Positions 1-64,000 of a stretch of 64,000 bases of DNA are shown one piece after another. The notes below the pieces were generated by a model, which had not been told where the DNA came from, did not search any database, and worked only from the letters and a program-made list of their open reading frames with translations. The stretch spans positions 248,001 to 312,000 of the forward strand of contig JAQWTL010000020.1 of assembly GCA_029242715.1 (NCBI GenBank), given 5' to 3'. The first letter of the stretch is position 1. The number at the start of each line of letters is the position of its first letter. A program made the translations under genes and the position numbers. Origin of the DNA: Phycisphaerales bacterium (lineage in GTDB: Bacteria > Planctomycetota > Phycisphaerae > Phycisphaerales > SM1A02).

Positions 1-1286
1 TCCTTGATGCCGAGTGTGATAGCCGAAGGTGAGATGCATGAACCGATGCCTTTGAGGCATTGCTCTATGACTTCACTGACTTCACGTCGTTCGAGAACAC
101 CGGCCATGGAATCCATTTCAATCGTGCGCAATTCATGAAGCCTTTGGGCTCGGCGTCCTGCCTCGACACGAAAAGTGATGTCAACCAGAACGTTGACGAT
201 TCCGGCGCCCTCATCAATACCCCCCGCCATCGTCTCCATGAACAACACGGTCCTCTCGACTCCCTCAGCATCCAGAAGAACACACTCACGGGTTCCGGAA
301 AGAGAATCGGAATTGGATGTGGACATGAGGAGTTTCTGGATTGACTTGGGCAACTCATCTGTTCGAAGGCCGGCGAGTTCGCCCTGCTCAATACCGAAGA
401 AGATCTCGAAGGCACTGTTGCATTCCAGGAACCGGTCCCTGATATCCCGATGCAGTACGGGAAAAGGGACGGCATCGAACAACGCGTCCCGCAACCCGAT
501 GAGGCCTCGTACATCACGTGTTCTGGCCGCCACGATATCCTCGAGATTTCCCGCAAATGCCTGCAGACTTGCGGAAAGCTCCTGCGCTTCAAGAGGGCCA
601 CCCACACGTGTCTGAAACGGACCGCCCTCCTGCAAGGCGGCTTCTGCATCCATTGCCAATCGAAGCAACGGACGGCTTGTCGTCAACACCATCCATCTCC
701 AGGCAATGGCCACAACGATCACGTACGCCAGCACAGAGAAAAGGCTGATGTACAACAATCGCTCTCGCCTGTCCTGTGCATAGCTGAGTTGCTGGGCAAT
801 GTCATCTTCCAGTGACAGACGATCCGCGAGCAACAGAGTGAATACGGACTGTGATTGCTGGTCCCATTCAAGCAGAAGCTCATGCAGTATCGAGGCTCTC
901 TGTTCCGGCTCGATCTGCATCACGGATCCCAGACGATTCACATTGGAATCCACGAGAGCCTCAACTTTGTCCAGAGTCTCAAAATAGGGAGAAGCCATGG
1001 AATCCCCATGAATCCTCAAAATCGTCTGCAGGATCGCATCTCCACGCCTCAGTGCACCATCAATCAGGTAGGTGTCGCCACTTCCGTAGACAAGATCGCT
1101 TGTGACAGTCCATTGCCCGAGATCTTCTTCCAATCGTGACAGGTCCCGAAGCAATGCGGACTGTGCTCCATATGCCTCTACGTCACGGTCCAGGTCTGCA
1201 TATGCCCAACTCAACCCGAGCGCGAGGGCGAGACCGCCGATGCAGCAGACGAGGACGACAATTGCCATGTAGGCGCCGACTCTCAA
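1..1286 (-). CDS. Membrane-bound PAS sensor protein, C-terminus beyond the window
   Basis: I translated this edge-truncated frame by hand. It opens with a hydrophobic segment (AIVVLVCCIGGLALALGLSW), then about 170 residues of extracytoplasmic, mostly helical sequence, then a second membrane segment (LLYISLFSVLAYVIVVAIAW). A HAMP/linker-like stretch and a PAS-like domain follow (RDALFDAVPFPVLHRDIRDR, then CNSAFEIFFGIEQGELAG). The output domain lies outside the window, so a histidine kinase, diguanylate cyclase or phosphatase are all possible. A TTG start at 1286 has AGGA six bases upstream and overlaps the stop of the preceding gene. An ATG at 1268 is the alternative. It is the third gene of a cluster with a porin-like and an FMN-bind-like gene, and probably senses something in the envelope. 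Confidence 0.75.
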   Translation of the reverse strand, partial: MRVGAYMAIVVLVCCIGGLALALGLSWAYADLDRDVEAYGAQSALLRDLSRLEEDLGQWTVTSDLVYGSGDTYLIDGALRRGDAILQTILRIHGDSMASPYFETLDKVEALVDSNVNRLGSVMQIEPEQRASILHELLLEWDQQSQSVFTLLLADRLSLEDDIAQQLSYAQDRRERLLYISLFSVLAYVIVVAIAWRWMVLTTSRPLLRLAMDAEAALQEGGPFQTRVGGPLEAQELSASLQAFAGNLEDIVAARTRDVRGLIGLRDALFDAVPFPVLHRDIRDRFLECNSAFEIFFGIEQGELAGLRTDELPKSIQKLLMSTSNSDSLSGTRECVLLDAEGVERTVLFMETMAGGIDEGAGIVNVLVDITFRVEAGRRAQRLHELRTIEMDSMAGVLERREVSEVIEQCLKGIGSCISPSAITLGIK

Positions 1287-2263
1287 GGCAATTCCTGCTT
1301 CACGAGTACCGCTTCAGCAGCGAGTTCTGCCGCTGTAGCACAGTCCTTGAAATGCCTGATATCCCGACCGATCAACTCCTCGAATGCCAGCCTGGTCATT
1401 TCGTCAGGCCATCCATGCTGGCTGGAGATCTTTATCAAAACGCCATCGGAATCCACCGCCCACCAGAGATCATCCGAGAAACCGGGAAGTTCGACGCTGG
1501 TCAGAATCAATTGTCCACGCACCTCTCCTTTCTGGTTCTTGATAATCCAGTCACCCCATATGTTCATGATGAAACCGATATTGCCTGCAGTTGTGACGTC
1601 TTGAGACTGTTGTTCAAGGGTGACTTCGTCACCGAATGTAGAGCGGGCCTGAATTGGCGCACGCAACTCGATCAGTTCTTCACGCCAGACAGCACTGGTC
1701 AATGCAATGGTCTTGAGCCCGCTGCGAAGCACTGTTTCTGCAAGTGCTCGCTGTGATTCCGGCAATAACTCGACGATCGTCTCGGATCGAAGTCCCTCCT
1801 TGAGAGAATCAAATTTCGAACCACTGACATGCTTCAGGAAGATCCCCTCGGAAATGGCATCACAATGTGGTCCGCGACAACGCTGGAATTCGAAACCAAT
1901 CACATTCAGATCCAGGTCCAGAGCCCAGCAGATCTCCACAAGACCCCATCGGCCCTTCTCAGAACGTACATGTACCAAACCAAGAGGCCTGCCATCCTGA
2001 AGTGCGACATAGAGAGAGTGACGTCCGAATTCGTTGAAGTGATGCGGAAACGGGAGATTCTTGGCAAGAAACTGCCGGTGCTGGGGCCCGACGGTTCCAA
2101 TGACCGTTCGATATGACGTGGCTTCTGGAAAGAGTTCATAGACACGACTTACTGGATCGCGAAGTGCACAGAATGCCTGAGCTGAGACTGCCTCGGTCAC
2201 TGCACCAAGAAGGATGCAGATAAGCAGAAGGTATCGCCTGATATGTAGTGAATTGTGTCCCAT
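1283..2263 (-). CDS. Exported FMN-bind-like protein
   Basis: The start was set at the ATG at 2263, which has AGGAGG ten bases upstream and begins a good signal peptide (RRYLLLICILLGAVTEAVSA). An ATG at 2335 is also open but gives an unlikely leader. The mature part resembles FMN_bind domains such as those of RnfG/NqrC: FPEA near the N-terminus, a GRPLGLVHV strand, a central VEICWALDLDLNVIGFEF block and a closing GLKTIALTSAVWREEL that aligns with the usual SGATxTS flavin motif but does not match it. The last 100 residues look like a second degenerate copy (FEELIGRDIRHF). Loss of the threonine-containing motif suggests that covalent FMN may not be carried. It lies between a porin-like gene and a sensor gene and is probably co-transcribed with both. 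Confidence 0.55.
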   Translation of the reverse strand: MGHNSLHIRRYLLLICILLGAVTEAVSAQAFCALRDPVSRVYELFPEATSYRTVIGTVGPQHRQFLAKNLPFPHHFNEFGRHSLYVALQDGRPLGLVHVRSEKGRWGLVEICWALDLDLNVIGFEFQRCRGPHCDAISEGIFLKHVSGSKFDSLKEGLRSETIVELLPESQRALAETVLRSGLKTIALTSAVWREELIELRAPIQARSTFGDEVTLEQQSQDVTTAGNIGFIMNIWGDWIIKNQKGEVRGQLILTSVELPGFSDDLWWAVDSDGVLIKISSQHGWPDEMTRLAFEELIGRDIRHFKDCATAAELAAEAVLVKQELP

Positions 2264-2297
2264 GGCTTCTAGCCCTCCTAAGTCAAGCAACTGAACA

Positions 2298-3482
2298 TTA
2301 AAACCGATAACGAGCCTGAAGACGTATTGTCGCATCTGCAGGCTGATCTTCGAAATTCACAAGGTTCTGAACCCACTCGGCACTCAGTACCCAGTGACGG
2401 TCCGGCGCCCATTCGAACCCGAGGCGAGTCTGAACCTGAGTACTCCAATCCTGTTCGAATTGCCGACTGTCCTGCCTCAACTGCAGGTAGACCATCAGCC
2501 CTTCTGAAAACGGTTTCCAGCCCAGTTCCACGAGGCTGTTGATCACCGTGTCATCATTATCCAGACCAAAGGACATCTGCGACATCACATCGACTGGACC
2601 TCCGAACCAGGAGGCATCCAGCCCGATACGGCGGCGCTGAATCGTGTTGCCGGGCACGTTTGGCCTGTACAAGTCCCCATAGAAACCCGACAAGCCGAAG
2701 ACCCAGGGCTCCTCACGGGCAGTCCCGATACGTCCAACGAACTCATAGGGAGAGCCTGCTGCACGCCACTCGTTCCCACTTCCGCGACCAAGACCAACCT
2801 CATATTCAAGATGGCCGATTACACCGTTGAGTGTCACGCCCCAGTCAGCCTTGATACCCAGATTCCGAGCCGTATCCACATTTCGCAGTGTTCCGTTTGT
2901 GTCGAGAAGCATCTCAAGGCCGAAGGGCATCTCGAAATGCCCCACCTTCACATTGAATCGGCCACCAGCAAGACCCGTATAGTTGAAGTTGAAGATGCGA
3001 TAGACGAATTCCCAGTCAGTGGATCCATTGAAGAACCAGGGATGCGGCTGAACATTGTTGATCCTCGTGGCGAATCCCTGCAACAGCAGGATGCCCCAGT
3101 CACCTTCCTTGCCTGAAAACACCTTGTACAGATCGAATCCATAGAACTGCGTGATGCCCCACTCTCGACGGCGGGAGTTCCATTCAAAGCGTCCACTCAG
3201 ATCGATCGTGAAGCGAAGGTTGTCAGCAATCGGACCAAGCCATTCCAGAGGCAGCCCGGATGGGAAAGGGTCATAAATGGTGTATGCCTCTTCAGGTAAT
3301 CCAGAACCTGGGGGGGCACCTGCCAGAGACTCCTGAAGAACTGCCTCGGCAGATTCCCCACTCTCCTGCAGAGACGGCAGGAGTGAGGCGTTTATCGCCG
3401 GCTGAAGTCGGAAACTGACATCCGGCGGGGCCCCTGCACAAAGTGGGCAGAGGAGTAGAGCTGCCTGAAGGGGGGCAATCAT
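2298..3482 (-). CDS. Outer-membrane porin-like beta-barrel protein
   Basis: The protein has 394 residues. It begins with a short hydrophobic leader (MIAPLQAALLLCPLCAGA), followed by a low-complexity linker to about residue 85. After that come alternating amphipathic strands rich in aromatic residues and glycine (for example FNVKVGHFEMPFGLEMLL and IQRRRIGLDASWFGG). It ends in RLQARYRF, with the C-terminal phenylalanine typical of outer-membrane barrels recognised by BamA. The pattern resembles phosphate-selective (OprP-type) porins, whose VGHFEMPFG-like turn is characteristic, but substrate cannot be inferred. It is the first gene of the minus-strand cluster and is transcribed divergently from mutS. 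Confidence 0.7.
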   Translation of the reverse strand: MIAPLQAALLLCPLCAGAPPDVSFRLQPAINASLLPSLQESGESAEAVLQESLAGAPPGSGLPEEAYTIYDPFPSGLPLEWLGPIADNLRFTIDLSGRFEWNSRRREWGITQFYGFDLYKVFSGKEGDWGILLLQGFATRINNVQPHPWFFNGSTDWEFVYRIFNFNYTGLAGGRFNVKVGHFEMPFGLEMLLDTNGTLRNVDTARNLGIKADWGVTLNGVIGHLEYEVGLGRGSGNEWRAAGSPYEFVGRIGTAREEPWVFGLSGFYGDLYRPNVPGNTIQRRRIGLDASWFGGPVDVMSQMSFGLDNDDTVINSLVELGWKPFSEGLMVYLQLRQDSRQFEQDWSTQVQTRLGFEWAPDRHWVLSAEWVQNLVNFEDQPADATIRLQARYRF

Positions 3483-3711
3483 GGCCGCTTACACCATACA
3501 CACTTCTGAGAGTCTTCCCCACATAGAAGGGATCGACACCTGCACATAACCCCTCTTTGTGAGTCAATTTCAGCCGATTCGGCCTTGTACTCCTTCATTT
3601 AACTGGCATGGCCCAAACGCCCCTCACAATCGGCAAACCACTCGTGAACCGATGGATGGTGGAGAGACCGTGCAGCCAAGAGAGGGCTCCCCCCCTGCTA
3701 CACTTCCGTCG

Positions 3712-6375
3712 ATGTCCACTCCATCGCCTTCAAAGGACTCCGGCACCCGACGTTCCAACGCTCGCCGTGATCCACGGGATACCCCGGCGATGCGGCAGTA
3801 CGCTCGTTTCAAGAAAGATAATCCTGGCTGCGTCCTGTTCTTCAGAATGGGCGACTTCTATGAGATGTTCGATGAGGATGCCAAGCTCACCCACGAAGTG
3901 CTCGGCCTCACTCTGACAGAGCGAACTTCAGGAATACCGATGGCTGGCGTCCCCTACCACGCCGCCGAGGGTTATATCCGCCGATTGATCGAGCAGGGCT
4001 ATCGTGTTGCCGTTTGCGAACAGATCCAGGATCCCTCCGAAGCCAAGGGAGTCGTTGATCGAGCAGTCACTCGTGTTCTCACTCCGGGAACCCTCGTCGA
4101 CGAAACACTCCTGGATGACGGCGTTGCCAACATTGCTGCTGCCGTCGTTCCCGATGGTGATGACGTGATGGTTGCCTGGGCGGAACTATCGACCGGAATG
4201 ATTCACGTCCGCTTGATGTCTGCAAGTGGCGCTCCGGATGAACTGGTTCGAATCGGCCCCTCCGAAATCATCCACCCGGAATCAATGGACGAAACACATC
4301 CCCTGCTCGCCCGACTGGGCGAACTGCTGGAGGCAACTCGATCCCCGAGACCGGATTGGACATTTGCGCCAGCGGAGGCCGCTGACACCCTCAAACGTCA
4401 ATACCAGGTCGGAACTCTGGAAGCCTGGGCCTTGGACGACACAGGTTGTGGACCCGCCCGGGCTGCGGGCGCACTTGTCCGTTTCCTACTTGATACCCAG
4501 GCCGCTGATGGCTCCGCTCTGGCCCACCTGCGTGCTCCAGTCCTTGTTCAGGACGACTCCATCATGCGGATTGATGCCGCAACGATGAGAAGCCTCGAAA
4601 TCGAAAGAACCATCCGAGGCGGCAGCGTGGATGGTTCACTGCTATCCATTCTGCAACGTTGCCACACCCCAATGGGCAGACGAACCCTTCGACATTGGCT
4701 GTGCTACCCGCTTCAGCGCATCGAGGCAATCACAGCCAGGCAGGATGCCGTTGCCACTCTGCTTGCAGACGAAGCCCTTCGGGAAGATCTGGTAGAGGCT
4801 CTGGATCCCATCCAGGATGTTGCCCGCATCATTGGCCGCGCAGCAACCCGTCGATTCACTCCACGTGACGCCGTTGCGCTTGGATGTTCAATATCAAGCC
4901 TCCCCCGGCTGCTGGAACTCCTGGAAGGCAATGATCGACTCCGACCGATCTGCAATGCCATGGCAGAAGTGGCCCAGACGATCATTCCACTGTCACGCCA
5001 TATTCGAGAAAACTGTGTCGACAACCCGCCACCACATCTCAGAGAAGGCGGCTTGTTCAGTGACGGGATCGACGAGGAACTCGATGAGTGCCGAGCCCTG
5101 CAACGTGACGGCGCTACCTGGCTATCGAAATACCAGGTCGAACTCAGCGAAGAAACAGGTATCTCATCGCTGAAGATTGGCTTCAACAAGGTCTTTGGTT
5201 ATTACATCGAGGTCACCCATGCACATACCGAGCGTGTGCCCTCAAGATTTGTCAGGAAACAGACGCTCAAGAATGCTGAGCGATACATCACGCCGGATCT
5301 CAAGGACTACGAAGACCGCGTCCTCACGGCAGAGTCCAGGGCCATAGCCCGTGAAAAGCAGCTCTTTGATGTACTCGTGACCGAAATCAACTCGCACGGA
5401 ACAGAACTTGCGAGGTTTGCTGAAACCGTCGCGGAACTTGATGTCCTGACCTGCTTCGCAGATGTCGCAACCCGGTACCGATACGTCCGACCTGCGATCA
5501 CGGAAGACCGCTGCCTCGAGATCATCAATGGCAGACATCCCGTCCTGGATGTCAGCCTGGGCAGCAACTTCGTCCCCAATGACTGTGAACTGAATGTCAC
5601 CAGCGAGAACACGAAATCGCTTCTGCTGATAACCGGCCCGAACATGGCCGGCAAAAGCACCTACATCAGACAGGTCGCGCTCATCACGCTCCTGGCACAT
5701 GTAGGCTGCTTCGTTCCAGCTGACAGCGCCACCATCGGACTCTCCGACCGGATCTTTGCACGCATCGGCGCATCGGATGAATTACATGCCGGTCGTTCCA
5801 CATTCATGGTCGAGATGACTGAGACGGCTGTGATCCTCAATCAGGCCACTGAACGAAGCCTTGTCATCCTCGATGAGGTTGGCCGTGGAACCAGTACTCT
5901 CGATGGGCTTTCCCTTGCCTGGGCGATCACTGAAGCGCTTGCGAGAAGAGGGACACGAACGCTCTTCGCCACCCACTATCACGAACTGACTGATCTGGCT
6001 GACCGCAATGACGCCATAGGCAACAGGCATGTGGAAGTCCGCGAATTCAACGATGAAATCGTGTTCCTCCACCAGATCCGGCCAGGTGGAACTGATCGAA
6101 GCTACGGAATCCATGTCGGCCGACTGGCCGGTATTCCGGAAGTCGTCCTGCACCGAGCACGTGAAATCCTTGAATCACTGGAAGTGCATCATGACATTGG
6201 CGACGTACCTGCGGCCCAAACGGACAAGGGAAGCAGTGCCCAGATGAATCTGTTTACCGAGTACCTGGATCATCCGATGCTCCAGAAGTTGCGGGACATC
6301 AGGCTGGAGTCCATCACTCCGCTGGAAGCCTTTGATCTGCTTCGAATGCTCAGAGATGAAGCCCGGGATTCCTGA
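3712..6375 (+). CDS. mutS: DNA mismatch repair ATPase MutS
   Basis: MutS recognises mismatches and small loops and starts methyl-independent or MutL-coupled repair. The mismatch-binding F-x-E motif is at residues 49-51 (GDFYEMF). The connector, lever and clamp domains follow, and the Walker A (GPNMAGKST) lies near residue 642. The Walker B (VILDEVGRGTSTLDG), signature (GASDELHAGRSTF) and TLFATHYHEL motifs are intact. From the ATG at 3712 the protein has 887 residues, the usual family length. A GTG at 3559 and an ATG at 3652 are also in frame, but their extra residues are low complexity, and no candidate has a good ribosome binding site. The stop overlaps the start of the next gene (TGATG). 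Confidence 0.96.
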   Translation: MSTPSPSKDSGTRRSNARRDPRDTPAMRQYARFKKDNPGCVLFFRMGDFYEMFDEDAKLTHEVLGLTLTERTSGIPMAGVPYHAAEGYIRRLIEQGYRVAVCEQIQDPSEAKGVVDRAVTRVLTPGTLVDETLLDDGVANIAAAVVPDGDDVMVAWAELSTGMIHVRLMSASGAPDELVRIGPSEIIHPESMDETHPLLARLGELLEATRSPRPDWTFAPAEAADTLKRQYQVGTLEAWALDDTGCGPARAAGALVRFLLDTQAADGSALAHLRAPVLVQDDSIMRIDAATMRSLEIERTIRGGSVDGSLLSILQRCHTPMGRRTLRHWLCYPLQRIEAITARQDAVATLLADEALREDLVEALDPIQDVARIIGRAATRRFTPRDAVALGCSISSLPRLLELLEGNDRLRPICNAMAEVAQTIIPLSRHIRENCVDNPPPHLREGGLFSDGIDEELDECRALQRDGATWLSKYQVELSEETGISSLKIGFNKVFGYYIEVTHAHTERVPSRFVRKQTLKNAERYITPDLKDYEDRVLTAESRAIAREKQLFDVLVTEINSHGTELARFAETVAELDVLTCFADVATRYRYVRPAITEDRCLEIINGRHPVLDVSLGSNFVPNDCELNVTSENTKSLLLITGPNMAGKSTYIRQVALITLLAHVGCFVPADSATIGLSDRIFARIGASDELHAGRSTFMVEMTETAVILNQATERSLVILDEVGRGTSTLDGLSLAWAITEALARRGTRTLFATHYHELTDLADRNDAIGNRHVEVREFNDEIVFLHQIRPGGTDRSYGIHVGRLAGIPEVVLHRAREILESLEVHHDIGDVPAAQTDKGSSAQMNLFTEYLDHPMLQKLRDIRLESITPLEAFDLLRMLRDEARDS

Positions 6376-6947
6376 TGCGAGGATTAAGAGCCGACAATTT
6401 CATTCAGGCCTTCGAGTCAGCTCTGGACTGGGAAGCATATCTCTCCACCGATGAGCAGAAAGCTGCAGCATGGAGATCACTTCGCCAGGAAATCGAGCTG
6501 ACAGCAGAACAGAATGCACTGTTGAAGGGATTCACCCGGACGATTCCGGTGCTCATGATCTCCGGGATCTGGTGTGGCGACTGCGTACGACAAGGTCCGA
6601 TTCTGCAAGCAATCGCTGATGCAAGTCCCGCGATCCACTTGCGATTCATTGATCGTGATGAGGTGCCGAACCTGATGGATGCCCTGAGCATCAATGGAGG
6701 CCGTCGTGTCCCCATGGTCGTCTTCACTGCCGAGGATCTCGAGCCGGTTTCCGTTGCAGGCGATCGAACTCTGAACTACTACAGACACATGGCAGCTGCG
6801 AAACTCGGAGCCCACTGCCCGGTACCAGGCGCCGCTACTGATGCAGGCATGATCAAACTGGTCACACAAGACTGGCTTGATGAGTTTGAACGGGTTCACT
6901 TGTTGCTTCGACTCAGCGGTCGCCTTCGGCAACACCATGGAGACTGA
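6375..6947 (+). CDS. Thioredoxin-fold protein, first of a tandem pair
   Basis: This is a 190-residue cytoplasmic protein. An N-terminal helical region of about 50 residues precedes a thioredoxin-like domain with the redox motif W-C-G-D-C (Cys67 and Cys70) and a cis-proline-like RRVPMVVF segment. It fits the thioredoxin_9 / bacillithiol-type thioredoxin family, in which WCPDC or WCGDC is common, and it lacks a signal peptide. Its start overlaps the mutS stop by one base, so the two are translationally coupled. Its 191-residue neighbour downstream has the same cysteine positions and layout, so the pair arose by duplication. The substrate is unknown; a disulfide reductase is an inference. Confidence 0.8.
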   Translation: MRGLRADNFIQAFESALDWEAYLSTDEQKAAAWRSLRQEIELTAEQNALLKGFTRTIPVLMISGIWCGDCVRQGPILQAIADASPAIHLRFIDRDEVPNLMDALSINGGRRVPMVVFTAEDLEPVSVAGDRTLNYYRHMAAAKLGAHCPVPGAATDAGMIKLVTQDWLDEFERVHLLLRLSGRLRQHHGD

Positions 6948-6949
6948 TC

Positions 6950-7525
6950 ATGTTGCACGAAGCTGCCTTTCTCAAATCACATTTCCAACAAGCGCTCCCA
7001 CTTGAGCCGTTCATCAACAGCCTCGATCCTGATCAGCAGGCCACGTGGCACCAGCGATGCCAACAACTCCAAATTTCAGAGGCTCAGCAGGCAATACTTG
7101 ATTCCTTCACTCGCGATATGAAGATCCTCTGCCTCACAGGTCCCTGGTGTGGAGACTGTGCCCTTCAAGGTGCCGCGATTGCCCGACTTGAACAGGCCTG
7201 CCCGGATCGCATTACGCTCCGATTCCTTCCTCGTGACGAATCCTGGGCCGAGTTGATCGTCTCAAGCATGATCAATGCCGGAACCAGAGTTCCAGTGACC
7301 TGGCTGATGGCTGAGGATTTCGAACCCTGCTCGAGAGTCGGTGATCGGACACTGAGCCGATATCGCTCGATGGCCCGGAAGGCACTGGGGCCCGCCTCCA
7401 ACGTCCTGGCACCTCCACCGGAGGATCCTGTGCAGGAAGTTCTGCAGGAAATGCTGGATGAAGTCGAGCGTGTCCAATGGATGCTGCGATTGAGTCCTCG
7501 CCTCAGAGAACAATACGGCGATTGA
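6950..7525 (+). CDS. Thioredoxin-fold protein, second of a tandem pair
   Basis: This 191-residue paralogue of the preceding gene starts two bases after its stop. The redox motif PWCGDC again places cysteines at 67 and 70, followed by a TRVPVTWL segment at the cis-proline position. The shared C-terminal signature (DEFERVHLLLRLS in one, DEVERVQWMLRLS in the other, then R-L-R plus QxxGD) shows a common ancestor with considerable divergence. Retention of both active-site cysteines in both copies suggests each is an active redox protein, perhaps with different clients or as a relay. An inverted repeat follows directly downstream. Confidence 0.8.
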   Translation: MLHEAAFLKSHFQQALPLEPFINSLDPDQQATWHQRCQQLQISEAQQAILDSFTRDMKILCLTGPWCGDCALQGAAIARLEQACPDRITLRFLPRDESWAELIVSSMINAGTRVPVTWLMAEDFEPCSRVGDRTLSRYRSMARKALGPASNVLAPPPEDPVQEVLQEMLDEVERVQWMLRLSPRLREQYGD

Positions 7526-7534
7526 ACCAAGACA

Positions 7535-7561
7535 ACGCCGAGCCCATTCAGGACTCGGCGT
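7535..7561 (+). terminator. Inverted repeat after the thioredoxin pair
   Basis: The arms ACGCCGAG (7535-7542) and CTCGGCGT (7554-7561) pair perfectly over 8 bases around an 11-base loop. The repeat lies 10 bases after the second thioredoxin stop and between two convergent transcripts. There is no T-tract on either side, so it is a possible terminator or mRNA 3'-end stabiliser rather than a classical intrinsic terminator. Confidence 0.5.
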
Positions 7562-7638
7562 CATCACCTGATTGTAATTGCCAGAGGCGTGCCTCCTCTG
7601 AACAATCACCTTCTCAACAGGTTCTTGCTTGTCACAAT

Positions 7639-8595
7639 TCAGTCAGCTTCCTGAATGGATTTGAGTCTTGCCATCGTGAGTAAAAACTGATCGTTGAGCT
7701 GCGATTGAAAGGCATCATTGCCACGAGCGTCTTTCCGAAGCTGGGATATTTTTACAAGGCGATCCTGCAACTCGGCCCGTGACATCTCCGCCAACTGCAA
7801 TTCCGTCAGAAGCTTCAAAGCCACTTTGGAATTCGCTTCTGCCGGTTGCGACTGGGCTTCCAGGACGGCCTTGCGGTAATACGTGCTGTCATCCATGGCT
7901 GACAGAAGCTCCCAGATCCTGTGGATCTGATCGGATGTGCCCTTGACCATGATGATGCCGCTGTCTTCCTCGATGATGGCCTTGGCAGGCGTGCCTTGTT
8001 CACTCTCGAGTGACTGCAATGTTCCGATTCCATTCAGGATCATGTCCTTGGTAAAGCCTGACGACAGCAACTCGCCAACGGACATGGTGTCAATATGGAT
8101 CGTGCTGGAGGGTTCTCCTGTACTCGCACGCTGCGTACGTCCACGACCATTGCTTCCAACTCGTTTTTGTGTTGGGCGTGCAGGACGTGATTCCATACTG
8201 CTCAAGACATACAGGTGGGATTGACCTGGGATGTAGTAGGAATCGGCTGAGATATCTCGGAAAACACCAGCTTCGTTCGTGGTCGTGAGTAGATCAAGCA
8301 TCCACACGCAGGCAGAAACACTGACTTTACGCATGGACAACGCAGGCACCGGAAAATCAGCCGCGCCATGCTGAACGAAGATGTTGCTGCTTGAATCCTT
8401 GCTCTGCAACAACGATGCGAATTCTGAAAGCGATCCGCCGGGGAAGTTGACATCGAAGATCACTTCGCCATTAGTTGTGACCGCTGGAAGAGGCGATGCC
8501 TCTTCTGCATGAACGACTGCAGGAGTCGTGCAAAGTGCCGCGCCCAGTAACAGTGGGGCAAGTCCACGACCAATCATTTGAATACTGAAATGCAT
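7639..8595 (-). CDS. Exported protein with secretin N-terminal-like domains
   Basis: The start at the ATG at 8595 gives a 318-residue protein with a convincing signal peptide (GLAPLLLGAALCTTPAVVHA). An upstream ATG at 8739 only adds a cysteine-rich non-signal leader. Residues of about 40-120 resemble an STN/secretin short domain (GGSLSEFASLLQSKDSSSNI, then PALSMRKVSVSACVWMLDLL). Residues of about 200-240 resemble a secretin N1 fold (AIIEEDSGIIMVKGTSDQIH). There is no secretin pore domain: the C-terminus is helical. It may be a periplasmic accessory or a stand-alone relative of secretin N-domains. The neighbours do not show a secretion system, so its role is unknown. Confidence 0.6.
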   Translation of the reverse strand: MHFSIQMIGRGLAPLLLGAALCTTPAVVHAEEASPLPAVTTNGEVIFDVNFPGGSLSEFASLLQSKDSSSNIFVQHGAADFPVPALSMRKVSVSACVWMLDLLTTTNEAGVFRDISADSYYIPGQSHLYVLSSMESRPARPTQKRVGSNGRGRTQRASTGEPSSTIHIDTMSVGELLSSGFTKDMILNGIGTLQSLESEQGTPAKAIIEEDSGIIMVKGTSDQIHRIWELLSAMDDSTYYRKAVLEAQSQPAEANSKVALKLLTELQLAEMSRAELQDRLVKISQLRKDARGNDAFQSQLNDQFLLTMARLKSIQEAD

Positions 8596-8703
8596 TTTGA
8601 AGTTCCAAGTTGCCCTTGCTTTGAGAAGACAGAGAAGCCCGTTCGTATGGAATCGATGTGTTTTCCAAGCACAGAAAGGACAACGTGAAGAAACATCTGC
8701 GCG

Positions 8704-8753
8704 AAAAAAAGGAAAACCAGCAAGTAACAGCCTCGACAAGAGGTTGTTACTTG
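8704..8753 (-). terminator. Intrinsic terminator downstream of obg
   Basis: Arms at 8721-8734 and 8740-8753 pair over 14 bases with one G-T wobble around the loop GACAA. Read on the minus strand, the hairpin is followed by a T-rich run (complement of 8704-8716, which is A-rich on the plus strand). It lies 60 bases after the obg stop and before the start of the secretin-like gene, so it should end the rpmA-obg transcript. Confidence 0.8.
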
Positions 8754-8812
8754 ATAAATGCGCAGAGCAGACGCCTCATTGCAAGCCTGATGTCATTTCC
8801 TCAAAAGTCGCC

Positions 8813-9841
8813 TCAGGCACCCCAGGAGGCAGGTGGCTTCTCGTGGATTGCCTTCCAAAGACTTTCCAGGAGTGCTGGGACACCTTCTCCGGTAGCCCCA
8901 CTGGCAATGAGTCTTACTGACTGATCCTCTTGAAAACCGCCCTCAACCTGCTCAAGAAGTTCCGGCCTGAGATCTTCAGGCACCAGGTCGATCTTATTGA
9001 TCAGAATCAACTCGGGTTTAGAGCCGAGATCCGCTTCGTACGCTTCCAGTTCACTGCGGATCACCCGGTAATTCTCGGCTGGATCAGATCCATCCGTTGG
9101 ATCGACATCAAGGACGTGCAGCAGGACACGCGTTCGTTCAATGTGCCTCAGGAAATCGTGACCTAGACCAGCACCATCAGCAGCACCCTCAATAAGACCC
9201 GGAATATCTGCAACGACAAGACGCCGATGGCCCGAAAGTTCAACGGTTCCAAGATTGGGTGACAACGTCGTGAATGGATAGGCCGCGACACGAGGCTGAG
9301 CCCGGCTCATCGCTCTCAAAAGGGTGGACTTGCCTGCATTTGGAAGACCGATGAGGCCGACATCCGCGATGAGCTTGAGTTCAAGAAAGAGCGTGCGATC
9401 TTCACATGGTTCGCCCGGAGTCGATTCACGTGGGGCCTGGTTGGTGGAAGACTTGAAATACTCATTTCCCAGCCCCCCCGCACCGCCGCAGGCAACCATC
9501 AACTTCTGGCCGTTCTCATCAATATCACCAATGGTGTCACCGCTGTCCGCATCAAGCACGATCGTTCCCAGTGGAACAGGCACGATGCAGTCAACACCAT
9601 TTCGCCCATGGCAACTGGAGCCTTCCCCTGGCCGTCCATTTTCCGCACGATAGTGTGGCTTTGGTGTCAGTGAGAAGAGGGTATTGAGCGAGTCATCCCC
9701 AATGAGGATCACGTCTCCACCCTTGCCTCCATCACCACCATCGGGACCGCCACGAGGACGGTACTTTTCCCGTCTCATGCTGACGCACCCGTGACCGCCC
9801 TTTCCTGAGCGGACGAATATCTTGGCATTGTCGATAAGCAC
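8813..9841 (-). CDS. obg: Obg family GTPase
   Basis: This large-ribosomal-subunit assembly GTPase is also linked to the stringent response. The glycine-rich Obg fold fills the first 158 residues (GGPDGGDGGKGGDV is diagnostic). The G domain follows with G1 GLPNAGKS at 165-172, G3 DIPGLIEGA at about 212 and NKID near 275. Length is 342 residues, complete, without the optional C-terminal OCT domain. It lies directly downstream of rpmA, as in most bacteria. Confidence 0.96.
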   Translation of the reverse strand: MLIDNAKIFVRSGKGGHGCVSMRREKYRPRGGPDGGDGGKGGDVILIGDDSLNTLFSLTPKPHYRAENGRPGEGSSCHGRNGVDCIVPVPLGTIVLDADSGDTIGDIDENGQKLMVACGGAGGLGNEYFKSSTNQAPRESTPGEPCEDRTLFLELKLIADVGLIGLPNAGKSTLLRAMSRAQPRVAAYPFTTLSPNLGTVELSGHRRLVVADIPGLIEGAADGAGLGHDFLRHIERTRVLLHVLDVDPTDGSDPAENYRVIRSELEAYEADLGSKPELILINKIDLVPEDLRPELLEQVEGGFQEDQSVRLIASGATGEGVPALLESLWKAIHEKPPASWGA

Positions 9842-9883
9842 GGCTTTTCCCCGGATCAGGAGCGCACCCGGGCAGCGTCACCG

Positions 9884-10177
9884 TCAACCTGCGGAACGAA
9901 CTGGCCGTTCAATGGCGTCATATCGCGGCACGGCAGGATCCGCAGGAATGATGTCCACGGAGCGTCCACGGAAACGAACCGTTCCAGCAACCAACGCAAA
10001 GAGTGTGTCGTCCTTGCCACGTCCGACCTTGTAGCCGGCTTTGAAGTGGGTGCCGCACTGACGAATGATGATGGATCCAGCCTTGGCAGCCTGGCCACCA
10101 TAAAGCTTCACACCGCGAAATTGCGGGTTTGAATCGCGACCGTTCTTGGAGGACCCTTGTCCCTTCTTATGTGCCAT
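9884..10177 (-). CDS. rpmA: Ribosomal protein bL27
   Basis: This 97-residue protein of the 50S peptidyl-transferase region has the diagnostic N-terminus [15 protein letters not shown] and the motifs QRGT-like [10 protein letters not shown] and [17 protein letters not shown] lies about 8 bases before the ATG. The usual partner rplU (bL21) is not upstream: the next gene is an unrelated exported protein. Confidence 0.95.
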
Positions 10178-10202
10178 AGCTCACACTCCTCGCAGACACC
10201 TG

Positions 10203-10220
10203 CCGGGGTTATCGCCCCGG
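10203..10220 (-). terminator. GC-rich hairpin upstream of rpmA
   Basis: CCGGGG (10203-10208) and CCCCGG (10215-10220) form a 6-base stem with a 6-base loop between the end of the exported hypothetical gene and the start of rpmA. There is no T-tract. It may end the upstream transcript or act in the rpmA leader, where bL21/bL27 operons are often regulated. Confidence 0.35.
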
Positions 10221-10248
10221 ACAGCGAATCGGCCATGATACAGGGGCT

Positions 10249-10863
10249 TCAACGGAAGATCCAGACCTCTCGTCGAGGACTGTCCGGATGTAACCCTACA
10301 GGGCGGTCTCCACGGGCTGTAGCCCTGCCAGGGATCAGATAATCCCGCTGGAGGGTCTTCCTGAGGACCACTTCTTCCTTCGTCAGGGGGTGCTCTACTA
10401 CCAGGGTCTCACCGCTGATTCCGGCAATGAACAGAGCCATCTCATTGACTTCAGTCTGCTTTGCCGGCCATACGCTGAGGCCCTCCTTGGCATTGCCACG
10501 ACCCTGCTTGAGGTCACCAATAATCGTGTTCTGGGGCTCAAGGAGGGGATCACCGACGTACTCGACGATTTCATCTGACACGGTGCTTGAAACATCCCTG
10601 CCAGCCTTGAGTATCTCGCCTTGATCCGTATACAGCACCATCTCGGGTATCCAGATCTGGTCAACGCCCGTGTGGTTCTCGATGACATAAGTCATGTACC
10701 AGTACCACTGCCCATCCTCATTGCTTTGGTAGATCCTCAAGGGCCCTGGTTCAAAGCTCAATTCAGGACGCGAAGAAACGGCCCTGGGCGATGGCACCGC
10801 AAGGACAGATGTCGCCAGCACGAGGCTAGCTGTGACAATGAGCAGGCTGATCAATCGAAACAT
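10249..10863 (-). CDS. Exported hypothetical protein
   Basis: The 204-residue protein has a clear signal peptide (LISLLIVTASLVLATSVLA). The mature chain looks like a compact beta domain (PLRIYQSNEDGQWYWYMTYV, then IENHTGVDQIWIPEMVLYTD), similar in feel to ‘vesicle/DUF’ secreted domains that describe extracytoplasmic beta sandwiches. I do not recognise the family. A conserved tail with many arginines (RGDRPVGLHPDSPRREVWIF) ends the protein. It lies upstream of rpmA in the same direction but is separated by a hairpin. Confidence 0.65.
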   Translation of the reverse strand: MFRLISLLIVTASLVLATSVLAVPSPRAVSSRPELSFEPGPLRIYQSNEDGQWYWYMTYVIENHTGVDQIWIPEMVLYTDQGEILKAGRDVSSTVSDEIVEYVGDPLLEPQNTIIGDLKQGRGNAKEGLSVWPAKQTEVNEMALFIAGISGETLVVEHPLTKEEVVLRKTLQRDYLIPGRATARGDRPVGLHPDSPRREVWIFR

Positions 10864-10956
10864 GGCGTATGACTTCCTGTTGGGCTTATCCCTGGTGAGC
10901 AGTTTATTCTAACAGGACCCCCCCGGCCCCTGAGGGCCCCAGCAACCCCTGCCCCA

Positions 10957-11892
10957 ATGATGAGCCAGAAACCCCACCCAAAGCCTGACAAAGTGGCCTC
11001 CCCAGAGCTGGTCTCCCAGAAAGACCGGACAGGCGCGATCATGCGGCTCCTGCCCAGTGGTGCCCATCAGGTTGATGCTGATCGATTTGAAGCCTTTGCC
11101 AAGGACAACCAGATTCCTCTGGATTGGCTTTGGACCTTGAAGGATGGGACCGGGCAGTTTGGTGCCTGTGTTCTGGCAGTGCCATCGCCGGGCCGGACAG
11201 CCATGCTGTTTACATCCCAGATCAACAACAATGATCAGGAATCACAATTGGCAGGTCTCCTGGATCACTGCATCGATTTTCTTCAGGATCAACCGGTGGA
11301 TCTTGCCCAGGCTTTGCTGCTCACATCCGACAACTCAAGTTGGAAAGCATATGAAACCAGCGGCTTCCAGGAACTGGCCGTGCTCCAGTACATGGAGATG
11401 CTGGTGCCAAAAAGGCTTGCGCCTCCGACACTGCCCGAAGGGCTGGAACTTGTTCCGTACGAGGAATCGCTGAGAAGTGAGTTGGCAAGCGCACTCGAAT
11501 CCTCCTACGAAAGCACGCTGGATTGCCCTGCGCTTCGTGGACTTCGAAAAACAGATGATGTCATCACTGGACACCAGTCAACCGGTAAATACAACGCTGA
11601 TCTCTGGTCGCTGGCAATGCATGATGGTGATCCTGTTGGCGCCGTCCTGATCAACCAGTCCACTCGAGGCAACCAGGCAGAACTTGTCTATATCGGTCTC
11701 GCTGCAAACGCACGAGGACGAGGTTGGGGGCGCACCCTGCTTTCACAAGGACTCTCACTGGCCTCCTCCGCACACTTGCAGCAAGTAGCCCTGGCGGTAG
11801 ACATCCAGAACACACCTGCACTTGATCTCTACACCTCCACGGGATTCATTGCTACCGGACGTCGGCAGGCTGTTATCCGATCCACGGGTTGA
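10957..11892 (+). CDS. GNAT-family acetyltransferase, two-domain
   Basis: The C-terminal half (residues of about 160-311) is a typical GNAT fold with the acetyl-CoA pyrophosphate loop ARGRGWGRTLLSQGL and the closing NTPALDLYTSTGFIATGRR motif. The N-terminal half also looks like a degenerate GNAT domain (ending WKAYETSGFQELAVLQYMEM), so the layout resembles mycothiol synthase-type tandem acetyltransferases. The substrate is not predictable. No start has a clear ribosome binding site: the ATG at 11041, where the conserved sequence begins, is a credible alternative. Confidence 0.8.
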   Translation: MMSQKPHPKPDKVASPELVSQKDRTGAIMRLLPSGAHQVDADRFEAFAKDNQIPLDWLWTLKDGTGQFGACVLAVPSPGRTAMLFTSQINNNDQESQLAGLLDHCIDFLQDQPVDLAQALLLTSDNSSWKAYETSGFQELAVLQYMEMLVPKRLAPPTLPEGLELVPYEESLRSELASALESSYESTLDCPALRGLRKTDDVITGHQSTGKYNADLWSLAMHDGDPVGAVLINQSTRGNQAELVYIGLAANARGRGWGRTLLSQGLSLASSAHLQQVALAVDIQNTPALDLYTSTGFIATGRRQAVIRSTG

Positions 11893-12342
11893 ATGCAAGA
11901 AGACACATCACATGATGGTTGTCCACCCCATTTACTCAGCCAGGTGGACAACAGGTGTGGATAGAAAAGTTTTAGGGCTCAGATCCACTGTGATTCCAGA
12001 TTGAATTGCGTCAATCAACACTGTGGGGACGGAATTTGAAGCCCTCAACCCTGTTCAACCCAGTTACATTCCAAACCGCTTGTCCAAGGAAGGACGAGCA
12101 CATCTCGGGTTTTCCCGGGCTGTCGATGGGACGGTAGTCAGGCTGAGCATACCCACCATGTTTAGCCCGACGCCTCCCACGACACCTGCTGCCCGACCTG
12201 ATTCCCTGTTGGCAGCTGATCGCCAAGCAGGGTGCGGAAGGATCCGAACCTCCAGGAGGTCGACGGAGCTTTGGCATCGTCGCTTTTCCTGGATCCCCTT
12301 TGACGCCCCCCCCGATCCGACCGGGATGGGAACCGCCAAGGG
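11893..12342. other. 450-base non-coding region before dnaA, candidate origin
   Basis: No convincing gene fills this gap. Two overlapping open frames on opposite strands are proline/arginine-rich shadows. The left end (11918-11964) has three DnaA-box-like sites, two of them in a perfect inverted repeat. An imperfect repeat (GATTGA / TCAATC) follows near 12000. The right part is GC-rich with C-runs around 12307. I looked for SRP RNA, RNase P RNA and tmRNA signatures here and saw none. Its position before dnaA makes it a candidate replication origin or dnaA autoregulatory region. Confidence 0.45.
11918..11964. promoter_or_regulatory. Cluster of DnaA-box-like sites
   Basis: GTTGTCCACC (11918-11927) and GGTGGACAAC (11943-11952) form a perfect 10-base inverted repeat with a 15-base spacer; each arm holds TTGTCCACC, two changes from the TTATCCACA consensus. 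TGTGGATAG (11956-11964) is the complement of CTATCCACA, one change from consensus. Three sites within 47 bases beside dnaA are unlikely to be chance and fit DnaA binding. Confidence 0.55.
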
Positions 12343-13791
12343 GTGTCCTGTCCTCAATGCCCTCGGGCCCTTCCAAGCCTGCCTTCCGAGCCCCTCGTGT
12401 CCACGCAAGCCCCAACAACCACCGACTCGATCACCGACCTCCTCAGCCAACGGCTGGGTCTTCGCCGACACGCTATGTGGTTTGGGCAAGCTCGATTACA
12501 ACTCAAACAGGACAACCTGGCAGTGGAGGCCGGCTCACAGTTTGCAGCTGACTGGATTCATGCTCATTTCGAAGGTGATATTCGTGAAGTCGCAGAACGA
12601 GTCGTAGGGAGCCCCGTCAAGGTCTCCGTCTCCGTCCGGGGCGATGAGCCAACGACCAAACTACCCCCGACTCCACCACCACCACCTGAAAGACGCCCCC
12701 AGCGACCTCGAAAACGGCAGGGAGGCCAACAGCATCGCCTCGATGAGTTCGTAGTGGGCTCCAGCAACGAGTTGGCCTGGTCCGCTGCCAGCCGGGTAGC
12801 TGCGGAGGCTGGTGATTGCCCCGTCTCCCCGCTCTTCATTCATGGCGGATGCGGATTGGGCAAGACCCATCTTCTTCAGGGCATCTGCAACCAGTACCGA
12901 GCTTCCTTCGGCCGCCATGATCCCATCCGCTATCTCACCGGCGAACAGTTCACCAACGAGTACATCGCCTCCGTTCGGGAGAGCAGGATCGACGAATTCC
13001 GCCGCTCCATGAGGCGGCTGGCCCTCCTCGTGATTGATGACATCCACTTCCTGAGTGATAAAGCCAAGACCCAGGCCGAGTTCCTGCACACACTCGATGC
13101 GATACACCTCACCGGATCACGGATTGTCCTGGCCTCTGATGCTCACCCTCATCAGATCCGTAGTTTCACCAAGGGGCTTGTCAGCCGATTTCTCAGTGGC
13201 ATGGTTGTCGAGATCGAACGCCCCAGCCGGGAAACAAGACGGTCTCTGATCAAACGGCTTGCGGACGCCCGAGGCATCTATCTTGAAGAACCCGCCACCG
13301 AGCTGATCGCTTCCCGCTGTATCGGATCCGTACGGGAAATACAGGGTGCATTGACTCGATTGACTGCATTGGTCCAGGTTCGGGGAGGGGCCAGCAAGGC
13401 GGTGAGCGTGGATACCGTTACACAGGTCTTCGAGCACGCCTGGGACACCACCCAGCCCATTTCCCTTGATCGGATCAAGGAAGTGGTCTGTAAACAGCTG
13501 CATCTGGCCATGGGCGACCTGACCAGCCGGGACCGAGGGCCCCGAGTTTCGCTGGGCCGAGGCCTGGTCGCTTGCCTGGCTCGTCGCATGACCGACTACA
13601 GCTATCCGGAAATCGCCCGGACACTCGGTCGACAGAACCACTCATCTGCCCATGCGGCAGCAAGGCGTATCGAGGCCATGGTCGAAGAGGACCGCACTGT
13701 TCGGCTCCCCGGAAAGGGTGGGCATGATGACGGGCGTGTCCTGGTCCGGGAGCTTCTGGATCGACTTCAACACGCCGTTTCCCACCCTTGA
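12343..13791 (+). CDS. dnaA: Chromosomal replication initiator DnaA
   Basis: DnaA opens oriC and recruits the helicase. A short domain I (AMWFGQARLQLKQDNLAVE, FAADWI) is followed by a proline/arginine-rich linker of about residues 100-130, and then the AAA+ domain with Walker A GGCGLGKTHL at 168-177 and Walker B VIDDIHFL at about 230. The C-terminal DNA-binding domain IV carries GRQNHSSAHAAARRIE in place of the usual GRDHTTVLHA signature; it is divergent but aligns. The start is uncertain: GTG at 12343 is used here, and GTG at 12397 is possible. dnaN, recF and gyrB are not beside it. Confidence 0.9.
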   Translation: MSCPQCPRALPSLPSEPLVSTQAPTTTDSITDLLSQRLGLRRHAMWFGQARLQLKQDNLAVEAGSQFAADWIHAHFEGDIREVAERVVGSPVKVSVSVRGDEPTTKLPPTPPPPPERRPQRPRKRQGGQQHRLDEFVVGSSNELAWSAASRVAAEAGDCPVSPLFIHGGCGLGKTHLLQGICNQYRASFGRHDPIRYLTGEQFTNEYIASVRESRIDEFRRSMRRLALLVIDDIHFLSDKAKTQAEFLHTLDAIHLTGSRIVLASDAHPHQIRSFTKGLVSRFLSGMVVEIERPSRETRRSLIKRLADARGIYLEEPATELIASRCIGSVREIQGALTRLTALVQVRGGASKAVSVDTVTQVFEHAWDTTQPISLDRIKEVVCKQLHLAMGDLTSRDRGPRVSLGRGLVACLARRMTDYSYPEIARTLGRQNHSSAHAAARRIEAMVEEDRTVRLPGKGGHDDGRVLVRELLDRLQHAVSHP

Positions 13792-13813
13792 TGGGGACAA
13801 GTACTGTCCCCAT
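13791..13813 (+). terminator. Near-palindrome at the end of dnaA
   Basis: ATGGGGACA (13791-13799) and TGTCCCCAT (13805-13813) pair perfectly over 9 bases with the loop AGTAC. The left arm starts on the last base of the dnaA stop. There is no T-tract after it. It may act as a terminator, a REP-like element or a protein-binding palindrome. Confidence 0.4.
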
Positions 13814-13860
13814 GAATCCACGTGCTCCGGTTCAAGGTCACCTCCGGTACACTGGCTGGC

Positions 13861-15387
13861 ATGCCAGCTCAAGCTGCCGGATTACTACTGAAGCCCTCTT
13901 TGCTCCCACTGCTGATCCTGTCAGGACTGCTTGGTCTTGGATGGCAGTCAACAGTTCAGGGTGATGAGTCGACAAATACAACCAACGCCATCAGACACCT
14001 GAAGCGCACAATCACGCCTCAACGTGATGAAAGTCATCTGACCAGACTCACTGCGCTCAGAGGACTTGGTGACCCAGCACTCGAACAACTGTTCCTTCGT
14101 CTCCTCCAACATGATTCCTGGCAGGTTCAGGTCTATGCCGTACTTGGACTTGCCGAGTTGTCCGAGAACGGAAATGTAATGCCATGGCTCGTTACACAGA
14201 TCCACTCCGAAGCACGGGATCAGGTACTCGCGATTGCCATGGATGAACAGAGACTGGGGCCAGAAGAAATCGCCGAGTTGACTGAATGGAAAGGTCTGCA
14301 GCCAGCCAACCTTGTTGCCATGCTGGCTTACAGCAACTCCATTGGTGACACGGTAGACATCGAGATGCTCAAGCCACTGACCACCTCCAACAACGAAAAG
14401 GTGGCAGCTGCTGCCTGGCTCGTCATGGCTTGGCTTGGAGATGAAACGGCGCTCGAAAACATTGATGAAATCATCAAGGACCTGCCAGAAACACGGCAGT
14501 TCGACATCCTGCTGACGATGATCATGCTCATCAATCGCTACGAGATCAAGGAAGCAGCGCAGTGGCTGGATTCGCTTCTGAGCGAGTCACGATCACAGGC
14601 TCGATTCCAGGAAATGCTTCTTGCCGGTACCTCCACCCTCCTCATGCTTGACAAGGAACGTGGACTGAAGCATTGGAGGATTGAATTCGGGGAGAACCCC
14701 AAGAGGCGGCAGCAGATCACGGCCGCACTCATGCTGCTTCAGGTCGGCGTGGCACTGGAAGCTGAAGACAGCTCCAGACTGGATGTCGATGATGAACTCA
14801 TTGGGACCATCGTCGAGGCTGGAAATGCCGTGGCAAATGATCGTAGTGACACTCCACAACGACTGATCGAGCTCGTAGACCTCAATCACGTCCGATCAAC
14901 CACCTTGATCCCCGGTGTTCTTGAGAACCTGCCACCTGAACAGGCCACGGTCATCCTCAACAGTTTCCTGGACCGCATGGATAACGAGAACTTCACCAGT
15001 GTCGACCAGATGCTGGCCATCGACGCCACGGAACGGCTGCTTGAACTGGATCCTGATTTAGTGATTGAACGTCTGAAGATTGTCGCTGATGAAAGTCCTC
15101 TCCAAGAAGCCATGCTGTATGGCCTGCTGAGACAACGTGGCCCTGACGTGCTTGAAGCAGTGGAATCAATCCAACAGATCGGTCTGTCGCGTACGGATTC
15201 ACTGGCACTCCTGGTGATTGCACGTGATAGCGAAACTCTCGATGAAACACAGCTTGGACGACTGGGCCTCATTGCATCCGGCGGTGGCCTGGTAGAACCC
15301 CTGCAGGTTCAGGCAGCATGGCTTTACCTGAAACATACTGGCTCGGTGGATGACGCCATCAACCAGTTGGTCCCTGAAGGTTCCTGA
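13861..15387 (+). CDS. Exported HEAT-repeat-like protein
   Basis: From the ATG at 13861 the protein has 508 residues and starts with a hydrophobic leader (SLLPLLILSGLLGLGW) that is either a signal peptide or an anchor. The rest is almost wholly helical with paired-helix units resembling HEAT/ARM repeats, for example LRGLGDPALEQLFLRLLQ followed by SWQVQVYAVLGLAEL, and VAAAAWLVMAWLGDETALE. Such solenoids usually bind proteins. An ATG at 13822 adds 13 residues without improving the leader. The next gene starts 10 bases after its stop, so the two may be co-transcribed. No specific function can be assigned. Confidence 0.65.
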   Translation: MPAQAAGLLLKPSLLPLLILSGLLGLGWQSTVQGDESTNTTNAIRHLKRTITPQRDESHLTRLTALRGLGDPALEQLFLRLLQHDSWQVQVYAVLGLAELSENGNVMPWLVTQIHSEARDQVLAIAMDEQRLGPEEIAELTEWKGLQPANLVAMLAYSNSIGDTVDIEMLKPLTTSNNEKVAAAAWLVMAWLGDETALENIDEIIKDLPETRQFDILLTMIMLINRYEIKEAAQWLDSLLSESRSQARFQEMLLAGTSTLLMLDKERGLKHWRIEFGENPKRRQQITAALMLLQVGVALEAEDSSRLDVDDELIGTIVEAGNAVANDRSDTPQRLIELVDLNHVRSTTLIPGVLENLPPEQATVILNSFLDRMDNENFTSVDQMLAIDATERLLELDPDLVIERLKIVADESPLQEAMLYGLLRQRGPDVLEAVESIQQIGLSRTDSLALLVIARDSETLDETQLGRLGLIASGGGLVEPLQVQAAWLYLKHTGSVDDAINQLVPEGS

Positions 15388-15397
15388 AGGTAATCAA

Positions 15398-16564
15398 GTG
15401 GAATCCAACGCTTCCGTGAGTCGAATACCACTGAGCCAGCATGATCTACTCGAGCGAGATCTGAAAGGGCTGGCACAAGAACTCCGCAACGGGAACATGG
15501 TCGGTGGTCCTCGCATCGAGGAACTGTCAGAACATCTGACTTCAATCACCCAGCAGCTTGAAGCCGTTCCGACAGCAACCTACTCGGATGCCGCACGTGT
15601 TCTCCTGCTCGCAATGGACATCCACGAAGGTGATGAGGTCATCCTCCCCGCCTTTGCTTCAACAGCCATGACTCAGGCCGTTGTTTCGGTAGGCGCAACA
15701 CCTGTCTATGCTGACTGCCACCCCAGAACACTCAATATCGCACCCACTGAAGTCGAAGCATGCGTCACACCCGCGACCCGCGCCGTCATCGCCACCAGCA
15801 TCTTTGGGAATCCTGCAGGCCTCCCTCAACTGGCAGCCCTCTGCGGACTGCTGGAAATCCCCTTGCTGGAAGATCTCTCAGGAGGTCTTGGAGGAACAAT
15901 CGATGGACGACCTGCTGGCTCATTTGGCTGGGCAACCATCATTGACCTTGGCCCGTATTCAGTTGTCGGCTGCGGCGAAGGTGGCGCGATCATCACTTCT
16001 GATCAGCCTCTGGCCAAACGTTGTGAAGCCCTCCGAAATGGAGACGATCTGGAACCCTCCCGACAACCGGGCGACTATCCCGGGTCACTTGGCTTGCGAT
16101 GCAACCTGACAGGCATCCAGGCGGCCATTGCCATCTCCCAACTTCGAAGGCTGGACGACATCATCGAGGCACGCGCTTCTGTTGCTGCCAGCTACACCCA
16201 ACGGCTTGCTGGCACCAGCGACATCGTGGTGCCCACGGTTGATCCAGGGACAACTCTTGGATGGCCCGCATTCGTAGTCAGACTTGACGAAGCGTATGGC
16301 GGCGAAGATCGCAATGAGATCGTCAACGGCATGGAACGTCATGACATTGGGGTAGCAACACCCTGGATTCCGCCACCACTGCGACCACAAGTTGCCGCAA
16401 GATTGAAGCTGCCGGCGGAAAAACAACAGTGGCTGGTTACCGAATATGTCTCCCAACGAACGATCGCGTTGCCGATGTATGGCGGATTAACGGATCGAGA
16501 CGTCGGACTGGTAACTCAGACGCTTGAACTGATGATGCAGCGATCGACTTTTCGTCGAGGCTAG
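15398..16564 (+). CDS. DegT/DnrJ/EryC1/StrS-family protein lacking the PLP lysine
   Basis: The fold-type I aminotransferase framework is clear: the N-terminal block GNMVGGPRIEELSEHL, VILPAFASTAMTQAVVSVGA, TPVYADC, the pyridine-binding Asp159 (PLLEDLSGGLGG) and the glycine loop GCGEGGAI. In active members the internal-aldimine lysine sits five residues before that GEGG loop, as in a K-x-x-x-x-G-E-G-G pattern; here that position is Ser188 (DLGPYSVVGCGEGG). The DNA codon is TCA and the frame is uninterrupted. It is therefore probably not an aminotransferase. It may be a dehydratase-like relative, a PMP-binding enzyme or a regulator. GTG at 15398 has GAAGGT 6 bases upstream. Its stop shares bases with the flgE stop (CTAG). 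Confidence 0.8.
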   Translation: MESNASVSRIPLSQHDLLERDLKGLAQELRNGNMVGGPRIEELSEHLTSITQQLEAVPTATYSDAARVLLLAMDIHEGDEVILPAFASTAMTQAVVSVGATPVYADCHPRTLNIAPTEVEACVTPATRAVIATSIFGNPAGLPQLAALCGLLEIPLLEDLSGGLGGTIDGRPAGSFGWATIIDLGPYSVVGCGEGGAIITSDQPLAKRCEALRNGDDLEPSRQPGDYPGSLGLRCNLTGIQAAIAISQLRRLDDIIEARASVAASYTQRLAGTSDIVVPTVDPGTTLGWPAFVVRLDEAYGGEDRNEIVNGMERHDIGVATPWIPPPLRPQVAARLKLPAEKQQWLVTEYVSQRTIALPMYGGLTDRDVGLVTQTLELMMQRSTFRRG

Positions 16565-18393
16565 CGTGCCATCAGCATGAGCTGATCCAGCATTTCATTT
16601 GATGCGTTGATGACTCGGCTGGATGCCTGATATCCAGTTGATGCCAAGATCATGTTGATGAATTCCTGGGACAGATCAACGTTGGACATTTCAAGATGGC
16701 CACTATGGACTTTGCCAGAACCCAGCTTGCCCGAAGTGGTGATGACCGCTTCGCCCGAGTTGGGGCCAACCCGGTAGAAATTGTTTCCGGCATCCTCCAG
16801 ACCACCTGGGTTCGCGAAGATCGCCAGTGAAACATGACCAAGCTTTCTGGTTGCACCATTGGTGAAGGCACCGATGATCGTTCCATCATCATCCAGACCA
16901 AAGGACACGAGTTCCCCGCCAGGGAATCCATTCTGTGAGATTGCCGCAATATTGCTGCTGGCATCTGCAGGTGCCGTGAGGCCATCAGCGCCCTGATTGA
17001 AATCGAGATCCAGTACCAGAGGAGAATCCGAGCCGTTATCCAGCGGAATACTGACCGTTGTATTGGATGCCGAAACCAGTGCACCTGAAGCATCAAACAT
17101 CAACGTGCCACTTCCAACGATTCTCGCCAACCCCGCTGCATCAGGTGACTCTGCAAGAAATGTCCATGCGCTTCCGCCGCTCTCCAGCGTTTCCTGAAGA
17201 ACAAGTGAAACATGAACGGTGACCGAATTACCCAGGGAGTCATAGGCTGCGAAGGTCGTTCGCACGGATTCACCATCACCCTCCTGCTCGGAGCTCAGCC
17301 TGAATGGTTGTGTGATTGGATCGCCGGCCTCTGGATGCCCTGTTGTTTCAGCACCATAGGAAACAGTGATGTCACTGCTGGAAAGATCCAGACTCTGCAC
17401 GGTTCCCTCATTGCCGATGACTACCAGCGCTCCGGTCGGATCAATCTCCACTCTTCCACCCAGGCTCTGTCCACCAATCTCATCATGATGAAGCCCCAGG
17501 ACGGTCTCCATCCAATCCGTGAAATCCTGCATGTTCGAACCGAAACCTTCGACGTCGAGTTCCGCGGCGTCAGCTTCACTGCCAAAGACGAATGAATGTG
17601 TTCCCATCGACTGCCCGTTCTTCTCAATGCCGCTGACGGTGATTGTCGCCAGTGCGCCACCTTCCAAAGCCAACTGAGATCCCTCGTCACCATCATCGAT
17701 GTAGAGGTTGTTGCCAGCGACCGTAAGGTCTGGCTGTGCGCCTCCGGTTGAGTCTGGATTGTCCGGATCCCATGTCCATCCCAAAGCCGAGGTCATTCCG
17801 GCGTCGAGCCACATGGCACCTGATCTATGGACCGAGCCGCTTGTTGCAATATCTCCCGCTGCATCCAGTTGCCCATCGAGATACACCATGCTGGTAGCTT
17901 CCGCGGCGGACATGGCCCCAAGCGGTATTTCCAGAGGCTGCAGTTCGCCACCGACGATCTCCCATTGATCATCGACACCCCAGCCCATGACGTACGCCCC
18001 CTGCGCGGTCACAAGCCTTCGATTTTCATCCAGCTGAAAGGCTCCATCCCGGGTATACAACTGCTCGCCTTCCTGCTGAACCACAAAGAAGCCTTCACCC
18101 TTGATTGCCATGTCGGTGGTAATGCCCGTATGGGTGATCGAACCCTCTGCAAAGTTGCGCTGTGTCCCGGCCACCATCGTGCCATGCCCGATCTGGCTTG
18201 GATTGGTACCGCCATTGACACCGGGAGCGGACCCCAACGACATCGTCTGTGAATAGAGCGTGGAGAAGATCATACGACTGGACTTGAACGCTGTCGTATT
18301 CACATTCGCGATGTTGTTACCGATCACATCCAACCGCTGCTGGTTGCTCAACAAGCCGGACAAACCGGTAAACAGTGCATTCGTTGATCCCAT
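16561..18393 (-). CDS. flgE: Flagellar hook protein FlgE
   Basis: FlgE polymerises into the flexible hook outside the outer membrane. The N-terminal rod/hook signature is intact (STNALFTGLSGLLSNQQRLD, then VIGNNIANVNTTAFK), and the domain F-L-G-D1 follows (IKGEGFFVV, YTRDGAFQLDENRRLVT, AQGAYVMGW). The C-terminal D0 domain (MSNVDLSQEFINMILASTGY, QASSRVINASNEMLDQLM) closes the protein. At 610 residues it is longer than enterobacterial FlgE (about 400) owing to an enlarged central surface domain. GAGGAG lies before the ATG. It ends the flagellar operon and faces the DegT-like gene convergently. Confidence 0.93.
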   Translation of the reverse strand: MGSTNALFTGLSGLLSNQQRLDVIGNNIANVNTTAFKSSRMIFSTLYSQTMSLGSAPGVNGGTNPSQIGHGTMVAGTQRNFAEGSITHTGITTDMAIKGEGFFVVQQEGEQLYTRDGAFQLDENRRLVTAQGAYVMGWGVDDQWEIVGGELQPLEIPLGAMSAAEATSMVYLDGQLDAAGDIATSGSVHRSGAMWLDAGMTSALGWTWDPDNPDSTGGAQPDLTVAGNNLYIDDGDEGSQLALEGGALATITVSGIEKNGQSMGTHSFVFGSEADAAELDVEGFGSNMQDFTDWMETVLGLHHDEIGGQSLGGRVEIDPTGALVVIGNEGTVQSLDLSSSDITVSYGAETTGHPEAGDPITQPFRLSSEQEGDGESVRTTFAAYDSLGNSVTVHVSLVLQETLESGGSAWTFLAESPDAAGLARIVGSGTLMFDASGALVSASNTTVSIPLDNGSDSPLVLDLDFNQGADGLTAPADASSNIAAISQNGFPGGELVSFGLDDDGTIIGAFTNGATRKLGHVSLAIFANPGGLEDAGNNFYRVGPNSGEAVITTSGKLGSGKVHSGHLEMSNVDLSQEFINMILASTGYQASSRVINASNEMLDQLMLMAR

Positions 18394-18449
18394 GGTCGTC
18401 TCCTCAATACCTTTCCAATAAAATCCGGTCAGTTGATCAGCTTTTCAAA

Positions 18450-19046
18450 TCAACCTTGATCGCCATCCCCATCTGAATCCCCATCTGAATCATCATCTGA
18501 ACCATCATCTGAACCATCATCAGTGTCGTCATCAGTATCGTCATCAGTATCACCACCGCTGTCGTCATCGGTATCGTCACTCGTGTCGTCACCAGCGTCA
18601 TCCGTTCCATCAGACCCCTCTATTGCATCCAGGACTTCCTGCGTGATGATGGTTTCCACGCCGGAAATTGGAAGGAAGGCCCCGCTGTCGAGTTCCAATG
18701 CGATCTCATCGCCCTGCCGTATGACGGCTTTCACGATTCCACCAAGACGCACGCCACTCCAATCCAATCCCCCGACAAATCGGCCGATCAGGCCACTTGC
18801 AGAAGCCAACTGGTTCTCGAAAACCAGAGTCTGCATGTTGTCCACCATCTTCATGTCCGATTCAATTGATCGAATCGAGTTCATCTGATCTAGAAGCGCA
18901 GCAGAATCCGTTGGAGCCAATGGATCCTGATTGGTCAGTTCCGTAAACATGATCTTGATGAAATCCTCTGAACTCATGGAAGAGAAGCCGTTGGTCGTCG
19001 TCCTGTCCACGGCTCCGAAGAGATCTGGTGCATTGATCTGGCTCAT
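18450..19046 (-). CDS. flgD: Hook-capping protein FlgD with an Asp-rich tail
   Basis: FlgD caps the growing hook and directs assembly of FlgE. The conserved N-terminal domain is present at residues of about 20-75 (FIKIMFTELTNQDPLAPTDS, LLDQMNSIRSIESDMKMVDN). The region to about residue 140 resembles the FlgD core (LIGRFVGG, VKAVIRQGDEIALELDSG). The last 55 residues are an extraordinary run of Asp, Ser, Thr and Gly (DDTDDDSGGDTDDDTDDD and so on) without lysine or arginine. The FlgD Tudor-Fn3 module appears abridged. The gene overlaps fliK by four bases (ATGA) and is followed by flgE, which fits its role. Confidence 0.85.
   Translation of the reverse strand: MSQINAPDLFGAVDRTTTNGFSSMSSEDFIKIMFTELTNQDPLAPTDSAALLDQMNSIRSIESDMKMVDNMQTLVFENQLASASGLIGRFVGGLDWSGVRLGGIVKAVIRQGDEIALELDSGAFLPISGVETIITQEVLDAIEGSDGTDDAGDDTSDDTDDDSGGDTDDDTDDDTDDGSDDGSDDDSDGDSDGDGDQG
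18466..18620. repeat. Degenerate trinucleotide/hexanucleotide repeats coding for the FlgD tail
   Basis: The plus strand carries repeated CATCTGAA and TCGTCATCAGTA-like units between these positions. They are the coding basis of the aspartate-rich tail. Such repeats can expand or contract by slippage, so the tail length may differ between strains. Confidence 0.6.
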
Positions 19047-20113
19047 GCTTGAGGCTCCTGCTCGACAATGTCTGCAAAGGAAACATCTTCATCTGTCCTG
19101 CTCGATTCACTCGCGGATTGCCAATGACGAGCAGAACGTCCATCCTCATTTGTTCGATCTGAATCTTCCCTGTGACTATCGTCACCAGTCGATTCGCCAT
19201 CTTTCGCCTCGGTCGATGACTCCGATTGTGCACGGATATCAAGGCGATCCAATGTGTAGCCCTGTGCTTCGAGCGCTGCCTTCAGCCGCGAAGTGGATGC
19301 TTCCAGAATCTTCCCCGCACTTCTCGTAGCAGTTTCAATCACTGCACGAACCCGGTCACCATCAACCTCGACTTCAATCTGAATTGGCCCAAGCTGTACG
19401 GGCTGTAGTTGAATACGCATCCGTCCACCACGTTGGGCCAAGAGACTGGTCATGCCCTGCAATGTGCGAAGTTCCGCATCAGCAAGGGATCTGGCCGCCA
19501 TTGCCTTTGCAGATCCGCTCCCCATAGAGAGGCGAGGCGAATGGTTCCCTTTCATTCCCGCTTCCAGAGAGGCCTCGACTTCAATGGCTCGAAGGACAGC
19601 CGCTGGAACATTGCGAACTACGGTATTTGCTGTCACGGTTTCAACAGATTGTGAAGGGGCTGCCTTCAGCGTGTCTGGAGATGTTGATTGAACCGAATCT
19701 GGCTTGATGGAGGCTTGTGCTCTTTGAGCCTGGACCGGGAGGCGACTGCCTGGAAGAATTCGGGAGCTTGCCAACAACGGGTGTTCAGACTGTTGAGATC
19801 CAACTTCCCTCGAACTGATAGGTTGAACTGAAACTGGACCTGCATCCGGTGACAAGCGCGAATCATGCGCCTCTTCTGCACTGGTTTCAGGCTGATCCTG
19901 CGCATCCGCATCGGATTCCCCGTTGTGCTGGGCTTCTTCCTGCTCTGCTATCTGTTCTGAGAGCGGCTTGCGACCACCCGCAGTCTCCTGACGCATGGAT
20001 TCTCGGACCGCCTCCATTGAAAACCCCGTTTCCAGGACATCCAGGGCTGGTGGCGTTGGTTCCGCCCAGCGTGCATCAAGGGTTGTCGGTGGTGTCGATG
20101 CCGTAGGAAACAC
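19043..20113 (-). CDS. fliK: Flagellar hook-length control protein FliK
   Basis: FliK measures the hook and triggers the export-specificity switch. The C-terminal Flg_hook domain is clear (MRIQLQPVQLGPIQIEVEVD, RVRAVIETATRSAGKILEAS, LKAALEAQGYTLDRLDI). The N-terminal two-thirds is low-complexity, rich in Pro, Ser, Gln and Glu, as usual. The GTG at 20113 has GGAGG nine bases upstream and is preferred; the longest open frame starts at 20167 and would overlap the upstream gene by 92 bases. Even from 20113 it overlaps it by 38 bases. Confidence 0.85.
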   Translation of the reverse strand: MFPTASTPPTTLDARWAEPTPPALDVLETGFSMEAVRESMRQETAGGRKPLSEQIAEQEEAQHNGESDADAQDQPETSAEEAHDSRLSPDAGPVSVQPISSREVGSQQSEHPLLASSRILPGSRLPVQAQRAQASIKPDSVQSTSPDTLKAAPSQSVETVTANTVVRNVPAAVLRAIEVEASLEAGMKGNHSPRLSMGSGSAKAMAARSLADAELRTLQGMTSLLAQRGGRMRIQLQPVQLGPIQIEVEVDGDRVRAVIETATRSAGKILEASTSRLKAALEAQGYTLDRLDIRAQSESSTEAKDGESTGDDSHREDSDRTNEDGRSARHWQSASESSRTDEDVSFADIVEQEPQA

Positions 20114-20792
20114 GTTGGGAAGCCTCCAAGGGAGGCGGTTCTTCGGGAATCGTCCCGTACCGCCCAAGAGCTTCCAGCAACTGGCCTGCCAATTCCAATT
20201 CTCCGGCTGATTTGAATTCCCGAAGAATGCGACTGGCGGATCGCTCTCGCATGGAATCCAGCGTGGCTACTGCATCATCGAATCTGCCATCTTCCACCAT
20301 GGTAAGCAACCAGACCTTGGCCTGGATTGGCTGGGCAGACTCCATCAACTGAATTGAGCGACGAAACTGGCTCTTCGGATCACGACCTTGAACCTCCTGG
20401 GACGCCGCTTCCTGTGCAGATCTGAAGGCCGCCCGTTCCAATGCAAGGTCTTCTTTGGCCTGGGCAAGTTGATCAAGCGCCAATTCAATCTGTCTTTGAC
20501 GAATGGTGGCTTCCTGCTGGAGTCCTTGCCGGCTTACGGTCAGTGAACGGGCCATTCCTCCACGTGATTCCAACAGACGCGAACTGCTACCAGGTGGACC
20601 CGACTGAGCCTCTCCTCCGGGTGCATCAACTGTGTCACTGATTTCGACCGTCCTGTTCAGCAGGACATCTCGCAGTTCACCGAGGCGATCCGCATCCATT
20701 CTGCCGGAAAACCACATCCAACTGAAAGCAACAACGGAGAACAACAGCATGATCACCGCAAAACTGGACGTAATGGACCAGGCTGTTTTCAT
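20076..20792 (-). CDS. MotE-like membrane-anchored flagellar protein
   Basis: The protein has 238 residues: an N-terminal membrane segment (SFAVIMLLFSVVAFSWMWF), a long helical coiled-coil segment of about residues 80-140 (QRQIELALDQLAQAKEDLAL) and a C-terminal helical domain (AKVWLLTMVEDGRFDDAVAT, MRERSASRILREF) that resembles the MgtE N-terminal/MotE domain. In other bacteria a gene of this type lies between fliJ and fliK and encodes MotE, the periplasmic chaperone of MotC, or a related protein. The position here is the same. Note that the topology (membrane segment then outside) agrees with a periplasmic location. Confidence 0.65.
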   Translation of the reverse strand: MKTAWSITSSFAVIMLLFSVVAFSWMWFSGRMDADRLGELRDVLLNRTVEISDTVDAPGGEAQSGPPGSSSRLLESRGGMARSLTVSRQGLQQEATIRQRQIELALDQLAQAKEDLALERAAFRSAQEAASQEVQGRDPKSQFRRSIQLMESAQPIQAKVWLLTMVEDGRFDDAVATLDSMRERSASRILREFKSAGELELAGQLLEALGRYGTIPEEPPPLEASQRVSYGIDTTDNP

Positions 20793-21229
20793 GCCACCTC
20801 TCCTCTTGCATGAACAAGTTCGCTCTCCTCGCGACGCTCAACCCTCTGGCAATGGCGAAGCCACTCTCGATGAGCACGATCCCTCATGAACTCCATGCCA
20901 CGTCTTTCAGATGTAGCCTTGGCCAGTGATTTCTGCGCCTCTTCAAACTGAGGATGAATGGCAGCCAGTTCAATCACGAGTTGCCTGGCACGCCGTGCAT
21001 GCTGTTGACCAATGGATGCATGAACCCGCAACATCTCAATGCTGAGAACCCCCACCATTCCTGAACGCAGATCAGTAGAGGCCTGCAGACGATTTGTCTC
21101 GGCTTGCCGGATTTGTTCTTCGAGTCTCATCTTCACCCGATTGATTGAAGCCAGCGATCGCCGAGCTTTCTGTTCACGGGATACGCGAAGATCAAGAACG
21201 CGCTGGAGACGAAACTGGAATGCCTTCAT
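20789..21229 (-). CDS. fliJ: Flagellar export protein FliJ
   Basis: This 146-residue, almost wholly helical coiled-coil protein has the typical N-terminus FQFRLQRVLDLRVSREQKA. FliJ escorts chaperones and links the FliH-FliI ATPase ring to FlhA in the flagellar type III export apparatus. It overlaps fliI by the ATGA type of junction and is followed by the MotE-like gene in the same way. Confidence 0.88.
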   Translation of the reverse strand: MKAFQFRLQRVLDLRVSREQKARRSLASINRVKMRLEEQIRQAETNRLQASTDLRSGMVGVLSIEMLRVHASIGQQHARRARQLVIELAAIHPQFEEAQKSLAKATSERRGMEFMRDRAHREWLRHCQRVERREESELVHARGEVA

Positions 21230-22632
21230 GTTGATGTTCCATTCGATGGGTTCTTGGCACTTGCAGGTTTAACGGAAGCCATTCGTTTTCTCAATCTGAT
21301 GGCATCAGTTGCCAATTGGACGAGTTCACGACATGTATCTGGATAACTGCTTGACACATTGGCGTCCTGCACGAAAAACGCCTCGAGACGATCTCGGAGT
21401 TCCAGAGCGGTATCTGTAACCGGGTCGGAACCTTTGGCATAGGCTCCGATTGCAACAAGTTCTTCAACTTCACCCAGGGCAGACAACAGGCTTCGGAGCT
21501 CGATACGGCCCGCACGATGGTTTTCGTCACTGACACGCTCCGCGACACGTGAAATACTCTGGAGGCAATCCACTGCAGGGTATTGGCCACGAGCGGCACG
21601 ATCCGGACACAGAACGATATGACCATCAAGCACACTCTGTGAAGCATCTGAGATGGGTTCCGCCATGTCATCTGATTCAACAAGTACCGTGTAAAGACCG
21701 GTGATCGATCCACCTTTTTCAACAGCACCTGCACGTTCAACCAGAATCGGGAGCATTGCAAAGACGGATGGTGGATAACCTCGCATCGCGGGCTGCTCAC
21801 CACTTGCCAATCCTACCTGTCTCTGAGCTTGCGCAAACCGCGTAAGGGAATCCATCGCAAGCAGAACATCCTGTCCACCATTGAGATCCCGAAAGTACTC
21901 GGCAATTGCTGTCGCCAACAGAGAGGCGCGTACTCTCAACAAAGGTGATTCATCACTTGTCGATACGACCACGACAGATTTTGCCAGGCCTTCGGGACCC
22001 AAGGTTCCCTCGATGAACTCCTGGACTTCACGTCCACGCTCACCAATCAACGCAATCACATTGACATCACTTGCCGCATGTCTTGCCATGGCTGCAAGCA
22101 AAGTTGATTTGCCGACCCCTGGTCGCGAAAAGATGCCCATGCGTTGACCACGACCAATCGTTGTCATTGCATCGATGACGCGTATGCCGGTTGGCATTGG
22201 CTGATTCAAAGGCGAACGAGCCAATGGCTCAACTCCATCCCCGATCAGTGGCCGCTTTGTCTCTGTTCGTATCGGACCTCGGCCATCAATCGGTCGCCCG
22301 AGTCCATCCACAACCCGGCCGAGCAGACCTCTGCCAAGTGCCGCATACCGGCCAGAAACATTTGAACCCTGCACACGTGCACCTGGTTGTATCCCATCAA
22401 GAGCGTCATAGAGCATGATGATGTGCTCATCACCTTGAAACCCAACCACTTCCCCATGACGCATCGAATGCGTTCCATTGCTGGAACCTGCCTCCAAAGT
22501 AATCGTGGAACCGACGGATAACGGCAAGTGTTTGACCTGGATGGTCAAGCCTCGAATGGTTACGACCGAACCGCTCACTTGAGCGGGCTGCAGATTGGGC
22601 ACCATTTCTATGGCTTCCTGCAGAAGCCTCAT
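21226..22632 (-). CDS. fliI: Flagellum-specific ATPase FliI
   Basis: This F1-beta-like ATPase energises flagellar type III export. The beta-barrel N-terminus, the Walker A RPGVGKSTLL at about 160-169, the VIALIGERGREVQEFIEG motif and the Walker B VLLAMDSLTRFAQAQRQVGL are all present, and it ends near PDTCRELVQLATDAIRLRKR. The 468-residue length is usual. It overlaps fliH and fliJ by four bases at each side. Confidence 0.95.
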   Translation of the reverse strand: MRLLQEAIEMVPNLQPAQVSGSVVTIRGLTIQVKHLPLSVGSTITLEAGSSNGTHSMRHGEVVGFQGDEHIIMLYDALDGIQPGARVQGSNVSGRYAALGRGLLGRVVDGLGRPIDGRGPIRTETKRPLIGDGVEPLARSPLNQPMPTGIRVIDAMTTIGRGQRMGIFSRPGVGKSTLLAAMARHAASDVNVIALIGERGREVQEFIEGTLGPEGLAKSVVVVSTSDESPLLRVRASLLATAIAEYFRDLNGGQDVLLAMDSLTRFAQAQRQVGLASGEQPAMRGYPPSVFAMLPILVERAGAVEKGGSITGLYTVLVESDDMAEPISDASQSVLDGHIVLCPDRAARGQYPAVDCLQSISRVAERVSDENHRAGRIELRSLLSALGEVEELVAIGAYAKGSDPVTDTALELRDRLEAFFVQDANVSSSYPDTCRELVQLATDAIRLRKRMASVKPASAKNPSNGTST

Positions 22633-23363
22633 GCTGCTTCACCTTCAGCCATGTCATCCAGGTGGGACGAGTGCTCTCCGGGAAGAATGGCTTCTGTCAA
22701 CCGCTGAAGCTGGACTTCCAATGATGCATCTACTTCACCACCACGCATTTGAACCAGGCATCCTCCCGGAGCCATGTCCTCAGAAGCGCGTATCGACACA
22801 TAACCGGTGTTCTCAAATCGTTCCAGAAGACCAGGCAAGGCCTTATGGACCCGATGTTGATCCGAATCTGCAACGACAATTTCCAGATCAGCTGGAGATT
22901 GAGCCAGTTCTAGCGCTCGGCGAATCTGCTCAATGACGATGCTGGGATCTTGCTTGACCTGACGGTGGACAATTCTTTCGCTCAGGCACAAGGACATCCT
23001 GAGCGACAACCTTGCCACTTCCTCCAGTCGCTTGGACTCGGTCAACTGCAGATTTTCGAGGAGTGATGACCAGGAAGCGTGCAACGTTTCCAGCTGCTCC
23101 CGCATTTCATCATGTGCCTGAGCCTGGCCCTCCACCTGACCCTTTTCATGACCTTCCTGGTATCCCGCCGCGTACCCCTCCTGCCGCGCAGCTTCCTTGA
23201 TGCCTTGAGCAGTTACACGAGCCTCTTCCAGGCCCGCCGCGATGATCTGAGAAGCATCATGTCGCGCACGCTCGATAATGGCCGTTGCGTTTGACTCCAC
23301 GCGATCCTGTGAAGGCATCTGCGATGCAAGAACCTCCGTGTCTCTTGCCTTGATCAATGGCAT
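22629..23363 (-). CDS. fliH: Flagellar assembly protein FliH
   Basis: FliH is the stator-like regulator of FliI. The protein of 244 residues has an N-terminal disordered part, a glycine/alanine-rich helical segment (EARVTAQGIKEAARQEGYAA, GYQEGHEKGQVEGQAQAHDE) with the GxxxG-type repeats typical of FliH, and a C-terminal FliH/HrpE domain (LSLRMSLCLSERIVHRQVKQ, PGGCLVQMRGGEVDASLEVQ). It begins 12 bases after the fliG stop with a good ribosome binding site (AGGAAGG). Confidence 0.9.
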   Translation of the reverse strand: MPLIKARDTEVLASQMPSQDRVESNATAIIERARHDASQIIAAGLEEARVTAQGIKEAARQEGYAAGYQEGHEKGQVEGQAQAHDEMREQLETLHASWSSLLENLQLTESKRLEEVARLSLRMSLCLSERIVHRQVKQDPSIVIEQIRRALELAQSPADLEIVVADSDQHRVHKALPGLLERFENTGYVSIRASEDMAPGGCLVQMRGGEVDASLEVQLQRLTEAILPGEHSSHLDDMAEGEAA

Positions 23364-23375
23364 GAATGCACCTTC

Positions 23376-24416
23376 CTACACGACGACTTCTGAATCGCCG
23401 CCCCGACCACTGATGATCAATTCTCCGGCGTCTTCCAGCCTGCGAACAATGTCGACGATTCTCTGCTGCGCGCCCTCGACATCACTGAGACGAACCGGCC
23501 CCATGTACTCCATGTCCTCTCGCACAACCTCTGCTGCACGTTCTGACATGTTGGAGAAGATTTTTTCCTTGAGATCCTCGCTGGCCGTCTTGAGTGACAA
23601 TGCCAGTTGATCGTTGTCGATTTCCTTGAGGACTGCCTGGATACCACGATCATTCACGAAGCGAACGTCTTCGAAGACAAACATCAAGCGACGTATGTTT
23701 TCAACCAGATCGGGATTGTCTACTTCCATCCCATCCATGATGTAACGCTCAGTGTTTCGATCACAGAGATTCAAGACCTCTGCAACAGCCTTGACGCCTC
23801 CAACACGCTCGGATGAACTCGAAAGCATGTTGGCCAGTCGATCCTCCAGGCCAGCCTCGACCTCGTGAACAAGATCAGGATTTGTCTGCTCCATATTGGC
23901 AACACGGCGGACGACTTCTATCTGCTTGTGCGAAGGAAGTCCCACCAGAATTTCGGATGCCCGGTCCTGATCAAGATGGCTTGCGATCAGAGCAATTGTC
24001 TGCGGATGTTCTTCCTGAATGAATGCCAGGAGCGTGTCCGATTCGACACGACGAAGAAAACTGAATGGTGTCCGCTGAACCTGCATCTCAACCTGGTTCA
24101 TTACCTGACTAGCCCGATCCGAATCAAGCGAATCATTGAGCAGCCTGCGAGCATGATCCAATCCGCCTTCACGCACGTAACGACTGGCCAGTTGAAGACT
24201 GTAATACTCCTCAACGACTTCCTCTGCCAGACTTGGCGGCACTTCCTCAATGGCAGCTACGATTGCCGTCACCATTTGAACCACTTCTGTCGGTAGCTCT
24301 TTAAGCATCGCTGATGCCGAATGTTCGTCCAGGCTCAACAACAGAACCGCAGCTTTCACAGGACCTTCAAGGTCAATGGCGCGATCGGGCAGCTTCTGTC
24401 CAGGTCGAAATGGCAT
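23376..24416 (-). CDS. fliG: Flagellar motor switch protein FliG
   Basis: FliG forms the C-ring layer that contacts MotA and FliF. N, middle and C domains are visible: KAAVLLLSLDEHSASAML, EEHPQTIALIASHLDQDRAS (the EHPQ motif) and the torque helix region MFVFEDVRFVNDRGIQAVLK with conserved charges in SLKTASEDLKEKIFSNMSER. The ATG at 24416 has GGAG six bases upstream and overlaps the fliF stop (TGATG), so it is preferred to the ATG at 24437. Only this switch component is in the window; FliM and FliN must be elsewhere. Confidence 0.95.
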   Translation of the reverse strand: MPFRPGQKLPDRAIDLEGPVKAAVLLLSLDEHSASAMLKELPTEVVQMVTAIVAAIEEVPPSLAEEVVEEYYSLQLASRYVREGGLDHARRLLNDSLDSDRASQVMNQVEMQVQRTPFSFLRRVESDTLLAFIQEEHPQTIALIASHLDQDRASEILVGLPSHKQIEVVRRVANMEQTNPDLVHEVEAGLEDRLANMLSSSSERVGGVKAVAEVLNLCDRNTERYIMDGMEVDNPDLVENIRRLMFVFEDVRFVNDRGIQAVLKEIDNDQLALSLKTASEDLKEKIFSNMSERAAEVVREDMEYMGPVRLSDVEGAQQRIVDIVRRLEDAGELIISGRGGDSEVVV

Positions 24417-26074
24417 CAGGTCTCCGTTCGTGTCCATCGGCGAAGAACCGATGCCGATTCTTCTGGGCGTGCCTGCACGGCATCACGTATCTGATCAAGC
24501 ATGACGCGACGTCGAACTTCCTCGTTATCAATCTCAATGCCGTCCAGAACAATGTCGGTATCGTCAACCTCTCCAAGGACATCAACATCTTCTGCCAGCA
24601 GTGGATGTTCCACTTCATCCACTGAATCCTGTACTGCTATAGCACCTTCTCCAACGCGTCGAAGCATCAACAACATTGCACCAACGGCAAGCAGGGCCAG
24701 GACTATCAAGCCCGCTGTTGGCAGCCATGCCGTGAAATCTGATGGATCTGTCCAGGCTGTTACCGGGGCCGCTGATTGAATTCCCGATGTCATGGAAACA
24801 TCATCAAAGACACTGACCGTCACCTCGCCTCGACGGGACCCTTCGGCTGAACCCGTTGCTATGAGCGGCAGAACTTGGAGTTCGATGGATTCAAGTGTTC
24901 CATCGACGAACTTGTCGAGGGCCCCATTGGCACTCGGCTCATTTGAGCTGGAACGCTGTTGATGCAGGGCATCAAAGTAGGAACGGGGAATTCCGATGCT
25001 TGCATTGATTTCAAGCGCATACCCACCGGGATCAATGACTCGCTGATCACTGCGACCGAATGCCGGCAAGGTCTGGACACGCTCCGTCGAATCCGCGCTG
25101 GTCGGTCCTGAATGCGTTGCCATTGGCAAAGGTGTGGTGATGCGAAGACCTGTATTGGCACGGATGCCCGGCTCTCTGGATCGGTTCGGGTCCGTCCTAG
25201 ATGACTCGGACATCATCTCCTGTGTCACCCCGAGCTTGGGATCCTCGTAGCTCGTCGTTTCACGCACGATCTCACGCGTTTCAACAACGGCATTGACACT
25301 GATACGAATGCCATTGATATAGCCCAATGCATCTCGGAGGCGCTCGGAAGCCATCTTCTCTGCGGCCAGTTTGATCTCCATGTTCCGAGTCGATGCCATC
25401 GCATCATCTGATCGAGCTGCCATGGCTCGCCCAGTCCGTGCATCAATGACAGAAACGGATTCTGCCTTCAACCCGGAAATGGACCCTGCCACCATGCGAG
25501 CTATTGCATCGACTGCGGCAGGCGCCAGCGGCCCCGATTCGGTCACGACCGTCACCGAGGCCGTTCTGGGAACAAACGCACGCCCGATACCGACATGATC
25601 GTCCTCGCCACTGATGACCACGGTGGCGCCTTGAATCGAACCCATCTGGGAGATCATTCGACCAAGAACATTCTGAGTAGCTACGCGTGTTCGCGTTCGC
25701 TGCTGTCCTTTGGTCAGGAACATGCGTTCGTCCTGGATAAGACGGTCGAAGTCAATTTGATCTGGCGTGATGACTGACGCCTCGCTCAATTGCGTCACGA
25801 TCTGATCACGATCATCACGCTTTACAAGCAAGACTGAACCAGTGTCTTCGTATTCCATGCCATGGCTTCCGAGATAGGCCACGGTTCGGGCTCGAGCGTC
25901 ACCTGTCAGTGTCACTGGAAGCGGCACCATCACCGATCGTCCCGCGTAAAGCGAAACGAGGAAGAAGCTCATCAATAAGATGACGACCAACGCACCGGCA
26001 AGCATGCGGGTCGATATCGAAACGCCTCGAAGGCGCTCCACGTAGGTTCTCGTCATATCACCTGCTATTCCCAT
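24416..26074 (-). CDS. fliF: Flagellar MS-ring protein FliF
   Basis: FliF builds the inner-membrane MS-ring. Two membrane segments flank a large periplasmic region: near the N-terminus MLAGALVVILLMSFFLVSLY and near residue 450 LPTAGLIVLALLAVGAMLLM. In between are the PrgK/YscJ-like domain (ITPDQIDFDRLIQDERMFLT, VVISGEDDH) and the FliF C domain with ISVNAVVETREIVRETTSYE. The cytoplasmic tail (RRRVMLDQIRDAVQARPEES) binds FliG. The 552-residue length is normal, and the gene sits between fliE and fliG. Confidence 0.94.
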   Translation of the reverse strand: MGIAGDMTRTYVERLRGVSISTRMLAGALVVILLMSFFLVSLYAGRSVMVPLPVTLTGDARARTVAYLGSHGMEYEDTGSVLLVKRDDRDQIVTQLSEASVITPDQIDFDRLIQDERMFLTKGQQRTRTRVATQNVLGRMISQMGSIQGATVVISGEDDHVGIGRAFVPRTASVTVVTESGPLAPAAVDAIARMVAGSISGLKAESVSVIDARTGRAMAARSDDAMASTRNMEIKLAAEKMASERLRDALGYINGIRISVNAVVETREIVRETTSYEDPKLGVTQEMMSESSRTDPNRSREPGIRANTGLRITTPLPMATHSGPTSADSTERVQTLPAFGRSDQRVIDPGGYALEINASIGIPRSYFDALHQQRSSSNEPSANGALDKFVDGTLESIELQVLPLIATGSAEGSRRGEVTVSVFDDVSMTSGIQSAAPVTAWTDPSDFTAWLPTAGLIVLALLAVGAMLLMLRRVGEGAIAVQDSVDEVEHPLLAEDVDVLGEVDDTDIVLDGIEIDNEEVRRRVMLDQIRDAVQARPEESASVLRRWTRTET

Positions 26075-26173
26075 CGATCGTCGGCATCCTGCCTGACCGT
26101 TTGAGCGGATCTTGCCGTTCCGAATTCAGTCCCTCCATGGACTTTGCTCGGTGGCAATTCACGATCCGTCCAC

Positions 26174-26479
26174 TCAGATACGCAGCTGCTTGACCTCCTC
26201 GTAGGCTTCGAGCACCTTGTTGCGAACCTGCAGCAGCATCTTGAAAGCTGTATCAGCCTTACGTGCTGCGAAAAGAACACTTTCGATATCGTCACGGCGG
26301 CCAGCTGCGAAATCCTCAGCTGCAACCTGAGCAGCTTCCTGGAGTTCATTTACACGTGCCATTTCAGCCTTGAGCACAGCGCCGAAATCCGCGTTTTCCG
26401 AACCAGTTTCACCACCTGGCCTGGTAACAGGTAACCCGGTAGCTCCGGCTCCATTGATGAGTCCCAGGGGATCGGTCAT
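26174..26479 (-). CDS. fliE: Flagellar hook-basal body protein FliE
   Basis: FliE joins the MS-ring to the rod. From the ATG at 26479 the protein has 101 residues; the longer open frame to 26599 adds an arginine-rich non-coding leader. The C-terminal family signature is clear (SVLFAARKADTAFKMLLQVR, NKVLEAYEEVKQLRI). It lies between flgC and fliF, the common position. Confidence 0.92.
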   Translation of the reverse strand: MTDPLGLINGAGATGLPVTRPGGETGSENADFGAVLKAEMARVNELQEAAQVAAEDFAAGRRDDIESVLFAARKADTAFKMLLQVRNKVLEAYEEVKQLRI

Positions 26480-26504
26480 GAGATGTTGTCCTCGTTTGAC
26501 TGAA

Positions 26505-26912
26505 TCACGTGAGAATCTCCAGGGCAATGCTGTACATCGACTTCGTAGCCTCGGCAACGGTAATGTTGGCCTCGTAAGCCCGGGATGCCTCCATGGCATT
26601 CATCTGCTCAATGACGAGCGATATGTCGGGGTACCCCACATATCCCTGCTCATTAGCCCAGGGGCTATCCGGCTCGTATCGCATCTGCAGGGGACTCTCA
26701 TCCAGCATGATGTCTGAAAGATGGACTCCCTGGCCAGAACCAGTTGCAGGATCACCAGTTGCGAAGACCGGAATACGGCGTTGGTACGGGGCATACTCCC
26801 CCTCGGCATTGACCAGCGTCTCGATATTGGCAATGTTTCCCGCGATGGCAGTCAATCGCTGTCGCTGGGCAACCAGGCCGGAACTCGAGATGTCAAGGGC
26901 ACCAAACAGCAC
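26505..26912 (-). CDS. flgC: Flagellar rod protein FlgC
   Basis: This is a proximal-rod protein of 135 residues. The N-terminal FLG_bb_rod motif (LDISSSGLVAQRQRLTAIAG, NIANIETL) and the C-terminal block (VGYPDISLVIEQMNAMEASR, AYEANITVAEATKSMYSIAL) are intact. It is between flgB and fliE in the conserved flgBC-fliE order. Confidence 0.94.
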   Translation of the reverse strand: MLFGALDISSSGLVAQRQRLTAIAGNIANIETLVNAEGEYAPYQRRIPVFATGDPATGSGQGVHLSDIMLDESPLQMRYEPDSPWANEQGYVGYPDISLVIEQMNAMEASRAYEANITVAEATKSMYSIALEILT

Positions 26913-26932
26913 GTTGATCTACTCCAAATGGT

Positions 26933-27367
26933 TCAAATTCTCTCGCGAATCGCAACATCCAACATGTCAAACTGGTTGTTCATCAATTCCACGGCAGTCC
27001 TGTAGGTCAGGAAGTTCTCGACAAGATCCTGCATGAGCCGTTCCAGACTCCGGTCATTTCCGTCCTGGAAGAGGATGTTTTCTCCAATCGGCTCTGGTTG
27101 GAGCCGAATTCCCCCTTCATCAAACTGGACCGTTGGGGTCGATTCAACTTCCAAAGCACCGAATCGCCCCTGTCCACTGGCTCGCCTTGACTGAACGGCC
27201 TCGCCCAGTGCGGCCTCAAAATCCTCAAGAGAGACGTCTACCGGCCGAAAACCGGGGGTCGAGATGTTTGCAACATTGTCGGCAATCACTGAATGACGAC
27301 GAGCCGCAAATTGCACCACCCGCTGCATCACGGGAAGGCTGCCCGAATTGTCCAGTCCATTGATCAT
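26933..27367 (-). CDS. flgB: Flagellar rod protein FlgB
   Basis: This is a proximal-rod protein of 144 residues from the ATG at 27367, with the typical VVQFAARRHSVIADNVANIS and TPGFRPVDVSLEDFEAAL, and the C-terminal TYRTAVELMNNQFDMLDVAI. The longer frame to 27439 runs across the region that I read as its promoter. It is the first structural gene of the flagellar block. Confidence 0.93.
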   Translation of the reverse strand: MINGLDNSGSLPVMQRVVQFAARRHSVIADNVANISTPGFRPVDVSLEDFEAALGEAVQSRRASGQGRFGALEVESTPTVQFDEGGIRLQPEPIGENILFQDGNDRSLERLMQDLVENFLTYRTAVELMNNQFDMLDVAIRERI

Positions 27368-27432
27368 GACGTGAAGAGTGCGATTGTCGTACCGTGACCC
27401 TGGGGCCATGTACCAGTCGATTCCTGCCTGCA

Positions 27433-27449
27433 GGCGCAAGATCTGCGCC
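27433..27449 (-). promoter_or_regulatory. Possible sigma-54 promoter upstream of flgB
   Basis: On the minus strand the sequence reads GGCGCAGATCTTGC from 27449, giving GG-N10-GC spacing with a TTGC -12 element and a GGCGC version of the -24 GGCAC element. It is 66-80 bases upstream of the flgB ATG. The preceding gene is a sigma-54 activator. The same bases also form an inverted repeat (GGCGCA/TGCGCC), so a weak terminator is an alternative reading. Confidence 0.35.
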
Positions 27450-27460
27450 TTGGAGCGGGA

Positions 27461-28855
27461 TCACAAACTGGCAGATACGAGCTGCGCCTCCTTCCATTTC
27501 TTGAGCTTGAGTCCCAGTGTCCTGACACCGATGCCAAGGGCCGTAGCTGACCGCTGACGATGTCCATTGAATTTTCTCAGGGTGGCCACAATGGCGTCCC
27601 GTTCAACCTCTTCCAATCTGCGGCAGTTATCTGCCACTTCCTCAGTGCGGTTGGGCCTGGCCATTCCGGAAGTCACATTTTGAATCCAGGGGGCAACCAG
27701 TGATTCCGTAATGACTTCCTGATCCGAGAGCACCGCAGCCCGCTCGCAGATGTTTTCCAGCTCACGAACATTGCCCGGCCATTCATAGGCCTGAAGGCAG
27801 GACAGGGCCTCGGTTGACAGTAGTCGGGGCTCCCGCCCTTCCCGCATGGCAACCTGTCTCAGGAAGTGATCTGCCAGATCTGGGATGTCATCCACGTGAT
27901 ACTTCAGAGACATCATGTTCAACGGCAGTACATTCAACCGGAAGAACAGGTCCTGCCTGAAACGACCTGCTTCGATTTCCTTCTCGAGATTCCGATTCGA
28001 GGTTGCGATGATTCGGACATCGACAGGACGCGCCTCGCTGGAACCGACTCGTTCAAATGTACGCTCCTGAAGTACTCGCAGGAGCTTGGCCTGAGTGTCA
28101 GGAGACACCTCACTGATTTCATCGAGGAGCAATGTGCCTCCATCAGCCAGTTCGAATCGGCCCTTACGCAGACGGTCCGCACCAGTAAAGGCGCCCTTCT
28201 CATGACCGAACAATTCGGATTCAAGCAGGCTCGTGGACAAGGCCGCACAGTTGATCGCCAGAAATGGTTCAGCTGACCTTGGGCTGTTGGCATGAATCCA
28301 ACGTGCCGCAACTTCCTTGCCTGTTCCGGATTCACCACAGATCAAGACTGTGCTGTGGCTGTCAGAAACCTGTCGGAGGTGGGAACGCAACTGATTCATG
28401 GCGTCGCTTCCACCAACCAGATCATGGGTGACCTGGGCCGAATTCGCATTTGATGACACCTGTGCCTTGAGCACATGGTTCTCCTGGACGACCTTGGCAT
28501 GCTCGGCAGCCCGCTCGACTGTGGCAAGCAAATCATCTCCGCCAAATGGCTTGGTGATGTAGTCCCAGGCACCACTCTTCATGGCACCCACGGCAGTCTC
28601 GACTGTTGCAAATGCAGTCATCAGGATGACTGGTATGGAATCATCGCGTTCACGCACTGCTTTCATCAGTTCCAGACCATCCATTCCGGGCATCTGAAGA
28701 TCCGTAACAACCACATCGACAGGACGCTTGGCGATACGTTCCAGTGCTGCTTCGCCGTTTCCTGCGGCAACCACCGTATGGCCACGACGTGAAAGCATCG
28801 TGCCGACACTGTCACGCATGAGTTCCTTGTCATCAACTACGAGGATTCGAGCCAT
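27461..28855 (-). CDS. Sigma-54-dependent response regulator, flagellar
   Basis: This is an NtrC/FlrC/FlgR-type activator of 464 residues. The receiver domain has Asp52 (VVVTDLQMPG) and Lys102 (TKPF). The AAA+ domain has Walker A GESGTGKE at 174-181 and the sigma-54-contacting loop GAFTGA at 221-226. A C-terminal Fis-type helix-turn-helix follows (QRSATALGIGVRTLGLKLKK). The ATG at 28855 overlaps the kinase stop (TGATG); a GTG just upstream is also in frame. Placed between its kinase and flgB, it most likely activates hook-basal-body genes. Confidence 0.93.
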   Translation of the reverse strand: MARILVVDDKELMRDSVGTMLSRRGHTVVAAGNGEAALERIAKRPVDVVVTDLQMPGMDGLELMKAVRERDDSIPVILMTAFATVETAVGAMKSGAWDYITKPFGGDDLLATVERAAEHAKVVQENHVLKAQVSSNANSAQVTHDLVGGSDAMNQLRSHLRQVSDSHSTVLICGESGTGKEVAARWIHANSPRSAEPFLAINCAALSTSLLESELFGHEKGAFTGADRLRKGRFELADGGTLLLDEISEVSPDTQAKLLRVLQERTFERVGSSEARPVDVRIIATSNRNLEKEIEAGRFRQDLFFRLNVLPLNMMSLKYHVDDIPDLADHFLRQVAMREGREPRLLSTEALSCLQAYEWPGNVRELENICERAAVLSDQEVITESLVAPWIQNVTSGMARPNRTEEVADNCRRLEEVERDAIVATLRKFNGHRQRSATALGIGVRTLGLKLKKWKEAQLVSASL

Positions 28856-29811
28856 CACCGCGCCTCCGCTTCTTGGTTTTCCAAGGCGTCCCTGTTGGGA
28901 ACCTTGACAGGTACATGTACTTCGAAGACTGTTCCGCCACCTGCACGGGCATTCACGACAATGTCACCGCCATGCGCGTCCACGACACGATGTGCAATGG
29001 CCAATCCCAGACCAGTTCCAGTTGGCCGTGTCGTAAAGAATGGGTTGAACAGTCTGTGGATGAGTTCCTCGGGAACTCCACATCCACGATCTGCAATCGA
29101 TACGGCAACGATTTCGTGACGTTCACCATCTGGCCTGAGTCGCCGAAGTATCCGAGTATCAATAGTGACCACGCGATCTTCCGACGGACTGTCTGTCATC
29201 GATTCGACAGCATTACGAAGGATGTTCCCAATCGCCTGGGTCATGAGTGTCAGATCAGCATGGACACCCATCAGATCGGCTTTGGAATCTCGTCGAATCG
29301 TCGTTGATTCCGTTGCCATGAGTCCTTCGGAATCGAACAGGACACGATCAATGATCTCACCCATCGTCACATGTTCCTGCTGCAACGAAGTGTCCCGGGC
29401 AAACTGGAGAACATCTCGAACGATGGATTCCATTCCGCGAACAGCCGTTCCGATCTTTCTGCAGAGATCCATCGAATCAGGTCTGTCATCCAGATCCTCA
29501 ACCAGAACCTGTGCATACAACTGGATACTTCCAAGTGGGTTTCTGATCTCATGAGCAATGCCTGCTGCCATCTCGCCAAGGGCTGCCAACTGCTGTGATC
29601 GACGCAACTGCTCGTTGGCTTCAGCCAGTTCGGATTCCAGTGTTCGGACCTGCTGATGAAGTGCCTCATGAGTTTCATGAAGGCGTTCGGCAGTCTCATT
29701 GAAAGACAGCATCAGATCCTGCAACTGGTCCATGCCCATGCCCTCCAGAGGCGGGGCCTGACTGACTCGACTTTCAACTGCATGATTTGTTGATGATCTG
29801 GACATGCTCAT
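28855..29811 (-). CDS. Soluble sensor histidine kinase, flagellar
   Basis: The 318-residue protein has no membrane segment and no PAS domain. An N-terminal coiled coil (LHQQVRTLESELAEANEQLR) leads to the H-box GIAHEIRNPLGSIQ (His87). The N-box NILRNAVES, the G1 box GCGVPEELIHRLFNPFFTTR and the G2 box GTGLGLAIAHR complete the HATPase domain. It resembles FlrB/FleS/FlgS-type kinases and should phosphorylate the adjoining sigma-54 activator. It overlaps the FlgN-like gene (ATGA). Confidence 0.93.
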   Translation of the reverse strand: MSMSRSSTNHAVESRVSQAPPLEGMGMDQLQDLMLSFNETAERLHETHEALHQQVRTLESELAEANEQLRRSQQLAALGEMAAGIAHEIRNPLGSIQLYAQVLVEDLDDRPDSMDLCRKIGTAVRGMESIVRDVLQFARDTSLQQEHVTMGEIIDRVLFDSEGLMATESTTIRRDSKADLMGVHADLTLMTQAIGNILRNAVESMTDSPSEDRVVTIDTRILRRLRPDGERHEIVAVSIADRGCGVPEELIHRLFNPFFTTRPTGTGLGLAIAHRVVDAHGGDIVVNARAGGGTVFEVHVPVKVPNRDALENQEAEAR

Positions 29812-30284
29812 CCCTTGGCATCCGCAAATCTGGCATTTGTTGGTTTGACTGAGCGATAACCATTGCGTGCCGTTGCCGCGGCAGTCATATCCTCAAGTTG
29901 CGACCGACATTTGAGTTGATGTTCTGATAATCGACGAGCATCCTCCGTGTCGATGGCCGCAATCTTCTTCACGAGTTCCTGCACCTGCGATACAAGATTT
30001 CGAAGGCCGCCTCGGATTTCCGTGCAGAGAGAATCTATGCCGCCTCGAACACGTTCCATGTCATTACTCATCCCTGCCCGAGTCTGGTCCAGCCCCTCTA
30101 CCAGAGTTTGCCGACGACGAACGAGTTCCAGGAGTGAATCATGTTCAGCACCTGCAATCAGTGGCTTCTGTGAGACTGCAAGCTGATGCAACTCCTCAAG
30201 CAATACCCGTTGATGCTCAAGCCCCTCTGCCACTTTCCTGGCACTGGCCTCAAGTCCAGAAGTTTTTTGAGTCTGTTCACTCAT
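29808..30284 (-). CDS. FlgN-like flagellar chaperone
   Basis: This is a 158-residue helical protein. The region KPLIAGAEHDSLLELVRRRQ, TLVEGLDQTR matches FlgN-family organisation, where L-x-E-L-x-x-x-R-Q-x-L precedes the export helix. FlgN chaperones the hook-filament junction proteins FlgK and FlgL. The position between a kinase and a TPR gene in a flagellar operon is in line with this, although the sequence is divergent. Confidence 0.6.
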   Translation of the reverse strand: MSEQTQKTSGLEASARKVAEGLEHQRVLLEELHQLAVSQKPLIAGAEHDSLLELVRRRQTLVEGLDQTRAGMSNDMERVRGGIDSLCTEIRGGLRNLVSQVQELVKKIAAIDTEDARRLSEHQLKCRSQLEDMTAAATARNGYRSVKPTNARFADAKG

Positions 30285-32746
30285 TGATCCGCAGAAGCCC
30301 CGGCATAGAGTTCAGATCCAACAGGAATCGTGTTCAACCACCGTTCCCAGACCGCTCGGCTCATGAAGGCATCTTCCTGGTCCAGCACATCGTCAGAAAT
30401 CGAATCCAGCCGATCAAGCGCACGACGATGAGCGGCATCAGCACGCTTCAACTCACCAAGCGTCGTCCAGGCAGAGGCCACCTGAACAAGGGCGTGCATC
30501 GCCGCTGGATGATCAGGCCATGTTCTTGCAATGGATTCGTAGCAGGAAACTGCTTCTCGAAGACGCCCGGTCTCCAGCAGACAATCGGCACGTGCGATGG
30601 CTGCAGCACGTTGTCGGCGATGACTGTTTGGAGTCGGAGGGTCAATCTCTACCAGCATCTTGATGACCTGGTCGAAGGTGATCTCCGCTTCCCAGAGGTT
30701 GGCGAGGCGATCTGACTCGAGAGACTGACGCTGGGATGGCGTCATTTCATCCTGCAGTAGTTTCTGGTCAATTGACAATGCCAGCGAACGCCGGGCAGAA
30801 GCAATGTCAAACAAGACACCAACCGTTCCGACATGATTCGGCCAGCGGTCTGCGGCCTCCTGCAATCGAATGATTGCTTCTGGATAATCGCCTTCGTCTG
30901 CATACAAGCGGCCCAACATGACGAGGGTGTCACGATAGTCCGCAGCACCGGGCGTAAGCGATGTTTCACCATCAATGACTGACTCCAGTCGGCACCGAGC
31001 TTCTTCAGACTGACCAATCGCCAAAAGACACCTGGCTGATGGCACATAGCACCGTGTCGCCTGAAGGCTCCTGGGATGATCTGTCAATAGACGGTCATAC
31101 CATTGTGACGCGTCCTCCCAGGCCAGATCCGCTTCAAGTGTTTGAGCCAATCGGAACATGGCATCTACACGAACCGGATCACGCTCACCGCGACCATTGA
31201 CGTAGTCGAGGAAAACACCTGCAGCCTCTCGTTGACGGCCTGCTGCATCAAGATGGATTCCGGCATGAAAGATCGCATGAGCCCATGCATCCTCATCATC
31301 AGCGGCAGCTTGGGCGGCCTGCAGATGAGCCATACCAGCCTCTGCATGCAGTTCCAGAATGTCTGCCCATTCCGTATCGTCCCATTCATTTCGGGCTTCC
31401 ATTGCATTTGTCTTGTCTGCAGCAACCTGCCCCGCAGCAACAGCCAATGCCGTTGAAACCCTTATTGAACGCTGCCCTGAGGGACGAAGTGAAGCCGCAA
31501 GCCTGGCAATCGCCAAGGCGTGAGGCGTCTGGTGACGAGTCAATGCAGATTCGAATCGATCTTGAAGAATGGCCTCCAGAGTTGCCGTAGTGACATCAAC
31601 ATGTTCATCACCACGGGAGACACGCCTGACCGCTTCTGTGAAATCCAGGAGCGACTGATCTGGCGAATTCAGCAAGTCCGTTACTCGAGCTCGCCCAACT
31701 AATGCCGCCAGAACACTCTGGGATGCGGGGTACTCGTTGATCGAACGGTTGTACCAGGCAAGAGCAGCTTCAAGATCACCTTTTCTCGAATGGATGTCCG
31801 CCAGAAGCACCATGGCCTCTCCACGAATTGGATCGTGACTTTTCGAAAGCTCCAATCCGGACTTCAATGGCTTGAAGGCCGCATCATTTCGGCCAAGATC
31901 TCTGTTTGCACGGCCCAGGAGCACCAGAAGATCAGGAGACGGTCGGCCTCCATGACCCTCCAATCGCCTGATATCCCGATGCAGTCCAATGGCTGCCTCC
32001 GCCGGATTGCCCCCATCGAGTTGGATACGTGCAATCCCGCTTGCCGCCCAGGTCATGTCCTCGACTGTTGCCCGAGGATCATCTCTCAGTGCCCTGAGAA
32101 CCTCTATGCGTTCCGCTGTGGATGCCATGTCGTCCTGATGAAGCTGCGATGCAAGAACTCGACGTAGCTGCAGGATGCGATCATCAACCAACTCACCGGT
32201 GTCTTCTGGCCAGTTCTCCAGGCTTTGCAAGCCTTGCCGTGCTGCAGCTACTTGCCCCATGTAGGCATGAGCCAGCCCAAGAGATTCCCAATCAGCAGGA
32301 GTCATGCTCCAGCCAGCTTCCTGCGCAGAACGCAGGTGATCGATGATCTGCTCTGCATTGGGCGTTGACCATGCTTTGATGGGATCCAACTTGGCCCTGA
32401 GCATCGCTGCGGCCGTGGCGTGATAGCCAGCTTGGCCGATTTCGCCGTCAAGAGCCAGAGCTTCTCTGGCGATCCTCATGTGAGTTGTCGCATCATCCAA
32501 GCGACCTTCACGCAATGCATCCCGAGCATCCGCCAGGGATTTCTCGACGGTTACACCTGGGCTGGCAAGACTGAAGAGAACCACTAGTACCAGCAGTAAA
32601 GTGGACCCCGTTACCAGCCAGGCGGGCCACCAACGTCGATAGACCGATCGCTTCTGTGCCACTAACTGGCAAGGCGCTGAACCCAGAAGGGTGTTTCGTT
32701 CACGATCGCCCGGGACATCCATGTCCCAAGCCGTCTCGTCGGCCAT
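30281..32746 (-). CDS. Large TPR protein with one membrane anchor at the head of the flagellar operon
   Basis: The protein has 821 residues. A short cytoplasmic N-terminus is followed by one membrane segment (LVTGSTLLLVLVVLFSLASP, about residues 45-65). The rest is a long solenoid of TPR units, e.g. ALREGRLDDATTHMRIAREA, LGRLYADEGDYPEAIIRLQE and ADCLLETGRLREAVSCYESI. The topology suggests that the repeats face the periplasm. It overlaps the FlgN-like gene by four bases. Its role in flagella is unknown; a scaffold or assembly factor is possible. An internal ATG at 32725 is an alternative start. Confidence 0.7.
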   Translation of the reverse strand: MADETAWDMDVPGDRERNTLLGSAPCQLVAQKRSVYRRWWPAWLVTGSTLLLVLVVLFSLASPGVTVEKSLADARDALREGRLDDATTHMRIAREALALDGEIGQAGYHATAAAMLRAKLDPIKAWSTPNAEQIIDHLRSAQEAGWSMTPADWESLGLAHAYMGQVAAARQGLQSLENWPEDTGELVDDRILQLRRVLASQLHQDDMASTAERIEVLRALRDDPRATVEDMTWAASGIARIQLDGGNPAEAAIGLHRDIRRLEGHGGRPSPDLLVLLGRANRDLGRNDAAFKPLKSGLELSKSHDPIRGEAMVLLADIHSRKGDLEAALAWYNRSINEYPASQSVLAALVGRARVTDLLNSPDQSLLDFTEAVRRVSRGDEHVDVTTATLEAILQDRFESALTRHQTPHALAIARLAASLRPSGQRSIRVSTALAVAAGQVAADKTNAMEARNEWDDTEWADILELHAEAGMAHLQAAQAAADDEDAWAHAIFHAGIHLDAAGRQREAAGVFLDYVNGRGERDPVRVDAMFRLAQTLEADLAWEDASQWYDRLLTDHPRSLQATRCYVPSARCLLAIGQSEEARCRLESVIDGETSLTPGAADYRDTLVMLGRLYADEGDYPEAIIRLQEAADRWPNHVGTVGVLFDIASARRSLALSIDQKLLQDEMTPSQRQSLESDRLANLWEAEITFDQVIKMLVEIDPPTPNSHRRQRAAAIARADCLLETGRLREAVSCYESIARTWPDHPAAMHALVQVASAWTTLGELKRADAAHRRALDRLDSISDDVLDQEDAFMSRAVWERWLNTIPVGSELYAGASADQ

Positions 32747-32830
32747 TTTGCCGTCCCCTTTCGATCACCTACTGGTGATCTGCTCATCCTGAGCTGTACT
32801 GGGGTGCTCTCTCGTTGCGGTGATTCCATT

Positions 32831-32857
32831 CACCGCCGAGAAGATGTATCGGCGGTG
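32831..32857 (-). terminator. Hairpin between the RDD gene and the flagellar operon
   Basis: CACCGCCGA (32831-32839) and TCGGCGGTG (32849-32857) form a perfect 9-base stem with a 9-base loop. It lies 60 bases beyond the end of the RDD gene, in the gap before the TPR gene. It has no T-tract but probably separates the two transcripts. Confidence 0.5.
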
Positions 32858-32917
32858 TCAGAGTGTTTGCATGAGCAATGCGGCCCCTGAAGGCCCTTCA
32901 ATGCCATATTCCTGCAA

Positions 32918-34399
32918 TCAGTCGCCCTCGTTGTCTGTACTGGACAGTCTCGCCCGCCTGGCCACAACAACTCCCGTGGCCTGATCTGCCGCACTTTGCA
33001 AGGCTGGAGGGCGAAGGGCGGTGATCATCAGTACCGGCAACAGCAGAAGAATTCCCTTGATCAGCGTTCGAAGAATCAACTGGGTTCGCCGCGGCCTGGC
33101 TCCATCGAGCGTGCACAAGTGCCCACCCATCAAGGCCTTGCCGATACTGGTCAGGAAGATGAGCTCCCAGAAAAGACTCCAGCCGCAGATCATCACGACC
33201 AGAATCGCGTAAAGCCCCCAACCCCTCGCATCAAGTGAAAGCAGAAAGGCATCCATCAGTAGCCCTGGTCGGGCACCCCATATGCCCATGACCACGATCA
33301 GGCCCGGAATGGCATCTATCCACAAGGCCATCAATCGTGGGAGTGCGGCAAGTGGAGCAAGTCCTTGAGCCAATTGCCCCAGGGAACGACCACGGAGCAA
33401 TATGAGTAAAACTACGATCGACGCCCCAAATGCCAATATCAGGGGCCATGGGCTCATACCCATTGGTGAGCCTGCGATGAAGGATTCCCAGGGCCCCTGC
33501 TCACCTGTCATCACATTGATGGAACTGACTTCCAACTCCCCGACATCCCGCACCAGGGCAACCTGACCACGTGTTCCCACTACCCGCCATGAAGCACTTG
33601 GCTCATCCCACGTTCCCAGTTGAGCCAGGCCAGTTGGTTGGACAAGCGCAAGGGCCACTTTTCCTGATCCCGGTGTGGTTGCAACGATCAGGCCATCACC
33701 CGCGATGGACAGGCCTGCCAGAGATCCGACTCCGGTATCTTCAAAGGCCGGAGACCAGCCCTCGTCTGATTCCCAACGTATCTGGAGCGCCTTTCCATTG
33801 TTCCCCAGGAGCACCAGCCGCCCCCCAGCAACTCCCAGCCGAAGTGACTCCTCCGAGATTCCCTTTGGCAGATCAACGTCTTTCCATTGACCTTTCTGCA
33901 ATCGTTGCATCGAGTAACCGGAGTCATGCGAGAGAAGTACAGCTGGACCGTCGGGAGTTACCACGAGATCAACGGGTGAACCCGGATTGGCCCGATCTGT
34001 CTGGATATCCGGCAGAAGGCCCATTCCTTTTCGAGGATCTGCCAGATACCGCTCCAGGCCACTGTGCCATTGGATCTTGAGAACCCTTACAGGAATGGTC
34101 TCCGGCCTGTCAGGCCGGGGCGGCATGGTCAGCCAGATCGTGTCGTCATGCGCAGCCTGCGAAGTAGGTTTCTGACCGAATCTACGAACCGGGCGATACG
34201 TCATCGCCTCTTCATGCAAACCATGATGTGCAAGCGACCATGGATAGGAATCGGCACTTGTTTCTGGAGAAGGCAACAGAAACCAAGTGTGTTGATCCGA
34301 ACCAACTACCTCGAACTGGGCAGCATGGATCTGAGAAGACAGCAAAAATGCCAGCAGAACGATTAGCCAAACACCTGAGTTAATGTGTCTTCGAATCAT
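32918..34399 (-). CDS. RDD-family membrane protein with an N-terminal exported domain
   Basis: A signal-like leader (SGVWLIVLLAFLLSSQIHA) precedes about 300 residues of extracytoplasmic sequence that looks like a beta-propeller-type fold (repeats such as GDGLIVATTPGSGKVALALV). Next come several membrane segments (PWPLILAFGASIVVLLILLR, LLDAFLLSLDARGWGLYAIL) and a C-terminal RDD domain (LPRLMALWIDAIPGLIVVMG, where the RDD motif is altered to LWIDA, and IGKALMGGHLCTLDGARP). RDD proteins are often transport- or ion-related, but the role here is unknown. It overlaps the lipoprotein gene by 20 bases. Confidence 0.65.
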   Translation of the reverse strand: MIRRHINSGVWLIVLLAFLLSSQIHAAQFEVVGSDQHTWFLLPSPETSADSYPWSLAHHGLHEEAMTYRPVRRFGQKPTSQAAHDDTIWLTMPPRPDRPETIPVRVLKIQWHSGLERYLADPRKGMGLLPDIQTDRANPGSPVDLVVTPDGPAVLLSHDSGYSMQRLQKGQWKDVDLPKGISEESLRLGVAGGRLVLLGNNGKALQIRWESDEGWSPAFEDTGVGSLAGLSIAGDGLIVATTPGSGKVALALVQPTGLAQLGTWDEPSASWRVVGTRGQVALVRDVGELEVSSINVMTGEQGPWESFIAGSPMGMSPWPLILAFGASIVVLLILLRGRSLGQLAQGLAPLAALPRLMALWIDAIPGLIVVMGIWGARPGLLMDAFLLSLDARGWGLYAILVVMICGWSLFWELIFLTSIGKALMGGHLCTLDGARPRRTQLILRTLIKGILLLLPVLMITALRPPALQSAADQATGVVVARRARLSSTDNEGD

Positions 34400-35291
34400 C
34401 TTCCGGGTTTTCCAATTCCAGCAGCGGCCCCTCGACTTCAGGCCTCAGGCTTTTCCGCAGAATGTCCATGTCGAAGATGCGATTCAATGGCTGATCTGAA
34501 AGATCCGTGGTCATACCCTCGAAAGCGAAACGGGCCAGAGTATCCACCGCGGCCTCATCACGTACCTCCAGCACAGCAGAAATGATCGGGCTGGCAAGAG
34601 ACGAACGCCCTGGAATGACAACACGCTTGGTGCGAGAAGACCTCGTGCCTGCGGTTATCAAGGATGTTCCATTGGAATTGAGTAGTGACAACTGGGTCGG
34701 ACGCCATGTATTGGGGCTCAATTCCATGCGTACACGGCGATTCGAATCCGTGTTATCTCGAAAGAGCAGCAATAAGGCCCCATCCTCTCCTGGCCCAAGA
34801 GAAAGGACATCCTCTCTAGCCGGCGGAGGCAGTGCACCAAGTCCCGCTCGCATCATGCGAATCATGTCCAGGATCGAGAGCCAGCTTCCTTCATGAACCG
34901 CGGACTCCTGAATCGCTTGCATCGAACCACTCAACAAACGACGTGGTCGATCCGACAGATCGAAGACCCAGGCCTCGACGCCATCGGTTCCGATCCAGAA
35001 ATACGTGTCGCCAAGCTTTGAAATTCGAACGGCAAGCCGTTCATTCCCATCAATCCAGAACTCCAGATCACCTTGTTCGAAATGCGATCCCTGGTCATCG
35101 GCCCACTGAAGTTCAATGACTCCCCACCCATGAATGTGTTCAAGAAGCTTGGCCCGCTCAGAAAGTCCGGACAGAACCTGCTCAATTCGCGCCGCCTCAG
35201 CTTCAGCATCGACTGGTGACGATTGGTCAACCGGTGTAGCAGCCTGACAACCCTGCAACACCATCGCCGCGATCAGCAGGAAGAAACGCAT
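34380..35291 (-). CDS. Lipoprotein, LolA/LolB-like fold
   Basis: The 303-residue protein starts with a lipoprotein signal (FLLIAAMVLQGC), so Cys15 should be lipid-modified. The mature part (LLEHIHGWGVIELQWADDQG, DLEFWIDGNERLAVRISKLG, TYFWIGTDGVEAWVFD) has the strand pattern of LolA/LolB-type outer-membrane lipoprotein folds. No family is recognised with confidence. It overlaps the RDD gene and is followed upstream by a small protein gene, so the three probably form one operon. Confidence 0.65.
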   Translation of the reverse strand: MRFFLLIAAMVLQGCQAATPVDQSSPVDAEAEAARIEQVLSGLSERAKLLEHIHGWGVIELQWADDQGSHFEQGDLEFWIDGNERLAVRISKLGDTYFWIGTDGVEAWVFDLSDRPRRLLSGSMQAIQESAVHEGSWLSILDMIRMMRAGLGALPPPAREDVLSLGPGEDGALLLLFRDNTDSNRRVRMELSPNTWRPTQLSLLNSNGTSLITAGTRSSRTKRVVIPGRSSLASPIISAVLEVRDEAAVDTLARFAFEGMTTDLSDQPLNRIFDMDILRKSLRPEVEGPLLELENPEDDSKTH

Positions 35292-35293
35292 GG

Positions 35294-35806
35294 CTACAGG
35301 TCAGATTCCAGAACCTCAGCCAACTGTTCACTCAACGCAAGGACATCGTCATCACCCAACCCCGGATCGACAACATCCACGAGTGGCGCATCAGGAGTCG
35401 AACCACGTGGTCGCATCCGCCAGGTAATGACGCCATCCTCTTCCACTCGGCCCATGAAACGGAGGAGTCGCTTTCTCATGAGTATCAGGGCCAGGACGAA
35501 TCGCAAGGAAACACGCTTTGGCTGGTCATCATCCGCCAACTGCTCGAAGATGGTCAGCAGCACCGCCTCATCAATGATCTGCTTCTTCCGATCCCCCTCC
35601 TCTGGAACGACGGTTCTCCAGAAGCTGAATAGGCCCTCTGGGCGGGTTTTTTCCTGCCAGGCCTCCAGCGAATAATCCAACCGCTTGAGGCCCTCTTCAC
35701 CGGCATCGCACAGGGTGGCCATACAGGCCGAACCGGGTGCCAGTTCGATGTCCCGTGCCGCACATCGACCCGTGGAGCGGGTAACTGGATAGCGTCCTTC
35801 GATCAT
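35294..35806 (-). CDS. Conserved small protein with cysteine pair
   Basis: From the ATG at 35806 the protein has 170 residues. The N-terminal EGRYPVTRSTGRCAARDIEL, APGSACMATL pattern (with cysteines at about 14 and 27) resembles a short planctomycete protein family in which a C-x-n-C element begins a compact domain; the second half is helical (IDEAVLLTIFEQLADDDQPK). No signal peptide is seen. I do not know its function. It begins close to cdaA in the opposite direction and ends two bases before the lipoprotein gene. Confidence 0.55.
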   Translation of the reverse strand: MIEGRYPVTRSTGRCAARDIELAPGSACMATLCDAGEEGLKRLDYSLEAWQEKTRPEGLFSFWRTVVPEEGDRKKQIIDEAVLLTIFEQLADDDQPKRVSLRFVLALILMRKRLLRFMGRVEEDGVITWRMRPRGSTPDAPLVDVVDPGLGDDDVLALSEQLAEVLESDL

Positions 35807-35909
35807 CAACGGAATCCTACGCCTTCCGGAGCAACGCTGCACGATCCCGGGGCGTTCTGGCTGCGCGGGGTATACTTGAAGTGGATCAGCCGTGGAGGCC
35901 TGTTCGTCC

Positions 35910-36779
35910 ATGCTCGATTTCTCATTCTCAGCTTTCCAGAGCTACTCTTGGTGGGAACTCCTCATCGAGTTGGGGCTGATCTGGCTGCTCGTATTCCTGG
36001 TCTTCCGTTTCCTCAGGGGAACCCGTGGCCTGGGCGTGGTAAAGGGTCTGTTCATTGGCAGCCTCTTCCTGATGCTGCTCTATGCCATTAATTTCAGTAC
36101 TGAATCCTTTGGACGACTCCAGGTCATTTTCAACTGGGGCTTCCAGATTGCTGCGATCCTGCTGATTGTGATTTTTCAACCAGAACTCCGACAAGCAGCC
36201 ATCCGAATTGGACAGACTCGATTCCTGCGATTTGGGCGAGAGCAAGGCAAGGATTTCGCTGAATCAATCAGTGAAGCCGTTGATTTCCTGGCCCGAAACC
36301 AGTTCGGAGCCCTGATTGCCATTGAACGAAGCATTCGATTGGGTGGGCTGGTCGAGGGCGGCCAGATGCTTGACGCCAAACTCAGTGCTCGACTGCTGCA
36401 GTCGATCTTCTGGCCCAACAGTCCATTGCACGATCTGGGTGTTGTGATCCGTGAAGATCGCATCCTTGCTGCAGGTGTTCAATTTCCCCTGGCCGAGGAA
36501 GGAAGCCTCCCTGTCCGTTATGGCTCACGCCATCGGGCCGCCGTCGGGCTGGCCGCCGAAAGTGACTGCGTGGTCGTCATCGTCAGTGAAGAAACTGGAA
36601 TCACTTCGATCGCCGTTGATGGCCGCCTTGAAAGCCCCATACCACGCGAACAATTCACGGCCGTATTGAGGCAAGCATTGGAAATGCCTCTGGGCAAACA
36701 GTCGACCAACTCCCAGTCTGCCCCACCAGCATCCAACCAAACCGGACAGGCCGACTCCCAACCGGTTGCGGAGTCCTGA
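35910..36779 (+). CDS. cdaA: Membrane diadenylate cyclase CdaA
   Basis: The enzyme makes cyclic di-AMP from two ATP. Three N-terminal membrane segments (LIELGLIWLLVFLVF, VVKGLFIGSLFLMLLYAI, NWGFQIAAILLIVIFQ) precede the DAC domain from about residue 95. Conserved QPELRQA, FGALIAIER and GSRHRAAVG (206-212) are present. The usual DGA catalytic motif (PLHDGAVII in most members) reads PLHDLGVVI here, with Asp175 kept but Leu176-Gly177 in place of Gly-Ala. The ATG at 35910 has GGAGG 11 bases upstream; a GTG at 35892 is possible. The partner ybbR gene follows. Confidence 0.92.
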   Translation: MLDFSFSAFQSYSWWELLIELGLIWLLVFLVFRFLRGTRGLGVVKGLFIGSLFLMLLYAINFSTESFGRLQVIFNWGFQIAAILLIVIFQPELRQAAIRIGQTRFLRFGREQGKDFAESISEAVDFLARNQFGALIAIERSIRLGGLVEGGQMLDAKLSARLLQSIFWPNSPLHDLGVVIREDRILAAGVQFPLAEEGSLPVRYGSRHRAAVGLAAESDCVVVIVSEETGITSIAVDGRLESPIPREQFTAVLRQALEMPLGKQSTNSQSAPPASNQTGQADSQPVAES

Positions 36780-36783
36780 TCTG

Positions 36784-37794
36784 ATGAAATGGAGAGGCAT
36801 AGACATCCTGACGATCATCATCGTGACAGTGGTCACGATCCTGATCTGGCTGATTGCAGAGGTCAATACCCGCGAAACCGCAACGATGACGGCAACAATC
36901 GAGTTCACCCCTCCTGGAAAAGGTGAATTCCTGGTTATGCCAAAGAAGATCAACGTGGAACTCAATGCGGAGGGGCCTCCAAAGGTCATCCAGAAACTCA
37001 ACCGACGGCTTCGTGATGTCATCGAATTTCCGATCTCCGGCCAGGGAGGTCTCCAGAAGATTGATGATCTGCCTACAGCTCTGATGGAGCTGGAGAGCAT
37101 CCGGACCACAGGAGCTTCAATCCTCTCAGCTGATCCGAACAACACGGAAGTACAGGTCGAGGAACTGGTCACTCGCACCGCCACGGTCAGAGCGCTGCTC
37201 CCTGCCGGCTCAACCGTTGAAAACGTACAGGTCAATCAGGATATTGAAGTCACTCTGCCAGCAACCGACGCCGCCAGACTTCCACAGCCCTTGATCGTTG
37301 ACGCCGAGATCGACCAGTCGGTGGTTGAGCAACTCGTTCCGGGACTCCACACCATTGAGGAAACCGTTCGATTGCCACGGGATCTCGGAATATTCGATTC
37401 GGCAACTTTCTCACCACCCAAGGTGGAAGTCACCTTCCGATTGGTGTCGCGAGTCAAAACCATTGCTGTTGAACGGGTTCGTGTACAGATCAACAGCGCT
37501 CCAGAGGATTTCGGAGAGTACCTGGTCAAACTCCCTGAACAATTCCTGCACGATGTCCAGGTCGAGGCAAACGAAGATATCGTCGCCAAACTGGAAAAAG
37601 CTGAATGCCAGGTGTTTGCTGTCGTATACCTGAGCACGAGTGACAAGGAACGTGGACTGGAGCGCAAGCCCGTTGCTTACTTCACCGTTCTCTGTCGCGA
37701 TGGAACCGGTGAAGTCGTCAACGCAACCGTGGATGGTGAAGCCCATCCTGAGATTTCACTGGAGATCACCTCGAGGGAAGTTCCCGTCGAGTAA
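36784..37794 (+). CDS. YbbR-domain protein, CdaA partner CdaR
   Basis: A single N-terminal membrane segment (IDILTIIIVTVVTILIWLIA) is followed by an extracytoplasmic chain of YbbR-like repeats (for example IEFTPPGKGEFLVMPKKINV, and VAYLSTSDKERGLERKPVAY equivalents). CdaR proteins of this type bind CdaA and regulate c-di-AMP synthesis. The gene starts 4 bases after the cdaA stop, at an ATG with GGAG upstream; a GTG-less ATG at 36766 is open but overlaps cdaA. The order cdaA-cdaR is conserved in many bacteria. Confidence 0.8.
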   Translation: MKWRGIDILTIIIVTVVTILIWLIAEVNTRETATMTATIEFTPPGKGEFLVMPKKINVELNAEGPPKVIQKLNRRLRDVIEFPISGQGGLQKIDDLPTALMELESIRTTGASILSADPNNTEVQVEELVTRTATVRALLPAGSTVENVQVNQDIEVTLPATDAARLPQPLIVDAEIDQSVVEQLVPGLHTIEETVRLPRDLGIFDSATFSPPKVEVTFRLVSRVKTIAVERVRVQINSAPEDFGEYLVKLPEQFLHDVQVEANEDIVAKLEKAECQVFAVVYLSTSDKERGLERKPVAYFTVLCRDGTGEVVNATVDGEAHPEISLEITSREVPVE

Positions 37795-37827
37795 GTCTGC
37801 TTCAAGCCAGACCTGCATTCGAATTTG

Positions 37828-39141
37828 TCATTTCCATCGAGTAGCGTGCCAGGCCTTCTTGCCACGCTTCAGAAGAATCGTATGGCCATGCAGGAGATCC
37901 CCACTCATCAGCCTGCGATCAAGTGCCCCCTCGCCATCAAGCTTCTCGCCATTGATTGCGATTGAACCGTTCTTCAGGAACTCACGAGCCTCTCGCTTGG
38001 AACCGGCCAGGCTCGTCTCCGGCAGGAGATCCACCAGGAGAACGCCTTCACCGAGCTGATCGATCACATGGGATGAATGGGGAACATCCGCAAAGACATC
38101 CGCCAGCTGGAGATCATCCAGGGTACGGATGTCACCACCAAACAAGGCTGCCGCTGCTGCTTCAGCCCGATCAACCTCTTCCTGACCGTGCATCATCCGG
38201 GTGACCTCATTGGCAAGGGCCCGCTGGGCCAGGCGCTCGTGCGGCTTCTCCGCATGACGTCTCTCGAGATCCTCAATCGTTTCCTTGTCCAGGAAGGTGA
38301 AGAAGCGAAGGTACTTGCCCGTGTCCTCATCAGAGGCGTTGAGCCAGAACTGGTGAAAAGCCCACGGGCTTGTACGTTCTGCAGTCAGCCAGATGGCTCC
38401 GGATTCGGATTTTCCAAACTTTGTCCCATCAGCCTTGGTCACGAGTGGACCAGTAATGCCATAACCACGCGGTGATGACTCTGGCTGTTCAATCATGTCC
38501 CGTCGAATCAAGTCGATTCCACAAACAATATTTCCGTATTGATCTGATCCTGCTATCTGGAGCGTGCAGTCCATTGTTCGACGCAGGTGGAGAAAGTCAT
38601 AGGCCTGCAGAAGCATGTAGGAGAATTCCGTATACGAAATCCCCTGCTCTCGATTCTCAAGGCGATCACGGACCGAATCCTTCTGAATCATCGCGTTGAC
38701 CGAGAAGTGCTTTCCCACATCCCTGAGAACCTCAAGGAACCCGAGTTCTCCCAGCCAGTCCACGTTGTTTACCAATACCGCCGCATTGGGAGAAGTCTGC
38801 TCGAAATCCAGCACCCGCTCGAAGACACGACTGCAGGCAGCCACGTTGGAGGCCACCTTCTCACGGGTCAGAAGGCTTCGTTCCGCATCCTTGCCGGATG
38901 GATCACCGATGAGACCGGTCCCCCCACCCATCAGAACGATGGGACGATGGCCATGCCTTTGCAGGTGTCCAAGCAACATGATCGGCATGAGGTTGCCGAT
39001 CGTGAGACTGTCGTTGGTCGGGTCGAATCCGCAATAGCCCACACGAGCGGCACTATTCAGAAAACCTGGAAGTTCGTCATCGGCCGTGGTCTGATGAATC
39101 AGGCCTCGCCACTTGAGTTCTTCAAGCAAGCCTCCGCTCAT
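37828..39141 (-). CDS. tyrS: Tyrosyl-tRNA synthetase
   Basis: This is a class I synthetase. The class I region is DPTNDSLTIGNL (in place of the common HIGH-type LHIGHL) and the second motif is DGTKFGKSESG. The GGGTGLIGDPSGK block near residue 70 and the tyrosine-site VCGIDLIRRDM, AGSDQYGN motifs are all present. The C-terminal S4-like RNA-binding domain (AREFLKNGSIAINGE) follows. From the ATG at 39141 (437 residues) it overlaps the upstream membrane-protein gene by 4 bases. The Thr-Ile-Gly-Asn variant is known in part of the family. Confidence 0.94.
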   Translation of the reverse strand: MSGGLLEELKWRGLIHQTTADDELPGFLNSAARVGYCGFDPTNDSLTIGNLMPIMLLGHLQRHGHRPIVLMGGGTGLIGDPSGKDAERSLLTREKVASNVAACSRVFERVLDFEQTSPNAAVLVNNVDWLGELGFLEVLRDVGKHFSVNAMIQKDSVRDRLENREQGISYTEFSYMLLQAYDFLHLRRTMDCTLQIAGSDQYGNIVCGIDLIRRDMIEQPESSPRGYGITGPLVTKADGTKFGKSESGAIWLTAERTSPWAFHQFWLNASDEDTGKYLRFFTFLDKETIEDLERRHAEKPHERLAQRALANEVTRMMHGQEEVDRAEAAAAALFGGDIRTLDDLQLADVFADVPHSSHVIDQLGEGVLLVDLLPETSLAGSKREAREFLKNGSIAINGEKLDGEGALDRRLMSGDLLHGHTILLKRGKKAWHATRWK

Positions 39142-39908
39142 TGCCCACCACCCCAATCAGATGATGGCAGTCGGTCATTCGCCCAGCCAGCCACTTCCTC
39201 ACGGATACTCCGGCGACCCAGAAAGATCAGCAGGAAGACAGGCCAGATGATCATGATCAATCCAATGACACCGATCGTGATCGTTCCCGATATCTGGATG
39301 ACATCAACAGTCACAGGTATTTCTTCACCCTGCTTGTCTGCCTCAGCCTGCATCTGATTCATGATTTCATCAAGGATGGGGCCACTGATGAGCCAACTCA
39401 TGAATAGACACCAGCCAATCGCAGTCAGGATCCGCAACCACGACCACACCTTCAGAGATGACACGGACCATGGTGAGCGTCGCAATACACCGATTCCAGC
39501 ACAAAGCAACCAGATGGACATTCCTGTTGAAACGATGTTGATCGCGATATCCGTAGCTGCCGAGCCAGAGGACAGATCAAAGTTCGTATTCGACTCGAAG
39601 GAATAGGAAAACGATTCGCCATCTGCTTGCTCAGAGCTTTCAACAGGCAGACCCTCTTCGCCATGGCTTTCTTCAGAAATGCCTTGATCAATTGGCGACT
39701 GTGTGAAGGAGTCTGGCGCTACAAGCTGAAGGATTGAGGATCCCGAACTACAACCCCAGCACATGATTCCCAACGAAGCCAGGATGATTGATATTGTGCC
39801 GATGACCCCTGGCCATGAACTTCGAGTTAATGGCGACTGGGCTGCTGTCGATACAGGAGCCATTCCGCCAGGGCCCTCACCTTCCAAAGAACGACGAAGA
39901 GAATTCAT
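39138..39908 (-). CDS. Multi-pass membrane protein
   Basis: The 256-residue protein has about four membrane segments: VIGTISIILASLGIMCWGC, AATDIAINIVSTGMSIWLLC, LRILTAIGWCLFMSWLI and GTITIGVIGLIMIIWPVFLL. Between the first two is an acidic, serine-rich loop (EESHGEEGLPVESSEQADGE). I do not recognise a family. It overlaps tyrS and lies downstream of pheS, so it may be co-transcribed with both, which gives no functional hint. Confidence 0.65.
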   Translation of the reverse strand: MNSLRRSLEGEGPGGMAPVSTAAQSPLTRSSWPGVIGTISIILASLGIMCWGCSSGSSILQLVAPDSFTQSPIDQGISEESHGEEGLPVESSEQADGESFSYSFESNTNFDLSSGSAATDIAINIVSTGMSIWLLCAGIGVLRRSPWSVSSLKVWSWLRILTAIGWCLFMSWLISGPILDEIMNQMQAEADKQGEEIPVTVDVIQISGTITIGVIGLIMIIWPVFLLIFLGRRSIREEVAGWANDRLPSSDWGGGQ

Positions 39909-39935
39909 TTGTTGGGATCCTATTGACTGTACTGC

Positions 39936-40913
39936 TCAGAATTGTCGCAGGAAGCGAGCATCATTTTCAAAGAGCCAGCGAATATCTGGAATGCCATATT
40001 TACGCATGGCGATACGTTCTATTCCTAATCCAAATGCAAACCCTGTCCATTCCTCCGGGTCATATCCAACGGCCTTGAATACATTCGGATCCACCATGCC
40101 ACAGCCTCCAAGTTCAACCCATTGCATCTTGCCACGTACTGGCATGCGCATGTCCACTTCTGCCGAAGGCTCAGTGAAGGGGAAGAAACTCGGACGCATG
40201 CGAAGATCGGCCTTGGGACCAAAGAACGTTCTGGCGAAATGGAACAACGTTGCCTTCAGATCAACCAGTGTCACACCGCGGTCAACACACAGGCCTTCTA
40301 CCTGGTGGAACATGCTGTAATGCGTCGCATCGTGGGTATCAGGTCGATACACCCTGCCTGGAGAAATGATGCGAAGAGGCGGTGGAGAGTTTTCCATCAC
40401 CCGGATCTGGACCGTGGACGTCTGGGTGCGAAGCATCCCGCCGCCTTCCAGGAAGAAGTTGTCACTCGGCTCACGAGCAGGGTGTGCTTCGGGCATGTTG
40501 AGCGCTTCGAAGTTGTACCACTCATTCTCTACCTCTGGACCCTCTGCCACTGTGAAGCCCATTCGACTGAAGACGTCGATGATTTCCTCGATGGTTCGGG
40601 ACAGGATGTGCTGGCGACCGAGGCCTGCGGGCAGACCAGGTTCAGTCACATCAAGTGGTGGACCAGCCGGTGCCACATCATCTGCTCGGTGAGCCTTGAA
40701 AGCAGCTTCCAATGACTTCTTCAGCGCGTTCATCCGCTGCCCATAAGCTGGGCGATCTTCCGGAGGACAGGTCTTCATGTCGGCCATCAGCGACTTCAGC
40801 CGACCCTTGCTTCCCAGCCAGGCAATACGCCACTGCTCCAGAGCAGCCTTGTCAGTCATCTGGCCAAGCCCCTGGAGGGCCTCTTCTTCAATCTTGTCGA
40901 TGGATGAAATCAT
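39936..40913 (-). CDS. pheS: Phenylalanyl-tRNA synthetase alpha subunit
   Basis: This is a class II synthetase subunit. The N-terminal coiled coil (EEEALQGLGQMTDKAALEQW) leads to motif 1 (IIDVFSRMGFTVAEGPEVEN), the motif 2 region (RVYRPDTHDATHYSMFHQVE) and the motif 3 block (GFAFGLGIERIAMRKYGIPD). The ATG at 40913 gives 325 residues; the longer frame to 40949 adds a weak leader. Its usual partner pheT is not downstream here and must lie outside the window. Confidence 0.95.
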   Translation of the reverse strand: MISSIDKIEEEALQGLGQMTDKAALEQWRIAWLGSKGRLKSLMADMKTCPPEDRPAYGQRMNALKKSLEAAFKAHRADDVAPAGPPLDVTEPGLPAGLGRQHILSRTIEEIIDVFSRMGFTVAEGPEVENEWYNFEALNMPEAHPAREPSDNFFLEGGGMLRTQTSTVQIRVMENSPPPLRIISPGRVYRPDTHDATHYSMFHQVEGLCVDRGVTLVDLKATLFHFARTFFGPKADLRMRPSFFPFTEPSAEVDMRMPVRGKMQWVELGGCGMVDPNVFKAVGYDPEEWTGFAFGLGIERIAMRKYGIPDIRWLFENDARFLRQF

Positions 40914-40985
40914 GGGCGGGACACAGTGTATCTCCAGGCGGGCGGACATGATCGGCCCCTGAATGCCGATGTTCCTGCCTAAGAA

Positions 40986-41015
40986 ATCACCCCCCCCGCA
41001 TGCGGGAGGGGTGAT
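40986..41015 (-). terminator. Terminator-like palindrome after rplQ
   Basis: Arms 40986-41000 and 41001-41015 are complementary at 14 of 15 positions (ATCACCCC... against ...GGGGTGAT), with a central GCATGC. On the minus strand it is followed by ATTTCTT. It lies 28 bases beyond the rplQ stop and is the likely 3' end of the ribosomal supercluster. Confidence 0.65.
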
Positions 41016-41042
41016 GGTGTACCAATCAGATGAGAGGAAGGC

Positions 41043-41771
41043 TCAGTCCTTCTTCTCTTGCTCAGCAGCGGCATCATCGCCACCGGCTTCATCTGTTGCC
41101 TCCACCTGATCGGTGGATTCCTCAGATACGACCTCTTCGACTGGGGTCTCTTCAACCACCTCTGCCTCGGGCTCGGCAACTGCAGTCGCAGTGCCACCAC
41201 GGTCATCGCCAAGCTTCTTGGCATAGGCCGTACGCTTGTCAGCCTGACGGCGGCGACCAGAAGTTCCGCCACCAATCTCAGGGCCGCCTTCCTCACCAAC
41301 GAGTTGAAGGATGACCAGATCAGCAGCATCACCAAGACGATGGCGACCGGTACTCACGATGCGGGTATATCCCCCATCACGATCTGAGTAACGAGGCGCG
41401 ACCTTGGTCAGAACATGCTGGACAAGGCGAGGGGCCTTCTTGACATCGCCATAACGAGTGAACTTGATGTCCTCCTCGCTGGGCAGATCGAAGTACGCAT
41501 TTTCCTTGGCCGAGTCACGAACGTTCGGGTCTGCCACCCAACTGTGGATCTTGCGATCCGTGAGTGTCGACTCGATCTGGCGACGGGCATGGAAAGTGCC
41601 TCGCTTGGCAAGCGTGATGATCTTCTCTATGAAGGGTTGAACAGCCTTGGCCTTGGGACGTGTTGTCTCGATCTGACCGTGCTCAAACAGCCCGGCAGCG
41701 AGATTGCGGAGCATCGCACGCCTATGGGCGCTTGTTCTGCTCAACTGTTTTCCATTGATTCGATTACGCAT
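41043..41771 (-). CDS. rplQ: Ribosomal protein bL17 with acidic C-terminal extension
   Basis: The bL17 core is at residues of about 1-150 (RTSAHRRAMLRNLAAGLFEH, TTRPKAKAVQPFIEKII, ARRQIESTLTDRK). The conserved GGYTRIV motif is at about 133. The family is normally 115-130 residues, but this one has 242, the rest being a lysine/arginine patch (RRRQADKRTAYAKK) followed by a strongly acidic tail of about 50 residues (EPEAEVVEETPVEEVVSEES). It is the last gene of the alpha operon. Confidence 0.93.
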   Translation of the reverse strand: MRNRINGKQLSRTSAHRRAMLRNLAAGLFEHGQIETTRPKAKAVQPFIEKIITLAKRGTFHARRQIESTLTDRKIHSWVADPNVRDSAKENAYFDLPSEEDIKFTRYGDVKKAPRLVQHVLTKVAPRYSDRDGGYTRIVSTGRHRLGDAADLVILQLVGEEGGPEIGGGTSGRRRQADKRTAYAKKLGDDRGGTATAVAEPEAEVVEETPVEEVVSEESTDQVEATDEAGGDDAAAEQEKKD

Positions 41772-41818
41772 GGTCCTGCTCCCGATTCAAGGCGTCACCG
41801 CCCGGAATCCTGTCGCCG

Positions 41819-42847
41819 TCATAACGGCAAGTTCTTCTGCTCAGGTGCCTGATAACCCTCTGGCAATTGCATGCCGAGAGACAGACTGAGTTCTTCAAGC
41901 TTCTTCTTTACTTCACGCAAGGACGTCTTGCCGAAGCTGCGAACTGCCAGGAGTGACGGTTCATCCTTGATGACCAACTCGGAAACCGTTTCAATCTGAG
42001 CAGTTTCCAGACAATTGTTCGCTCGAACAGTCAGGTCAAGATCCATCACCGACATGTTCAGTTTGTTGATTAGTTCCTCGTCAACAGCTGCCACTGCCGC
42101 TGCTTCCTCGGAAACGACCGATGCCCCCATGTCACTCACCTGGACAAAGGGATTCAGGTGCTTGCGAAGGATCTTGGCAGCCTCGACCAAGGCCATGTCA
42201 GGTGACACGGTGCCGTCCGTCCAGACATCCAGGACAAGACGATCGTAGTTGGTCTTCTGGCCGACGCGAGTATCTTCGACGCGGTACCGGACACGCTGAA
42301 CAGGGCTGAAGACGGAATCCAATGGAATTTCGCCGATCACCTGATCTTCACTGCCACGGGTGTATTTGTCTGAAGCGGGCTCGTAACCACGCCCACGCAT
42401 TACGGTCAACTCGATATCGAGTGACACATTGTCCGTAAGCGTTGCGATCACGTGCTTGGGATTATGGATCGTGATGCTGGGATCAGCCTCGAGCAGATCT
42501 GCAGTGACCTCGCCAGGGCCATTGGCCGAAAGCTTCATGGTCCGTGCATCATTGACCTCGCCATCAAGACTGACAACGACACCCTTGAGGTTCAGAATCA
42601 GATCCGTGACATCTTCCATGACGCCAGGCATTGTCGTGAACTCATGCTCAACACCCTTGATGGTGATGTCAGTGATCGCAGCACCTTCGATGCTGCTGAG
42701 CAGAATTCGACGAAGGCTGTTTCCGATCGTGGTACCAAAGCCACGCTCAAAAGGTTCGACGACGAAACGACCGAACGTCTCCGTACTTGAACCGAGGTCC
42801 AGGTCGACACGTGCGGGTAACTCCAATCCTCTCCAGCGAATATGCAT
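41819..42847 (-). CDS. rpoA: RNA polymerase alpha subunit
   Basis: The alpha subunit nucleates RNA polymerase assembly and its C-terminal domain contacts promoter UP elements and activators. The N-terminal domain shows the typical FERGFGTTIGNSLRRILLSS, IEGAAITDITIKGVEHEF, and the C-terminal domain NCLETAQIETVSELV and LLAVRSFGKTSLREVKKKLE. The ATG at 42847 gives 342 residues, the usual size; the open frame to 43015 is not conserved. rpsK lies upstream; rpsD, which usually lies between them, is missing. Confidence 0.97.
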   Translation of the reverse strand: MHIRWRGLELPARVDLDLGSSTETFGRFVVEPFERGFGTTIGNSLRRILLSSIEGAAITDITIKGVEHEFTTMPGVMEDVTDLILNLKGVVVSLDGEVNDARTMKLSANGPGEVTADLLEADPSITIHNPKHVIATLTDNVSLDIELTVMRGRGYEPASDKYTRGSEDQVIGEIPLDSVFSPVQRVRYRVEDTRVGQKTNYDRLVLDVWTDGTVSPDMALVEAAKILRKHLNPFVQVSDMGASVVSEEAAAVAAVDEELINKLNMSVMDLDLTVRANNCLETAQIETVSELVIKDEPSLLAVRSFGKTSLREVKKKLEELSLSLGMQLPEGYQAPEQKNLPL

Positions 42848-42984
42848 GTCATTTGATCCAATCCGGTGGTCTTCATTTTCTGGCAACCTTCCCGGTATCC
42901 CGGCTGAGCCCTGCCACCGCAGTAGGCTCGCCATCCGTATCCGGTCAGGCGACTGGCAACACGCCAGTCGATATTCGTTATCAA

Positions 42985-43356
42985 TCAGACGCGGCGCTGT
43001 TTCCTTGAACGGCATCCGTTGTGTGGAATTGGCGTGTGGTCCTCGACAGCAGTGATGCTCAGACCAGCGTGATCAAGGCCGGTGACAGCCGCTTCACGAC
43101 CGGAACCAGGACCCTTGATGCGTACCTCGACTTCACGGACACCCATTCGCTTGGCTTTGGATGCCGATCGCTCTGCAGCTCGAGTTGCCGCAAATGGCGT
43201 TGCCTTACGGGCACCCTTGAAGCCAACCGTTCCAGCGGAATCCCAGCACAATGTTTCACCACTCACGTCCGTGAAGGTCACGATGGTGTTGTTGAAGCTG
43301 GCGTGCACGTGCACGATTGCCTTGATGATGTTGCGTCGTAGTTTCTTCTTACTCAT
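42985..43356 (-). CDS. rpsK: Ribosomal protein uS11
   Basis: This 123-residue platform protein of the 30S subunit begins at the ATG at 43356 and shows the diagnostic [36 protein letters not shown] and [12 protein letters not shown]. It follows rpsM with a spacer of about 100 bases that contains no gene. Confidence 0.97.
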
Positions 43357-43460
43357 AGCTCGTTCGTTTCCTCGCTTGAACGGTTCCTTCTCCCTTTCAG
43401 GCAGGAACCTCGCGTTATCAGGCACATACTCATGCGCCTTTGTTATTCATACGATCAGGA

Positions 43461-43841
43461 TCAAGCGCCCTTGACGCCCTTCTTGCCGGCGACGGTCTTC
43501 TTACGACCCTTTCTGGTGCGAGCATTGCATTTGGTCCGCTGCCCTCGAGTCGGAAGACCACGACGATGGCGGTCACCACGATAGGAACGGATATCACGCA
43601 GCCTCTGGATGTTCTGAGCCATCTGACGCTTCAGCGCACCTTCGACGATATAACCCTCGTCGATCACGCTGGAGATCTGACTGACATCAGGCTCGCTCAG
43701 CTCACCGGCCTTCTTGTCCGGATCCACACCTGCCGCAGCAAGAATGTCATCCGCAAACTTCGGACCGATACCATGGATATAACGAAGGGCGTATCGCACC
43801 TTCTTGCGTTCCGGAATATCGACACCTGCAATACGTGGCAT
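43461..43841 (-). CDS. rpsM: Ribosomal protein uS13
   Basis: This is a 30S head protein of 126 residues. It starts PRIAGVDIPERKKVRYALRY, has the helix-two-turn-helix GIGPKFADDILAAAGVD, and ends in the basic HRRGLPTRGQRTKCNART tail. It follows rpmJ, as usual. Confidence 0.97.
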   Translation of the reverse strand: MPRIAGVDIPERKKVRYALRYIHGIGPKFADDILAAAGVDPDKKAGELSEPDVSQISSVIDEGYIVEGALKRQMAQNIQRLRDIRSYRGDRHRRGLPTRGQRTKCNARTRKGRKKTVAGKKGVKGA

Positions 43842-43890
43842 CTCGTTCGCTCCTTGCGGGGCGGTGACACTCGCCTAGCGAGCATCAACC

Positions 43891-44007
43891 CTAACCCTGT
43901 CGCTGCTTAAGCCTCGGGTTCTTCTTGTTGATGATGTAACGCTTGCCCTTGCGGATTACGATCTGGCAATCCGTGGTTCGACGTCGAATACTGCTTTTAA
44001 CCTTCAT
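43891..44007 (-). CDS. rpmJ: Ribosomal protein bL36, cysteine-poor form
   Basis: I read this short gene by hand from the sequence: 38 residues, beginning [20 protein letters not shown] and ending [13 protein letters not shown]. It lies between infA and rpsM in the standard place. Zinc-binding bL36 normally has C-x2-C-x12-C-x4-H. Only one cysteine (DCQ) is left here, so this is a zinc-free (C-) form that still has the [14 protein letters not shown] core. Confidence 0.95.
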
Positions 44008-44034
44008 GCGTTCACCCGTTCTTCCTATTTACCG

Positions 44035-44250
44035 TCACTGTCGATAGACAATGCGGCCTTTCGTCATGTCATATGGGCTCAACTCGACCTTGACCTTGTC
44101 CCCTGGAAGGATTCGGATGTAGAACTTCCTCATCCGACCGCTGATGTAGGCGAGAATCTGCTGACCATTTTCCAACTCGACTTTGAATCGAGTATCTGGC
44201 AGCGCCTCGGTCACAACGGCATCAAGGGTGATCTTTTCTTCTTTGGCCAT
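44035..44250 (-). CDS. infA: Translation initiation factor IF-1
   Basis: From the ATG at 44250 the protein has 71 residues, the normal size, with the S1/OB-fold motifs [16 protein letters not shown] and [17 protein letters not shown]. The longer open frame to 44301 would overlap secY. It lies between secY and rpmJ; adk and map are absent from this junction. Confidence 0.97.
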
Positions 44251-44272
44251 GCTGTACCCAGTTCCTCCGCCT

Positions 44273-45667
44273 CTATCCTCTTCCCGTTCGAGCCGAGTCA
44301 CCTGTACTCAGGAACCCGGAGTAATTACGCATCAGCAGATTGGCTTCGACTCGCTGAATGAAGTCGAGCCCGACACTGACCACGATCAACAGGCCCGTGC
44401 CTCCAAGGAAGCTGGCCACGAAGAACGGGATATCCATGTATCGAGCGACCATCGATGGGATGACCGCGATGATTGCCAGGAAGCCGGCGCCGACATAGGT
44501 CACACGCTCGACAACAGTTTCAAGATACTCAGCCGTCCGTGGTCCCGGCCGCAAGCCAGGAATGAAACTCCCGTTCTCCCTCAACTGCTGGGACATGTCA
44601 TCAGGACTGAAGACAACCGTCGTCCAGAAGTAACTGAAGAAGTAGATCAGGACGATCTCACAGACGATGTAGGGATACTCACCAAACTGGAAGTTCGTGT
44701 TCATGAAGAGCACGAATGTCTGATACCAAGCTGGTGATTCCGGCGAAGCAGATGCACTCAGATATCCCAGGAAAGTCGCAGGGAAGATCAGAAGTGAACT
44801 CGCAAAGATGATGGGCATCACGCCGGCGTGATTGACACGCAGTGGCAGGTAATGCCGCTGACCGCCATAGGTGCGACGACCACGTGTGTGACGAGCCTGC
44901 TGGATTGGAATCCTTCGCTGAGCAACTGTAATGAGGATGGCACCTGCCACCACGATCACGAATGCTGCAATCAGGAAGAGGATGCCGACGATTCCGATAC
45001 TGCCCTCGCTTGCCTGAAGCGAAAGGTCCGTCTCAGCCACGAGGTAGGCAACCGCGTTGGGCATCTGAGAAATGATGCCTGCAGTCAGAATGAGTGATAC
45101 GCCATTGCCGATTCCGAACTTGTCGATCTGCTCACCAAGCCACATCAGGAAGATGCTGCCTGCAGTCAGTGTCGCAATGCCGGAGAAGTAGAACGCCAGG
45201 ACGGTTCCCGATGACAGGAACTCAGGCAGAACCAGCCCCTGAGCCTGGAGGAACTTCAACCACATGAAGCCCTGCACGAGGCACATGGCCACTGTCGCAT
45301 AACGCGTCCACTCCGTGATCTTCTGTTGGCCGCTGGCACCTTCCTTCTTGAGCTGCTGAAGCTTTGGGACAGCCGATTGGAGCAGCTGGAAGATGATCGA
45401 TGCCGTGATATAAGGCATGATGCCCAGGCCGAAGATCGTGGATTGCTGCAGGGAGCCACCAGAGAAGATGGAGACATAGTCAAGCAGTTGTCCCCAGCCA
45501 GTACTTCCCTCAGAAGCCTTGGACGCAGCATCCTTCAGCGCCTGCTGATCAACACCAACCAGCGGGATCCAGAACCCGATTCGGTAGATGGCAATCATCC
45601 CCAGAGTGAAGAGGATTCGGTTCCTCAGCTCGGGAATCAAGAACACGTTGGCAAGCGCTTTGAGCAT
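44273..45667 (-). CDS. secY: Protein translocase subunit SecY
   Basis: SecY is the channel of the Sec translocon. Ten membrane segments are expected in its 464 residues, and hydrophobic blocks at the right spacing are visible ([40 protein letters not shown]). The loop with [20 protein letters not shown] (here [20 protein letters not shown]) is typical. The ATG at 45667 is preferred; another base triplet ATG at 45670 is also in frame. It follows rplO. Confidence 0.97.
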
Positions 45668-45701
45668 CAATGGTTTCCAGTTCGTGTCTTAGAGAGACGA
45701 A

Positions 45702-46181
45702 TCAGGCCTTCTTCTTTCGCATCCATTTCTTCAGGGGAACTTCAGTCACTGTTCCGCCCGCTGCCTCGATCTTGGCGGCAGCTGACTTGGACAGCTTGGC
45801 AGCTGTGACATTGAATTTCTTGGTGATCTCACCTTCACCCAGAATCTTCAACGGGAAATTGGCGTCCCGGACGATTCCCAGATGTGCAAGCACCTCAATA
45901 GTGACGTCAGCACCATCCTCAACACGTTCCTCGAGAACCTTCAGGTTGACGACGTGGTAATGCTTTCGGAATGCACTGTTTGTAAAGCCACGCTTCGGAA
46001 TCCGGCGAGTCCAGGTCATCTGACCACCTTCGAAGGAAGGCCGACGAGAATAACCCGAACGAGAACCGGCACCCTTGTGCCCACGTCCGGATGTCTTTCC
46101 AAGACCGCTGCCGTGGCCACGGCCAACACGTTTCCGTGATGAGTGCCGTCCGACCTTGCTTGTGATGTCATGGATCATCAT
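45702..46181 (-). CDS. rplO: Ribosomal protein uL15
   Basis: The 159-residue protein has the glycine/arginine-rich N-terminus of uL15 (RKRVGRGHGSGLGKTSGRGH, KGAGSRSG), and the conserved PKRGFTN motif. The C-terminal VLEERVEDGADVTIEVLAHL, AAKLSKSAAAKIEAAGG is also typical. It overlaps rpsE by four bases, so there is no room for rpmD (uL30) at its usual place. Confidence 0.96.
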   Translation of the reverse strand: MMIHDITSKVGRHSSRKRVGRGHGSGLGKTSGRGHKGAGSRSGYSRRPSFEGGQMTWTRRIPKRGFTNSAFRKHYHVVNLKVLEERVEDGADVTIEVLAHLGIVRDANFPLKILGEGEITKKFNVTAAKLSKSAAAKIEAAGGTVTEVPLKKWMRKKKA

Positions 46182-46834
46182 GATGACGCATCCTCCTTCG
46201 AGGCATCTGCGGAACCGGCATCTGAAGCTTCGCCAGCCTCGGATTCGGAACCATCAGACTCGCTCGCGGGACTGCCATGGAAAGCCTGGCCACGACGGAT
46301 GGACTCTTCGACCATCGTCTCGCCCAACTCCACACCGCGAAGCCTGATGGTGTCCTCCTTGGAGCGGAGGTCATCGAGGCCATTGAATACAGCTTTGCAA
46401 AGGTTCTTGGGGTTGTTGGAACCAAATGACTTGGTCAAGCAGTCCTGGATTCCCAGCATCTCAAGAACAGCACGAACAGCTGCTCCAGCGATGACGCCTG
46501 TACCCGGTGACGCGGGAAGAAGACGCACTCGGCATGCACCGAAACAGCCTTCGACCTCATGGGGAATTGTCCTGCCCTGGAGAGGGTATGGACGCATGTC
46601 CCGCTTGGCCTGCTTCTGCGCCTTCTCGATAGCCGGAGGCACTTGATTGGCCTTGCCGTATCCGAGTCCAACGCGACCATGTCGATCGCCAACAATGACC
46701 AACGACGAGAAGCTGAACCGACGTCCACCCTTTACTGTCGCAGCCGTGCGATACACGCCTACCGTTGTTGATTCGATTCCACCTGATTCTTCAAGCATCT
46801 CAGCCATGGTGTGATTCACCACGATCCCGATCAT
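46178..46834 (-). CDS. rpsE: Ribosomal protein uS5 with a C-terminal extension
   Basis: The uS5 core is intact: GGRRFSFSSLVIVGDRHGRV, GLGYGKANQVPPAIEKAQKQ and AGAAVRAVLEMLGIQDCLTK. The protein has 218 residues against the usual 165-175: the tail is an acidic, serine-rich segment (ASESDGSESEAGEASDAGSA). uS5 acts in translational fidelity. It is located between rplR and rplO. Confidence 0.96.
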   Translation of the reverse strand: MIGIVVNHTMAEMLEESGGIESTTVGVYRTAATVKGGRRFSFSSLVIVGDRHGRVGLGYGKANQVPPAIEKAQKQAKRDMRPYPLQGRTIPHEVEGCFGACRVRLLPASPGTGVIAGAAVRAVLEMLGIQDCLTKSFGSNNPKNLCKAVFNGLDDLRSKEDTIRLRGVELGETMVEESIRRGQAFHGSPASESDGSESEAGEASDAGSADASKEDASS

Positions 46835-46837
46835 TGA

Positions 46838-47200
46838 TCAGAACCGCAGACCTCCTTCTCGTGCCGCATCGGCCAACGCTTTGACGCGACCGTGATAGAG
46901 ATAGCCATTTCGATCGAATACGACGTTTGATATGCCCGCTGTTGAAGCCCGTTCGGCCAATCGTTTGCCGACCTCAGCTGCTGCACCGGAATTTCCACCG
47001 TTGTCCAACTTGCCGTCCTTTTCCATGGTCGAAGCCTGGCAAAGTGTCACCCCACGCAGATCGTCGACGATCTGGGCGTACATGTGACGAGCGCTTCGAA
47101 ACACGGTCAGTCGAGGCCGATCGGGCGCACCAAGGATGCGCTTTCTCGTTCCACGACGTCTTCGGAGGCGTCTTGATATTTTCAGTTCGATTCGCTTCAT
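46838..47200 (-). CDS. rplR: Ribosomal protein uL18
   Basis: This is a 120-residue 5S rRNA-binding protein. The typical [54 protein letters not shown] and AREGGLRF-ending are present. It sits between rplF and rpsE in the standard order. Confidence 0.96.
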
Positions 47201-47237
47201 CGTTCTGGCTCTCCAGCCGTTCCTTTAATGCGCCGAA

Positions 47238-47798
47238 TCAGGCGCCGAATATCTTGCCCTGCTTACGTGTAATGACTTCGCCGTCGTACAGGATGCCCTT
47301 ACCGTTGTAAGGCTCTGGACGACGCTGATCACGGATCTGGGCCGCAAACTGGCCCACGGCATGCTTGTCAGCACCCTTGATGGTGATCCTGTTGTTGTTC
47401 TCGATATCTATCTCGATGCCCGCAGGAGGAGTCAGGTCAACCGGATGGCAGTAGCCAACATTCAACTGAATGCCCTTGCCCTGCACCTTTGCATTCCATC
47501 CGACTCCTACGATGTTCAGCTTCCGGACATATCCCTCGCTGACACCGGTCACCATGTTCTGGATACGAGCACGAGTGGTTCCCCAGAATGCTTTCTGCTG
47601 CCGCTGGGACCTGTTGGCCTCGGGAATCGTGCATGTGATCGTCTTGCCCGCTTCGTCATAGGCGACAGACACACCGTCAACCCATTCAAAGGACAGATCA
47701 CCCTTGGGGCCCGAGACGCCAATCGAACGTCCACGCTCATCGAGCTTGATATTGACCCCAGAGGGCACACTGATTGGTTTCTTACCGATCCTCGACAT
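47238..47798 (-). CDS. rplF: Ribosomal protein uL6
   Basis: The 186-residue protein begins SRIGKKPISVPSGVNIKL, has the tandem L6 folds (KGDLSFEW; VGVGWNAKVQGKGIQLNVGY; SHPVDL-like CHPVDLTPPAGIEI) and ends with the family block PEPYNGKGILYDGEVITRKQ. It lies between rpsH and rplR. Confidence 0.96.
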   Translation of the reverse strand: MSRIGKKPISVPSGVNIKLDERGRSIGVSGPKGDLSFEWVDGVSVAYDEAGKTITCTIPEANRSQRQQKAFWGTTRARIQNMVTGVSEGYVRKLNIVGVGWNAKVQGKGIQLNVGYCHPVDLTPPAGIEIDIENNNRITIKGADKHAVGQFAAQIRDQRRPEPYNGKGILYDGEVITRKQGKIFGA

Positions 47799-47824
47799 AA
47801 CTCATTCCTCGGGACTGTTCCCTG

Positions 47825-48223
47825 CTAGCTGACGATGGCGACAAGTTCGCCACCCACCTTTTCTTCACGGCACCGACGATCGCTGAGCACTCCCTTGCTC
47901 GTCGAGACGACGGCAATGCCCAGACCCTGCAATGGCCTCGGAAGTTCACCCACCTTTTTGTAGACCCGGCAACCAGGCTTGGACACCCGGTCAATGGTCC
48001 GGATCACATCTTCTCCACGTGGGCCGTACTTGAGGTCCACACGAAGCACACCCTCCCGACCGTTATCCACGATCTCGAAGGCATTGACGTAACCCTCATC
48101 GGTGAGAACCTCGGCAACACCGCGATTCAATCGATTGTTCAGGCAACGCACGCTGGGCTCACGATTCCGGATTGCGTTCCGAATTCGAGTCAGCATGTCG
48201 GCTGTTAGATCCTGCTGTGACAT
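47825..48223 (-). CDS. rpsH: Ribosomal protein uS8
   Basis: This is a 132-residue protein with TADMLTRIRNA at the N-terminus, KYGPRGEDVIRTIDRVSKPG, CRVYKKV in the middle, and GLGIAVVSTSKGVLSDRRCR, plus the family-typical final GGELVAIV. It binds 16S rRNA helix 21 and typically controls its spc operon through mRNA binding. Confidence 0.96.
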   Translation of the reverse strand: MSQQDLTADMLTRIRNAIRNREPSVRCLNNRLNRGVAEVLTDEGYVNAFEIVDNGREGVLRVDLKYGPRGEDVIRTIDRVSKPGCRVYKKVGELPRPLQGLGIAVVSTSKGVLSDRRCREEKVGGELVAIVS

Positions 48224-48267
48224 CGTTCACTCCTGATAGAGACCTTACGGCCCCACCTTCCTCCGAA

Positions 48268-48453
48268 TCACCAACTCGCCTTACGCATTCCAGGGATCTT
48301 TCCCTGTAACGCAAGTTCTCTCAACACAATCCGGCTCACGCCGAACTTGCGATAGACCCCTCGGCTCCGGCCGGTGATCTGGCACCGGTTACGCTTCCGC
48401 GTGGAAAACTTCGGTGTCTTGTTCATTCGTGCAAAGACTCGTTTGCTCGCCAT
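48268..48453 (-). CDS. rpsN: Ribosomal protein uS14, short zinc-free form
   Basis: The 61-residue length and [33 protein letters not shown] ending are those of the short, zinc-type (rpsZ/S14p) uS14. However, of the four zinc cysteines (two CxxC pairs) only Cys24 remains: RCQITGR replaces RCxxCGR and GVSRIV replaces GLCRIC. It is therefore a zinc-independent short form. It lies between rplE and rpsH. Confidence 0.94.
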
Positions 48454-48479
48454 GAAACTGGATCCCTTCTCTCTCTTAC

Positions 48480-49061
48480 TCAGTCCTCGTCCTTGCGCTC
48501 GAACGGCATGCCCAGTTCCTCAAGGAAGAAACGGCTCATGTCCGGATTCGAACGCTCGAAACAAACGTTGATATTCATGCCATGTACGAAAGTGACCTGA
48601 GCCATGTTGATCTCGGGCCACACAGCTTGCTCGGTCAATCCGAAGGAGTAGTTGCCGTCCTTGTCAAAGGAGGCTGCCTTCACACCCCGGAAGTCGCGAA
48701 TACGCGGCATGGCGAGGTTCATGAGCCGATCAATGAAGTGCCACATGTGATCACGGCGAAGCGTGACCATGTAACCAGACGGTGCACCCTCACGAACCTT
48801 GAAGTTCGCAACGGATTTCTTAGCCATTCTGAGAACAGGACGCTGACCGGAGATCTGTGTCAAAGTTGAGACCACAGTGTCGGCAATATCCTGTTTGAGC
48901 TTCTGATTTTCCAGGTGACGACCGATGCCCACGTTGATCACGATCTTGCTCAAACGAGGAAGTTGAAGCTTGTTGGTCAAGCCGAACTTCTCCATGAGCT
49001 TTGGAGCGATCTCTTCGTGATACTTGGTATCCAGTCGTGTTTTATTTTTCTGGGCAACCAT
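48480..49061 (-). CDS. rplE: Ribosomal protein uL5
   Basis: The ATG at 49061 gives 193 residues, as usual for uL5; the longer frame to 49157 has a non-coding arginine-rich leader. Typical motifs are [40 protein letters not shown] and [16 protein letters not shown]. uL5 binds 5S rRNA and contacts the P-site tRNA. Confidence 0.96.
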
Positions 49062-49086
49062 CAATAAACTCCTCGGCCTGCGGGCC

Positions 49087-49419
49087 TCAACGACGCGGTC
49101 CTCGCAGGGTGTGCAATTCCTTACCGCCTCGAACAGCGATCCTCTTCTTCGTTCCATCAGTCTGGGTCTCGAATCGAACCCTGGAACCCTTGCCGTCGAC
49201 GGCCGGGCTCACGTTGCTGATATGGATTGGCATTTCCTTGCGAAGCAGCCCGCCCTGCGGGTTCTGCTGCGTTGGCTTCATATGCCGTGTCCGGATGTTC
49301 ACACCCTGGACAACCACACGGTTATCACTGGTGATCACCTTGAGAATTTCTCCGACCTTTCCGGAATCATTGCCGGCGGTCACGATTACGGAATCGCCTT
49401 TTTTGACGTGCCGAGCCAT
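49087..49419 (-). CDS. rplX: Ribosomal protein uL24
   Basis: From the ATG at 49419 the protein has 110 residues and the KOW motif (HVKKGDSVIVTAGNDSGKVG, EILKVIT), followed by VVVQGVNIRTRHMKPTQQNP. uL24 is one of the two assembly-initiating proteins of the large subunit. It is located between rplN and rplE. Confidence 0.96.
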   Translation of the reverse strand: MARHVKKGDSVIVTAGNDSGKVGEILKVITSDNRVVVQGVNIRTRHMKPTQQNPQGGLLRKEMPIHISNVSPAVDGKGSRVRFETQTDGTKKRIAVRGGKELHTLRGPRR

Positions 49420-49420
49420 G

Positions 49421-49804
49421 TCACACCACCTCCGATGCGAGGGAAACAATCTTCATGTGGTTCCGCTCTCGCAATTCGCGAGCAACGGCACCGAAGATGC
49501 GAGTTCCCGTTGGATTACCTTCTTTGACGATTACACACGCATTGGATTCGAAGCGGACATATGAACCGTCCTTGCGCCGCGTGGGATACTTCGTTCGAAC
49601 TATGACAGCCCGCACGATCTCACCTGGACGCACTGCCGAGTTCGGAAGCGACTTCTTGACCGAGCCGACGACCATGTCGCCAACACCTGCGGTCCGACGC
49701 GTGTACTTGCCTCGAGCAGTCGAACCACCCAGCACGCCGATCACACTAATGATCTTGGCGCCGCTGTTGTCGGCTACTTCGATTCTCGATTCCTTCTGGA
49801 TCAT
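49421..49804 (-). CDS. rplN: Ribosomal protein uL14
   Basis: The 127-residue protein starts [19 protein letters not shown] and has the conserved [34 protein letters not shown]. It forms bridges to the small subunit and binds the silencing factor RsfS. It lies between rpsQ and rplX; its last codons are next to the rplX start. Confidence 0.97.
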
Positions 49805-49848
49805 GACATCAATCCTGCAACTGGTTCCATGCCGCCTGGAGGCGACGT

Positions 49849-50133
49849 TCAGTCTTCGTTAGCGGCCTTGTCTACCACGCGGACGAGGGTCCACGACTTT
49901 GTCTTGGAAATCGGCCGACACTCGGCGATTTCAACGCGGTCCCCGGATCTGGCTGCATTGCCCTCATCATGGACATGTAGCTTTGTCCGCTTCCGGATGT
50001 ACTTTCCGTACTTGTCATGCTTCACGAGATAGTTGATCGAGACGGTGCAGGACTTGTCCCGCTTGTCGGAATCCACGATTCCGACACGCCTTGAAGCCGT
50101 ATCCGCAATGTTGATTTCTTTGAGGTGACTCAT
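49849..50133 (-). CDS. rpsQ: Ribosomal protein uS17
   Basis: This 94-residue OB-fold protein has [40 protein letters not shown] and [20 protein letters not shown]. The order rpmC-rpsQ-rplN is standard. It overlaps rpmC by four bases. Confidence 0.96.
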
Positions 50134-50327
50134 GACTTAGCCCCTTCCCGGGTCCGCTTCTCTGTAAGCAGGCGGGCAATATCCTTCTTGATATGGCCGA
50201 ATTGCGACGTGTCCTGGATCCGCTCGGTCACCCTCTGGCTTTCCAGCTCAAAGAGTTTGCGGCGCAACTGCAGAACCTCGATATCGAGTTCGTCAGTCCC
50301 CAGCTTGTTTACGTCTCTTGGTTTCAT
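50130..50327 (-). CDS. rpmC: Ribosomal protein uL29
   Basis: This is a small helical protein of 65 residues ([32 protein letters not shown]), located between rplP and rpsQ. It lies near the peptide exit tunnel and helps form the binding site for SRP and trigger factor. Confidence 0.94.
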
Positions 50328-50364
50328 AACTCATACCATTCCCGGGCTCATGCCCGTTGTGGGA

Positions 50365-50784
50365 TCACACAGAAAGTCGCTTCCCAACGAACCGGCAACG
50401 AACCGGCATCTTGCGGGCAATTCGAGACAACGCACGCTTGGCAATCTCTTCAGGAACACCGGAGATCTCATACAGAATCGTCCCCGGCTTCACGCGTGCT
50501 GCCCAGTAATCGACATCAGCCTTGCCCTTGCCCATTCGTGTTTCCAAAGGCTTCTTGGAAATCGGCTTGTCAGGAAAAATGCGGATGACAACCTTTCCTT
50601 CACGACGCAGGAAGTGCTGTGCCGCGATACGGCCAGCCTCGATCTGCCTGGCACTGACCCAGTGTGGCTCCAGCGCCTGGAGGCCATAGTCACCAAAGGC
50701 GACATAGTTCCCGCGGTTGGCGCGCGTCTTCATATTGCCGCGCATCTGCTTGCGGAACTTGACTCGTTTGGGCATTCGGGGCAT
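50365..50784 (-). CDS. rplP: Ribosomal protein uL16
   Basis: This is a 139-residue protein with the typical [58 protein letters not shown] and [20 protein letters not shown]. It is located between rpsC and rpmC and takes part in tRNA positioning at the A site. Confidence 0.97.
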
Positions 50785-50839
50785 CGTTCGTACTCCTCAA
50801 CACGTCAGTGATCATCACCAGCGTGCTTCCACTCCTGAT

Positions 50840-51544
50840 TCAGTGTCGGCCTCGGGCACGGGCTCGACCGCCTGCAGCCTTGGATTCCAGTTCATCCACA
50901 TCCTGACCGGTGTACATTCCTTTGTAGATCCACACCCGCACGCCGATCGTGCCGTAGGTGGTGTGGCTTGGCACACTGGCGTAGTCCACATTCGCCTGAA
51001 GGGTGGAAAGTGGAATGGACCCCAGTCGTTGCACAAAGGTCCTGGACATCTCGGCACCGCCGAGTCGGCCAGCTACGGAAATCCGGACACCCTTTGCACC
51101 AGCCTGCATCGCCGCTTCAGAACGCTGCTTGAGCAGACGACGGAAGTTTGAACGCTTCTTCATCTGCTCTGCAATCGCCTCAGCAATCAGATGAGCATTG
51201 GTATCGGGGCTTCGAATCTCGATGATCTGAGTCTGCACCTTTCTTCCGGTCAGTGCCTGCAGATCCTGCGTGAGCTTCTCAATCTCAGCACCCTTGGGAC
51301 CGATGACCAGACCAGGCCGTGCAGTCTTCAGGATGATTTTCAGCTCTTCACGTGTTCGTTCGATATGAATATCCGAGACCGCTGCAAATGGCGGCGTCCT
51401 GTTCAGACGCTTGTCCACGTACTGGCGAATGCGATAGTCCTCGACCAGCAGCTCTGCAAAGAGCGCCTTGGGCGCGTACCACCGTGACTTGTGCGCCTCA
51501 GTGACGCCGACTCGGAATCCGAAGGGATGTACTTTCTGCCCCAT
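50840..51544 (-). CDS. rpsC: Ribosomal protein uS3
   Basis: The protein has 234 residues. The KH domain (RTREELKIILKTARPGLVIG, KGAEIEKLTQDLQALTG) and the C-terminal block (GVRISVAGRLGGAEMSRTFV, PLSTLQANVDYASVPSHTTY, GTIGVRVWIYKG) are typical. uS3 is at the mRNA entry site and has helicase activity. It is located between rplV and rplP. Confidence 0.97.
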   Translation of the reverse strand: MGQKVHPFGFRVGVTEAHKSRWYAPKALFAELLVEDYRIRQYVDKRLNRTPPFAAVSDIHIERTREELKIILKTARPGLVIGPKGAEIEKLTQDLQALTGRKVQTQIIEIRSPDTNAHLIAEAIAEQMKKRSNFRRLLKQRSEAAMQAGAKGVRISVAGRLGGAEMSRTFVQRLGSIPLSTLQANVDYASVPSHTTYGTIGVRVWIYKGMYTGQDVDELESKAAGGRARARGRH

Positions 51545-51547
51545 GGA

Positions 51548-51910
51548 TCAGTTCCCTTCCTCAAGAACGATATGCAGGTGACTTGTCCTCTTGCGAATCG
51601 GGTGAGCCCGACCGCGGTCCTTTGGACGGAATCGCTTGATTGTGCGACCCTCATCCACCCAGCTTTTCTGAATAAAGAGCCTCTCAAGATCAGCTTCTCG
51701 TTCCTCGGCATTGGCAATTGCCGATTTCAGGACTGCCTTGAGATACCAGGCCCCCCGCTTCTTGCTGAACTCCAGCGAGTTGAGGGCATCATCAATCCGC
51801 ATGCCGCGAATCATGTCGGCAACCAGCCGAGCTTTCCTCGGAGCGATGCGGGCGAATTTATGACTTGCTTGATAGGCCATGACCTGGCTCCAAAAGAGTC
51901 GGGTGGTCAA
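51548..51910 (-). CDS. rplV: Ribosomal protein uL22
   Basis: This is a 120-residue protein with the [20 protein letters not shown] start and the exit-tunnel loop ([20 protein letters not shown]). It forms part of the exit-tunnel constriction. It lies between rpsS and rpsC and overlaps rpsS by four bases. Confidence 0.96.
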
Positions 51911-52191
51911 CCACCCGACTTGATGCCTTCCTTCTTGTTGGTGTGACCACGGAAGGTCCGTGTCAGCGAAAACTCGCCGAGCTTGTGACCAACCATGTCC
52001 TCGGTCACGAAGACGTCGTTAAACGTCCGACCGTTATGAACCTGGAAGGTATGACCGACGAATTCGGGCACGATCGTGCAAGCACGAGCCCAAGTACGAA
52101 TAGGTTTCTTGGCACCGCTCTCGCCTTGCGCCATGACCTTGCCGTACAGCTTCTCGTCGACGTGCGGCCCTTTTTTCAGTGATCGTCCCAT
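51907..52191 (-). CDS. rpsS: Ribosomal protein uS19
   Basis: This 94-residue 30S head protein starts [19 protein letters not shown] and ends with the conserved [20 protein letters not shown]. It is located between rplB and rplV. Confidence 0.97.
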
Positions 52192-52252
52192 AGTGTCTTC
52201 CGTTTCCTGATGTCCTGACTCCGAAACCGGAGCATGTACCTGGACACTCCAA

Positions 52253-53107
52253 TCAGAGTTTCAGCTGCCCGTAACGCTTGCTCTTACGACGGCGAAGGAT
52301 CCGAGAATCGGATGCCTTGCCACGACGACGGGTGCGGCCACCCTTTGACTTCACGCCCGAAGCACTGGCTGGCTCGCGGCCACCCTTCGAACGACCTTCA
52401 CCACCACCCAGTGGGTGATCATCATGACTCTTGGCCATACCGCGAACCTTGGGCTTTCGACCAAGCCAACGGTTTCGGCCGGCCTTGCCCAGTTTCACGA
52501 GCTGGTGATCTGTATTTCCGACCTGACCAATCGTGGCGCGACACCTGATCGACACCTGGCGGATTTCGCCGGAGGGCAGAACCAGTGTCGCCCAACGGCC
52601 TTCCTTGTTGGTCAACTGGGCAAAGCTGCCTGCTGATCGGCACATGCTGGCACCCTTGCCGGGTTCAAGCTCCACGGCATGTACCTGAATACCTGTTGGA
52701 ATGAATTCCAGTGGCATGGTGCAACCTGGATTGGGCTCAACGGCACCGTCATCACTCATGACCTGGTCATCAACGGCCAAGCCGACCGGATGAAGGATGT
52801 AGCGACGCTGGCCATCTGCATACTCAAGCAACGCGATATGGCAGGTGCGGTTTGGGTCGTACTCGACACCAATGACCTTCGCGGCCATGCCATCCTTACG
52901 TCGCTTGAAATCAATGATTCGATAGCGACGCTTATGCCCGCCACCGCGACCACGAACTGTAATCTTGCCCTGGTGGTTGCGGCCACCGGTCCTGTTGAGG
53001 GGCCGAAGAAGCGACTTCTCAGGAGTCGTCTTCGTTACCTCAACGTGCATGTTGACCGACGAATTTCTTCGTCCGTTGGTCGTTGGCTTGTGCACTCGAA
53101 TCGCCAT
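52253..53107 (-). CDS. rplB: Ribosomal protein uL2
   Basis: This 284-residue protein stabilises the peptidyl-transferase centre. Typical are [52 protein letters not shown] (the universally conserved histidine loop, here [13 protein letters not shown]) and the basic tail. It is located between rplW and rpsS. Confidence 0.97.
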
Positions 53108-53155
53108 GGTTCTCTCCGGTACGGGGCTCGCCCGCTACCGTCTCCTGCTGCTCAA

Positions 53156-53434
53156 TCAGAACAGTTCGATCCTGTCGTCGGGATGAATCTTCACGATGGC
53201 CCGCTTCGTTGCGGGAGTCTTCCAGTAACCGAACCGGCTACGACGCTGCTGCCCCTTGCGATTCTGAATCGCAACGGACTGAACACGAACGCTGTACAGC
53301 TCCTCGATGGCAGCCTTTACATCAGCCTTACGAGCGTCAGATGCGACCTCGAAGGTATGACGATTGAAGGTGCCGGACGCAAATGCGGCCTTCTCGGTAA
53401 CGATTGGTCGTCGAATGACCCTTGTTGCAAGCAT
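53156..53434 (-). CDS. rplW: Ribosomal protein uL23
   Basis: This 92-residue protein has VIRRPIVTEKAAFASG, TFEVASDARKADVKAAIEEL, and a QSVAIQNRKGQQRRSRFG loop. uL23 is at the tunnel exit and docks SRP, trigger factor and SecY. The start overlaps the rplD stop by one base. Confidence 0.96.
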   Translation of the reverse strand: MLATRVIRRPIVTEKAAFASGTFNRHTFEVASDARKADVKAAIEELYSVRVQSVAIQNRKGQQRRSRFGYWKTPATKRAIVKIHPDDRIELF

Positions 53435-54093
53435 CAGGCAGCCTCCTGGTTGTCATCATTGAAACAGGAGCCGTCCAGGAAAGCTTCAAGGGAAGCCCTG
53501 TCGACGACCAGATACCGGTGATTGAGCAGTTCAAATGCATTGAGCTGATCAATTCGAATCGTGTCAACGTTCTCTAGGTTTCGGGCGGACAAGGCCGTAT
53601 TACGGTTGTCCGGAGCCAGTGCGACCAGGCACGTACGATCAATACCGACGGCCTCAAGGGTGCCCTTGAGATCACGGGTCTTAGGCTCATTCATTTCCAG
53701 TGAGTCGAAGCACTTGACTTCGCTGTCGACCAGCTTGGCAAGTAATGCATTTCGATTGGCAAGACGACGCATGCGCTTGGGCATTCGCTGTCGCCACTTG
53801 CCGGTCTCTGCAGTCTTGGCAAACGCGACACCACCACCGGTTCGGACAACGGTTCTTGCGTTGCCAACCCGGGCGTTACCGGTTCCCTTCTGCCTGTAGA
53901 GTTTGCGAGTCGACCCCTCGACCATGCCGCGACTCTTAGTCCGTGCGGCACCTATGCGACGGTTCGCATGGAACATTACATATGCTTGCTTGAGCAGGGT
54001 CGGCCGAACCTCGTTACCGAGGCTAGCCTCGTCGATTTGGATCGTATCGACTTTCTTGCCCGTCTTATCTATTACGGGTAATTCGATCATCAT
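53434..54093 (-). CDS. rplD: Ribosomal protein uL4
   Basis: The 219-residue protein shows AYVMFHANRRIGAARTKSRG, GTGNARVGNARTVVRTGGGV, FAKTAETGKWRQRMPKRMRR and the C-terminal LRDL-like block. It is a tunnel protein and in some bacteria represses its own operon. A spacer of about 210 bases, unusual for this operon, separates it from rplC. Confidence 0.96.
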   Translation of the reverse strand: MMIELPVIDKTGKKVDTIQIDEASLGNEVRPTLLKQAYVMFHANRRIGAARTKSRGMVEGSTRKLYRQKGTGNARVGNARTVVRTGGGVAFAKTAETGKWRQRMPKRMRRLANRNALLAKLVDSEVKCFDSLEMNEPKTRDLKGTLEAVGIDRTCLVALAPDNRNTALSARNLENVDTIRIDQLNAFELLNHRYLVVDRASLEAFLDGSCFNDDNQEAA

Positions 54094-54154
54094 TCACACC
54101 TTGGCAGCGACTGCTGCCCCTTTGCGCCTAGCCCTCCTGGGTCCCGATTGGTCG

Positions 54155-54301
54155 TCACTTTGACAACCTGCATTGCTGCGAGCCCGGGTAGGACTGCGAC
54201 TCGGCGTCCTCTTTCTTGTCTTCGTCTTCCGGTTCCCAACCCGCCTTATCAGCGGAAGGCCCTGAAGACCACTAGCGGAAATGACCGCTAATGCGATTGG
54301 T
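54155..54301 (-). other. Spacer between rplC and rplD with a same-frame acidic segment
   Basis: Continuing the rplC reading frame past its TAG (54304) and a second TAG (54274), there are 38 sense codons to a TGA at 54157. They encode a strongly acidic stretch (EPEDEDKKEDAE). A 6-base hairpin (TAGCGG / CCGCTA at 54273-54278 and 54285-54290) lies just after the rplC stop. There is no ATG for a separate gene. It may be a remnant of an rplC tail, a regulatory leader of rplD or chance. Confidence 0.35.
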
Positions 54302-54979
54302 CTACTTCTTCTTTCGTGCTGCCGTTGTCTTTACCCTGTTAAGTCGAACAGACGGGCGAACGAATACGCTTGCGTTATTCGGCCCAGGGACTGTTCCCTT
54401 CACAAGAATTAAATCTCTATCAGTATCAATTGCGATAATCTCGAGGCTGCGTGCGGTGACATTCTCATCACCCATGTGTCCGGGCATCCGCTTGCCCTTC
54501 TTGAGCTTCGGACCAGTACCAAGGTTGGCAGAGTGGCCGCCGATTGAACCTACAGAACGGTGACGCCTCTTGACACCGTGAGAAGCCTCGAGGCCGGCGA
54601 AGTTGTGACGCTTCATGCCGCCTTGAAAGCCCTTGCCCTTGCTTCGACCGCAGATGTCGACGAAGGGAACATCCTCAAAACACTCGACGGTGATCGTGTC
54701 ACCAAGTTCAACATCCACCTCTTCCGTACGAAGTTCACGATGGAATCGTTTGGGAGAAGCCCCTGCCTTGTGATCATGCCCGATGACTGGCATCGTGCTG
54801 CGACGAGCATTTATATCCTCGTAGCCGATCTGGATAGCGGAATAGCCATCCGTCTCTTCAGTCTTCACCTGCGTGACAACACACGGGCCAGCCTGAATGA
54901 CTGTCACGGGGATATTGACACCTTCTTCAGTGAAGTAGCGGGTCATTCCGAGTTTTCTGCCAAGCAGTGCAGAAGCCAT
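54302..54979 (-). CDS. rplC: Ribosomal protein uL3
   Basis: This 225-residue protein initiates large-subunit assembly. The methylated-Gln region (GVKRRHRSVGSIGGHSANLG), the KGKGFQGGMKRHNF loop and AGKMG-like KGKRMPGHMGDENVT block are present. It is located between rpsJ and rplD. Confidence 0.97.
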   Translation of the reverse strand: MASALLGRKLGMTRYFTEEGVNIPVTVIQAGPCVVTQVKTEETDGYSAIQIGYEDINARRSTMPVIGHDHKAGASPKRFHRELRTEEVDVELGDTITVECFEDVPFVDICGRSKGKGFQGGMKRHNFAGLEASHGVKRRHRSVGSIGGHSANLGTGPKLKKGKRMPGHMGDENVTARSLEIIAIDTDRDLILVKGTVPGPNNASVFVRPSVRLNRVKTTAARKKK

Positions 54980-55082
54980 GTTCCCGAACCTTGCGTTGTT
55001 GACGTCGCCTAGCAGGCCTGCGTTGCACGAGTCGGGCCCGCCTACTTTGGCCCGTTCGCGTTTACTCTTAAAAACCTGATCG

Positions 55083-55391
55083 TCAGGCCTTGATCTTCAC
55101 AAAGACGCCGGCCGGAACAACCAGTCGGTTGAGGGCCTCGACAGTACGTGGATTTGGATCTTCAATGTTGATGATCCGCTTGTGCGTACGTATCTCGAAT
55201 TGCTCACGTGATTTCTTGTTAACAAACGTCGACCTATTGACGGTATAGATCTCACGCCGAGTAGGGAGTGGAATGGGACCGGCAACACGTGCACCAGTAC
55301 GCTTTGCATGCTCGACGATTTCCTTCGCCGAAACATCCAACGCTTGGTGGTCGTATGCCTCCATCCGGATCTTGATCTTCACCGATGACAT
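55083..55391 (-). CDS. rpsJ: Ribosomal protein uS10
   Basis: This 102-residue first gene of the supercluster starts [20 protein letters not shown] and has [35 protein letters not shown]. Besides translation it also joins NusB in antitermination. Elongation factor genes that often precede it (tuf, fusA) are not here: the next gene upstream is divergent. Confidence 0.97.
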
Positions 55392-55414
55392 CGATTCGTT
55401 ATTCCATTAACAAT

Positions 55415-55433
55415 CCGGTTTTCGAACAACCGG
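55415..55433 (-). promoter_or_regulatory. Hairpin in the rpsJ leader
   Basis: CCGGTT (55415-55420) and AACCGG (55428-55433) form a 6-base stem with a 7-base loop, about 24 bases upstream of the rpsJ ATG. It could be a binding site for a ribosomal protein that controls the operon. Confidence 0.35.
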
Positions 55434-55499
55434 TACACGTTTTCAACTCGTCCATATCAAGACAACGCCCACGGCCACACGACCGAAGGCGAAACGACG

Positions 55500-55527
55500 A
55501 TGATAGGCCTCCGGCCGCCTTTGTCAA
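55500..55527 (-). promoter_or_regulatory. Sigma-70-type promoter for the ribosomal supercluster
   Basis: The minus strand has TTGACA (-35, 55527-55522), a 16-base spacer, and TATCAT (-10, 55505-55500), one change from TATAAT. A transcript from about 55493 would have a leader of about 100 bases before the rpsJ ATG at 55391. No other equally good match is seen in this 214-base gap. Confidence 0.7.
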
Positions 55528-55605
55528 GGTTCAAGGGGGCCTGGGCCCACTTCTCAGACCAAATCCGATCCCCCCCAAGCACCTCAGCGAGGGTACAGTT
55601 CCGGG

Positions 55606-57042
55606 ATGCTCAACTTTGTCATGACGCTCATTATTGGCCTGGTACTCCAGGCACCGGAATCCCCTGGTATGGCCCCTGGTGGGTCTGCCACAGCCCAGGC
55701 CTCTGGCGGCAAACAGACCCAATCAGCCCTCTTGGACAGAGATACCTTCATAAGCAACGAGGTGGGCATCAGCATGGCCCTCCCGAAGGGGTCAATAATC
55801 ACATCCCGGAAGGCTGGCCAAACCCCCTTTTTCATCATCCGCGATGGATCTGAGACCCCTGCCTGGAGCCTCAGACTGGAATCTGTTCCCAGCAATGACC
55901 CCACAGCAGAAGCCATGATCCAACGCCTGATGCTGTCCCAGGAAAATGAGGACAAGAGCCTCCAGATTCTGCAAGATGAGGCCTGCACAGTTGACGGAGT
56001 GCCTGGGCACCTGGCCTGGGTCCGTGAAACCCTGCCCGATGGCAAGGCGGTCATTTTTGGCTGGCTGATCTTGCCACAGGGCCGTTTGAGCGGCCAATTG
56101 CACTACATGGTCGGCACGGTCATCACGATGCCGCATATGTACGAGGTGGTCCAGCCGGAAATGAATCGGGCTTTTCGATCAATCCTGCTTCGGAGCCCCG
56201 GGGTCGCAAGTGGACTTGCCCAGATTGAAGCCGATCAAACCACCGATTTCCTGGCCAGTCTCACCAAGGACAAACTCCAATCCATGACGGATCACCGCAC
56301 CTGCCGGCGGATTTACCGCCCAGGCCAGGGCGGCGAACCTGATCAGGAAGTGGCTTATTCAATCTTCACGCTGGAAGCCGCACCAATGGGAGCCCTCCAA
56401 CCCGGAAACATGTCGGAGATGTTCAGCCCCGATGAAAAGGAGGAGGGGCTGCTTGTAAAAGTCCACTCCCGAATCGTCGTGGATGCCGATCGAGAAATCT
56501 ACATGGACATGCTCGGTCTTTACTGGGTGGCATGGGATCTGTCCCATGAAGCCTGGAGCGCCTTTGTAACCCGACGCCAACGAGCGGCAACACGTACCGA
56601 AAAGGAATTCGGTTTTCGAACCCGGCAATCACTGGGGCAGCCACGACAGAGACTCGTGGTCATCAAGCAGGATGATGAAATCAACCTTCGTCAGCCCTAT
56701 GAATGGCAGATACCTTCACCATGGATGCCAAGAGCGCTGACTTGGACACTTGGCATGTTTCTTCCTCGGGACAAGTCTTTGGCCATGAGCTACGCCTTCT
56801 TTGACCACAGACAATCAAGTCCTCAAATCGGGACTCGCAGAGATGAATGGACTCCGCTTGACGACCAGGGAACCCGGTGGCTTCTTCAGACCTGGATTGA
56901 CGACGCCGGATTGCCAACCAGAAGTGAGTACGGCGTCAAAGGACTCATCAGGCAAACCAATCCTGATGGCGTTGTCATGGAAACCACCACACCTGAGAAT
57001 ATTGAGCAGATCTGGAGTCGGGCAGGCCTGAAAACTCCCTGA
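55606..57042 (+). CDS. Hypothetical protein with an N-terminal hydrophobic leader
   Basis: The 478-residue protein begins with a hydrophobic leader (MTLIIGLVLQ), perhaps a signal peptide, and then a low-complexity linker. The rest is mixed alpha/beta with segments such as SNEVGISMALPKGSIITSRK and AWSLRLESVP near the N-terminus. These suggest a secreted domain of the kind that is common in planctomycetes. I do not recognise a family. The gene runs divergently from the ribosomal operon and convergently with the next minus-strand gene. Confidence 0.6.
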   Translation: MLNFVMTLIIGLVLQAPESPGMAPGGSATAQASGGKQTQSALLDRDTFISNEVGISMALPKGSIITSRKAGQTPFFIIRDGSETPAWSLRLESVPSNDPTAEAMIQRLMLSQENEDKSLQILQDEACTVDGVPGHLAWVRETLPDGKAVIFGWLILPQGRLSGQLHYMVGTVITMPHMYEVVQPEMNRAFRSILLRSPGVASGLAQIEADQTTDFLASLTKDKLQSMTDHRTCRRIYRPGQGGEPDQEVAYSIFTLEAAPMGALQPGNMSEMFSPDEKEEGLLVKVHSRIVVDADREIYMDMLGLYWVAWDLSHEAWSAFVTRRQRAATRTEKEFGFRTRQSLGQPRQRLVVIKQDDEINLRQPYEWQIPSPWMPRALTWTLGMFLPRDKSLAMSYAFFDHRQSSPQIGTRRDEWTPLDDQGTRWLLQTWIDDAGLPTRSEYGVKGLIRQTNPDGVVMETTTPENIEQIWSRAGLKTP

Positions 57043-57064
57043 TCGACGCCGGTCCCCAGCAGCC

Positions 57065-58366
57065 TCATCGAACTGAATCGAGTGAGGCTTCCTCAACATC
57101 CTCGGCCAGTTGGTCAAGCGTATCCTCTGGATGGAAGAAGAAATCCCAATCACGGCGGGCTGTTGTCCTACGCGCATCACGGACACGTCCGGCGATGGCT
57201 GGCGAGGATTCCCGCTTGTCATCACGCATCGTTGCCAGCGTCTGATGCATAGAAGCAAATGCTTCACGTCGTTGGTCGCTGCCTCTGGGTGCTGATTCAA
57301 TGGATGCCAAAGCTTCACGTTTCTTCGGTCCTGGACCTTCCGCGGCCTCCTCGATGGATTCGGGATCGTGATAGGCCCGACGTCCACGTGAAACCAGCGA
57401 CTGTCCCAGCCTTGAAATCGCTTCAAGACCCGGCATGGGAAGACGCACATCTGCGGTCACAACCATGAAGGGCATGACCTCCAGACCCAGCCACTGCCTG
57501 ATCCAGCCTTCCATGAGCGCGTCGTATCTCGCGCCCCCAGTTCCATGTACAAAGAGATCGCAACCTGCCAATCGCATGATCGCCGTGATCACAAGGGCCT
57601 TGGGAAGCAAGTTGGCTTCATCCAGGTCCTGACGGCGAGCGGTCCGACGTTCGTTGCTCCGGATGTCCCAAAGCGGCAACTCACCTGCAGCCATGTCCAA
57701 TGGACGAATGCCTGCATCAGGATCCACGCTTACCGCATTGTTGTAGGCCTGAACGCAACGAACCGCATCCCGCTGCATCCTCTCCAGAAGCCATCGACCA
57801 CAAGACGTCTTCAGAAGTCTTGATGCCCCAAGCACAGTAGGCCTTCCTGCCCACCGACGAGCCAGATGCAACTGGGCACGCATCAACTGAGACGCCAGCG
57901 AAAGATCGCTGCTGCCGGAACGGATTGCCTCTGACAATTTCTCAAATGGTTCCAGGTTGAAATCAGCCAACCCTGCAAGCCATTCAAGGCCTGCTGGCTC
58001 GGTTGCAGGCTGCATGCCCAGCGCCAGTTCGGGGTTGGAATCAAAGAGCCGAATGGTACTGCTGCAAGGCAGACCATCTGCATCAAGGAACGGAACCTCG
58101 ATCAGTCCGGGATCGCCCGCGACCGTATCGATGTTCAGAACCAGTGGCGTGGCCTGCTGCTCCTGTGCCAGGACGCGCATGGCCATGAATTTCGCCAGTA
58201 TGCCCGGATGCCAATGCATGGGCGCGTGGCCGGTCGCCACGATGGGCCTTGAATCGGGCAACTTCAGGGCACGCCGGGTTTCCGAAATGATCGCTGCTGG
58301 AAGCCCCGGACCCGACCCACGTGGGGACGGTGGCACAATCCTGATCCTTGAAATCGAATCAACCAT
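57065..58366 (-). CDS. BshC-like protein of unknown function
   Basis: From the ATG at 58366 the protein has 433 residues (the longer frame to 58501 has an unlikely leader). The N-terminal half (PIVATGHAPMHWHPGILAKF, PLVLNIDT) parallels the TGQQPG...GPxxxxxK opening of BshC, the cysteine-adding enzyme of bacillithiol synthesis. The second half (DLFVHGTGGARYDALMEGWI, RQWLGLEVMPFMVVTADVRL) parallels the substrate-binding glycine loop of that fold family. The long C-terminal part is helical and charged. Whether it joins cysteine to a sugar is not known. Its start overlaps the end of a glycosyltransferase gene by 8 bases. Confidence 0.5.
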   Translation of the reverse strand: MVDSISRIRIVPPSPRGSGPGLPAAIISETRRALKLPDSRPIVATGHAPMHWHPGILAKFMAMRVLAQEQQATPLVLNIDTVAGDPGLIEVPFLDADGLPCSSTIRLFDSNPELALGMQPATEPAGLEWLAGLADFNLEPFEKLSEAIRSGSSDLSLASQLMRAQLHLARRWAGRPTVLGASRLLKTSCGRWLLERMQRDAVRCVQAYNNAVSVDPDAGIRPLDMAAGELPLWDIRSNERRTARRQDLDEANLLPKALVITAIMRLAGCDLFVHGTGGARYDALMEGWIRQWLGLEVMPFMVVTADVRLPMPGLEAISRLGQSLVSRGRRAYHDPESIEEAAEGPGPKKREALASIESAPRGSDQRREAFASMHQTLATMRDDKRESSPAIAGRVRDARRTTARRDWDFFFHPEDTLDQLAEDVEEASLDSVR

Positions 58367-59126
58367 GGCACGTGGTCTCGCCAATGGCCAACCCGTCATC
58401 TGCGCCTGCTGGAAGGCTCGAAGACATCCTGATGATTTCCTCATACAGCGTCGACTGATAGAAACGCAGTCGGCGAGCATGGTCATCAAGGGGGCCGCCA
58501 AACGAACGAGAAGGATCGTTGTAGATCAGACGAACAGGTAACTCATCGATGGCAAGTCCTGCGGCAACCGCCTGCACCCAGAACATCATCGGAAAATCGT
58601 ATCCATCCACGTCCATGACGAGATCCACACAGGCGTCGACGCGATAGGCCTTGAAACCACAGAAAGCATCGGTCAGGGACAGGCCCAGCCGGCTGTTGAT
58701 TTCATGGGTCATGAGCCGGTTGATCTGGCGGCGATCTGCAGGAGGCATGTCGCCATCCTGACACTCCAGCAAGTACCGGCTTCCGGAGATGACATCCACG
58801 CCACCTTCCTTGATGCGTTCCTCGAAGAGTGGAATAGCCGCCGGTTCGTGCTGAAGATCACAATCCATGGTGATCAGCCATTCATAGCCGTCTTCCCGAG
58901 CCCATTGGAACATGTCCCGGGTCGAGCGACCGTAGCCACGATTGGTGGCATGACGAACAATCTTGACCGGCTGCTCAGACAACAAGCGGGCCGTGTCATC
59001 GGTCGAACCATCATCAATGACGAGAACATCTTCCGTGTACTGGAGGACCTCCTGGAGAACCTCGGTCACGAAAGCCGCCTCGTTGTAGACGGGTATTCCA
59101 ACAAGTATTCGATCGTTCTTCGACAT
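58359..59126 (-). CDS. Family 2 glycosyltransferase, DPM1-like
   Basis: The ATG at 59126 gives 255 residues with no membrane segment. The GT-A domain starts VGIPVYNEAAFVTEVLQEVL, has IDDGSTDDTARLL, a DxD motif in MDCDLQHEPAAI and a GSRYLLEC loop. The FCGFKAYRVDA and QVAAAG-type region follow. It resembles polyprenyl-phosphate mannosyl- or glucosyltransferases that use nucleotide sugars. It overlaps the BshC-like gene by 8 bases, so both are probably co-expressed. Confidence 0.85.
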   Translation of the reverse strand: MSKNDRILVGIPVYNEAAFVTEVLQEVLQYTEDVLVIDDGSTDDTARLLSEQPVKIVRHATNRGYGRSTRDMFQWAREDGYEWLITMDCDLQHEPAAIPLFEERIKEGGVDVISGSRYLLECQDGDMPPADRRQINRLMTHEINSRLGLSLTDAFCGFKAYRVDACVDLVMDVDGYDFPMMFWVQAVAAGLAIDELPVRLIYNDPSRSFGGPLDDHARRLRFYQSTLYEEIIRMSSSLPAGADDGLAIGETTCHG

Positions 59127-59171
59127 GAGTGGCTGAGGATTGTATCCAACTCGCCGATCACATGCCTTCAA

Positions 59172-60185
59172 TTAATCGCTGAGAAGTTCACGCCGATACA
59201 TTCGCGTGCCGGTTCCGGCCGCACGTTCCGTGAACATCCCACCTTCCACTGACCGACCTGATCCTTCTGGATCAACTGCCGCCAGTGACATGGCCACTCG
59301 TGCATCCGTATTGTCCAATTGCGCCACAAGTACGGCCTCTGGTGTCATGGGTGGACGCAAGGCACCGTATTCAGGCTCACCATGGTGGCTCAGGAGGATG
59401 TTGTGCAGGACTGCCAGGTCATCGACTGGCATGGGTGGGTCCAGATCTCTGGCGCAATCCTCCAGCCAGATGGATGCCCGGGCAATATGCCCTACGAGGT
59501 TCCCATCCGCCGTGTACTCAAAGCCCTTGTGCCAGGAAAGTTCGGTCGTCTTGGCAAGATCATGCAGGAACAGACCCATCATCACCAGATCCCTGTTCAA
59601 CCTCGGCTGCCCTGATTCATCGACGTAGGTTCCAAGGACCGCATCGGCCATCCGCATCAACTGCCATGTGTGCTCAAGCAGTCCGCCGATCCAGGCATGG
59701 TGCATCACCATGGCTGCCGGACTCCGACGGAATGCCTTCATCAGCACATCGTCTTCGGTGTAACGCCTGGACAAGGCTCGCATCGAGGGATGCTCCAGAG
59801 AATCCAGGAGGCCTGTCACCGATTTGTACATCATGTCGATGTCGAAACGGGTATGAGGCAGAAGATGCGTGAGTTCCGACTCGGTCACCTGAGCCGGCTC
59901 GATGTCATGGATGTTCACCTGCGGCAGACCATTGAATTCCACGATCTCCCCATCGAGACGTACGAAACCCGTGCTGGTGCAGTCATCCAGGTCGAAGTCA
60001 TCCAGTTTCCATTTACGTCCAGCGACTTCACCAGAAGCATCCCGAAGCAGACACTTGAGGTATTGGCCACCATTCCGGTTCGTGCCTATCTGGGGATTGA
60101 CGAGTGAATACAACCCCTCGCGAAGATACATCCCCGCCTGGAGTTCACGAACGGTCGGACTTTGTGCAACATGATGATCGGCCAT
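59172..60185 (-). CDS. 3'-5' exoribonuclease of the YhaM type
   Basis: The 337-residue protein has an N-terminal OB-like domain (YLKCLLRDASGEVAGRKWKL) followed by an HD domain with MVMHHAWIGGLLEHTW, and FLHDLAKTTELSWHKGFEY (His/Asp metal ligands), and ILLSHHGEPEYGALRPPMTP near the C-terminus. YhaM/CBF1-type enzymes degrade RNA from the 3' end in the cytoplasm. It lies upstream of the glycosyltransferase gene without overlap. Confidence 0.82.
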   Translation of the reverse strand: MADHHVAQSPTVRELQAGMYLREGLYSLVNPQIGTNRNGGQYLKCLLRDASGEVAGRKWKLDDFDLDDCTSTGFVRLDGEIVEFNGLPQVNIHDIEPAQVTESELTHLLPHTRFDIDMMYKSVTGLLDSLEHPSMRALSRRYTEDDVLMKAFRRSPAAMVMHHAWIGGLLEHTWQLMRMADAVLGTYVDESGQPRLNRDLVMMGLFLHDLAKTTELSWHKGFEYTADGNLVGHIARASIWLEDCARDLDPPMPVDDLAVLHNILLSHHGEPEYGALRPPMTPEAVLVAQLDNTDARVAMSLAAVDPEGSGRSVEGGMFTERAAGTGTRMYRRELLSD

Positions 60186-60207
60186 GCATCGAGGATACCA
60201 ATGACAA

Positions 60208-61107
60208 CTAGGCCCGTGGCACCTGACTCATCACAGCCGGTACTTCCTCGGCAAGATCTGCGGCCAACATCCCTGCAGAGCCATTCCGAGATGCCCACTG
60301 CTCACCCGCCACTGCATGAATCCATGTCCCCCAGGCGGCAAGATCCCATGGGTCCGACATGTCCGCATGCACCCCCTGAGCCAACAGACCGCCGATGATC
60401 CCGGCAAGGACATCACCGGTTCCCCCAGTGGCCAACACAACGGAGCCTCGCTCGCAGGTCCAGGATTTGTCATTGCTTGCCACGACCGTGCCCTGCCCCT
60501 TCAGCACACAGACTGCATTCAAACAGCCACTCAACTTTCTGGCAGCCTCGACACGCTCACCAGCAGATCTCGGTTTCAGTGGAAGATTCAACGCTTCAGC
60601 CAGCCGATCGTATTCACCAGGATGTGGCGTCAGCACCACCGGATTCCGGAAGGTCATGCCATGACCGGCTTCACTGGCGAACACGTTGAGCCCGTCGGCA
60701 TCCAGCACGATCGGCGGACTGTCGTCTGACTGGAGTACTGATGTCACCAAGGCACGTGAACGCTCTGAAGCACCAAGGCCAGGTCCGATGATCACCGCCT
60801 GGACCTGCGGCAACATTTCCATAACGCTCGCAACAGCCTGGCTGGGTTCTTCTGACAACGGCAGACCCGTTGCAGACGGAGCCACTTCCAGACATGAAGA
60901 CAGGATGGTGCGCGGAGTCGCCAGGATTGCGCGGCCCGCACCAGCTCGCAGAGCACCAATGGCTGCGAACGAGGGACCGCCCACCATGCAGGCCTTCTCA
61001 TCATCACACCCACCAATGACCAAGACAGTCCCGAAGATGCCCTTGTGGCCATCCTCTGGTCGTGATGGCAAGGGCGCCGCTGGGGGCATCAGGTCATCAC
61101 GTGTCAT
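60208..61107 (-). CDS. nnrD: ADP- or ATP-dependent NAD(P)H-hydrate dehydratase
   Basis: This enzyme repairs hydrated NAD(P)H. The carbohydrate-kinase fold is shown by KGIFGTVLVIGGC, GALRAGAGRAILATP, AVIIGPGLG, VLDADGLNV and the phosphate-binding GGTGDVLAGIIGGLLAQG. The epimerase domain often fused in front is absent: the gene starts directly with the kinase fold. The 299-residue length fits the dehydratase alone. Confidence 0.88.
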   Translation of the reverse strand: MTRDDLMPPAAPLPSRPEDGHKGIFGTVLVIGGCDDEKACMVGGPSFAAIGALRAGAGRAILATPRTILSSCLEVAPSATGLPLSEEPSQAVASVMEMLPQVQAVIIGPGLGASERSRALVTSVLQSDDSPPIVLDADGLNVFASEAGHGMTFRNPVVLTPHPGEYDRLAEALNLPLKPRSAGERVEAARKLSGCLNAVCVLKGQGTVVASNDKSWTCERGSVVLATGGTGDVLAGIIGGLLAQGVHADMSDPWDLAAWGTWIHAVAGEQWASRNGSAGMLAADLAEEVPAVMSQVPRA

Positions 61108-62600
61108 TCGTGATCCACACGCACCACATCGATTTCGATCTTGCCAAGCAATCCGACCAGGCCCGACATGTCGGCTGATCCTGTTCCCTGTGAAAGCGCC
61201 GAGGTGTTCGTGGCAATATGACCACCGCTGAACTCGACTGGAAGCGTCGCATCAAGATCTACCCAGTGCCCATCGATGAGCGCCTGTGTCCACATGTGCC
61301 AGCCAAAGGCTCCTTCGCCCTTTTCGCCGATACCGGGCACGTACACCAGGCCAGTGACAACACGTGCCGGAATGCCATCCGCCCTGAGCAAGGCTGCCAA
61401 CAGCACACCATGTTCACTGCAATCACCTGTTTGGCTGCGGGCAACCTCCGAGGCACTGGCAAATGCAGTCGCCAGGTTCTTGTTGGTGATGTATTCCAGC
61501 ACAAAGGAACGCAGGGCCTGAGCACGCAACATCGGGTCGTCATCCCGCACCTCTGACAAGGCCTCGTCACGAAGCGTGATCACTTTTTCATCCTGAGGAT
61601 CGATCATGACAGACTGACCCAGATAGTCCTCGTCAGTAATCTCTTCTGACGTCGCGGGCTGCGGAGCATCCATGTCCACGACTACAGTGACACTGTCATC
61701 AGTTCGACCTGCAATGCTCTGATACCCCTTGGACGGCAATTCAAGAGCCGTGTCATCCTTTGTACGAACACGCATGACTACCCGGCGTGCCTTCCAGGGA
61801 TCCGAGATCGGCTGATCTGGTTCAACCATCAGTTTGAAAAATACCTCAGGAGCTGAATCCGGCTCCTGCATGGCCTCTTTCCTGGGCTCGAGCTTCATAC
61901 GGAGAATCCCGAAGCCAAGATCCGTCTCATTGGCAACCATGACCCCGTCCGTGGAAACCCAGTTCTTGGAAGGAACCTGGGGCGTTGCACTGTTCACCAT
62001 TATCCAGATGGTTGTTGGAATCATGCGACCCTGGATCTCAAGGTCCTCCTCACCGATTCTCGTGTAGGTCACGGTGATGATCTGTGGACCGATTTCCGGC
62101 GTCATCATCTTGATCATGATTTCCTCGGCACCTGCCTTGGCACGCTCAGTGAAATACTGCTGCGCGTCATAGGGCAACAACCACCGTTCCTCTGGAAGAG
62201 GTACTTGGCTGGTGACCGGTGGCCCCCCGCTTGTCTCGAGGATGTGGATGCCATCAGGCTTGAATGTCCACTTTGAGATGGTCTTGGCCATGCTCATGTC
62301 CTGGACCATCTTGGCCGAGATGGGCTTGCCGGAAGTCGTGGATTTCCAAGTCGATTGAATGGCAACCTCGATTTTCATCTGGCCGCGTTTGAAGACCATT
62401 TCCATGTCGGTCTTGCTCGTCCTCTGATCGCCTTCGACCGTGAAGGTGGAATGCTGCCACCCAACACGTCCCCCAGCGATCTCGATGCCATACCAGAGAT
62501 CCTCAAGGACCTCTTCGGCCTGGACGGCCGTGCCACCAAACAAGGACAAAAGGAGAAAAAACGAAGCAAAGAAAGTGTGCATGTATCTAGTTTGCGTCAT
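61104..62600 (-). CDS. Exported transglutaminase-like protein
   Basis: A signal peptide (FFASFFLLLSLFGGTAVQA) precedes an N-terminal beta-rich region of about 300 residues (WYGIEIAGGRVGWQHSTFTV). A transglutaminase-like fold follows with the Cys-His-Asp triad in SQTGDCSEHGVLLAALLRA (Cys near residue 393), FGWHMWTQALIDGHWVDLDA. Such proteins are extracytoplasmic cysteine proteases or cross-linking enzymes. The ATG at 62600 has GGAGG 8 bases upstream. It overlaps lysS by 14 bases. Confidence 0.82.
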   Translation of the reverse strand: MTQTRYMHTFFASFFLLLSLFGGTAVQAEEVLEDLWYGIEIAGGRVGWQHSTFTVEGDQRTSKTDMEMVFKRGQMKIEVAIQSTWKSTTSGKPISAKMVQDMSMAKTISKWTFKPDGIHILETSGGPPVTSQVPLPEERWLLPYDAQQYFTERAKAGAEEIMIKMMTPEIGPQIITVTYTRIGEEDLEIQGRMIPTTIWIMVNSATPQVPSKNWVSTDGVMVANETDLGFGILRMKLEPRKEAMQEPDSAPEVFFKLMVEPDQPISDPWKARRVVMRVRTKDDTALELPSKGYQSIAGRTDDSVTVVVDMDAPQPATSEEITDEDYLGQSVMIDPQDEKVITLRDEALSEVRDDDPMLRAQALRSFVLEYITNKNLATAFASASEVARSQTGDCSEHGVLLAALLRADGIPARVVTGLVYVPGIGEKGEGAFGWHMWTQALIDGHWVDLDATLPVEFSGGHIATNTSALSQGTGSADMSGLVGLLGKIEIDVVRVDHE

Positions 62601-64000
62601 CACTTTCGCCTCCTTCAGGCTTCAAGAGCGGGAACAGAATGACATCCCGGATGCTTGTGCAACCAGTCATCAACATGACAACTCTGTCAATGCCGACACC
62701 AAGACCACCTGCCGGCGGCATGCCGACTCGGAGGGCATTGATGAAATCCTCATCAAGCGACCGGAACGTGCTGGCCTCATCATCGGAACCATCCAATTGC
62801 TCAGTAAATCGTGCGAGCTGGATATCCGGATCATTGAGTTCCGTGTAGCCGTTGCTCAACTCCATTCCGCCGATGAACAGTTCCCCACGCAACGCAAGTT
62901 CAGGATCTTCAGGATCGGGTCGAGTCAATGGAGAAAGCTCAGCAGGAAAATGGGTGACGAACGTGGGTCGTGCAGGATCAATCGCTGGCTCGCCATGAGC
63001 CTCGAACAGGGCATCAACCAGCAACCAGTGATCCTGCTTCTCCACATCCTGAATTCCCGCAGCCACCGCCGCTGCTTTCACGCCTTCACGATCCGTCATT
63101 TCAAGGCCGGTTCCCTGCCGGAAAAGATCTCCGTAACGAACCCGTTCAAAGGGACGGCCATAGTCAATCTCGAGATCACCCCAGGCAACAACGGTGCCAC
63201 CTGAAGGCGTCACCTCTTGTGCGAGTGTCTTGAAGAGATCCTCCTGGAGTTCCATTACACCCTCGAGATCACTGAAGGCCTCGTAGAGTTCCATCATCGT
63301 GAACTCGGGATTGTGCTGACGATCGATTCCCTCGTTTCGGAAATTGCGATTGATCTCATAGACGCGTCGCATGCCGCCGACGAGAAGCCGCTTGAGATAC
63401 AGCTCTGGAGCGATACGCATGTACAGATCGATGTCCAGAGCGTTGTGATGCGTCATGAACGGACGAGCCGCCGCTCCTCCCGCCAGTGGTTGCATCATGG
63501 GCGTCTCGACCTCGATGAAACCCCGGCCATCCATGAACTGTCGAATAACAGACAACACCTTTGAACGCCTGCAGAAGATCTCCATCACTTCCGGGTTCAT
63601 GTACATGTCCACGTATCGCTGCCGATACCTGGTCTCGACATCAGTCAGGCCGTGATACTTTTCCGGTGGCGGAACCAGCGATTTGCAATGAAGTTCAAAG
63701 CGATCCGCCCAAATGCAGATCTCGCCACGCTTCGTTCGGCCGATGGGGCCTTCAGCCACCACGATGTCTCCGTAGTCAAGCTTGGAAGCAACCTTGAACT
63801 CGGTTGCGTCAACAGCCTTCTTGGAAACACTGACCTGAAGATCACCCGAATCATCCCGGAGTACGGCAAACACAAGTTTGCCCATTGCCCGGTGCTGGAC
63901 ACAGCGACCAGCAACACGTGCACGTGGTCTGGGGTCCTCCGGTACAGAATCTTCCTCAGCAGCTTCACTGCGTTCCTGCCACAGATCATCCGCTGACTCG
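62587..64000 (-). CDS. lysS: Class II lysyl-tRNA synthetase, 5' end beyond the window
   Basis: The open frame continues to the window edge; the first part that I read by hand is ESADDLWQERSEAAEED, followed by RVAGRCVQHRAMGKLVFAVL, which is the OB-fold anticodon-binding domain. Motif 1, the RQRYVDMYMN segment, motif 2 (INRNFRNEGIDRQHNPEFTM) and motif 3 (GMPPAGGLGVGIDRVVMLMT) are all typical of LysS. Only about 40 N-terminal residues should be missing. Confidence 0.95.
   Translation of the reverse strand, partial: ESADDLWQERSEAAEEDSVPEDPRPRARVAGRCVQHRAMGKLVFAVLRDDSGDLQVSVSKKAVDATEFKVASKLDYGDIVVAEGPIGRTKRGEICIWADRFELHCKSLVPPPEKYHGLTDVETRYRQRYVDMYMNPEVMEIFCRRSKVLSVIRQFMDGRGFIEVETPMMQPLAGGAAARPFMTHHNALDIDLYMRIAPELYLKRLLVGGMRRVYEINRNFRNEGIDRQHNPEFTMMELYEAFSDLEGVMELQEDLFKTLAQEVTPSGGTVVAWGDLEIDYGRPFERVRYGDLFRQGTGLEMTDREGVKAAAVAAGIQDVEKQDHWLLVDALFEAHGEPAIDPARPTFVTHFPAELSPLTRPDPEDPELALRGELFIGGMELSNGYTELNDPDIQLARFTEQLDGSDDEASTFRSLDEDFINALRVGMPPAGGLGVGIDRVVMLMTGCTSIRDVILFPLLKPEGGESDDAN

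Follow-up and report, generated by a model that had tools for sequence, protein, structure and literature searches.

The window, a stretch of 64,000 nucleotides from a Phycisphaerales bacterium, carries four genes on one strand that encode, in this order, a GNAT acetyltransferase, a DnaA-like protein, a HEAT-repeat protein and a protein of the DegT family (Table 1). The same order recurs in most of the related loci, whether their DegT product carries the family's catalytic lysine or lacks it. The DnaA-like gene of the locus is regarded as the second one, because a stronger PF00308 match sits on another contig (C23) in this genome, the only one to which the comparison applies. A GNAT gene beside an aminotransferase gene recalls amino-sugar acetylation pairs such as PseC/PseH. 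The flagellar gene flgE lies 3′ of the DegT gene, with a distance of at most 35 bases for the window genus and genus g16, at most 73 for g21, and more for other genera with the lysine. Beside flgE, the protein encoded at 18450-19046 on the minus strand ends in a long acidic tail rich in Asp, Ser and Gly. We take this product to be FlgD-like, from its place beside flgE.

Table 1. Features at the DegT locus, in positions of the window
Feature	Position	Strand	Basis and remarks
GNAT acetyltransferase, conserved neighbour	10957..11892	+	PF00583 E 3.4e-12; synteny
Second DnaA-like gene (DnaA N, ATPase, C-terminal domains), conserved neighbour	12343..13791	+	Pfam; synteny
HEAT-repeat protein, signal-peptide-like N-terminus (by eye), directly upstream of DegT	13822..15387	+	PF13646 E 5.5e-7; synteny
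RBS-like GAAGG	15386..15390	+	Sequence; overlaps HEAT stop codon
DegT-family pseudo-aminotransferase (putative)	15398..16564	+	388 aa, GTG start; PF01041, AlphaFold2
Asp159, pyridine-nitrogen aspartate, kept	15872..15874	+	Alignment; equals Spr1654 Asp170 by the mapping of this analysis
Ser188 codon TCA	15959..15961	+	Catalytic-lysine position by alignment to ArnB 1mdo/4oca
GCGEGG glycine loop	15968..15985	+	Sequence, orthologue alignment

A PF01041 match covers almost all of the DegT protein (E 7.7e-66; 223.2 bits against a gathering score of 19.8). An in-frame ATG lies upstream of the protein's GTG start, at 15350, inside the HEAT gene; the orthologue of a genus mate (L035) starts with MESN at the place equivalent to the GTG. 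Among proteins of known structure, its relatives in sequence are sugar aminotransferases of the DegT family, for example ArnB. The window protein does not reach the cut-off of the named NCBIfam equivalogs (ArnB, PseC, WecE and others), its best score being 159.7 against 631, and three orthologues that bear the lysine likewise stay below (best, 336.1 against 423.5). The AlphaFold2 model (pLDDT 89.1, pTM 0.88) finds its best PDB matches in ArnB and perosamine synthase, with Foldseek TM values of 0.86/0.92 to ArnB 4oca. The protein is thus predicted to have the type I aminotransferase fold.

The initial annotation placed Ser188 at the position of the Schiff-base lysine, and comparison with ArnB agrees. 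In a letter-by-letter alignment to ArnB (1mdo), FHAIKNITCAEGG lies opposite DLGPYSVVGCGEGG, and Ser188 corresponds to ArnB Lys188. In PDB entry 4oca, whose title names ArnB K188A, the same column holds Ala. The alignment is free of gaps around position 188, which rules out misalignment there. A sequencing error at the TCA codon, against which the initial annotation had itself cautioned, is excluded because the five other genomes of the window genus have S, S, T, S and S at this position. With both points in hand, the chance that the missing lysine is an artefact of alignment or sequencing is negligible. The annotation had also raised the idea of a conserved lysine elsewhere in the active site. 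The window protein has four lysines (23, 207, 337 and 342), none of them conserved among the genus mates, and the genus alignment contains no column with Lys in all six members; a replacement lysine is thereby ruled out.

The annotation further held that the pyridine-binding Asp159 and the rest of the fold are kept. Asp159 is indeed present, and the statement on the fold holds for the scaffold, as modelled by AlphaFold2, and fails for the site itself. At mapped PLP contacts the protein departs from the consensus of the Lys-bearing orthologues by E to G at 162, F to S at 88, G/A/S to D at 183 and T to S at 63; it also departs at 62 (G to Y) and 234 (N to R). The contacts used for this mapping are those of Spr1654; its description (PMC5936713) gives the PLP and substrate contacts and places the active sites at the dimer interface. 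By the mapping made here, Spr1654 His173, Thr59 and Ser194, which contact O3′ or the phosphate, equal G162, S63 and D183 of the window protein, and of these three only S63 could still serve as a cofactor contact. According to PDB titles, ArnB and perosamine synthase have been crystallised with ligands as mutants in which alanine replaces the lysine. With Asp159 kept and a Ser at the position of the phosphate-contacting Thr, the window protein may still bind PLP or PMP.

The lysine-less state extends far beyond the window. Of 201 genomes sampled across the order, 192 contain a match at E≤1e-40. Within the bacterial family, a profile match at E≤1e-75 was present in 166 of 181 genomes, and in 99 of the 104 of good quality; both are upper figures for the orthologue, as DegT paralogues can pass this threshold. 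From the family 120 loci were fetched, among the best matches listed, together with 20 from elsewhere in the order, and 139 usable orthologues were aligned, the window's own included. Position 188 is Lys in 54 of the 139, including all 20 sampled outside the family. The remaining 85, from 20 genera, have Arg (38), Ser (27), Glu (8), Thr (5), Asp (3), Gly (2) or Ala (2). Four further orthologues outside the 139 (L249-L252) also lack Lys, with R, R, S and G. Two loci with truncated extracted sequences, L097 and L114, stand outside the orthologue counts, and other loci of the same genomes show Arg at 188. The comparison of homologues around the glycine loop, which the initial annotation had proposed, therefore turns what it described as one odd gene into a loss that is common to the genus and family-wide, and apparently repeated within one family of Phycisphaerales.

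One Lys-bearing sequence, L050 of genus g24, branches close to where the main Lys-less group begins. Its glycine loop reads GEGA, and GSAAAA replaces SSGTAG. It is perhaps an intermediate stage of erosion.

The loss is accompanied by changes at other positions of the site. The Spr1654 contacts (PMC5936713) were mapped in this analysis to positions 63, 88, 159, 162, 188, 194, 195, 322 and 323. When the columns with at least 95% conservation in the Lys-bearing members are considered, these nine were kept at an average of 0.32 in the Lys-less members, and the other 82 at 0.68 (Mann-Whitney p 0.0017; 0.005 when column 188 is left out). T63 falls from 52/54 Lys-bearing to 2/85 Lys-less members, F323 from 52/54 to 6/85, and N234 from 53/54 to none of 85. 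Asp159 is retained in all 54 Lys-bearing and in 26 of the 85 Lys-less orthologues, and the contacts G195 (0.95) and E194 (0.58) are partly spared. Twelve positions conserved in at least 95% of Lys-bearing members, such as E153, E158, G177, W289, R305 and P359, are identical in all 85 Lys-less sequences. E153 is invariant in 139/139 orthologues and is Gly or Asp in the four DegT paralogues of the window genome, a hint of an orthologue-specific, non-catalytic constraint. The alignments thus show that positions matching published PLP contacts eroded along with the lysine and that scaffold residues stayed.

The pattern of erosion bears on whether the protein is still an enzyme. ColD/E1-type PMP dehydratases have His at the lysine position. 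ColD and E1 (CDP-4-keto-6-deoxyglucose-3-dehydrase) belong to the same family and have the lysine replaced, and the initial annotation had pointed to dehydration of this type. The kept Asp159, and a Ser63 that could still touch the phosphate, would suit an enzyme with non-covalently bound PMP or PLP that catalyses a ColD- or E1-like dehydration, or another reaction that needs no lysine. However, His is found at position 188 in 0/139 orthologues, so that the ColD-like dehydratase is unsupported. The residue is also not conserved: S, T, R, E, D, G and A all occur, with both S and T even within the window genus. Within the same genus, position 63 is S, V, T, L, A and A, and position 234 is R, R, T, R, R and Q. 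A lysine-free enzyme is therefore quite improbable. We infer that transamination by the standard mechanism has been lost and the gene retained, in line with the initial annotation.

Retention of the gene is reflected in its substitution pattern. Out of 126 pairs of Lys-less sequences with at least 72% identity, 64 (dS 0.05-1.5) were used to estimate dN/dS. These pairs, not independent of each other and drawn from genera other than the window's, have a median dN/dS of 0.076 and a range of 0.02-0.28. The Lys-less form is under purifying selection in close pairs of these other genera. Among pairs of Lys-bearing sequences 66 of 102 qualify, with a median of 0.159; those listed are mostly more divergent. 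For the genus mates of the window, dS measured against the window gene has reached saturation (2.3-2.8) and dN/dS says little. The fold seems to persist as well: an eroded relative with Glu at 188 gives an AlphaFold2 model of pLDDT 83.2, whose best match is perosamine synthase.

Divergence of the protein is nevertheless accelerated. At a DnaA-like identity of 0.4-0.5, the mean DegT identity is 0.63 between Lys-bearing members and 0.38 between Lys-less members (L079, L133 and L180 were left out of the identity comparison). Because dN/dS is low in close pairs and identity drops from 0.63 to 0.38, the Lys-less DegT protein evolves faster, yet not neutrally. The faster divergence, which also fits a partly relaxed constraint, is what one would expect of a relic that has lost its function and now decays under neutrality. 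The open frames, however, are intact, dN/dS of close pairs is well below 1, and scaffold residues are invariant over 85 sequences from 20 genera, which makes such a relic highly improbable.

The HEAT protein behaves differently. At the same DnaA-like divergence its identity changes only slightly, from 0.32 (Lys) to 0.26 (Lys-less), unlike that of DegT. The initial annotation had suggested that the DegT protein acts with this upstream neighbour. The neighbour itself is conserved: of the 85 Lys-less loci, 82 have a HEAT match next to the DegT gene, two have a gene-sized gap there, and in one the upstream sequence is absent. The 54 Lys-bearing loci comprise 39 with HEAT, 11 with the DnaA-like gene directly adjacent, three with other upstream sequence and one without upstream sequence. 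As far as seen, the lysine was lost in HEAT-bearing lineages, and few independent events underlie this count. Of the 18 HEAT stretches inspected, one (L147) is not an N-terminus, and most of the other 17 look signal-peptide-like by eye; no signal peptide was seen by eye on the DegT protein. The two proteins may thus occupy different compartments. The signal-peptide-like N-termini argue against the suggested role, at least if it simply required the HEAT protein to bind a cytoplasmic DegT protein directly.

The number of losses depends on the tree. In a quick tree of the unmasked DegT sequences, 75 Lys-less rows, the window genus included, group with the one Lys-bearing row L050, and g13 stands apart. 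After removal of 18 active-site columns, a group supported at 98/97 unites the window genus, g23 and g13 with the Lys-bearing g21, and there are three changes; a single Lys-less clade is not rejected with these masked DegT sequences (AU p 0.405). A quick tree of the DnaA-like and HEAT proteins, which covers 62 of the 73 chosen loci (11 have no DnaA-like match of sufficient length), places the window genus with the Lys-bearing g16 and g27 (SH-aLRT 96) and also gives three changes. The rpoB tree again has g16 and g27 as the partners of the window genus (93/88), gives four changes and rejects a single Lys-less clade (p 1.15e-13). It contains 29 of 30 genomes (G242 has no match), with three of the 29 rows partial. 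One genome in it, G285, was labelled Ser from its genus and actually has Gly; it is still Lys-less, and the counts are unchanged. Masking, the DnaA-like/HEAT tree and the rpoB tree all take the window genus out of the main Lys-less group of the unmasked tree. In two genomes rpoB is apparently split into two adjacent frames (L243/L245 on contig C11 of G191; L242 on contig C6 of G099), which may be genuine or may come from a frameshift or a faulty assembly.

Two separate origins of the Lys-less state are well supported by the rpoB phylogeny, and at least four losses would follow if the lysine was never regained. That a working enzyme at the GNAT/DnaA-like/HEAT/DegT locus turned non-catalytic at least four times independently is a tentative proposal, to which we give rather less than an even chance.

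A spare canonical copy was looked for with a profile of Lys-bearing orthologues, searched against 60 Lys-less genomes (57 typed at position 188 by the orthologue alignment, three by further orthologues) and 11 Lys-bearing controls. The controls scored 547-689 bits, and the linked Lys-less gene itself up to 500.6 bits, whereas unlinked matches in the Lys-less genomes all stayed at or below 340.5 bits. A second canonical copy is found in none of the 60, and this difference in score rules out a canonical spare elsewhere in these genomes. Many of the familiar pseudoenzymes are inactive paralogues that exist alongside an active copy. Here the orthologue itself is Lys-less at a conserved locus, no canonical spare exists in the searched genomes, and sister genera keep the Lys. 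Deoxyhypusine synthase, which belongs to another enzyme family, offers a comparison. Its trypanosomatid dead paralogue is likewise a retained dead relative of an enzyme and is reported to work with its active partner (PMC3663545), whereas here a single-locus orthologue has itself lost the lysine.

More distantly related DegT paralogues do occur. The window genome encodes four other members of the DegT family in which the Lys is intact (L002-L005), and a PF01041 scan of 14 Lys-less genomes found in each at least one other DegT match of at least 278 bits. The Lys-less protein could therefore be the inactive partner of such a paralogue, in a heterodimer or an allosteric complex, as LCB1 is for LCB2. 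LCB1 of serine palmitoyltransferase (PMC3794620) is likewise a retained PLP-fold protein without the PLP lysine and pairs with a homologous active subunit; for the window protein the partner is only hypothetical. The active sites of Spr1654, formed at the dimer interface (PMC5936713), would suit such an arrangement. However, L002-L005 show no more than about 29-34% identity and are encoded on a different contig, and in 10 of the 60 Lys-less genomes the linked gene is the sole match to the canonical profile at E≤1e-60, so that a heterodimer partner would differ between genomes. We regard an inactive partner of this kind as unlikely, though the least so of the alternatives.

The explanation that we consider likely is a sugar aminotransferase that was decommissioned, repeatedly, and kept as a non-catalytic protein. 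The window protein shares full-length homology, the fold, Asp159 and the glycine loop with ArnB, PseC and GDP-perosamine synthase; it differs from them in having no Schiff-base lysine and in its other cofactor and substrate contacts. The scaffold is accordingly of the ArnB/PseC/perosamine-synthase type; the alignments show the loss of the PLP lysine and of a large part of the site for cofactor and substrate, and the models show a kept fold. The same locus appears to have lost the lysine independently several times in one Phycisphaerales family. The active ancestor would already have had a second, non-catalytic role there, such as that of a dimer with a structural or regulatory task. Where the chemistry became dispensable, this second role alone would keep the gene. 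The non-catalytic function was thus probably shared by the active ancestor.

Among the matches listed, the open-licence literature gave no account of planctomycete DegT proteins that lack the lysine. For the Lys-less members, the label "DegT aminotransferase", taken from a Pfam match alone, would mislead. The Lys-bearing sister genera, the Arg forms and the strongly eroded Ser, Glu and Ala forms provide a natural series for the question of a second job. If the four or more conversions are real, the ancestral enzyme would have had a hidden function, structural or regulatory, that belonged to the locus and outlasted its chemistry. This function may have been the sensing of nucleotide sugars for the DnaA-like protein or the cell envelope.
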